IMG/VR virus record: IMGVR_UViG_3300025913_000099
Span: 1 to 26,663 of that record
Source of the DNA: a virus
Length of the DNA stretch: 26,663 bases
Direction: 5' to 3' (one strand)
Positions 1-26,663 of the stretch are shown piece by piece; position 1 is the stretch's first letter; each line of letters starts with the position of its first letter. The notes below the pieces were generated by a model, which searched no databases, was not told the DNA's origin, and worked only from the letters and a program-made list of their open reading frames with translations. A program made the translations under genes and the position numbers.

Positions 1-93
1 CCCTTCTTCCTCAGACACCACTAGCCCGCTCGTGGGCGTAGTAGTCCAATCAGTGCGATCAGACTACCACGCTAATATAACGACCGTCAAGTG
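1..93. other. gene-free left edge with two small hairpins
   Basis: No reading frame with a ribosome site is visible. A 4-bp hairpin (GCCC 24-27 with GGGC 34-37) and a 6-bp hairpin (GTAGTC 41-46 with GACTAC 62-67) lie downstream of the last leftward gene. They could slow leftward transcription, but no T-tract follows either one, so they are not called a terminator. Confidence 0.3.
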
Positions 94-474
94 TCAGCCT
101 GCGCCGCCCTGAAAGGTGTACGAGCCGGGCTTGAGGTATTCGCACATCCAGTAAACGGTGCCGAGCTTGTTGGCCTGATCCTTGGTGATCGATGCCGACT
201 CCTGATCGCTGCCCACGGTGCCGGTGAAGTTGCCCTTGGCATCGCAGAAGCCCTGCTTGATCGAGCCCTTGCCACCGCCCATCTGCGTCTGGCGGATGAC
301 ATAGCTATGCTGGAATCCGATCGAGCCGAGCGGCAGCGGGCCGGTCTTGGCGCCTGCCTGAGCATCGTGCGCGGTGAACTTGTTGTTGCCGACCGGCGTG
401 ATGAGCTGATCCAGTGCAGAGGGTGAGGCGGGACCGGGAATGTTCTGATCCAGATTGCCGAGCGTGTAACGCAT
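94..474 (-). CDS. hypothetical phage protein, 126 aa
   Basis: Not recognised. The frame extends upstream to 549, but the ATG at 474 is preceded by a good AGGAG (482-486) seven bases away, so this start is chosen. The protein opens MRYTLGNLDQN, is rich in Gly, Gln and Thr, has no predicted membrane segment and only two cysteines near the C-terminal half. It is the last gene of the leftward operon, separated from the small membrane-peptide gene by about 45 bases. The composition fits a soluble folded protein. It has no visible link to the recombination genes beyond co-transcription. Confidence 0.7.
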   Translation of the reverse strand: MRYTLGNLDQNIPGPASPSALDQLITPVGNNKFTAHDAQAGAKTGPLPLGSIGFQHSYVIRQTQMGGGKGSIKQGFCDAKGNFTGTVGSDQESASITKDQANKLGTVYWMCEYLKPGSYTFQGGAG

Positions 475-518
475 GCGTGTACTCCTAGCTAGGGATGCCG
501 CAGAGCCGTGCGGCGCGG

Positions 519-605
519 TCAATGAAGAAACACAGCATCCGCGATCCATACCGCGATCACGACGATGATGGTGATGACGAGGCAGAGGTTCAGGAGGAAT
601 CTCAC
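519..605 (-). CDS. 28-residue single-pass membrane peptide
   Basis: A short GTG-start frame lies directly after ninB, with two bases between the ninB stop and this start. An upstream TAGGAGA about seven bases from the GTG gives a convincing ribosome site. The peptide reads VRFLLNLCLVITIIVVIAVW and onward to IADAVFLH: one hydrophobic helix with an N-terminal Arg. No family is recognised. Small membrane peptides of this kind are common in phage early operons, sometimes in superinfection exclusion or lysis timing, but nothing here decides between these. It is included because it fills the ninB-to-next-gene gap and has a good Shine-Dalgarno. Confidence 0.55.
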   Translation of the reverse strand: MRFLLNLCLVITIIVVIAVWIADAVFLH

Positions 606-607
606 GG

Positions 608-913
608 TCAGTCTCCTATCTCGATGCTGATGCCCTGCTCGTCGCAGTAGGACTGCGCGAATGTGATCAGGTCAGCGAAGTCAGGTTTCGACAGGCGCCG
701 CGTCTGCAGGCCGAGGTTGACCACGCTCTGCCCATCCAGCGATGGAACTACGCGCGTCTGTACGCGCTGCTCATGTCGGGCCCACGCATCCACGAACAGG
801 CGTTTCCATGCGGTGGTATCGAGCCACAGGCCTGCCCACTGGCGCTGTCGTGCAACCTTACCGCAGATGGCATGGAACAAGGCGTTTTGATCGAGTGTGC
901 GACGGTCGGTCAT
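608..913 (-). CDS. ninB: NinB-like recombination protein
   Basis: A 101-residue protein matching the core of lambda NinB (Orf family), a single-strand DNA-binding mediator that helps load recombinase on SSB-coated DNA. Visible family features are LDQN (7-10), the W-x-G-x-W-L-D block (26-32), W-K-R-L-F (36-40) and the C-terminal TRRLSKPDFADLI segment. Lambda NinB is about 146 residues; this copy lacks most of the N-terminal extension, and the upstream overlap leaves no room for more. The start ATG (911-913) shares ATGA with the stop of the preceding gene, and GGAAGGA lies nine bases upstream. Its neighbours are an exonuclease and an SSB-like protein, which together make a phage recombination set. 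Confidence 0.85.
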   Translation of the reverse strand: MTDRRTLDQNALFHAICGKVARQRQWAGLWLDTTAWKRLFVDAWARHEQRVQTRVVPSLDGQSVVNLGLQTRRLSKPDFADLITFAQSYCDEQGISIEIGD

Positions 914-1176
914 AGCGACCCATCCTTCCGCCGCTTGGTGCGAAAGAACGCGAACCCGACGGCTTTGTTGTAGTGCCGCGCAAGGTCAGCGATGACGTCG
1001 TTCGGAATCTTGAACTCCGCCTGTGTCCGATCGCGCAAGCCCGTCTGCCAGCGCAGTACATTGATCGCGGCCCACATGGACCAGTGCTGATAGCCCCGCG
1101 CGCGCATGTCGTCGGCAAGGTCGAACGCGCCGCGCACGATCTCCGGATTGGCTGCCTTCCATTCTGCATAGCTCAT
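910..1176 (-). CDS. conserved phage protein of unknown function, 88 aa
   Basis: The ATG at 1176 overlaps the exonuclease stop as ATGA and has AGGAG (about 1186-1190) nine bases upstream; a longer GTG start at 1203 lacks such a site. The protein (MSYAEWKAANPEIVRGAFDL...) has aromatic residues spaced through two predicted helices, then a segment around FKIPNDVIADLARHY. This pattern resembles a widespread small phage protein with helices followed by an F-K-(I/L)-N-N stretch, but the assignment is from memory and weak. There is no catalytic motif. It is co-translated with the exonuclease and NinB, so a DNA-metabolism accessory role is inferred. Confidence 0.7.
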   Translation of the reverse strand: MSYAEWKAANPEIVRGAFDLADDMRARGYQHWSMWAAINVLRWQTGLRDRTQAEFKIPNDVIADLARHYNKAVGFAFFRTKRRKDGSL

Positions 1177-1970
1177 GGTTTGAAACTCCTGATGGCCTGC
1201 CACGTTCTCAGCGTCGCCATGAACACCTCACGCCCCTGCTGCATCTTCTCCGGCGACCACTCGTGGAACCGGACATGCCCCGGATGGGTGCGGCTGATGA
1301 AGAGGTTGAACCCCCGGCAGTCGTCCGGCATGTCGAGGCCCTCCGCATACCCGCCCAGCTGCCAGTGCTGGTCATGGGCAAGCTGCTTGTCCTCGTCCGG
1401 CGCCACCTGGACGCCCTTGTGATCCCCGATCAGGCGTAGGGAGCGGCTCCGTATGTCCATCTTCCCGCCGAACCCGGCCGGGTGGGCGAAGCTCTGCTCG
1501 ACCTCCCAATCCGGCACTCCGCCGTAGTTGTCGGCAAGGAGCTGATGGACGGCAGACACGATGGGCCTGAAACGCGCCACAAAGGGCCTATGTTCGAAGC
1601 TGGCCTCGATGGCATCGTGGATAGCCTTACCCTCCGTGGCGGCCTCCTGAGCGATTCTGGAGGCCTCTCGTTCGACCCGGGACCACAGGCCTTTGAACCA
1701 TGCCTTGTGGTCGGGGTCGGGCTCGGCCTCGGCGGCCACCTGCGCGTCCATGCGCTGCAGCCGCTCCCGGTCCTCGTCCGGCAGCCAGATCGCAGCGAGG
1801 AGGGTTTGCTTGCGCTTCCACTCCTCCAGCTTGGGCTTGGCGAGGATGGACAGGACCTCGGTCACGCTGGGGACGAGCCCATGCTTGCGGGCCTCCCTGA
1901 GCGTGGTGGCGCCTCCTGCCGGCCCCTCAAAGTGAGCCGGCGTGCCATCTTGCCTATAGTAGTGGGCCAT
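1173..1970 (-). CDS. PD-(D/E)XK family nuclease, RecB/Cas4-like exonuclease
   Basis: A 265-residue phage exonuclease candidate. Motifs in order are PSVTEVL (34-40), the ATEGKAIHDAI block with its conserved His (118), E159 in a V-E-Q-S strand, GGKMD (168-172, catalytic Asp 172), D-H-K (183-185, replacing the usual E-x-K) and QLGGYAEGL (204-212), which matches the Q-x-x-x-Y helix of RecB-like nucleases. Such enzymes make single-strand tails for recombination. The start ATG lies two bases after the SSB-like stop with no strong ribosome site, so it is probably translated by coupling. Exonuclease, SSB-like protein and NinB in one operon form a coherent recombination module. Confidence 0.85.
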   Translation of the reverse strand: MAHYYRQDGTPAHFEGPAGGATTLREARKHGLVPSVTEVLSILAKPKLEEWKRKQTLLAAIWLPDEDRERLQRMDAQVAAEAEPDPDHKAWFKGLWSRVEREASRIAQEAATEGKAIHDAIEASFEHRPFVARFRPIVSAVHQLLADNYGGVPDWEVEQSFAHPAGFGGKMDIRSRSLRLIGDHKGVQVAPDEDKQLAHDQHWQLGGYAEGLDMPDDCRGFNLFISRTHPGHVRFHEWSPEKMQQGREVFMATLRTWQAIRSFKP

Positions 1971-1972
1971 GG

Positions 1973-2578
1973 TCAGAACGGCGGCAAGTCGTCTTCGAAA
2001 TCATCGTGCCGTCCGTTGTGCTCGGCGGCCATCTGCGTCTCGACCGCGTCGCGCGACTGTGGCGGCTCGTGCTGAGTCGCGATCTTCTTCTGCACCCATT
2101 CGGGGAGCTTGGTCAGCGATCCGCGATTGTCCGCGTCATAGAACAGGAGCGGGTTCTTGGCCTTGGGCTTCTCGCTGCCCTTGGGCCACGGCACCACGGT
2201 TTCGATGTTCGTATAGACCTTGTCGCCGCTCGAGTTCTCGACCAGCAGGAGCTGGCACGGTGCGCCAAGGACGTTCTTCATCTCGAAGTCGCCAGCTTCG
2301 TCGTCATCGAACGCCTTGCCGCGCCAGCCAGTCAGCATCGCGCGAAGGTTCGCCTTCTTGGACATGCTCGCGGTGAGCGTGTCATAGACGATCAGCGGGT
2401 TCGTGGTGCCTTCGACGTTCTCGTCGGTCAGCTCGAACTGGAACACCACCTTGGGTTTGATGCCGAAGACGCCTGCGGGCTGGTAACCGATGTCTGCGAT
2501 CATCGTGCAGATTGCGCCGTGCATACCAGGCGTCGGCCGCTGAAAGTCGCCACCACCTGAAACGGGATACTTAGCCAT
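1973..2578 (-). CDS. putative single-strand DNA-binding protein with SSB-type acidic tail
   Basis: The frame is open to 2761, but the ATG at 2578 has GAGGAA eight bases upstream and begins the conserved part (MAKYPVSGGGDFQRP...), giving 201 residues. The body carries the pattern of a widespread phage DNA-metabolism family: KANLRAMLTGWRG (76-88), an acidic DDDEAGDFEM run, KNVLGAPC (101-108) and YTNIETVVPWPKG. The C-terminus ends DDFEDDLPPF, strikingly like the acidic DDDIPF tip with which bacterial SSB recruits partners. This tail and the adjacent exonuclease and NinB genes support an ssDNA-binding role. The fold itself cannot be confirmed by eye. Confidence 0.65.
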   Translation of the reverse strand: MAKYPVSGGGDFQRPTPGMHGAICTMIADIGYQPAGVFGIKPKVVFQFELTDENVEGTTNPLIVYDTLTASMSKKANLRAMLTGWRGKAFDDDEAGDFEMKNVLGAPCQLLLVENSSGDKVYTNIETVVPWPKGSEKPKAKNPLLFYDADNRGSLTKLPEWVQKKIATQHEPPQSRDAVETQMAAEHNGRHDDFEDDLPPF

Positions 2579-2627
2579 GTACGTAATTCCTCGTAAGTAG
2601 GATGTAGTTGGTTGGGTTAGCGGGTCG

Positions 2628-2813
2628 TCAGCCCAGATCGCGACAATCCTCCCCCGCATCGGGCGGTCCCTGTTCGCGCGCATAGCTTTCCCTGACCAGC
2701 GTCTGCCATGACGCCAGCAGCTCCTCCATCGCGCGCTTGTACTCGAACTGTGCGCGTGCATAGCGTTCCTGCACGGCCTCGCTGACGTATGGGTGGAAGT
2801 CGAGGTCAGTCAT
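2628..2813 (-). CDS. small helical hypothetical protein, 61 aa
   Basis: Not recognised. The ATG at 2813 overlaps the stop of the winged-helix gene as ATGA, and GGAGG lies five bases upstream. The sequence (MTDLDFHPYVSEAVQERYAR...) is almost entirely predicted helix with many Glu, Arg and aromatic residues. There are no cysteines pointing to metal binding and no membrane segment. A longer in-frame extension to 3260 is Arg/Ser-rich and is the shadow of neighbouring genes. A 49-base untranslated stretch separates it from the SSB-like gene, one of the few gaps in this operon. Confidence 0.65.
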   Translation of the reverse strand: MTDLDFHPYVSEAVQERYARAQFEYKRAMEELLASWQTLVRESYAREQGPPDAGEDCRDLG

Positions 2814-3073
2814 CGCTGCCTCCGGAACGGGCCTCTCGCTTTCACACGCCACGGCCGCGTCGCCCGTCCCTTGCCACCACCCCAGCCCTGGTTCGTGACG
2901 ATGACGACACCGAGCGCACGCATCTGCCTGAGGCACACGGTTAGGTGCGATTCGCTCACGCCTGCCTCGTGTGCGTCGGCGAGGGCGCTGATGCGCCCAC
3001 TGTCGATCGCATCGAGGATTCTCAAAGCGGTTGACGTGGGAATGCCGCCGCTGGCGGTGATCTTGGGTTTCAT
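2810..3073 (-). CDS. winged helix-turn-helix DNA-binding protein, 87 aa
   Basis: The start ATG (3071-3073) overlaps the preceding stop as ATGA and has AGGAG eight bases upstream. Residues 15-62 form a helix-turn-helix (TALRILDAIDSGRISALADA, then AGVSESHLTVCLRQMRALG) followed by a beta wing (VVIVTNQGWGGGKGRATRPW) rich in Gly and Arg, the arrangement of MarR-like or RepA-like winged helices. The tail is strongly basic. It is probably a phage transcription regulator acting on the divergent promoters or a replication-region site. No ligand or dimer domain is present in so short a protein. Confidence 0.65.
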   Translation of the reverse strand: MKPKITASGGIPTSTALRILDAIDSGRISALADAHEAGVSESHLTVCLRQMRALGVVIVTNQGWGGGKGRATRPWRVKARGPFRRQR

Positions 3074-3291
3074 GCAGACGGCTCCTGTGCCGGTTCTGTG
3101 TAGGGCGATGCGATCCACTTGGATTCGAGCCGGATGCGTTGTTCGCAACGGAACACGCTGATGCTGGTGGCTTCGGAGCGGGCCTTGATCTCGTCCAGCT
3201 TGGGTGCGAGGTCGGCGGACTTCTCGATCTCGATGACCTCGCCCTTACCCTTCTCGCCACGGTAGGACACGCGAACTAGCGCGAAGCACAC
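3070..3291 (-). CDS. hypothetical protein, 73 aa (GTG start)
   Basis: Not recognised. A GTG start at 3291 lies two bases after the upstream stop, with GGAGGAG about ten bases before it. The protein (VCFALVRVSYRGEKGKGEVI...) looks like a small beta-strand followed by a charged helix (DLAPKLDEIKARSEATS) and a second strand pair. Two cysteines (positions 2 and about 49) are not arranged as a metal site. It is co-translated with the downstream winged-helix gene through an ATGA overlap. Confidence 0.65.
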   Translation of the reverse strand: MCFALVRVSYRGEKGKGEVIEIEKSADLAPKLDEIKARSEATSISVFRCEQRIRLESKWIASPYTEPAQEPSA

Positions 3292-3293
3292 GA

Positions 3294-3488
3294 CTACGGC
3301 TCCTCCAAAAACTTGATGGGCTTTTTGATCTTGCGCTGCGCGTAGTAATCCACCTGCACTTTGGCGCTCTGGATCATCTTGCCAGCAATGTTGGCAAAGC
3401 CTGACGCCTCGTTTGGTTTCAACTTGCCAGCCTTGAGATCGGCAAACGTGACCGACAAGGCGTTTCGCAGCTCATTTACGTTTCGCAT
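3294..3488 (-). CDS. conserved small phage protein, 64 aa
   Basis: The ATG at 3488 is preceded by AGGGGAA. The sequence MRNVNELRNALSVTFADLKA then GKLKPNEASGFANIAGKMIQ, ending KKPIKFLEEP, matches a pattern I recall from small helical proteins of many phages (helix, G-K-(I/L)-K-P turn, N-x-A-G-K-(I/M)-I helix, Tyr-rich helix, then I-K-F-L). The function of that family is not known to me. It overlaps the preceding 53-residue gene by 17 bases. It could be a small DNA- or RNA-interacting accessory protein; this is not shown by the sequence. Confidence 0.7.
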   Translation of the reverse strand: MRNVNELRNALSVTFADLKAGKLKPNEASGFANIAGKMIQSAKVQVDYYAQRKIKKPIKFLEEP

Positions 3489-3633
3489 TGGTTTCCCCTA
3501 TGGCAGTGATGAGTGCATTGACTTCGCGTAGCGCATCAGTACGTCGGCGCCATTCGCGATACACGTTTACGTCGAACTTCCACGACTGCCTATGCCGCGC
3601 CAAGTCCGCTAGATGCTGAGCCACCGTTTTCAC
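3472..3633 (-). CDS. small basic helical protein, 53 aa (GTG start)
   Basis: Tandem GTG codons occur at 3636 and 3633. The second gives a four-base GTGA overlap with the upstream membrane-peptide stop and is preferred. GGGAGGAG (3641-3648) serves as the ribosome site for either. The product (VKTVAQHLADLARHRQSWKF...) is helical and rich in Arg, with a WRRRTDAL turn, then a helix ending ETNAKRK. Not recognised. The larger frame running to 3744 is the out-of-frame shadow of the membrane peptide. Confidence 0.6.
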   Translation of the reverse strand: MKTVAQHLADLARHRQSWKFDVNVYREWRRRTDALREVNALITAIGETNAKRK

Positions 3634-3740
3634 CACGGCACTCCTCCCGGCAGCCACTTGTAAACCACCGCACACGCCCATGTGCCGAGGATGTAGGCGA
3701 GGATGGCGATCAGGTCGCGTTGGAGGGCGGTGAGTTTCAT
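3630..3740 (-). CDS. 36-residue membrane peptide
   Basis: The ATG at 3740 overlaps the upstream stop as ATGA, with GAGGGG six bases before it. The product begins MKLTALQRDLIAILAYILGT and ends in KWLPGGVPW. It has one hydrophobic helix (residues 8-27) with a short cytoplasmic N-terminus and a Trp-flanked C-terminus. No family is recognised. It fills what would otherwise be a 100-base gap in a gapless operon, which is good evidence that it is translated. Confidence 0.6.
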   Translation of the reverse strand: MKLTALQRDLIAILAYILGTWACAVVYKWLPGGVPW

Positions 3741-3904
3741 ACAAAACCCCTCACGGCAACGATGGCATAGCGCAAGTCTTCCTGTTTCTGTGCGTGCGTG
3801 CGTTGATCCGCCATCTGTTCTGGAATACTCATCGGCAGAAATGCAGCGGCCTTATCACACAGGCGCCAGATAGCTTCCTCTCGTTTTTCAGAATCAGTCT
3901 TCAC
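3737..3904 (-). CDS. small hypothetical protein, 55 aa (GTG start)
   Basis: The GTG at 3904 overlaps the upstream stop as GTGA and has GGGAGG seven bases before it. The protein begins VKTDSEKREEAIWRLCDKAA, then AFLPMSIPEQMADQRTHAQK, and ends with a hydrophobic strand (YAIVAVRGFV). It is a helical, charged protein with a single cysteine and no recognised family. The frame continues upstream to 4084, but that portion is the shadow of the neighbouring 54-residue gene. Confidence 0.6.
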   Translation of the reverse strand: MKTDSEKREEAIWRLCDKAAAFLPMSIPEQMADQRTHAQKQEDLRYAIVAVRGFV

Positions 3905-4065
3905 TTGCCTACCTCCCTCGCCGCTTCCGTCAGTGCGGACTCGGCCTGCTTGCCGCTGAGCCAGTGCTGCAGAACTCTGTTGATGAAGTTCCACCGCTGG
4001 GCGCCGTTCAAGCCGAGCTTGTGCGAGCGCAGCTCGGCATATTTCCTGATCTGTTCTTCGCTCAT
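3901..4065 (-). CDS. small hypothetical protein, 54 aa
   Basis: The ATG at 4065 overlaps the upstream stop as ATGA and is preceded by AGGAGG seven bases away, one of the best ribosome sites in the operon. The product (MSEEQIRKYAELRSHKLGLN...) is a two-helix protein with a G-A-Q-R-W-N-F turn and a charged C-terminus. Not recognised. The strong site suggests it is made in quantity compared with its coupled neighbours. Confidence 0.65.
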   Translation of the reverse strand: MSEEQIRKYAELRSHKLGLNGAQRWNFINRVLQHWLSGKQAESALTEAAREVGK

Positions 4066-4262
4066 GCCGCAGCCTCCTGCACATCCCACGGCCTATCGTA
4101 GTTATCGATCAGGTCCATGACTGCGGCCTCAACCGTAGCGCCTTCACCGCTCGGCCACGAGTCGCCTTCATCCAATGGGTTGAATGCCGCGGCGTAGCGC
4201 ATGCGCGGCGGAGCGCACATCTGCTCGATCACGTAGATCGTAAAAGTCTGTTGGTTGCTCAC
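4062..4262 (-). CDS. small hypothetical protein, 66 aa (GTG start)
   Basis: Two GTG codons occur, at 4268 and 4262. Only 4262 has the upstream GGAGG at workable spacing (five bases) and a GTGA overlap with the previous stop. The protein (VSNQQTFTIYVIEQ...) starts with a beta strand, then an acidic Gly/Ser-Trp segment (DEGDSWPSGEGATV) and a helix (EAAVMDLIDNYDRPW). This layout resembles small HicB-like or DUF1902-like beta-alpha folds, but the resemblance is loose and I do not assign a function. Confidence 0.6.
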   Translation of the reverse strand: MSNQQTFTIYVIEQMCAPPRMRYAAAFNPLDEGDSWPSGEGATVEAAVMDLIDNYDRPWDVQEAAA

Positions 4263-4459
4263 ATCCACCTCCGCACATCCACGGTTTCGACAATGTCCTC
4301 GCCCGCAAGGCGCACGCGCAGCTCCAGCTCCGTGCGGCGCGTGGCCTCTTCCACCGACAGGAAGTTGCGGCTGACGTGCTGGCCGACACGCTCGCGGAAC
4401 TGCTCGGGCGTGACCGGGCTCCGTGCAAAGCGACCGTTGCGGTGGCGTAGCTGGTTCAT
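4259..4459 (-). CDS. first gene of the leftward operon, hypothetical, 66 aa
   Basis: In-frame ATGs occur at 4501, 4465 and 4459. Only 4459 has a spaced Shine-Dalgarno (AAGGGGA, five bases), and it is also the only one clear of the proposed leftward promoter. The protein (MNQLRHRNGRFARSPVTPEQ...) is basic at the N-terminus, with a helix LSVEEATRRTELELRVRLAG and an acidic-aromatic C-terminus. Not recognised. As the promoter-proximal gene it should be expressed first and strongest, a position often taken by host-takeover or anti-defence proteins; that is inference from position only. Confidence 0.65.
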   Translation of the reverse strand: MNQLRHRNGRFARSPVTPEQFRERVGQHVSRNFLSVEEATRRTELELRVRLAGEDIVETVDVRRWM

Positions 4460-4490
4460 ATCCATCCCCTTCGTTGAGTCCACGAAGCCC

Positions 4491-4518
4491 ATTCTACACA
4501 ACCACCATTATATTGCAA
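4491..4518 (-). promoter_or_regulatory. leftward early promoter
   Basis: On the minus strand TTGCAA (4513-4518) is followed after 16 bases by TAGAAT (4491-4496), a plausible sigma70 pair. It sits about 30 bases ahead of the first leftward start codon, whose own ribosome site lies between them. The region is much more AT-rich than its surroundings. Confidence 0.5.
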
Positions 4519-4539
4519 TACCCATTATGCTGGGATAAT
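4513..4539 (+). promoter_or_regulatory. rightward early promoter (extended -10)
   Basis: TTGCAA (4513-4518) is followed after 15 bases by GATAAT (4534-4539), which is preceded by TG at 4531-4532, making an extended -10. The short spacer is offset by the TG extension. A start site near 4546 places the GGAGG (4559-4563) and GTG (4572) of the first rightward gene properly. Direct repeats CCATTAT at 4505-4511 and 4522-4528 lie in the same region and may be operator half-sites. Confidence 0.5.
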
Positions 4540-4571
4540 ATGTGCCACGTCACAGAACGGAGGACACGACG

Positions 4572-4775
4572 GTGTGGCCATTCAGAAAGAAGCAGGCGGT
4601 GAAATGGCAAATGACTCCATATCCGCCACCGGGTAGCTCGCAGATATTCGGCTATTCCCGCAGCGCTGATGGGTCTATGGAGTGCTACAACTCATGGATC
4701 AGGCCGGAACTGATCATCGACCTAGACGAGCAGCTGGAGAAAGCCCGCGCGGAATATGTGGGCCCGCCCCAGTGA
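4572..4775 (+). CDS. first gene of the rightward early operon, hypothetical, 67 aa
   Basis: The frame opens at a GTG at 4542, but that lies at the expected transcription start. The GTG at 4572 has GGAGG eight bases upstream and is preferred. The protein (VWPFRKKQAVKWQMTPYPPP...) has a basic N-terminus, a Pro-Gly turn, a Tyr/Ser-rich strand region and an acidic helix (LIIDLDEQLEKARAEY) at the C-terminus. No family is recognised. It is followed directly by a GTGA overlap with a winged-helix gene. Confidence 0.6.
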   Translation: MWPFRKKQAVKWQMTPYPPPGSSQIFGYSRSADGSMECYNSWIRPELIIDLDEQLEKARAEYVGPPQ

Positions 4776-5038
4776 CCCCCGCCCTGCGCCCCCGGATTGT
4801 TGCGGCATTGCGGCTTGGCTTCCCCCTGACCTCAGCCGAGCTGCAGCGGATGCTGTGGGTGGGCCGTAGCCGCGTAGATCGCGCGCTGTGGCGATTACTG
4901 GACGAGGGGCGGGTGATGCAGGGGCCAAAACAGCGGGCCCGTGGCAGGCGCTGGGCGAGGCTGTGGCAGCTGAGCTATGGGGAGGCGGTGCCGTGTGATT
5001 ACCTGAAAACACTTTCTGCGGAGGAGAAACAATTGTGA
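4772..5038 (+). CDS. winged helix-turn-helix protein, 88 aa
   Basis: The GTG start at 4772 overlaps the upstream stop as GTGA; there is no strong ribosome site, so coupling is likely. Residues 20-48 (TSAELQRMLWVGRSRVDRAL, then WRLLDEGRVMQ) are a textbook helix-turn-helix and recognition helix, followed by a basic wing (GPKQRARGRRWARLW) and a short tail. It resembles the winged-helix repressors and activators of phage early regions. Together with the winged-helix gene of the leftward operon it gives one small DNA-binding protein on each side of the divergent promoters, which suggests mutual control. Confidence 0.65.
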   Translation: MTPALRPRIVAALRLGFPLTSAELQRMLWVGRSRVDRALWRLLDEGRVMQGPKQRARGRRWARLWQLSYGEAVPCDYLKTLSAEEKQL

Positions 5039-5220
5039 GCGAAGTCATCAGCGCGCAAGTGCTCTACAACCATCATTCTGGCGGTCCCCATCCTGATCGC
5101 GTGCGGGTTCTGTTCGTCATGCGGGATAGGTCACACAACGGCATTGAGGAGCGCGTCTACAGCTATCTCTACGATCCCGAGAAGCCATCGGCTGGTGGGC
5201 AGCAATGGGAGCCGCGCTAA
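5035..5220 (+). CDS. hypothetical protein, 61 aa (GTG start)
   Basis: The GTG at 5035 overlaps the upstream stop as GTGA and has GGAGGAG eight bases before it. The protein (VSEVISAQVLYNHHSGGPHP...) looks like a small all-beta protein: alternating hydrophobic strands (RVRVLFVMRD and EERVYSYLYD), ending in a Gly/Gln/Trp tail. Not recognised. The His-rich N-terminal loop has no clear metal partner set. Confidence 0.6.
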   Translation: MSEVISAQVLYNHHSGGPHPDRVRVLFVMRDRSHNGIEERVYSYLYDPEKPSAGGQQWEPR

Positions 5221-5492
5221 TGACCGACCTCACCCAACGCCGCCTAGCCCTGATCCAGTGGGCGCAATCGTGTCTGGATAGTGGTGACTGGCATGGCCTA
5301 TCCGACGCAGCGATGGATTTGTTGGTGGCGGATGCGAGGCTTTCAGAGCAAGCGCATGCCAATCGCTACCCAGATGAACCGACCTTGCTGCTGCCGGAAT
5401 GGTTCGGGAAGGCATCCAGCACGCTCAACAAGGAGGTCATGGCCGAGTTCTACCGCCTGCGCGAACTGATCGACCGCGCCAAACCGCGGTAG
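5220..5492 (+). CDS. hypothetical protein, 90 aa
   Basis: The ATG at 5220 shares its A with the upstream TAA stop (TAATG) and has GGGAG eight bases before it; an earlier in-frame ATG at 5205 is less well placed. The product (MTDLTQRRLALIQWAQSCLD...) is helical: a first helix, a D-W-H-G-L-S turn, a helix with MDLLVADARLSEQAH, a Leu/Pro/Trp segment (TLLLPEWFGK) and a final helix (AEFYRLRELIDRAKPR). Not recognised. It ends the rightward early operon, 30-odd bases before a hairpin. Confidence 0.6.
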   Translation: MTDLTQRRLALIQWAQSCLDSGDWHGLSDAAMDLLVADARLSEQAHANRYPDEPTLLLPEWFGKASSTLNKEVMAEFYRLRELIDRAKPR

Positions 5493-5520
5493 CCCACCCT
5501 TGCGGCGGCTCGCGAACCAG

Positions 5521-5561
5521 GAAAAGAAAAGCCCCGGACAGGGATGGCTCTGCCGGGGCTT
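5521..5561 (-). terminator. Rho-independent terminator, strongest for leftward transcription
   Basis: A perfect 9-bp stem AAGCCCCGG (5529-5537) pairs with CCGGGGCTT (5553-5561), extended by CAG/CTG inside. On the minus strand the stem is followed by TTTTCTTTTC (5530-5521), a proper U-tract. On the plus strand it is followed by TGTCACCC, so it can stop the rightward early operon only weakly. A leftward transcript ending here is not otherwise accounted for by any gene. Confidence 0.6.
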
Positions 5562-5890
5562 GTCACCCTTCCCCGATGGGGCTAGAGTGAGGGCGTCGCA
5601 GGATTTACGGTCCTCGGCGCGTGGCAATCGGTGTACCAGACCGGATTGCGGAGTGGAGTGTATACCATCCTCCCCCAACGTCCACCTGAATCCCCCGAAA
5701 TCCACCACCGTCCGATCGCCTGCCGATGCTCTCGCAGCTGCGGGTAACGTTGGGCTGCGCGTTCTAAGTCCGCTACAAGGGACGGGTCTGAGACAGCGGA
5801 GTGCTGCCGTAGTCATCGCAGCGCACGACCCGAACAAGGCGATGGCCGGCAGCTGGCTCCATACGGAATCACGGCCGAGAGGTTCTCAGA
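5562..5890. other. non-coding region with a strong hairpin
   Basis: No frame with a ribosome site and sensible composition is visible on either strand; long frames here are Pro/Ser/Arg-rich shadows. The clearest structure is a hairpin at 5624-5649: GCAATCGGT (5624-5632) pairs with ACCGGATTGC (5640-5649), with one bulged G and a seven-base loop. The region sits between the early regulatory operon and the methyltransferase operon, where phages often keep a small RNA, an origin or an antisense control element. Which of these, if any, cannot be told from the sequence. Confidence 0.5.
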
Positions 5891-5909
5891 CATGCGCTGG
5901 GATGCTCTC

Positions 5910-5938
5910 GGCTGCCTCACCACCGGAATCTCTATAAT
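5910..5938 (+). promoter_or_regulatory. possible promoter of the methyltransferase operon
   Basis: A perfect TATAAT at 5933-5938 is the best -10 box in the region and lies about 17 bases before the zinc-ribbon start. No good -35 box is found at the right distance (about 5910-5916 reads GGCTGCC), so activator dependence is possible. The expected start site near 5945 leaves a short leader. Confidence 0.4.
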
Positions 5939-5954
5939 CAAGGGCTTACATGTT

Positions 5955-6155
5955 ATGCAATGCCCATGTGGTTCTGACTGTACTGCTCTATCCCATCAGG
6001 TAAAGACTTTACAGGTAGCTCTGGAGTGGAGTTCCTTGGTTCAGGAGCAGGATTTACCTGTAAGGATTGAGCAGGATCGATGCAAGGCATGTGGAAGACA
6101 AAGAACCCGCGTGTTCACCGACAACCCTCACCGACTGATCGAATCGAGAGGATGA
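5955..6155 (+). CDS. small zinc-ribbon-like protein, 66 aa
   Basis: The protein (MQCPCGSDCTALSHQVKTLQ...) has C-x-C (3, 5), C9 and a distal C-x-x-C (43, 46) in DRCKACGRQR, a typical knuckle pair of phage zinc-ribbon proteins. The central part is a linker of helix and strand. The start is uncertain: ATG 5955 has only a weak AAGGG about eleven bases upstream, while an in-frame ATG at 5892 has GAGAGG at good spacing but would place the TATAAT box inside the gene. A nucleic-acid-binding role is inferred from the ribbon and from the methyltransferase operon downstream. Confidence 0.6.
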   Translation: MQCPCGSDCTALSHQVKTLQVALEWSSLVQEQDLPVRIEQDRCKACGRQRTRVFTDNPHRLIESRG

Positions 6156-6157
6156 CC

Positions 6158-6454
6158 ATGCACAACGAGTTCACCCCCACCCCCGACACCCTCGCCTACA
6201 CCCAGAAGGCCAGGAACGAACTGGCAAGGCGTGCGGCTACCCTGTGTTGGCGGATTGTGAACGAGCATCCCGACCCGAAAGGGTGGAAGGCCGAACTGGA
6301 GGCTGCTCCTGCTGAGCTGCGCGAATGCCTGCGCGAATACCTCTTGCAACGCTACAAGGCCCTGCAGGACCGCAGGCGCAGGGAGGCGGGCAAGCACAGT
6401 GCCGTGGCAGAACAGGAACTCGCCAAGATCGGCGAGATAGCGGGGCGGGAATGA
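6158..6454 (+). CDS. hypothetical helical protein, 98 aa
   Basis: Two ATGs occur at 6152 and 6158. GAGAGG abuts the first and is six bases from the second, so 6158 is chosen; 6152 would give an ATGA overlap with the zinc-ribbon stop. The protein (MHNEFTPTPDTLAYTQKARN...) has a Pro/Thr-rich N-terminus followed by helices with many Arg and Glu (a run QRYKALQDRRRREAGKH is strongly basic). Not recognised. It is joined to the methyltransferase by an ATGA overlap, so the two are probably made together. Confidence 0.6.
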   Translation: MHNEFTPTPDTLAYTQKARNELARRAATLCWRIVNEHPDPKGWKAELEAAPAELRECLREYLLQRYKALQDRRRREAGKHSAVAEQELAKIGEIAGRE

Positions 6455-7104
6455 CCCCGCTCAAAGAGGTCATCGGCAACGCCGAGCTGTGGCTGGGGGA
6501 TTGCCGCGAGATTCTGCCGCTGCTGCCGAAGGTGGATGCGGTGGTGACGGACCCGCCGTATGGAATGGGAAAGCTGCTCGACCGCACGCCGTGCGAAGAA
6601 GGCGCGACAAGGTGGGCCAAGCACTTCGGCGAAGGCGCTCCGAAGTGGGACGCCGAAGCGCCCATCGGGCTCATACACGACGTCATAAAAGCAGGGCCTC
6701 TAGCGATCGTATGGGGCGGTCAATTTTTCGAGTTGCCAACTGGCCGCTGCTGGCTCGCATGGAACAAGATCATTCGCAATTGGTCGTCCAGTGAAATGGA
6801 GCTTGCTTGGTCGAACATCGACAAGGCGAACAAGGCTTTCGATTATTCGCACGGTCAGCTTGCGACCGAAGGAAAGCACTATCACCCAACGCAGAAGCCT
6901 GTCCCTCTGATGGAGTGGTGCCTTTCACTTCTTCCCAACGATTCGGTAAACATCCTCGACCCCTTCATGGGCTCCGGCACGACTGGCGTCGCCTGTATGA
7001 ACCTCGGGCGCAAGTTCATCGGCATCGAGATCGAACCGAAATACTTCGACATCGCGTGTCGCAGAATCGAGGACGCGCAACGGCAGCAGCGCATGTTCGC
7101 TTGA
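6451..7104 (+). CDS. DNA methyltransferase (N6-adenine or N4-cytosine, beta group)
   Basis: A 217-residue enzyme with the catalytic DPPY motif near the N-terminus (34-37, within VVTDPPYGMG) and the AdoMet-binding motif DPFMGSGTTG at 170-179, followed by FIGIEIEPKYFDIA. The motif order (IV before I) is that of beta-group amino-methyltransferases; the HPTQKP box (145-150) is also typical. The start ATG overlaps the upstream stop as ATGA. No restriction endonuclease lies nearby, so it is an orphan enzyme, likely protecting phage DNA from host restriction or modifying promoter sites. Target recognition cannot be read. Bases about 6690-6860 are less GC-rich than the flanks, which hints at separate ancestry. 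Confidence 0.92.
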   Translation: MTPLKEVIGNAELWLGDCREILPLLPKVDAVVTDPPYGMGKLLDRTPCEEGATRWAKHFGEGAPKWDAEAPIGLIHDVIKAGPLAIVWGGQFFELPTGRCWLAWNKIIRNWSSSEMELAWSNIDKANKAFDYSHGQLATEGKHYHPTQKPVPLMEWCLSLLPNDSVNILDPFMGSGTTGVACMNLGRKFIGIEIEPKYFDIACRRIEDAQRQQRMFA

Positions 7105-7296
7105 CGGACTCAGCCGCATGGGCGTACAAGGAACTGCGCCCTCGCCACCGTCCGCATCATGCCCAGCCGCGAGGCTCGGCGACGGTAGCCGCCACAATCA
7201 GGCAACAGCACACTCCTCCGTTCCACAACCCACACGGCAAAGCCAAGGGCGCGCAACCCTTGATTGCCCTGCCCGCTTGTGTAATTGTTCGCATCA

Positions 7297-7380
7297 GCCG
7301 GGGTGCGTTGCGCGAACCTCCCACAACCCGGCAGCTCGGCACGCTGGGATGTTTCCCCTGGCGTCTCAGCGGGGCCGAGC
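7297..7380 (+). ncRNA. candidate C4-type phage antisense RNA
   Basis: The 293-base gap between the methyltransferase and endolysin genes ends in two adjacent GC-rich hairpins. Stem 1 pairs GCCGGG (7297-7302) with CCCGGC (7327-7332); its loop holds GAACCTCCC, an anti-Shine-Dalgarno. Stem 2 pairs GCTCGGC (7334-7340) with GCCGAGC (7374-7380), continues with CGCTG (7342-7346) pairing CAGCG (7367-7371), and closes near a GGGA/TCCC tip. This two-hairpin layout and its sequence resemble the C4 RNA of P1/P7-like phages, which pairs with the translation start of an antirepressor gene; the match is from memory. The overlapping TTG-start frame 7101-7385 is judged a shadow of this element. The 190 bases before it hold no gene I can support. 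Confidence 0.5.
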
Positions 7381-7397
7381 ACTGACAAGGGGACCCG

Positions 7398-7883
7398 GTG
7401 ACGCGGAAGACTGGACCGAACGGCCTAGCCCTGATCCCCCATGTCGAGGGGACGGTCCTGCACGTCTACCTCGACAACGTCGGCAACCCCACAGTCGGGA
7501 TAGGGCATCTGGTGCTTGCAAGCGACAACCTCAGGGTCGGCGACACGATCAGCCCCGAGCAGGCGCGTGCGTTCCTACAGCACGACCTTGCCGGAGCCGA
7601 GGCGGCTGTGAACGGATGCGGCCTTGACCTCACCCAGAACCAGTTTGACGCGCTCGTGGACTTCACGTTCCAGGAGGGTGCCGGGAACCTTGGCGTGCTT
7701 GTAGAGGACGCGGACCGTATTCCCGCGCGCATCCCGCCGCTGTTCAGCCACTGGATGCGCACGGGTAACCAGCACCCGCGCGGGGTGAGGATTCGGCGCG
7801 CGCTCGATCGGGACCTGTTTCTGGCCCCCGATGGCCTGATGCCGGATGGCTGGTTGTCCGCTCACGATTCGGAGTTTCAGTGA
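7398..7883 (+). CDS. endolysin, T4-lysozyme type (GH24 muramidase)
   Basis: A 161-residue enzyme that cuts the glycan strands of peptidoglycan. The GH24 catalytic triad is visible: E17 (HVEGT), D26 (YLDNVGN) and T32 (PTVGIGH), followed by the family helix with LTQNQFDALVDFTFQEGAGNL (about 78-98). The middle Tyr of the usual G-Y-G-H is Ile here. There is no signal or anchor segment at the N-terminus, so export depends on a holin. The GTG start has AAGGGGA only four bases upstream, rather close. It lies 17 bases after the candidate C4 RNA, which may influence its translation or the upstream message. Confidence 0.9.
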   Translation: MTRKTGPNGLALIPHVEGTVLHVYLDNVGNPTVGIGHLVLASDNLRVGDTISPEQARAFLQHDLAGAEAAVNGCGLDLTQNQFDALVDFTFQEGAGNLGVLVEDADRIPARIPPLFSHWMRTGNQHPRGVRIRRALDRDLFLAPDGLMPDGWLSAHDSEFQ

Positions 7884-8080
7884 TGAATGCTGAACTTGAG
7901 TATACCAGACGGTACAGATATTCAGCATTGGCCGACCGCATGGTTGAGGCCGCGCAGATCGCGCTCAGGGAGCGTCGCTATCCGTTGGCTATCAGACTAG
8001 CCCTGCACGCCAGAATGTGCGCCACGGCCCGCGTATGGCGTTCTAGGGGGCTTCTGAACAATCTCTGGGTAACTTCGTGA
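7883..8080 (+). CDS. small basic hypothetical protein, 65 aa
   Basis: The ATG at 7883 overlaps the endolysin stop by one base (TGATG) with GGAG eight bases upstream; a GTG at 7880 is an alternative. The product (MNAELEYTRRYRYSALADRM...) is a charged helical protein with a cluster of Arg (ALRERRYPLAIRLALHARM) and a cysteine near the middle. Its position in the lysis region and basic helices would fit an accessory lysis protein, but no family is recognised and no membrane segment is evident. Confidence 0.6.
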   Translation: MNAELEYTRRYRYSALADRMVEAAQIALRERRYPLAIRLALHARMCATARVWRSRGLLNNLWVTS

Positions 8081-8316
8081 GCGACCCCACGATTGCACTG
8101 TGGGGGCTGGCTATCTCGGTGATTGCACTGGCGGCCACGCTCCTGTTCCGTTCGCCCAAGGAAATGCACGGACAGCTTGAGAAAAGGGTTGACGAGATCG
8201 AGGACAATCACAACGGCCTCGCCAAGCTCGTCGCGCGCCTTGAGGCGATTGTGGAACGGCTGGAGCGGACGGTGGCGGAAATGTCACGAGGGCAGCGTGC
8301 CAATCGGGGCCGCTGA
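8077..8316 (+). CDS. single-pass membrane protein with coiled coil, 79 aa
   Basis: The GTG start at 8077 overlaps the preceding stop as GTGA. Residues 7-24 (ALWGLAISVIALAATLLF) are a membrane helix; residues 29-70 form a heptad-rich coiled coil (EMHGQLEKRVDEIEDNHNGL, then AKLVARLEAIVERLERTVAE). This build is shared by inner-membrane spanin subunits and by DUF2730-like Mu-type proteins. A role in lysis is inferred from the endolysin neighbourhood. The gene overlaps the next one by 20 bases. Confidence 0.65.
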   Translation: MSDPTIALWGLAISVIALAATLLFRSPKEMHGQLEKRVDEIEDNHNGLAKLVARLEAIVERLERTVAEMSRGQRANRGR

Positions 8317-8656
8317 ACTTTCCCGCGATGTGCGGGCCCTGACCGAACGGCTGGGCATTCTCATCGAAACGATGGAGTCCGGAGGCATCGGCAATAGCCG
8401 GGTCAATCAGACGGTTGGGCTCGGTAGCGCCGCGACATGGATAGCGGCTACGTGCTGTGTTGCAAGCGTGATGCTGGTACTGGCGGTGATCATGTTCGAC
8501 AACCGCAGCTATGCGGAATTGAGCAAGAAAATCGACACGGATAGTGCTAAGATTCATGCGGAGTTCGGTCCGCAAATAGACCAGCTCAAGGCGTGGAATG
8601 ATGTGAATCGCGGCAAGATTTCTGTCCTTGAAGCAAAGGCGCAGGAGAAGCACTAG
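8297..8656 (+). CDS. membrane protein with central helix and periplasmic coil, 119 aa
   Basis: The GTG at 8297 lies inside the end of the previous gene with GAGGG just upstream (spacing about four to five bases). The protein has an N-terminal helix (LSRDVRALTERLGILIETME), a membrane segment at about 46-67 (ATWIAATCCVASVMLVLAVI) and a charged C-terminal coil (YAELSKKIDTDSAKIHAEFG onward). The order cytoplasmic helix, membrane, periplasmic coil would suit an i-spanin-like or holin-regulator role. No family signature settles it. The upstream part of the frame (to 8123) is the shadow of the preceding gene. Confidence 0.6.
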   Translation: MPIGAAELSRDVRALTERLGILIETMESGGIGNSRVNQTVGLGSAATWIAATCCVASVMLVLAVIMFDNRSYAELSKKIDTDSAKIHAEFGPQIDQLKAWNDVNRGKISVLEAKAQEKH

Positions 8657-8833
8657 ATGGCAACGACGGTCATCATCGGCTCAGGTGGCGCGCACCAAGC
8701 CATCAACGACGCCAACACCTATGGCATGAACTGGACCGACGCGCAGCGCGCGGCCATGGCAGCCAAGTTCCAAGCCTTCACGGCTGACACCGAGAAGACC
8801 ATCACGAGCTTCAACGCGGGCAATGCGCCGTGA
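8657..8833 (+). CDS. small hypothetical protein, 58 aa
   Basis: The ATG at 8657 follows the upstream TAG directly, with AGGAG nine bases before. The product (MATTVIIGSGGAHQAINDAN, then TYGMNWTDAQRAAMAAKFQA...) is Ala/Thr-rich with two predicted helices and no membrane segment. Not recognised. It ends in a GTGA overlap with a holin-like gene. The strong ribosome site and the exact packing between two genes make it credible despite its size. Confidence 0.6.
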   Translation: MATTVIIGSGGAHQAINDANTYGMNWTDAQRAAMAAKFQAFTADTEKTITSFNAGNAP

Positions 8834-9075
8834 ACATCATCCCCAACGCACGCCTCGTCGCCACCCGCTCCGCTGCGATCTGGATCGCATTCCTCTTCGC
8901 CGCGCTCGGCATCCTGATCCACGGCCTGCCGACGGCGCCGACCTTCGTCAAGGACGCCCTGCCGGTGGACAACATCATCGCCGGCTGGGACTGGCTCTCC
9001 GGTATCGCCACAGCCATCGGCGTGCTACTCGGCCGCATCGTCCAGCAAGACTCACTGACCCCAGGTGGGCCTTGA
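8830..9075 (+). CDS. two-helix membrane protein, holin candidate, 81 aa
   Basis: The GTG at 8830 overlaps the previous stop as GTGA. Two hydrophobic segments (about 14-32, SAAIWIAFLFAALGILI, and 52-70, GWDWLSGIATAIGVLLGRI) are joined by a loop with TFVKDALPVDN, and both ends are short and polar. Two membrane passes and about 80 residues is the size and form of class II holins, which open the inner membrane for the endolysin. It is one of at least two such candidates in the region (the other is at 10175-10333), so holin and antiholin cannot be told apart. Confidence 0.6.
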   Translation: MNIIPNARLVATRSAAIWIAFLFAALGILIHGLPTAPTFVKDALPVDNIIAGWDWLSGIATAIGVLLGRIVQQDSLTPGGP

Positions 9076-9238
9076 AGCCCTCATTCCTCCGCTCATCGCA
9101 GCCGCAGGCGTCATCGGCGCCGCGGTCATCAACGCGCACGTCCAGTCCGACCGGCGCCACCACAAGCAGACCCGATCCGACCTTTCATCCCTGCGCCGCC
9201 GCTTGCGGGCGCTCGAAGCCCAACGCAAACGGAGGTAA
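9065..9238 (+). CDS. membrane-anchored basic coil, 57 aa
   Basis: The GTG at 9065 is the only possible start, since the frame has a stop at 9056. It overlaps the preceding gene by 11 bases and has no clear ribosome site, so coupled translation is likely. The product starts VGLEALIPPLIAAAGVIGAA, a membrane helix, and continues with a strongly basic coil (HHKQTRSDLSSLRRRLRALE...). The anchor-plus-coil build resembles a minimal i-spanin, and the lipoprotein gene that follows would then be the natural outer-membrane partner. This pairing is inference. Confidence 0.5.
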   Translation: MGLEALIPPLIAAAGVIGAAVINAHVQSDRRHHKQTRSDLSSLRRRLRALEAQRKRR

Positions 9239-9247
9239 CTGAAGGCC

Positions 9248-9616
9248 ATGAAATCGTTTACTTTGAGCCTCGCGCTCGTTGCCGTGCTCAGCCTCGCTGG
9301 TTGTGCGGAATCGCTCCACAAGCCCACCACGGCCGCCAACGCGGGCACCACGGCCCTTGTCGCCTACTCGATCGCAGGCGCAGGCGTCGGCCAGTACCTC
9401 GCGCTGCCGTTCTGCGCCACGCCTGCCGTCTATCCGTGCAAGACGCCCGCCTTGAATCAGCAGCTCGCCACGGCCGATACAGCGGCCTACAACGCAGCCG
9501 TTGCGGCGGACAACGCGGCAGGCAATGCCCAGCTCAAGGCCGCTAGCGATCACGCCAACGCACAGCTCCGGCAGTCCGTCATCAACGCGAACGCCTCGGC
9601 CAAGGGGAGCAACTGA
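9248..9616 (+). CDS. lipoprotein, 122 aa
   Basis: The signal peptide MKSFTLSLALVAVLSLAGC is followed by a lipobox (LAG-C) with Cys 19 as the lipid-bearing residue; residue 20 is Ala, so outer-membrane sorting is expected. The mature part has a hydrophobic region (VAYSIAGAGVGQYLALPFCA), a Cys-rich turn (CATPAVYPC) and a long Ala/Asn-rich helix (YNAAVAADNAAGNAQLKAAS...). It may be an o-spanin-like protein working with one of the membrane-anchored coils upstream, though it is not proline-rich like lambda Rz1. GGAGG lies 12 bases before the ATG. Lipid attachment is well supported; the role is not. Confidence 0.75.
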   Translation: MKSFTLSLALVAVLSLAGCAESLHKPTTAANAGTTALVAYSIAGAGVGQYLALPFCATPAVYPCKTPALNQQLATADTAAYNAAVAADNAAGNAQLKAASDHANAQLRQSVINANASAKGSN

Positions 9617-9618
9617 CC

Positions 9619-9918
9619 ATGTGGATCATCCTTGCAGCACTCGCCAAATCCCTCGCAGCCAGCCTCGGCGGCAGCTATGGCTCACTTCTGACCCAGCTGA
9701 TCGATACGGGCGAAACCGTCTGGACCGACAAGGAAGCCTGGGCGGCATGGGCAGGCCCCTGGATTCTCTGGTGCAACGCGATCAACGACGCCGGCCGCGA
9801 TCCGACCGCGGACGAGCATGCCGCCGCGCAGGCGCTGGCAGCCGCAGTTCATGCCTCGAATCAGAGTCTCTCTCAGGGCGGTCCGCCCGTTGCATTGCCC
9901 AACCCGCCGAGCGCATGA
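9619..9918 (+). CDS. hypothetical protein with hydrophobic N-terminus, 99 aa
   Basis: The ATG at 9619 follows the lipoprotein stop by two bases, with AGGGGAG nine bases upstream. The first 25 residues (MWIILAALAKSLAASLGGSY) are moderately hydrophobic, then comes a Trp-rich stretch (TVWTDKEAWAAWAGPWILWC) and an Ala-rich helix ending in a Pro tail. A peripheral membrane association is possible. No family is recognised. It overlaps the next gene as ATGA. Confidence 0.6.
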   Translation: MWIILAALAKSLAASLGGSYGSLLTQLIDTGETVWTDKEAWAAWAGPWILWCNAINDAGRDPTADEHAAAQALAAAVHASNQSLSQGGPPVALPNPPSA

Positions 9919-10178
9919 TTGGCATAAGCATCATTGTCGCAGCGTCGATACTGGCGCTGCCTTTGTTCCGTATCGCACACATCGGAGTAAGGCTAGTGGC
10001 ACAGATTGACGACCTGAATGCAGCGATTGCTGCCGAAACCGCTTCCATCGCCGCCCTTGCGGCTGCGATCAATACGGCCATCGTGCCGGTAGACCTCACG
10101 GGCGCCATCTCGGCCGTCAACACCAACCGCGCAAGCGTTGATGCGCTGACGACCCAGCTCGGTGGCAGTGTCCCGTGA
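9915..10178 (+). CDS. membrane-anchored helical protein with possible internal start, 87 aa
   Basis: The ATG at 9915 overlaps the previous stop as ATGA and gives a hydrophobic N-terminal helix (MIGISIIVAASILALPLF). An internal GTG at 9996 has GGAG eight bases upstream and starts exactly at the soluble part (VAQIDDLNAAIAAETASIAA...), which resembles the small Ala-rich coil proteins found in many phage structural modules. So the gene may yield an anchored and a soluble form. The coil continues through SAVNTNRASVDALTTQLGG. The function is unknown. Confidence 0.6.
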   Translation: MIGISIIVAASILALPLFRIAHIGVRLVAQIDDLNAAIAAETASIAALAAAINTAIVPVDLTGAISAVNTNRASVDALTTQLGGSVP

Positions 10179-10333
10179 TCACGATCTCGACAACGTGGTG
10201 GGCCTTGGTGTTCATCGCTGGGCTAATCGCAATCGTCATTGCGGCTACCCACGAGGGCGTGAAGTCATCCCCGTTCTGGTGGTACCTCAGCTATTGGCTG
10301 GCTGCACTCGCTTTGCTGTCGCCGTTCCGCTGA
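10175..10333 (+). CDS. two-helix membrane protein, second holin candidate, 52 aa
   Basis: The GTG at 10175 overlaps the previous stop as GTGA. The product begins VITISTTWWALVFIAGLIAI and has a second hydrophobic segment (FWWYLSYWLAALALLSPF), joined by a short polar loop (ATHEGVKSS). Two helices in 52 residues suit a small class II holin or pinholin-type peptide. With the 81-residue two-helix protein at 8830-9075 there would be two membrane-pore candidates in the same operon. The overlapping reading frame through this gene is discussed separately. Confidence 0.55.
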   Translation: MITISTTWWALVFIAGLIAIVIAATHEGVKSSPFWWYLSYWLAALALLSPFR

Positions 10334-10408
10334 CCGACCCGCCGTTACCGCGCTGGCTGCAAGAACCGCAACCCAAGACGATCCGCTACCACCTGCAGGA
10401 CTACCTCG

Positions 10409-10552
10409 ATGCCAACCGTCAAAAGTCCAAGCAAGAAAGCGTTCTCGCAGAACGTAAAGACGGAAATCAAGAGCGGCCGCCCGCAGAAGCAGGCCGTGGC
10501 GATCGCATATTCGATCAAGCGTCAGGCACAGAAGTCGGGTAGGGGGAAGTAA
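10409..10552 (+). CDS. DUF6496-like small basic protein, 47 aa
   Basis: The ATG at 10409 has CAGGA about eight bases upstream. The product (MPTVKSPSKKAFSQNVKTEI, KSGRPQKQAVAIAYSIKRQA) matches the small phage family in which a Lys/Ser-rich head is followed by N-(I/V)-K-T-E-(I/M)-x-S-G-(R/K)-P-Q-K-Q-A-V-A-I-A. The family is widespread in phage structural regions and its job is unknown; the strongly basic charge suggests nucleic-acid contact. It lies two bases before the next gene's start. Confidence 0.75.
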   Translation: MPTVKSPSKKAFSQNVKTEIKSGRPQKQAVAIAYSIKRQAQKSGRGK

Positions 10553-10554
10553 CT

Positions 10555-11250
10555 ATGGGCCCTGCTGACTTCTTCCGCTCGCGCTTCGACAACATCCGCG
10601 CGCATCCGATCCAGAACCTCGCCAGTACCGTCTTCGGCGGGTTCGTGCCGGGTGGCGGGATTGCGGCCAATGCGCTGTTCAACCGCTACAACGACAACCG
10701 CTTCAACAACTCGGCCCAGCAGTTTCAGGACCTGACGCGCGATCAGTCCAACATGGACACCAACGCGGCCATGAACAAGCCGCTGTCGGGTCCGCTCGGC
10801 GACTACGATCGGCAGAACCCGTTTGGCGAGGCACCATCCAGCGGTAGCGACAAGCAGAATCAGGACCAGCAACTGGGCCTTGCGCTGACCGGATCAGGTG
10901 GCGGCATGAGCGGGGGCGGTCCGATGGGTGGCATGGGCTATCAGCCGATCGGCGGCTGGAACCAAGGCACCATGTCGGGCTGGAACGGAAACCAGGCCAA
11001 TGCCAGTCAGGCGTTCGGTCTCTTGGACTTCCTCGGCCAGAACCCGAACCAGCCGTTCAATCTCCCCACGACCCCCAGCGCACACAGTCCCGAGGCCCTC
11101 AGGGACGGGACGTTTGGCGGCGGGATGGGCATGGGCGGACGCGGTGCCAACTATGGTGTCAGCAACTTCAACGTGGGCGGGAGTCCTGTCATCTTCGGGA
11201 CTGACCCGAATCAGATGGTGATGGCGAACGGCCGTCGTAACATGTACTGA
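10555..11250 (+). CDS. Gly/Met/Asn-rich low-complexity protein, 231 aa
   Basis: The ATG at 10555 has GGGGGAA six bases upstream. The N-terminal 70 residues (MGPADFFRSRFDNIRAHPIQ...) look folded, with a Gly-rich hydrophobic stretch (STVFGGFVPGGGIAANALF). The rest is Gly/Met/Asn/Gln-rich (MSGGGPMGGMGY, FGGGMGMGGRGANYG). A similar composition recurs in the protein at 17356-17955, which suggests both belong to one virion-associated class. It opens the rightward morphogenesis module. No catalytic motif is present; a virion or scaffold-like role is inferred. Confidence 0.65.
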   Translation: MGPADFFRSRFDNIRAHPIQNLASTVFGGFVPGGGIAANALFNRYNDNRFNNSAQQFQDLTRDQSNMDTNAAMNKPLSGPLGDYDRQNPFGEAPSSGSDKQNQDQQLGLALTGSGGGMSGGGPMGGMGYQPIGGWNQGTMSGWNGNQANASQAFGLLDFLGQNPNQPFNLPTTPSAHSPEALRDGTFGGGMGMGGRGANYGVSNFNVGGSPVIFGTDPNQMVMANGRRNMY

Positions 11251-11298
11251 TGCACCGCAGCAATCGTAAGACGTGTCATACAGATAGAATCGGACCGA

Positions 11299-11601
11299 AT
11301 GGCGAGCAGAGGCGGACAACCCGGCAACAACAACGGCGGCAAGAACAAGGTCTGGCTGCAGGCGATTGAGCGTGCTGCTAGGCCCAAGGACTTGCAGGAG
11401 ATTGCCGAGGCTGTGGTGGCTGCTGCGAAGGCTGGTGAGCCATGGGCCGTGCAGGAGATTGGCAACCGCCTTGATGGTAAGCCCATGCAGCCGGTTGAGC
11501 ACAAGCACGAGAACGTGCCGCAGACGTTGAGCGAGGCGTACCTGGCCTATGTGGCGGCGGGCGGGAAGCCGGACGAGTACAACGGGGAGACGGTGCAGTG
11601 A
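11299..11601 (+). CDS. small basic protein, candidate small terminase subunit or DUF5681-like, 100 aa
   Basis: The protein starts MASRGGQPGNNNGGKNKVWL, a Gly/Asn-rich head common to phage proteins that precede the terminase, and continues with helices (AIERAARPKDLQEIAEAVVA) and the phrase VQEIGNRLDGKPMQP, close to the E-I-x-x-R-L-D-G-K-P signature of DUF5681-like proteins. Its place ahead of terL, with three small genes between, would allow a DNA-recognition role in packaging, but the usual TerS helix-turn-helix is not evident. The ribosome site is weak. A TAGAAT at 11285-11290 could be a -10 box but has no good -35. Confidence 0.6.
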   Translation: MASRGGQPGNNNGGKNKVWLQAIERAARPKDLQEIAEAVVAAAKAGEPWAVQEIGNRLDGKPMQPVEHKHENVPQTLSEAYLAYVAAGGKPDEYNGETVQ

Positions 11602-11711
11602 TGAGGCGCGCTTTCTATCAGGGGTCAGTTCTGTTCCGCCCACGCTATCGGTGGTGTGGCGAAAGCTGGATATTCTGTGGCTGGAATGCGTGGCCGCAAC
11701 CCATTTTCTGA
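11601..11711 (+). CDS. possible Trp-rich 36-residue peptide
   Basis: The ATG at 11601 shares its A with the preceding TGA. The frame encodes MRRAFYQGSVLFRPRYRWCG and ends NAWPQPIF, with five Trp. Support is limited: GGAG lies 11 bases upstream, and the stretch 11602-11762 is otherwise empty. Two other short frames also fit (a GTG frame ending at 11737 and a 21-residue ATG frame ending in the TAG just before 11755), so this is one of several options for the gap. Confidence 0.25.
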   Translation: MRRAFYQGSVLFRPRYRWCGESWIFCGWNAWPQPIF

Positions 11712-11762
11712 GCTGGCGCATGCGCTGCTCGACCTGATGTTCTCAACCTAGAGGTACGTGCC

Positions 11763-12185
11763 ATGCCGATGCTCGGCGAAACTGGTTACACCACTGCAAC
11801 GGTCACCATCCCGCTCACGGCGGTGGCCGACACGTTCATCCCGATCCCGTACAACAACTTCATCGTGCGCCGGATCACGTTGTTCAACCCCAGCTCGACG
11901 ATGGCAACGAGTGCCGCGAGCATCGGGTTCTTCAGTGCGGCTGCGGGTAGCGGCACGATCTCGGCCACAGCCACGGCCACGGGTCTCACGGCTGCGAGGA
12001 AGTTCCTCGACCGCACTATTGCCTCCCCGGCCACGACCGACATCCTCGCTCCGGCGCAGTACACGCTGCCGAACGGCCAGACGGCCTACGGCATCTTCGC
12101 CCGCGTCACGATCATCGATGACGGCACGGTGAAGACGGTGCAGTGCGCGGTGGACGTGGAAGCTGTGGTTCCGGCGGTGATCTGA
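11763..12185 (+). CDS. hypothetical beta-rich protein, 140 aa
   Basis: The ATG at 11763 has GAGGT seven bases upstream. The protein (MPMLGETGYTTATVTIPLTA...) alternates Thr/Val/Ile strands with Ala/Ser-rich turns through its whole length, as in small virion decoration or tail-associated beta sandwiches. Residues 65-85 are Thr/Ala-rich, and the C-terminus (TVQCAVDVEAVVPAVI) is again strand-like. No family is recognised. It lies in the packaging module between the TerS candidate and TerL. Confidence 0.65.
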   Translation: MPMLGETGYTTATVTIPLTAVADTFIPIPYNNFIVRRITLFNPSSTMATSAASIGFFSAAAGSGTISATATATGLTAARKFLDRTIASPATTDILAPAQYTLPNGQTAYGIFARVTIIDDGTVKTVQCAVDVEAVVPAVI

Positions 12186-12433
12186 TGAACGACCTGCGTA
12201 TCGAGGACAACGAGCAGCAGACTCCCTACGCAGGGTTGGAAACCGCTCCGGTGGCGTATGAACCGCTGCCGGAGCTGGTTGAGATTCGCAACATCGTCCT
12301 CTGGCTCAGCAAGCAGCAGTGGCCGCAGCCCGAGGAGCTGACATGGGAAGGGCTTGTGGCTGCGTATGACAAGGCCATGAACCCCGACCCGCTGCCGGAA
12401 CTGCCGAGCCGTGCCTACCGCGTCGGCCGGTGA
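12185..12433 (+). CDS. hypothetical protein, 82 aa
   Basis: The ATG at 12185 shares its A with the upstream TGA (TGATG). The product (MNDLRIEDNEQQTPYAGLET...) is acidic and Pro-rich in the first half, then has two helices (VEIRNIVLWLSKQQWPQPEE and LTWEGLVAAYDKAMNPD). It overlaps terL by 23 bases. Its position directly before terL and its small acidic-helical build would be compatible with a packaging accessory, but there is no motif to support one. The frame upstream to 12143 is Gly-rich shadow. Confidence 0.6.
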   Translation: MNDLRIEDNEQQTPYAGLETAPVAYEPLPELVEIRNIVLWLSKQQWPQPEELTWEGLVAAYDKAMNPDPLPELPSRAYRVGR

Positions 12434-13985
12434 GCTGACGCCACAACTGGCGGCGCAAGACCTGATCCGTCGCAAGCGCGGGCGCGAAAGCCTGATCGCC
12501 TTCGCCGAGCAGATCGACATTCCCGGCAAGCCCATCGTCGGGCAGGAAGACTTCTTCGGGGTCATCGAGACGCCGTTGGTGGCCCATCACAGGCTGCTTT
12601 GCACGGCACTGCAGGAGTGCATCGAGAAGCCGGGGGGCCGCCTGATGGTTCTGATGCCGCCTGGCTCGGCCAAGTCCACCTACATGAGCGTCGTCACGCC
12701 CGTCTGGGCGATGGGCCGCACGCCCCGGTATCAGGTCATCCTGACGAGCTACGGCGATGAGCTGGCGATCAAGCACGCCAAGCGTGCCCGGCAGATCGTG
12801 CAGAGCAAGCGGTATCAGGAAATCTTCGGGATCGACCTTGCGAGCGGGCAGACGGCTGCTGACCAGTGGCGTCTGACCAACGAATCCGAGTACATGGCGA
12901 GCGGCATCCTCGCGGGCCTGACCGGCAATCGAGGCGATCTGCTGCTGATCGATGACCCGCTCCGTGGGCGTGAGGCGGCCGAGTCACAGACGCAGCGTGA
13001 CAAGACGTGGGATGCCTACCAGGACGATGCCCGTAGCCGTCTGAAGCCCGGCGGCTCGCGGGTGATGACGCTGACCCGATGGCACGAGGACGACCCCGCA
13101 GGCCGTCTTCTGCCCAAGGAATGGGCGGGCGAGTCCGGCGACATCCTGTGCTCGGACGGCCATGTCTGGCGCGTAATCTGCCTGCCCGCCATCGCTGACC
13201 GGCAGGATGACCCGATCGGGCGCAAGCTCGGAGAGGGGCTGTGGCCCGAATGGTTCGGACAAGGCCATTGGGAGGAGTTCAAGTTCCCGCCCCGCTCGTG
13301 GCTCAGCCTGTACCAGCAGAAACCCACGTCCGAGCAGGGCACGTTCTTCAAGCGCGAGTGGTTCGAGCCGCAGCGGTATGAGATGGCGCCACCGCACAAC
13401 GAACTCTCGATCTACCTCACGGGTGACTTCGCCGTGACTGAGTCGGGCGGGGACTTCACCGAGCTGGGTGTCTGGGGCGTGGATCATCAGGACAATGTCT
13501 ATGCGCTGGACTGGTGGTTCGGTCAGAACACGGCGGACGTATGGATCAGGGAGTTGCTCAACCGCGTGGAGCGGTTCAAACCGCTATGGTTCGTGGGCGA
13601 GACGGGGCCGATCCGCCGTGCCGTGGAACCGTATCTGCTCAAGGAAATGACCGACCGTCGCCTGTTCGTGGCCTGCGAATGGTTGCCTCATGGGACGGCG
13701 AACAAGGAGGCGAATGCCCGCAGCTTCCAGGCCCTCGCCAGCGTCGGCAAGGTCCGGTTCCCCAGAACCGCATGGGCCGAGCACGTCATCGACCAGCTGC
13801 TGCGTTTCCCGAGCGGACGCCATGACGATGCGGTGGATGCGTGCAGCCTGTTCGGACGCATGCTCGAAAAGACGTGGGGCGGGCCGAAGCCGGTAGACAA
13901 GAAGCCGTTGGACTGGGACCGTCTTGCGACTACAATCAGTATCGCGGACTTTGAGCCGAATGACGGATTCAGGCCCTATGCGTAG
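12411..13985 (+). CDS. terL: terminase large subunit
   Basis: A 524-residue packaging motor. The ATPase half shows a Walker A-like PPGSAKST (83-90), Walker B LLLIDD (177-182) and the coupling region MTLTRWHEDDPAGRL (219-233). The nuclease half shows a first acidic strand TGDFAVTESGGDFTELG (338-354, D339) and the distal HDDAVDA (471-477) of the RNase H-like fold. It cuts concatemeric DNA and drives it through the portal. The start is GTG 12411, inside the preceding gene; no good Shine-Dalgarno is present and the next Met is far inside, so coupling is assumed. Confidence 0.93.
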   Translation: MPTASAGELTPQLAAQDLIRRKRGRESLIAFAEQIDIPGKPIVGQEDFFGVIETPLVAHHRLLCTALQECIEKPGGRLMVLMPPGSAKSTYMSVVTPVWAMGRTPRYQVILTSYGDELAIKHAKRARQIVQSKRYQEIFGIDLASGQTAADQWRLTNESEYMASGILAGLTGNRGDLLLIDDPLRGREAAESQTQRDKTWDAYQDDARSRLKPGGSRVMTLTRWHEDDPAGRLLPKEWAGESGDILCSDGHVWRVICLPAIADRQDDPIGRKLGEGLWPEWFGQGHWEEFKFPPRSWLSLYQQKPTSEQGTFFKREWFEPQRYEMAPPHNELSIYLTGDFAVTESGGDFTELGVWGVDHQDNVYALDWWFGQNTADVWIRELLNRVERFKPLWFVGETGPIRRAVEPYLLKEMTDRRLFVACEWLPHGTANKEANARSFQALASVGKVRFPRTAWAEHVIDQLLRFPSGRHDDAVDACSLFGRMLEKTWGGPKPVDKKPLDWDRLATTISIADFEPNDGFRPYA

Positions 13986-14223
13986 CTATGCGGATCGTCT
14001 TCCCGGTGAAATTGTTGCGGTGATGAATCCGCAGCAGCGCGTGAAATACAGCCTCGACATGGCCGACAGAGCTAATGGCTTTCTGATCGCAGAAAACCGC
14101 ATGCTCGAAGACGAGCGCAACGCGCTGCGGAAGCGAGTCATGCAATACAAAGGCACGATCAAGGCGCTCAACCGCTTGGTGAAGGCGCAGGACTTGGCAT
14201 TGCGGGCACGCCCCCATGGCTAA
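13978..14223 (+). CDS. small coiled-coil protein between terL and portal, 81 aa
   Basis: The ATG at 13978 overlaps the terL stop by eight bases; an in-frame ATG at 13960 is the alternative, and neither has a strong ribosome site. The protein (MRSYADRLPGEIVAVMNPQQ, then RVKYSLDMADRANGFLIAEN...) is predicted helical with a charged coil (MLEDERNALRKRVMQYKGTI). It overlaps the portal start by eight bases. A coil of this type between terL and portal could be a portal or packaging accessory; the function is not known. Confidence 0.6.
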   Translation: MRSYADRLPGEIVAVMNPQQRVKYSLDMADRANGFLIAENRMLEDERNALRKRVMQYKGTIKALNRLVKAQDLALRARPHG

Positions 14224-16531
14224 GCGCCAGCGTTATTCCTCGTCCAAGCCATCCGCCTCTCAGGATGCGATCGACACGCGCGAGCGTTGGCTGAAGCGCC
14301 TGAAAGATGAGATGGAAGCGCACAAGGACTGGCGCGACGAGGCCATCCGCGCCGAGGCCGCGTACTACGCCGACCGCTCCACGAACGGGCAGCAGCAGAA
14401 AACCCCGATCGAGTCCTACCCGCTTTTCCCCTCCACCATCAAGGTCATTCACGGGCGCGTGTTCTCGCAGCCGCCTAAGCCTGATGTGCGAAAGAGGTAT
14501 GCCGATGACATCACCGCTCAACAAGGCATGGGACCCGACGCTGTATCGGGAGGCGCAGCAGCTACGACTGGAGGAGCACCAGCGCAGCCGGGCTTGGTGG
14601 CGCCAATGGCTCCGCCAGCAGGAGCAGGACCAAATCAGCCGCCTCCAGCGCCAGGCGGAGCGGGCGGTGCACAACCTGCTCAGCCGGTTCAAACGGTAGA
14701 CGACAACAAGATCGCGCTCTGTCTCGAGCGTGGCATCGGTTACACGATCGACACGTCGCAGTGGGACCTCAACATGCACATGTCCGTCAACGATTTCCTC
14801 GTGACGGCGTGTGGTGTGGGCAAGATCGAAATGGAGACGGAGACGGAGATGCAGCCCGTCACCAACCCGCTCACGGGCCAGCCGGTCCTGACGCACAAGG
14901 AAACGGGTGAACCCGCGCCGCTTGGCATGGACGGATCGCCGATGATCCCGCCCGAGATGGCGGATCAGTTCGAACCTGCCATGCAGCAGGTCATCGTGGA
15001 TCAGACGACGAACTATCGTCACTTCTCATGGAGCCAATACCACTGGGAGCCGCGTCAGAACTGGGCCCAGGTGGGCTGGGAGGCGTTCGACCACTGGATG
15101 ACGCGCCGTGACATCGAGGCGCGGTTCAACGTTGATCTCAAGACCGAAGGTTCCGGCAACGATTCGAGCGATGCTGGCGTGACCGTGGGCGGTAATCCGC
15201 GCAAGCCACAGAGCGCGAAGTACAAGGACCAGTTCTGCGTCCACGAAATATGGGATCGCACGGACCCGAAGAACAAGCAGCGCCTCTTCATCTGCGAGGA
15301 ATACGACGGCGTGCTGTTGCAGGAGCCGGACCCGCTCGGCCTCAAGGATTTCTTCCCGAATCCCATGCCGATGTTCCTGAACCTGCGTGGTGATGATCTC
15401 GTGCCGATGCCGGACTACACGTACTGCGAAATGCTGTTCAAGCAGTGCAACGAGTTGTCCAACCGCATCAGCATGATCATCAAGACGATCAAGGAAGTCG
15501 GCTTCTACGATGCGAGCGTGCCTGAGCTACAGAGCGCACGCGGCAATCCACCGGATGGCACGTACATCCCGATTGCCGGCCTCGCGCAGCGCATCGCGCA
15601 GGCGGGCGGTAAGGCAGATGGCACGATCAACTCCGTGCTGGCGCGCTGGGACAACCAGACTGCGGTGGCGGTGATTCAGGAGCTGCTGAACCTCGTTGAG
15701 GTGTTCAAGCAGCGTATCTACGAAATCTATGGCGTGCCGGACATCATCCGGGGCGCATCGAATCCGAACGAAACCGCGACCGCGCAGAGCATCAAAGCGC
15801 AGTGGGCGGATGTGCGGATCGGCGAGAAGGTTCGTACCGTTGCGCTCTATTGCCGCGACGTGTTCCGCATCCAGTCCGAGCTGATGGCCGAGAAGTTCCA
15901 GCCCGAGATTCTGGAGAAGATGACCGGAATACAGCTCAATGATCTCGAAATCGGCGTACTACGGAGTGACTACGGCCGTTGCTATGCGATCGATGTGGAG
16001 TCCGATAGCACGGTCATTCAGGACGAGGCGGCTGCACAAGAGCAGACGATGAACTTCGTCAATACCATGATTGCCGTGGCCGAGAAGTTGCTGCCGAGCG
16101 TGCAGAGCAACATGCTCCCAGCCGATCTTGCCAAGGAAATCCTCCTGACCACGGCAGGTGCATTCAAGAAAGGTCGCCAGCTCGAACAGACGATCAACAA
16201 CCTGCCCGGCACGAGTGCTCAGCTCGGCAAGCAGCAGACGCAGATTCAGCAGCTGCAGCAGCAGCTACAGGCTGCCGATGCGAACATGAAGGAAATGCAG
16301 AAGCAGCTGACCACGTACAACGGCCAGAAGGAAGCTCGCGCCAACGCCGAGACGGTGAGCAAGGTGCAGAAAACCGCCATCGACGGGCAGAAGACGCAGG
16401 CCGACACCGAACACACGCAGGTCCTGACCGCTGCCGAGGCGCAGAACATCCGCGAGTCCGCCATGCGGCCGGTGCCAATTCCTGACCCGCATCACAACGT
16501 GGTGCCGATGAAACCGCAGGGGGCTGCATGA
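14216..16531 (+). CDS. portal protein, podovirus type
   Basis: A 771-residue portal, the twelve-fold ring at the capsid vertex through which DNA passes. Typical pieces are the N-terminal helix with WLKRLKDEMEAHKDWRDEAI, the segment HGRVFSQPPKPDVRKR (79-94), a conserved region YRHFSWSQYHWEPRQNWAQV (about 275-294) ahead of AFDHWMTRRDIEARF, LRGDDLVPMPDY and a helix region GVPDIIRGASNPNETATAQS. The C-terminus is a long Gln-rich coil (residues about 660-730). Residues about 99-160 are a Pro/Ala/Gly-rich insertion that interrupts the usual continuity; the overlapping frame in this insertion is annotated separately. The start ATG is inside the preceding gene with a weak ribosome site. Confidence 0.9.
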   Translation: MAKRQRYSSSKPSASQDAIDTRERWLKRLKDEMEAHKDWRDEAIRAEAAYYADRSTNGQQQKTPIESYPLFPSTIKVIHGRVFSQPPKPDVRKRYADDITAQQGMGPDAVSGGAAATTGGAPAQPGLVAPMAPPAGAGPNQPPPAPGGAGGAQPAQPVQTVDDNKIALCLERGIGYTIDTSQWDLNMHMSVNDFLVTACGVGKIEMETETEMQPVTNPLTGQPVLTHKETGEPAPLGMDGSPMIPPEMADQFEPAMQQVIVDQTTNYRHFSWSQYHWEPRQNWAQVGWEAFDHWMTRRDIEARFNVDLKTEGSGNDSSDAGVTVGGNPRKPQSAKYKDQFCVHEIWDRTDPKNKQRLFICEEYDGVLLQEPDPLGLKDFFPNPMPMFLNLRGDDLVPMPDYTYCEMLFKQCNELSNRISMIIKTIKEVGFYDASVPELQSARGNPPDGTYIPIAGLAQRIAQAGGKADGTINSVLARWDNQTAVAVIQELLNLVEVFKQRIYEIYGVPDIIRGASNPNETATAQSIKAQWADVRIGEKVRTVALYCRDVFRIQSELMAEKFQPEILEKMTGIQLNDLEIGVLRSDYGRCYAIDVESDSTVIQDEAAAQEQTMNFVNTMIAVAEKLLPSVQSNMLPADLAKEILLTTAGAFKKGRQLEQTINNLPGTSAQLGKQQTQIQQLQQQLQAADANMKEMQKQLTTYNGQKEARANAETVSKVQKTAIDGQKTQADTEHTQVLTAAEAQNIRESAMRPVPIPDPHHNVVPMKPQGAA
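14505..14699 (+). CDS. possible overprinted protein inside the portal gene, 64 aa
   Basis: In the +1 frame relative to the portal, ATG 14505 has AAAGAGG (14491-14497) at a spacing of seven bases and runs 64 codons to TAG 14697-14699. The product begins MTSPLNKAWDPTLYREAQQL and ends LLSRFKR; it is an amphipathic, Trp/Arg/Gln-rich helix protein with a natural amino-acid mix. The portal frame over the same bases is low-complexity Pro/Ala/Gly, and the nested frame starts and stops almost exactly at the edges of that insertion. A chance reading of GC-rich repeats is the alternative. Confidence 0.4.
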   Translation: MTSPLNKAWDPTLYREAQQLRLEEHQRSRAWWRQWLRQQEQDQISRLQRQAERAVHNLLSRFKR

Positions 16532-16746
16532 GCAAGAAGGTTGAAACGTTCTGCGATTGCTGCGGAGTGGAAATGAAGTTACCGCTCGTGAAGGGTGGGA
16601 GTGGTCGCGCCTATTGGTGGACGGTCGAATGCCACGGCCTGCGCGGGCTGGTGAAGAATCAGGCCGTTGCTGATGACTACGATTTTTGCTCGTTTACATG
16701 CCTGCAAAAGTGGGCGTCAAAACAGGGAACGGAGATTGCCGCATGA
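16528..16746 (+). CDS. small Cys-rich, probably zinc-binding protein, 72 aa
   Basis: The ATG at 16528 overlaps the portal stop as ATGA. Cysteines at 9, 11 and 12 (FCDCCGVEM), 35, and 54 and 58 (DFCSFTCLQKW) give two metal-knuckle clusters, as in small treble-clef or zinc-ribbon phage proteins. The central segment has WWTVECHGLRGLVKN. The job is unknown; it lies in the structural operon, so a role in assembly or DNA contact is possible. Confidence 0.65.
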   Translation: MSKKVETFCDCCGVEMKLPLVKGGSGRAYWWTVECHGLRGLVKNQAVADDYDFCSFTCLQKWASKQGTEIAA

Positions 16747-16982
16747 CCCCGCTAGGCTACCTCCGCAAGGTCGAACACTTCATGGTGTTCCTGCGCGACA
16801 CGGACCTGCACAACGAGGACCATACGCAGGAACTCGATAACCACTGCGCGCAGATCGATCAGGCTTGGACCGACTTGAGCCCGGCCGATCAGCTGATGAT
16901 CTACAACATCACGAAACATATCTATCACAATGTGAAACTGGCCCCGAAAGAGCCGGACCCGAAGATTCAGCTGCTCAATTGA
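16743..16982 (+). CDS. hypothetical protein, 79 aa
   Basis: The ATG at 16743 overlaps the previous stop as ATGA with GGAG eight bases upstream. The protein (MTPLGYLRKVEHFMVFLRDT, then DLHNEDHTQELDNHCAQIDQ...) is helical and rich in acidic residues and His, and ends KLAPKEPDPKIQLLN. No family is recognised. It overlaps the GNAT start as TTGA. Confidence 0.6.
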   Translation: MTPLGYLRKVEHFMVFLRDTDLHNEDHTQELDNHCAQIDQAWTDLSPADQLMIYNITKHIYHNVKLAPKEPDPKIQLLN

Positions 16983-17608
16983 TCACTTGGGGAGAAGCGT
17001 TCCGCCCATGGATCGAGGCGGAAATCGGGACGAAACTCCCTGCAGACGCCCAGTTTCTGGCGGATGTAGCGCAGGATGGACAGATCAAATCGGTTGTCGC
17101 TTTTTCGCACTACATAGAGCATGATATTGCCGTGTCGGTTGCAGGCCGGGAAGGCTCGCGAGCGATGCTGGCGTGGTTCTACGAATACGCCTTTGTGCAA
17201 CACCGCTGCTGCCGGGTCACTGCCCGAATCAGAGCCTCGAACAAGCCGAGTCAGAAACTGGCTGAACGCTTGGGGTTCAAACGGGAAGGCGTGCTCCGTC
17301 AAGGGTACGGCGACGAGGATGCCTTGATCTATGGCCTACTCAGAGACGAATACCCATGGGCGAATCCGCCGGTAAACCGCCTGCAGCACCCGACCCCTCG
17401 ACCATCCTCGCGCTCCAGAACCAGTACAACCGCAACAACTCGGTTGGACCGTTCGGCAGCCAGTCATGGTCATCCGGTGGCCCCGGAGGCCACGAAACGC
17501 TTACCACGAACCTCTCCCCGCAGATGCAGGGCGCGATGGATCGGGCGTTTTCTGCGGCTGCGACGCCGTATCAGAAAGAGTACATCCCGCAAGGTTTGGA
17601 CCAGCTGA
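16979..17608 (+). CDS. GNAT-family acetyltransferase with abnormal C-terminal read-through, 209 aa
   Basis: The TTG at 16979 overlaps the previous stop (TTGA); no other start lies before the domain. Residues about 5-125 have the GNAT plan: an N-terminal helix (FRPWIEAEIG), strands with SVVAFSHYIEHDIAVSVAGR, the acetyl-CoA loop region around REGSRAMLAWFYEYAF, a strand HRCCRVTARIRASNKPSQKL, and the terminal ERLGFKREGVLRQGYGDEDA, LIYGLLRDEYPW. Such enzymes move an acetyl group to an amine; the substrate is unknown. Homologues normally end just after this point. Here no stop occurs and about 83 extra Arg/Ser/Pro-rich residues run out of frame over the start of the next gene. Either a stop was lost or the sequence has an error. 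Confidence 0.75.
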   Translation: MITWGEAFRPWIEAEIGTKLPADAQFLADVAQDGQIKSVVAFSHYIEHDIAVSVAGREGSRAMLAWFYEYAFVQHRCCRVTARIRASNKPSQKLAERLGFKREGVLRQGYGDEDALIYGLLRDEYPWANPPVNRLQHPTPRPSSRSRTSTTATTRLDRSAASHGHPVAPEATKRLPRTSPRRCRARWIGRFLRLRRRIRKSTSRKVWTS

Positions 17609-17955
17609 CGAGCGGCATCCTCGGCACGGTCGGAAAACGCTACGGCGTGACCGGCATGGATACGAACCTGCAGCACCAGAAGGGCCAGATGGGCTCACCG
17701 CAGCCGCCGCAGGGCTTGGGCGGTCCGATGGGCCTGATGCAGCTGCAGGGCAATCCCGGCGTCATGCAGGGCCTGATGGGCGCACTGGGTGGCGGCATGG
17801 GAATGCCGAACCTCGGCGGCATGTCGGGCGGAATCCCGCAAGGCACGCTCGGCGCCATGTCAGCGTTCGGGGGCGCGAACTCGCCGATGGGCATGCCGAA
17901 CCTGCAGACGCAGCCAAGCCCGAATCAGATGCCGCTCGGGCGCATGGGAATCTAG
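17356..17955 (+). CDS. Gly/Met/Gln-rich virion-associated protein candidate, 199 aa
   Basis: The ATG at 17356 lies inside the GNAT tail. The N-terminus (MGESAGKPPAAPDPSTILAL...) matches a common phage structural pattern: P-D-P, then Q-N-Q-Y-N-R-N, N-S-V-G-P-F-G-S-Q-S-W, then a T-L-T-T-N-L-S-P-Q segment. The second half is Gly/Met/Pro/Gln-rich low complexity (GGGMGMPNLGGMSGGIPQG) and ends GRMGI. It probably belongs to the head-proximal or ejection proteins that follow in the operon. The exact role is unknown. Confidence 0.65.
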   Translation: MGESAGKPPAAPDPSTILALQNQYNRNNSVGPFGSQSWSSGGPGGHETLTTNLSPQMQGAMDRAFSAAATPYQKEYIPQGLDQLTSGILGTVGKRYGVTGMDTNLQHQKGQMGSPQPPQGLGGPMGLMQLQGNPGVMQGLMGALGGGMGMPNLGGMSGGIPQGTLGAMSAFGGANSPMGMPNLQTQPSPNQMPLGRMGI

Positions 17956-17958
17956 GCC

Positions 17959-19446
17959 ATGCCGACCACGCCCTACCAGCAGCCGACTGGAACCAACGGC
18001 CAGTCCTCGCAAGATCGCGTCACTCAGTTGATGCAGTCCGGCTTCTCGGGCCAGATGGTCAATCCTGCGACGGGCCAGATGCAGCAGATGCAGAACGGCC
18101 AGTGGGTTGCGCCCGCAGCTCCAGCCGCCCCTCCGGCAGGCGGCGCCGCACCCGCGCCGCAGGGCGTCCCCAGCGGCACGCCACAGGGTGGCATCGGCCA
18201 GAACAACATGGGGCCGAGCAATCTTGGCGACTGGCAAAACTGGATGTTCTCGGGCGGTGTAAATCCGCAGGGTTGGGCGCAGACCGGCGGCGTCAACGCG
18301 AGCAACTGGCAGGGGCTGGGTGGCGGACCTGACCTTGGGTTCCTCTCGCAGTTCAACACGAGCGGACAGGTCACCCCGACCACCGCCGCGAGCCTGCAGG
18401 GCGCGATGCAGCCATACGTCGATTCTGCTTACCAGCAGCAGACGCGCGAGCTGGACCCGCAGTGGCAGGCCAATCAGGCGCAGTTCCAGCAGCAGATGGT
18501 CAACCAGGGGCTGGCGCCCGGCAGCGCCGCCTATCAACAGGCGTTCGACAACTTCAACCGTTCCAAGGACGACGCTTACAACCAAGCCCGTTCTACGGCG
18601 CAGCAGCAAGGGCTGGCGGCACAGGCGCAGGGGTTCGGTCAGGGGCTATCTCAGAGCCAGCTCGGCGCACAGCTCGCGCAGGCGTTGCTTGGAAGCAACA
18701 CGAGCATCGCCAACCAACAGCTCGGTGGGAACGCGAGCGTGACGAACCAGCTCCTCGGCGGCAATCAGAGCCTGATGAATGCGCTCCTCGGCGGCAACAG
18801 CGCGATTGCCCAGCAGCTGATCGGCGGACAGGCGAGTCGCGATGTGGCAAGCACGGGCGCGAACGCCTCGATGCATAACGCGGGCCTCTCCCATGACTTG
18901 GGACAGCAGCAGCTCGACAACTCGATGCTGCAGTGGCTCCTGACCGGCGGACAGGGTGTGACGCAGTACAACAACAACCTCCTGACCGGCGATCAGAACC
19001 GCAACCAGTCGTTCTTCGGCTATATGCCGGGAGGGGCTGGAACGGGCCAGATCGACGTGCAGAACCCGTACAACAACTACTACAACGGGCAGATGAACCA
19101 GTGGGGGTACAACAATCAGCAGGCCAACTCCGACAACCAGATGTGGGCGAACCTCATCGGTTCCGGCCTCGGCATGTACATGATGTGCTCGCGCGAGTTC
19201 AAGACGACCGAAGGGCCGCTGGAATCGGTGCGCGCGCTGGATGCGATCTGCGGCCTGCCGGTCGATCGCTGGCGCTACAACCACGAGCACGAGACGCACA
19301 TCGGCACGTATGCCGAGGACTTCAACAAGGCCCTTGACCTCCCGCCCAGAAAGACCATCGACCCTATCGATGCGCTGGGTGCGATCATGAGTGCGATTCA
19401 GGCGCTTTCGGCGAAGGTGGACCGGCTGGAGGCGCGCCGTGGCTGA
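17959..19446 (+). CDS. virion protein with C-terminal S74-type chaperone domain, 495 aa
   Basis: Layout: a Gln/Gly/Pro-rich N-terminal half, an Ala/Gln/Asn-rich helical part with 11-residue repeats (about 242-290), an Asn/Tyr-rich region (YNNYYNGQMNQWGYNNQQ), then a C-terminal domain from C410 (MCSREFKT) through VRALDAICGLPVDRWRYNHE, HETHIGTYAEDFNKALDLPP and TIDPIDALGAIMSAIQALSA, ending in a coil. This is the S74/intramolecular chaperone plan, which trimerises and then cleaves itself off fibre or appendage proteins. The usual nucleophile motif S-D-x-R-(L/F)-K reads C-S-R-E-F-K here, so cleavage is uncertain. GGGA lies nine bases before the start. Confidence 0.75.
   Translation: MPTTPYQQPTGTNGQSSQDRVTQLMQSGFSGQMVNPATGQMQQMQNGQWVAPAAPAAPPAGGAAPAPQGVPSGTPQGGIGQNNMGPSNLGDWQNWMFSGGVNPQGWAQTGGVNASNWQGLGGGPDLGFLSQFNTSGQVTPTTAASLQGAMQPYVDSAYQQQTRELDPQWQANQAQFQQQMVNQGLAPGSAAYQQAFDNFNRSKDDAYNQARSTAQQQGLAAQAQGFGQGLSQSQLGAQLAQALLGSNTSIANQQLGGNASVTNQLLGGNQSLMNALLGGNSAIAQQLIGGQASRDVASTGANASMHNAGLSHDLGQQQLDNSMLQWLLTGGQGVTQYNNNLLTGDQNRNQSFFGYMPGGAGTGQIDVQNPYNNYYNGQMNQWGYNNQQANSDNQMWANLIGSGLGMYMMCSREFKTTEGPLESVRALDAICGLPVDRWRYNHEHETHIGTYAEDFNKALDLPPRKTIDPIDALGAIMSAIQALSAKVDRLEARRG
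18682..18813 (+). repeat. four 33-bp coding repeats (11 residues each)
   Basis: Four tandem units follow the pattern (A/Q)-x-L-(L/G)-G-(G/S)-N-x-S-(I/V/L)-x-N: ALLGSNTSIAN, QQLGGNASVTN, QLLGGNQSLMN, ALLGGNSAIAQ, with a decayed fifth copy QLIGGQASRDV to about 18846. An 11-residue period suits a right-handed coiled coil or a short beta-helix in the virion protein. DNA identity between units is partial, so the repeats are old and kept at the protein level. Confidence 0.8.
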
Positions 19447-20980
19447 CTTCGCGCCGCAGATGCTCCCGCCGATCACGGGCCAGTCCATGGGCGGGATGAT
19501 CCCGTTCATCAGCCCTGATCAGATCGCCCAGAACCAGACGGACATGCTGCAGTGGCAGCAGAAACAGGCGCTAGCGCAGCAATTGATGCAGGCGCAGTAC
19601 CAGCCGAACACGGGCAAGACGGGCGTTGGTGCGACGATCCTTGAGCGCGTCATGGGCGCGCTCGCGCAGAACCAGCAGAATGCCAAGCTCTCGGACATCC
19701 TGAAGCAGCAATTTCAGATCGAGAACAGCGCCGCGCAGGCGAAGCGACAGCAGGACCTGCAGGACGAATACCGCAAGCTGCAGGAAGACATCCTCAAGCA
19801 CCGCAGCGAGAAACAGGCCGACCTGGAGTTCGCGCCGCAAACCTATGCGCCGGGAATGGGCGGATTCGATCCGCGCACCGGCAAAGTCAGCATTGATCCG
19901 AACCTTTCCGCTGCAGACATTGCAAAAGCTACAGCGATTGCTCGCGCGCAAGCTCAGGCGCAAGCATCGGTGGCTGGTGCAGCAGGCGGCGCAGCGGACG
20001 CGCGCATTCAGCGGATCATGGCGATGCCGGATGGCCCTGTGAAGCAGGCGCTTCTCACAAAGGAACTTGGCGAAGGCGGCATGCAGGCGCTTACGTTCAA
20101 CTCGATGTTCAGCGGAGGAGGTGGTGGAGGCGGTCAGGGCGGCGCTGGTCCGATCGGCGGCGGTGGAGGCGGTGCGGCAGGCGGCCAACCCACTTCCGGG
20201 GCTCCCGCGGGTGTCGATCCTGATGCATGGGCGCGGCTCAACCCAGCCATGCGCGCTCAGGTGCAGGCGATTGGCGAGTATCGGCAGGCCCCGTTGACCT
20301 CGATGGCGATTCGTTCCCCGATGGGCGCGGCGCTGATGCAGGCGGTGAATCAGGTCTATCCGAACTATGACGCGACGACTTATCCGACGCGCAGCAAGGC
20401 GCGCGCGGACTTCACTAGCGGCGCAGGTGGCAAGAACGTCAACGCCATCAATACGGCCATCGAACATGCAGGTCAGCTTCTCGATTCCGCCGATGCGCTC
20501 GGGAATTACGGTGGGTTGATGACGCCATTGAATGCGCCCAAGAATGCGCTGGCCAGCACGTTCGGCGCCGCCGCGCCTAAACAGTTCGACCAGAACAAAG
20601 AAGCTCTGATTGGCGAGCTGACCAAAGCCTTCCGCGGCGCATCGGGTAGCGAGAAAGACATCGAAGAAATGCGCGGAATCATCAGTTCTGCAGGCTCCCC
20701 CGAACAGCTTCATGGTGCGGTCGGTAAGGCCATGCAGCTGTTGGCATCAAAAGCCGGTTCGATGAAGGAACAGTACGACAGCACGATGGGCCCAGGTTCC
20801 CCCAATTTCTTCTCGCCGAAAGCTCAGAAAGCCCTCGCCAAGCTGACCAAGGCCGGTATCGATACTGGCGATCTTGGCGCCGATATTGGTGCCGGCGATC
20901 AGGCTCCAGCCGCAGCCGTCCCCAGCCTTCAGGACATCCAAGCCGAACTCGCCCGACGCGGAGTGACGCCGGGTGGCTGA
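19439..20980 (+). CDS. large virion protein, ejection or internal protein candidate, 513 aa
   Basis: The GTG at 19439 has GGAGG six bases upstream and overlaps the previous stop by eight bases. Regions in order: a Pro/Met-rich head (MLPPITGQSMGGMIPFISPD), a Gln-rich coil (about 25-125), a Gly tract (about 225-254) and a C-terminal domain with GEYRQAPLTSMAIRSPMG, VYPNYDATTYPTRSKARADF and AINTAIEHAGQLLDSADALG. That last pattern is typical of large internal or ejection proteins of podoviruses. It probably sits inside the virion and enters the cell with the DNA. No enzymatic motif is seen. Confidence 0.7.
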   Translation: MADFAPQMLPPITGQSMGGMIPFISPDQIAQNQTDMLQWQQKQALAQQLMQAQYQPNTGKTGVGATILERVMGALAQNQQNAKLSDILKQQFQIENSAAQAKRQQDLQDEYRKLQEDILKHRSEKQADLEFAPQTYAPGMGGFDPRTGKVSIDPNLSAADIAKATAIARAQAQAQASVAGAAGGAADARIQRIMAMPDGPVKQALLTKELGEGGMQALTFNSMFSGGGGGGGQGGAGPIGGGGGGAAGGQPTSGAPAGVDPDAWARLNPAMRAQVQAIGEYRQAPLTSMAIRSPMGAALMQAVNQVYPNYDATTYPTRSKARADFTSGAGGKNVNAINTAIEHAGQLLDSADALGNYGGLMTPLNAPKNALASTFGAAAPKQFDQNKEALIGELTKAFRGASGSEKDIEEMRGIISSAGSPEQLHGAVGKAMQLLASKAGSMKEQYDSTMGPGSPNFFSPKAQKALAKLTKAGIDTGDLGADIGAGDQAPAAAVPSLQDIQAELARRGVTPGG

Positions 20981-22988
20981 TCTCTCGCAAATCCCGACCG
21001 ATCAGCTGATGGCTATGGCGCAACAGCAGCAGGCGAACCCGCTTGCCAACGTGCCGACCGAGCAATTGATGGCGATGGCGCAGAACCATCCGGACGCGCA
21101 GGACAATTCGTTCATGGGCCAGCTCGGCCACCAACTCGGCTTGACGGGGCGCTATGCACTGGAGGGCGCGGGCAATCTCGCTGGCGTGGTCAGCGATCCG
21201 CTGGGACAGTTTCTTCCGGGCTATCAAAAGACCGGCGAACTTGCCTCGTCGGCTGCTGATGCGCTCGGCCTTCCGAAGCCTCAGGGCAGCCTTGAGAAAA
21301 CGGTAGGCGCCGCATCCAAGGCCCTTGTCGGGACTGGCCTCACTGCTGGCCTTGGTGGAGCAGCTGGCGCTGCTGAACTTGCTGCACAGCCTGGCACACA
21401 AGCCGCCTCCGCGATCCTTGGCGGCGTAGGCGAGGAGAAAGGCGGCGCAGCGGGCGGCTTGATCGGCTCGCTGCTTGGCGGCGCTCCTGCGGGCCTGACG
21501 GGCCTTTCCAAGCTCGCCCTGCGCGGTGGCGAGGCGGGGCAGCAGCGCATGGCCCAGAACCTCGAAAACTTCGCGGCCGCTGGGACTACCCCTACAGTTG
21601 GGCAGGCGACCGAGGGCGGTATTCCGCGCTTCATCGAGTCGTTCTTGTCCAAGATGCCGGGTTCAGCGGGCGTCATGGCGAAGAAAGCGCAGACGCAGGG
21701 CGAGGACATCGGCCAGCGCATGACCCAGTACGCCGATCAGCTTGCACCGGGCACGGACCCGACGCAGGCGGGCGCCGCGATCGTCAAGGGCATTTCCGGG
21801 GAGGGCGGTTTCGTGGATCGGTTCAAGGCCGACACGAAAGCCCTCTATGACGCCGTGGATCAGCATATGCCGGGTGATACGGGCATCGCGATCCCGGCGA
21901 CGCAGAACCTTCTTGCCAAGCTGACGACCCCGATCAAGGGCGCGGAGGCGACCAGCGGCGTTCTGGCGAACCCGAAGCTCCAGAGCATCGCCAACGCGAT
22001 CGGCGAGGATACGCAGAACAGCCAGCTCGCAGGACTCGGTGACAAGCCGCTCCCCGCAGGCTCGGTGACGTTCGGGCCCGATGGGACGCCCCAGCTTGGC
22101 GCTGGCGGGACGATGCCCTACACGGCCATCAAGCAGCTACGCACCAAAGTCGGCGACATGATCGCGGACGCGGGGCTGATCTCGGACGTGCCGAAGGCGC
22201 AATTGAAGCAGCTCTATGGCTCGCTCTCCGAGGACATGCGCAACGGCCTCAAGAATGTCTCGCCTGAGGCATTCGCCGCGAACAACATCGCCGAAAGGGC
22301 CTACCGCGCGGGCATCGATCACATCGACGCCGTGGATTCGGTCATCGGCAAGGCGGGTGGTCCTGAGAAAGTCTATGCCGCGGCGCTCAGCGGTACGCGA
22401 GACGGCGCCACGACGCTCAACAGCGTCATGAGCGCACTCAAGCCCGAGCAGCAGGACATTGTGACGAGCGCTGTCGTCCGCCGCATGGGGATGGCGAATC
22501 CCGGCGCGCAGAACGATGCCGGGAACGTCTTCTCTACGCAGTCGTTTCTGACCAACTGGAACACGCTGAGCCCGCAGGCGAAACAGGCGCTTTTCAAGAA
22601 CGATTCCGAGATTCGTCAGAACCTCGACAAGATCGCTGCCGTTACCAGCAACCTCAAGGAAGGCTCCAAGGTCTTCGCGCAGAACTCGGGCACGGCCCCG
22701 GCTGAAGCGCAGATCAAGCTTGGGCTCGCAGCCATGACGGCCATCGCACATCCGCCTGCCGCCGTGCCGATCATTGCCGGACTTGGTGCCACTAACCTTG
22801 GCGCGCGGCTCATGACGAACGCGGATTTCGTGAAGTGGCTGGCCCGCAACACCACGGCGCCGATCGGCGTACTACCGGCGCAGATCGGATACCTCGATCA
22901 GCTCGGGCAGCAGAAGAAAGACCCCGATCTCACCAGCGCAGCACAAATGCTCGCAAGCACAGGACTAGCCACAGCAGGATCACCATGA
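20973..22988 (+). CDS. large virion protein with Gly-zipper hydrophobic region, ejection protein candidate, 671 aa
   Basis: The GTG at 20973 overlaps the previous stop by eight bases, with GGAG nine bases upstream. The N-terminus carries a repeated unit (IPTDQLMAMAQ, then VPTEQLMAMAQ), a common head on phage internal proteins. Residues about 100-185 are Gly/Ala-rich and hydrophobic (TGLTAGLGGAAGAAELAAQP and GGAAGGLIGSLLGGAPAGLT), able to insert in a membrane. The remainder is helical, with MPYTAIKQLRTKVGDMIADA and a final hydrophobic IAHPPAAVPIIAGLGATNLG. This build fits a protein that forms the channel for DNA entry; it is inference from build and location. Confidence 0.7.
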   Translation: MADLSQIPTDQLMAMAQQQQANPLANVPTEQLMAMAQNHPDAQDNSFMGQLGHQLGLTGRYALEGAGNLAGVVSDPLGQFLPGYQKTGELASSAADALGLPKPQGSLEKTVGAASKALVGTGLTAGLGGAAGAAELAAQPGTQAASAILGGVGEEKGGAAGGLIGSLLGGAPAGLTGLSKLALRGGEAGQQRMAQNLENFAAAGTTPTVGQATEGGIPRFIESFLSKMPGSAGVMAKKAQTQGEDIGQRMTQYADQLAPGTDPTQAGAAIVKGISGEGGFVDRFKADTKALYDAVDQHMPGDTGIAIPATQNLLAKLTTPIKGAEATSGVLANPKLQSIANAIGEDTQNSQLAGLGDKPLPAGSVTFGPDGTPQLGAGGTMPYTAIKQLRTKVGDMIADAGLISDVPKAQLKQLYGSLSEDMRNGLKNVSPEAFAANNIAERAYRAGIDHIDAVDSVIGKAGGPEKVYAAALSGTRDGATTLNSVMSALKPEQQDIVTSAVVRRMGMANPGAQNDAGNVFSTQSFLTNWNTLSPQAKQALFKNDSEIRQNLDKIAAVTSNLKEGSKVFAQNSGTAPAEAQIKLGLAAMTAIAHPPAAVPIIAGLGATNLGARLMTNADFVKWLARNTTAPIGVLPAQIGYLDQLGQQKKDPDLTSAAQMLASTGLATAGSP

Positions 22989-23094
22989 ACAGTCCCGGCG
23001 CGAACAAGAGGAACCACGCCCCGACCATGAAGCCAAGCCGCTTCCACGGTGACCATAGTAATTCGTCCGGCAATTCGAGGGGATGACGCTTCAT
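22930..23094 (-). CDS. possible antisense-strand membrane protein, 54 aa
   Basis: On the minus strand the only sizeable gap of the structural operon (22989-23092) reads as a clean protein: MKRHPLELPDELLWSPWKRL, then GFMVGAWFLLFAPGLFMVIL, then a second hydrophobic run ending CLRAFVLRW. It has a charged amphipathic head with PWKR before one long or two short membrane helices, a very natural membrane-protein pattern. Against it are the orientation opposite to every neighbour, only a weak TAGG ribosome site, and a tail antisense to the end of the 671-residue gene. The plus strand offers only a 33-residue Asn/Ser/His frame (22985-23086). Confidence 0.35.
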   Translation of the reverse strand: MKRHPLELPDELLWSPWKRLGFMVGAWFLLFAPGLFMVILLWLVLCLRAFVLRW

Positions 23095-23494
23095 GCTCTA
23101 CGCCTACCAGTGCAGTTGCGGATACGAGACGGAAGCCTACAACAAGATGGCCGACCGGCACACGCTTGCGCCCGTTTGTGGTAAAAACGCAACGCACGGG
23201 CAGATGACGATCAGGCTGACCGCGCCAATGTTCACGATCGCGGCGGACTGCGCCTACAAGTGCCCGCTGACGAATCAGGTGGTCACGAGCCACCGGCAGC
23301 GCCAGAACATCATGCGCGAGCGGAATGTGGTGGATGCAAGGGACTTCACCACGAACGAGGCGGTCCAGAAAGGGTTCGCCAAGGCTGAGAAAGAACAGGA
23401 GAAGGACCGGGCATTGATCCGGGACCTCCAGAAGGACTTGAACACGGGCCGGGATCGCCCTTTCACACCGAACGATCTTCTGGGATCACTCTAA
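23093..23494 (+). CDS. zinc-ribbon protein ahead of the scaffold gene, 133 aa
   Basis: The ATG at 23093 has GAGGGGA nine bases upstream. The N-terminus (MLYAYQCSCGYETEAYNKMA) with C7-x-C9 and C29-G resembles the FmdB-like zinc ribbon that often precedes head genes in podoviruses; two further cysteines lie at 53 and 57. The C-terminal half is a charged helix (QKGFAKAEKEQEKDRALIRD). A role in assembly is inferred from location. The next start follows the TAA immediately. Confidence 0.7.
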   Translation: MLYAYQCSCGYETEAYNKMADRHTLAPVCGKNATHGQMTIRLTAPMFTIAADCAYKCPLTNQVVTSHRQRQNIMRERNVVDARDFTTNEAVQKGFAKAEKEQEKDRALIRDLQKDLNTGRDRPFTPNDLLGSL

Positions 23495-24619
23495 ATGAGC
23501 GACACGGCCCCCACGATGCGCGAAGTCATCGCAAGGACCGACGCCGAGCTTTCGTCCAAAGCCTCGGAATCGGGTTCTGCGAAAGAAAAACCCGAAAGTG
23601 TTTCACGTGAAACAAAGCCAGCCAAGTCCGAAACCGCCACGACCACGACCGTCACTGATGGCGCTGCGGCGGACAACGATGATCCGCTCAACGGCTGGAA
23701 CGAGGCCCCGGCGTGGGCCAAGCGGTGGAGCAAGGAAGGCCAGCGCGCGCTCCGCACCTGGGCGACCGACCCCAACTCGGGCGAGCACTGGAAGCACGCC
23801 GGTAACGAGCTGAACAAGCTCTATACCGACTGGGGCAAACAGGCGAACGAGGTGGGACAGCTTCGCCAGTTCGCGCAGGGCTACGCCCCGATCCACGACA
23901 CGCTGCAGCAGGCGCGGCAGGTGTGGGAAATGCAGGGAATGACCCTGCAGCAGGGCCTCGCCCAGCAGATGGCTGTGGCGCAGGCGCTTGCCCGCGACCC
24001 CGATCAGACGCTGGCATGGCTCGCCAGCATCTACAAGCCCAAGGATGCGGGGAAGTTCATTCAGGCCATCGCGCAGGCGACCGGCGCCGACCTCAACGCA
24101 GCGGTTCAGTCCGCCCCGTATGTCGATCCGACCGTTACGCAGATGGTGAATCCGTTGCTGCAACGGCTGCAGGGGCTCGAACAGCACCTGATGGGCCAGC
24201 AGCAGCAGCAGACGCAAGCGCAACAGCAGTACGTAGTGCAGCAGATACAGGCTTTCGAGAATGCCGTAGACGACACCGGCCAACCGAAGCACCCATATCT
24301 GCGTGATCCCGAAGTCTTCCAGCTGATGCTGTTCGCGATGAATAGCGGACAGACGCCGCGTGATCTTGCCGCCGCCTATGAGTGGGCCACGGCACGTCAC
24401 CTCCCGGCGATTCAGAAGAAGGCCGAGGACGCGCAGCGAAAGGCCCTTCAGGCGGCAGCCACGACGACGGAAACCTCCCAGCAAGCCAAGGTAGCAAGCA
24501 ACAACCTCCAAGGCTCGGCACAAGGGAAGGCGCGGAGGAATCCGCCCCCGAACTCCATTCGCGATGCAATCCGCGCGACGGCCAAAGCCAAGGGGGAAAC
24601 CATCCCCACGACTTGGTAA
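23495..24619 (+). CDS. scaffolding protein candidate, 374 aa
   Basis: It lies directly before the major capsid gene. The protein has a disordered Ser/Lys/Thr/Glu head (about 20-60), a Trp-bearing segment EAPAWAKRWSKEGQRALRTW (70-89), a long helical middle with Gln-rich coil (MGQQQQQTQAQQQYVVQQIQ) and a basic Pro/Asn-rich tail (GKARRNPPPNSIRDAIRA). Disorder, Gln coils, a basic C-terminus and placement before the capsid are the marks of phage scaffolds, which bind coat protein through their ends and leave the finished head. The parS-like palindrome lies in its disordered head. Confidence 0.75.
   Translation: MSDTAPTMREVIARTDAELSSKASESGSAKEKPESVSRETKPAKSETATTTTVTDGAAADNDDPLNGWNEAPAWAKRWSKEGQRALRTWATDPNSGEHWKHAGNELNKLYTDWGKQANEVGQLRQFAQGYAPIHDTLQQARQVWEMQGMTLQQGLAQQMAVAQALARDPDQTLAWLASIYKPKDAGKFIQAIAQATGADLNAAVQSAPYVDPTVTQMVNPLLQRLQGLEQHLMGQQQQQTQAQQQYVVQQIQAFENAVDDTGQPKHPYLRDPEVFQLMLFAMNSGQTPRDLAAAYEWATARHLPAIQKKAEDAQRKALQAAATTTETSQQAKVASNNLQGSAQGKARRNPPPNSIRDAIRATAKAKGETIPTTW
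23599..23614. promoter_or_regulatory. parS: perfect parS-type site (ParB binding)
   Basis: The 16 bases TGTTTCACGTGAAACA form a perfect palindrome equal to the consensus bacterial chromosomal parS, the loading site of the ParB CTPase clamp. It lies in codons 35-40 of the scaffold gene. Those six codons (AGT GTT TCA CGT GAA ACA) all end in A or T, in a gene that otherwise favours G/C at the third position, which suggests selection on the DNA. No ParA or ParB gene is in this window, so the host protein would be the partner. Confidence 0.75.
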
Positions 24620-24634
24620 CAGGAGTTTTTCATC

Positions 24635-25588
24635 ATGGCTTACGCTGACCTCTCCGAGTTCGTCGTAGCCTCCGCGCGCGCGTGGAGTCCGACGTTCTTC
24701 GACAACGTCACTACGAACAATGCAATGCTCAACCGGCTCATGAAGAAGGGCCGGATCGTCACGGTGGACGGTGGCCGCACGATCGATGAGGCCCTCATCT
24801 ATCCCACGAACCCGAACCAGAGCTACAAGTGGTACACGGGTTACGACAGCTTCACCCCGCCCACCACGTCCGAAGTTCTCGACGCCGCCGAGTATCAGTG
24901 GAAGCAGCTCGCAGGCTTCATCTCGATCTCGGGCATCGAGAAAATCTACAACTCGGGCGAGGCGAAGCGGTACGACTACGTCGAAGCCCGCATGGCGCAG
25001 TTGCAGGCGCTCATGAAGAATGCCGTCGCAACATCCATCTACTCGGACGGTACGGGTTCGGGCGGACGTGAGCTCGGCGGCCTGAAGCTCCTGATCGCGG
25101 ACGATCCGACGACCTCGACCACGGTCGGCGGCATCAATCAGTCCACGTTCTCGTTCTGGCGCAACAAGACCACGGGTGACGTGACGATCGATGGCACCAC
25201 GATCCAGAGCGTCATGAACGGGCTTTACCTCGACTGCATCCGTGGCTCGGACGTGCCGGACCTGATCCTGTTCGACAAGAACTTCTACACGTTCTTCCTC
25301 GGCACCTTGCAGCCGTTGCAGCGCTTCATGGATTCGGAGCTGGCGGACCTTGGATTCCAGACGCTGAAGTATCAGTCGGCGGATGTGATCTTCGATCCGA
25401 ACTGCAACACCAACCACGGCTATTTCGTGAACTCCGACACGATCAAGCTGAAGTGCGCGCCGAACCGTCGTTTCAACGTCGGCGAAGTCCGTACGATTCA
25501 GAACGCCGACTACGAGGTGATCCCGTGCCTCTTCGCCGGTAACTTCACCTGCAACGCGCGCTTCCTCAACGGCGTGATGTATACCTGA
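24635..25588 (+). CDS. major capsid protein
   Basis: A 317-residue protein (MAYADLSEFVVASARAWSPT...) with the layout of a HK97-fold major capsid protein: an N-terminal arm with MLNRLMKKGRIVTVDGGRTI, a strand-rich body with WYTGYDSFTPPTTSEVLDAA, a spine helix around RMAQLQALMKNAVATSIYSD, a Gly-rich loop, and a domain with LILFDKNFYTFFLGTLQPLQ and a beta-rich C-terminus (AGNFTCNARFLNGVMYT). AGGAG lies nine bases upstream, among the best ribosome sites in the module, and a strong terminator follows, both as expected for the most abundant structural protein. It follows the scaffold gene. Confidence 0.88.
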   Translation: MAYADLSEFVVASARAWSPTFFDNVTTNNAMLNRLMKKGRIVTVDGGRTIDEALIYPTNPNQSYKWYTGYDSFTPPTTSEVLDAAEYQWKQLAGFISISGIEKIYNSGEAKRYDYVEARMAQLQALMKNAVATSIYSDGTGSGGRELGGLKLLIADDPTTSTTVGGINQSTFSFWRNKTTGDVTIDGTTIQSVMNGLYLDCIRGSDVPDLILFDKNFYTFFLGTLQPLQRFMDSELADLGFQTLKYQSADVIFDPNCNTNHGYFVNSDTIKLKCAPNRRFNVGEVRTIQNADYEVIPCLFAGNFTCNARFLNGVMYT

Positions 25589-25600
25589 GTTTCACTCCTC

Positions 25601-25636
25601 CGGGGGCGGATTCGTTCGGGACCGCCCCCGTTTTTT
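25601..25636 (+). terminator. Rho-independent terminator after the capsid gene
   Basis: A perfect 9-bp stem CGGGGGCGG (25601-25609) pairs with CCGCCCCCG (25622-25630) over a 12-base loop and is followed by TTTTTT (25631-25636). It begins 12 bases after the capsid stop. It should cap most of the capsid message while some read-through feeds the downstream genes. Confidence 0.92.
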
Positions 25637-25654
25637 CCCGAACCGGAGGTGATT

Positions 25655-26212
25655 GTGTTCTCTGATCAGGCAATCCAGAACGCCCTTTTGCAGCAGGGTA
25701 TCCGCGACGGCTCGAATGGAGCCGTGCTCGTCGGCGGGTCCAATGGCGTCACGCACGGCAAGTTCTACATGCATGCGACGCTCGACCCCGAGGCAAGCGA
25801 ACGCGAGGGTCGGAAAATCTATCGCGAGGCCCCTTACATCAAGCTCTGGGCCGATGGGTCCAAGGATCAGGCCGACCACATCGCGACGGCCGAGGATCGC
25901 AAAGCGTACCCGCAGGAGTGGGCCGCGTTCGAGCAACAGCGCGCGCATCCGCAGCATTCGGTGACGCATCTGCCGGGGTTCTCTGCGGTCCATTTCCGTT
26001 ACTGCGACGATGCCGAAATCTTCACGATCGAGGCCCTCGTCGCGGCTGACGTGCAGCCGGAGATGAAGGCGCTGCAGGAGATGGGCAAGCGGTGGCTATC
26101 GCTGCTCGCGCCGGAGACCACGGAAGCGCCGAAGAAGCGCGGCGGACGTGTGAAGGGTTCCAAGAACAAGCCCAAGGTGCCCCATGTCGTCCAGTCTGAA
26201 AACCCTGCTTGA
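25655..26212 (+). CDS. hypothetical protein with basic AT-hook-like tail, 185 aa
   Basis: Two GTG codons (25649 and 25655) are possible. GGAGG at 25645-25649 fits only the second, with five bases of spacing. The protein (VFSDQAIQNALLQQGIRDGS...) has a mixed body with GKFYMHATLDPEASEREG and SVTHLPGFSAVHFRYCDDAE, then a C-terminal basic stretch KKRGGRVKGSKNKPKVP that resembles an AT-hook (R-G-R-x-K-G-S-K-N-K-P). The tail suggests DNA contact. It lies between the capsid terminator and the adaptor gene; homologous genes in such phages are called unknown structural or head-completion proteins. Confidence 0.6.
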   Translation: MFSDQAIQNALLQQGIRDGSNGAVLVGGSNGVTHGKFYMHATLDPEASEREGRKIYREAPYIKLWADGSKDQADHIATAEDRKAYPQEWAAFEQQRAHPQHSVTHLPGFSAVHFRYCDDAEIFTIEALVAADVQPEMKALQEMGKRWLSLLAPETTEAPKKRGGRVKGSKNKPKVPHVVQSENPA

Positions 26213-26663
26213 CACCGTCAACGACGAGATCGGCTTCGATCGGGCCAACAGCTACATCGGCTCGAACGATCCGAACATCCGCACGCTCGTCGCCATCGCG
26301 CAGAAATGCGCCAAGATTCTCCGCGATCTCAACCTGACGCGGCTGATCCGGCAGACGCAGATTGCACTCTCGACCGCGACCGTCGATCTATCGATGGACG
26401 ATCAGGGGCGTATCTCATGGGTCGCGCTGCCGGATGACTTCTACGCCTACACCTTCGATACGATCTATCAGGACGGGCGCATTGATCCCGCTCAGCTCCC
26501 GACTCCGGCGCCGACGTGGGCGTATCTCATCTCCCGCGCGGGGCCGCAGAGCCTTCGCGTGCGCCTGCGTGAGATGAAGGGACGGCTCTACATCTTCAGT
26601 CCCGACGCTACGCAAAATATCAATTTCGAGTACATCTCATCGAACCCTATCACGGTCGTTTCA
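26184..26663 (+). CDS. head-tail adaptor-like protein, partial (right edge)
   Basis: The ATG at 26184 overlaps the previous gene by 29 bases, with AAGG six bases upstream; 160 codons are present before the window ends. The protein (MSSSLKTLLDTVNDEIGFDR...) has an N-terminal helix pair, NLTRLIRQTQIALSTATVDL, then WVALPDDFYAYTFDTIYQDG, and RLYIFSPDATQNINFEYISS. A helical N-terminus followed by a beta region with a V-A-L-P-D-D-F turn is typical of the adaptor/stopper proteins that join portal and tail in podoviruses. The C-terminus is not seen. Confidence 0.65.
   Translation, partial: MSSSLKTLLDTVNDEIGFDRANSYIGSNDPNIRTLVAIAQKCAKILRDLNLTRLIRQTQIALSTATVDLSMDDQGRISWVALPDDFYAYTFDTIYQDGRIDPAQLPTPAPTWAYLISRAGPQSLRVRLREMKGRLYIFSPDATQNINFEYISSNPITVVS

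Follow-up and report, generated by a model that had tools for sequence, protein, structure and literature searches.

Our analysis identifies a chromosomal-type parS sequence inside a late structural gene of a virus, and we consider it quite likely, from the pattern of substitutions among related phages, that this 16-mer is a genuine parS, maintained by selection at the DNA level and serving as a docking site for the chromosomal ParB of the host. Few of the systems with which bacteria handle their DNA are as conserved as ParB-parS. The data suggest that a small soil-type lineage of phages in which partition genes were not detected recruits host ParB, and many other phages probably do likewise. 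Phages with their own parABS and parasitism of parS by SGI1 are already known. The open-access literature searched (subscription papers lay outside the search) held no report of a partition-gene-free phage with a chromosomal-type parS. The author of the earlier note on this DNA knew of no described phage system with such a site hidden in a head gene.

The window, i.e. the whole stretch of DNA analysed here, is an entire IMG/VR record, a virus fragment of 26,663 bases that constitutes an incomplete contig. Its relevant features are the following:

12411-13985, + strand: terminase large subunit (PHROG 38, E 3e-94)
14216-16531, + strand: portal protein (PHROG 12082, E 6e-118)
23093-23494, + strand: small cysteine-containing ORF preceding the scaffold, recognized by BLASTP synteny and kept in L133 and L218
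23495-24619, + strand: scaffold-like ORF of 374 aa with the site in codons 35-40, preceding the capsid gene, an arrangement shared with Mx8-type phages
23599-23614, no strand: parS-type site TGTTTCACGTGAAACA, a perfect palindrome, exact match and single in the window
24635-25588, + strand: major capsid protein (PHROG 9953, E 6e-69)

As the earlier note had claimed, the sequence at 23599-23614 agrees with the palindromic consensus TGTTNCACGTGAAACA in 16 of 16 bases; no second parS-like match was found in the window when up to three mismatches were allowed, and TGTTTCACGTGAAACA is the sole perfect 16-bp palindrome of the 26.7-kb contig. Among chromosomal parS sites, TGTTNCACGTGAAACA is the form of the B. 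subtilis/Caulobacter/Burkholderia type and TGTTCCACGTGGAACA that of the Pseudomonas type (PMC7022226, PMC5450999). The expectation of some 6 occurrences per million windows was reproduced as a naive estimate (26,663/4^16 = about 6e-6), and a recount bore out the unusual codon choice under the site, since codons 35-40 (AGT GTT TCA CGT GAA ACA, encoding S-V-S-R-E-T) all have A/T as third base, six out of six, in a gene whose overall GC3 is 0.77.

The putative scaffold identity of ORF 23495-24619 is proposed by analogy, since it immediately precedes the capsid gene, like p47 in Mx8. The ORF had no PHROG match, and its protein had no relatives among named phages and plasmids; homologues were detected in L133, L003, L218, L134, L135, L219, L221 and L222. 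Fifteen bases separate its end from the capsid gene, and both portal and terminase lie upstream of it. The capsid protein is 35-39% identical to those of the Myxococcus phages Mx8 and Mx9, the Stenotrophomonas phage BUCT555 and the Bradyrhizobium phage ppBjS10J-1, and the window shares with podoviruses of the Mx8/Mx9/BUCT555 type (capsid 36-37% identical) the portal-scaffold-capsid gene order. In contrast to the window, Mx8, Mx9 and ppBjS10J-1 carry no parS, and the several Pseudomonas-type sites of BUCT555 lie in other parts of its genome. AlphaFold returned a helical model of the scaffold-like protein at low confidence (mean pLDDT only 53), with pLDDT below 50 for residues 19-71 and no secondary structure for residues 26-72; this low-confidence model, unstructured over approximately residues 26-72, backs the idea that the site occupies a predicted disordered part of the protein.

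The strongest evidence for a functional site comes from one lineage of five phages, all of which carry it in the same disordered N-terminal tail of the scaffold-like gene, in four versions: TGTTTCACGTGAAACA, TGTTCCACGTGAAACA, TGTTTCACGTGGAACA and TGTTCCACGTGGAACA. L133 (the L002 contig) and L003, close relatives with scaffold proteins 77-79% identical, have TGTTCCACGTGAAACA; L218 and L134, two further relatives (capsid 65-67% and scaffold 39-40% identical), have TGTTTCACGTGGAACA and TGTTCCACGTGGAACA, respectively. In all five phages the capsid gene starts 1027-1054 bases downstream of the start of the site. The versions differ at positions 5 and 12 only, always by transitions: position 5 is T or C, position 12 is A or G, and each of the four possible pairings is present. 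The other 14 bases are invariant. In a capsid tree the site carriers group together, and at least three substitutions within the site are required, all of them at positions 5/12. The peptides encoded across the lineage are VSRET, VPRET, VSRGT and VPRGT; hence each of the three changes replaces an amino acid (S/P, E/G) and every wobble base is fixed. Because the peptide changes while the wobble bases stay, the DNA of the site and not the encoded peptide is, as read from these alignments, under selection. Between the two sub-lineages no more than 46% of the residues in common keep their codon, yet within the N-terminal 220 nt no 16-mer matches better than the site. The conservation argument as a whole draws on five genomes in two sub-lineages, with some three substitutions, and the flanks of the site are partly conserved between the sub-lineages.

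The two variable positions are those at which ParB is permissive. In SPR measurements on a canonical chromosomal parS, symmetrical changes abolished ParB binding except at the outermost pair 1-16 and for the 5-12 transition, and T5C-A12G is the exact difference of the Pseudomonas parS from the common form (PMC5450999). The phage variation is thus confined to positions tolerated by ParB. The earlier note had held that close relatives encoding the same peptide with palindrome-breaking codons would speak against a parS; the opposite was seen, namely an altered peptide and DNA kept except at ParB-tolerated positions. In the next lineages out (L135, L219, L221 and L222) the site is absent from the homologous scaffold gene; phages of this type can therefore do without parS. 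A search of genome contigs gave no match when based on A4, a narrow alignment of capsid proteins; with alignment A3 it recovered 66 prophages at 33-44% identity, mostly in alphaproteobacteria, none of which contained the 14-bp core.

Partition genes were sought elsewhere in the genome, as the earlier note had proposed. L218 sits in G001 (L240), a record of 36,025 bases. Its two ends share an identical overlap of 126 bases, and G001 is therefore a complete, circularly assembled genome. Its positions 1-132 comprise a short fold-back followed by the repeat of the last 126 bases of the record, which IMG/VR classes as linear. G001 has one parS site and encodes a DnaB-type helicase, an SSB, an ERF recombinase and a C5 methyltransferase. 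The latter (L240:9432-10112, PF00145) is unrelated to the DNA methyltransferase (PHROG 67) at 6325-7104 of the window. ParB_N had no match in the window, in the complete G001 or in G002, G004 and G005, and AAA_31, the model used for ParA, had none in G000 and G001; Phage_integrase, Resolvase and HTH_3 were likewise without a match in G000/G001, and control genomes were matched by the same models. Neither an integrating temperate phage nor a phage-plasmid with its own parABS of the P1 or RedRock type is thus indicated, the window being incomplete so that par genes could lie in the missing part of its genome. Since ParB, ParA and integrase were not detected in the complete relative, the expected natural partner of the phage parS would be the chromosomal ParB of the host.

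A census of viral sequences indicated that such sites extend well beyond this lineage. The palindromic T-form and C-form of parS each gave at least 120 matches in 2.9 million viral contigs, in which composition-matched control palindromes gave 5 and 7; these figures are minimum counts, to be read as a lead and not as a complete survey, and host DNA may be present in some of the viral contigs. Using HMMs built for the analysis, a terminase or portal gene was detected in 43 of 120 T-form loci among the matches listed, and 40 of 44 long records from the matches listed had no ParB_N match. The sites often neighbour terminase genes, and usually no ParB accompanies them. A parS hidden in a head gene is particular to the lineage of the window, the sites of other phages being often intergenic and next to terL.

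In thirteen loci a perfect parS precedes terL by 18-151 bp (L021, L029, L031, L044, L068, L085, L090, L095, L099, L103, L113, L121 and L122). They belong to marine-type phages with a terminase 55-64% like that of the Pelagibacter phages HTVC027P and HTVC023P, to which the lineage around L031 is related; in L099 a T-form (334) and a C-form (310) lie side by side. Another group of phages has up to five perfect parS copies clustered like a centromere in the roughly 1.5 kb that precede terL (L019:2657-3444; L046:10535-11462; also L055, L077 and L100), and in L046 and L077 one copy falls within the first codons of terL. The match TGTTCCACGTGAAACG at L198:147-162 was left uncounted, as it is inside a portal gene where VPRET belongs to a conserved portal stretch and may be a coincidence.

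Two cultured phages carry such sites. The Pelagibacter phage HTVC027P (MN698241.1) has CGTTTCACGTGAAACA at 16412-16427, between gp31 and gp32 in the intergenic region separating terS and terL; the parS core is absent from HTVC023P. The Stenotrophomonas phage BUCT555 (L127, MW291508.1) has five sites clustered across the record junction, at 37884, 39380, 78, 472 and 2370: three are exact GTTCCACGTGGAAC cores, the other two near copies. ParB_N had no match in either HTVC027P or BUCT555. On balance, we favour the view that orphan chromosomal-type parS sites reflect a common, undescribed strategy by which several unrelated groups of phages devoid of partition genes recruit the host ParB clamp and, via it, ParA/SMC, predominantly at the terminase region but within the scaffold gene in the lineage of the window.

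Several other readings of the 16-mer have to be weighed. That it is an accident of encoding V-x-R-x-T has a practically negligible probability: V, R and T are indeed common to all five proteins, but the radical S/P and E/G changes are accompanied by no wobble change in rare codons, and given the peptide SVSRET and the codon usage of the window phage the exact 16-mer is expected with P ~1e-6 only. When the codons of the late genes were resampled 3000 times (33 Mb), no parS arose, even in degenerate form. The DNA of Mx8-type phages and prophages, approximately 2.1 Mb, contains the degenerate 16-mer three times, at three loci to which the window and L003 are to be added, always in the scaffold-like gene, against a mean of 0.008 occurrences for permuted palindromes (n=119). 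Chance, already judged unlikely in the earlier note, is effectively excluded because relatives conserve the site. The substitution pattern within the site led us to drop the peptide-constraint reading, and with it an RNA hairpin in the scaffold mRNA acting on translation, which we regard as extremely improbable. A perfect palindrome would fold as RNA too, and the 5-12 pair is kept in the window (U-A), L134 (C-G) and L218 (U-G), but it is broken in L133 and L003 (C-A), and a hairpin has no need for 14 other bases invariant in sequence. It is also highly improbable that the site is an operator for another palindrome-binding protein, of phage or host, with parS-like specificity; the several GTTCCACGTGGAAC sites of BUCT555 are readable as operators, yet the full 16-bp chromosomal consensus, the variation at ParB-tolerated positions only, the intragenic location and the lack of an HTH_3 repressor in G000/G001 all oppose it.

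Two further readings accept ParB as the ligand. ParB clamps spreading from the site might repress or time the late head genes: the site lies within the late operon, and P. aeruginosa ParB represses promoters adjoining parS3/parS4 (PMC7022226). Here, however, the site is intragenic, about 1 kb ahead of the capsid gene and not at a promoter, and no regulated gene is common to phages whose sites lie elsewhere, e.g. upstream of terL; because the gene context differs between phages, we hold such local silencing to be improbable. The alternative of a decoy, in which replicated parS-bearing genomes draw ParB (and SMC) away from the host chromosome and arrest its segregation, involves the same docking step for another purpose; we rank titration second, after positioning or segregation, and judge it rather unlikely. 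A single strong site per genome might suffice at high copy number, and a lytic life is plausible for G001 because ParA, ParB and integrase were not detected in this complete genome, but several sites would serve a decoy better and the lineage keeps one.

The preferred reading, a parS that docks host ParB, can be set against known systems. With chromosomal ParABS the phages share the identical 16-bp palindrome and the natural variants at positions 5/12; the phage site differs in being a single copy, in a structural gene, on a replicon without detected par genes. P1 is an extrachromosomal prophage with its own parABS. The same holds for the extrachromosomal prophages RedRock and Miko (PMC7157519). 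These prophages likewise use ParB-parS, with their own ParA and ParB and their own repeated parS, whereas the lineage of the window has no detected ParA/ParB and its site is the host consensus. A further parallel is SGI1, whose parS mimics imitate the sites of the IncC plasmid and which is stabilized by the plasmid's ParABS (PMC10954446). Like SGI1, the phage of the window is a mobile element bearing another replicon's parS, of foreign type, with no matching par genes found. The ParB exploited by SGI1 is plasmid-encoded, in contrast to the chromosomal-type site described here, and its binding was established experimentally, whereas we infer that of the phage site.

We propose that dimers of host ParB, the assumed partner, would load at the parS site on phage DNA, close as CTP-bound clamps and, as expected from known ParB biochemistry, slide several kb along it, thereby tying copies of the phage genome to host ParA and SMC. 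The benefit that we tentatively put foremost, by analogy with SGI1 and plasmid ParABS, is that the unintegrated phage genome would be positioned, or segregated, together with the chromosome of the host. The scaffold protein, with its disordered N-terminal tail, may offer a place where DNA can be constrained at little protein cost.

If host ParB does load on phage DNA, these phages would borrow the segregation and condensin-loading machinery of the cell for 16 bp and no protein. This would offer a mechanism for carrier states of integrase-free phages and possibly a decoy attack on host chromosome segregation, and the host ParB type would become predictable from the phage sequence. The existence of cultured parS-bearing phages, HTVC027P and BUCT555, makes the question accessible to experiment.
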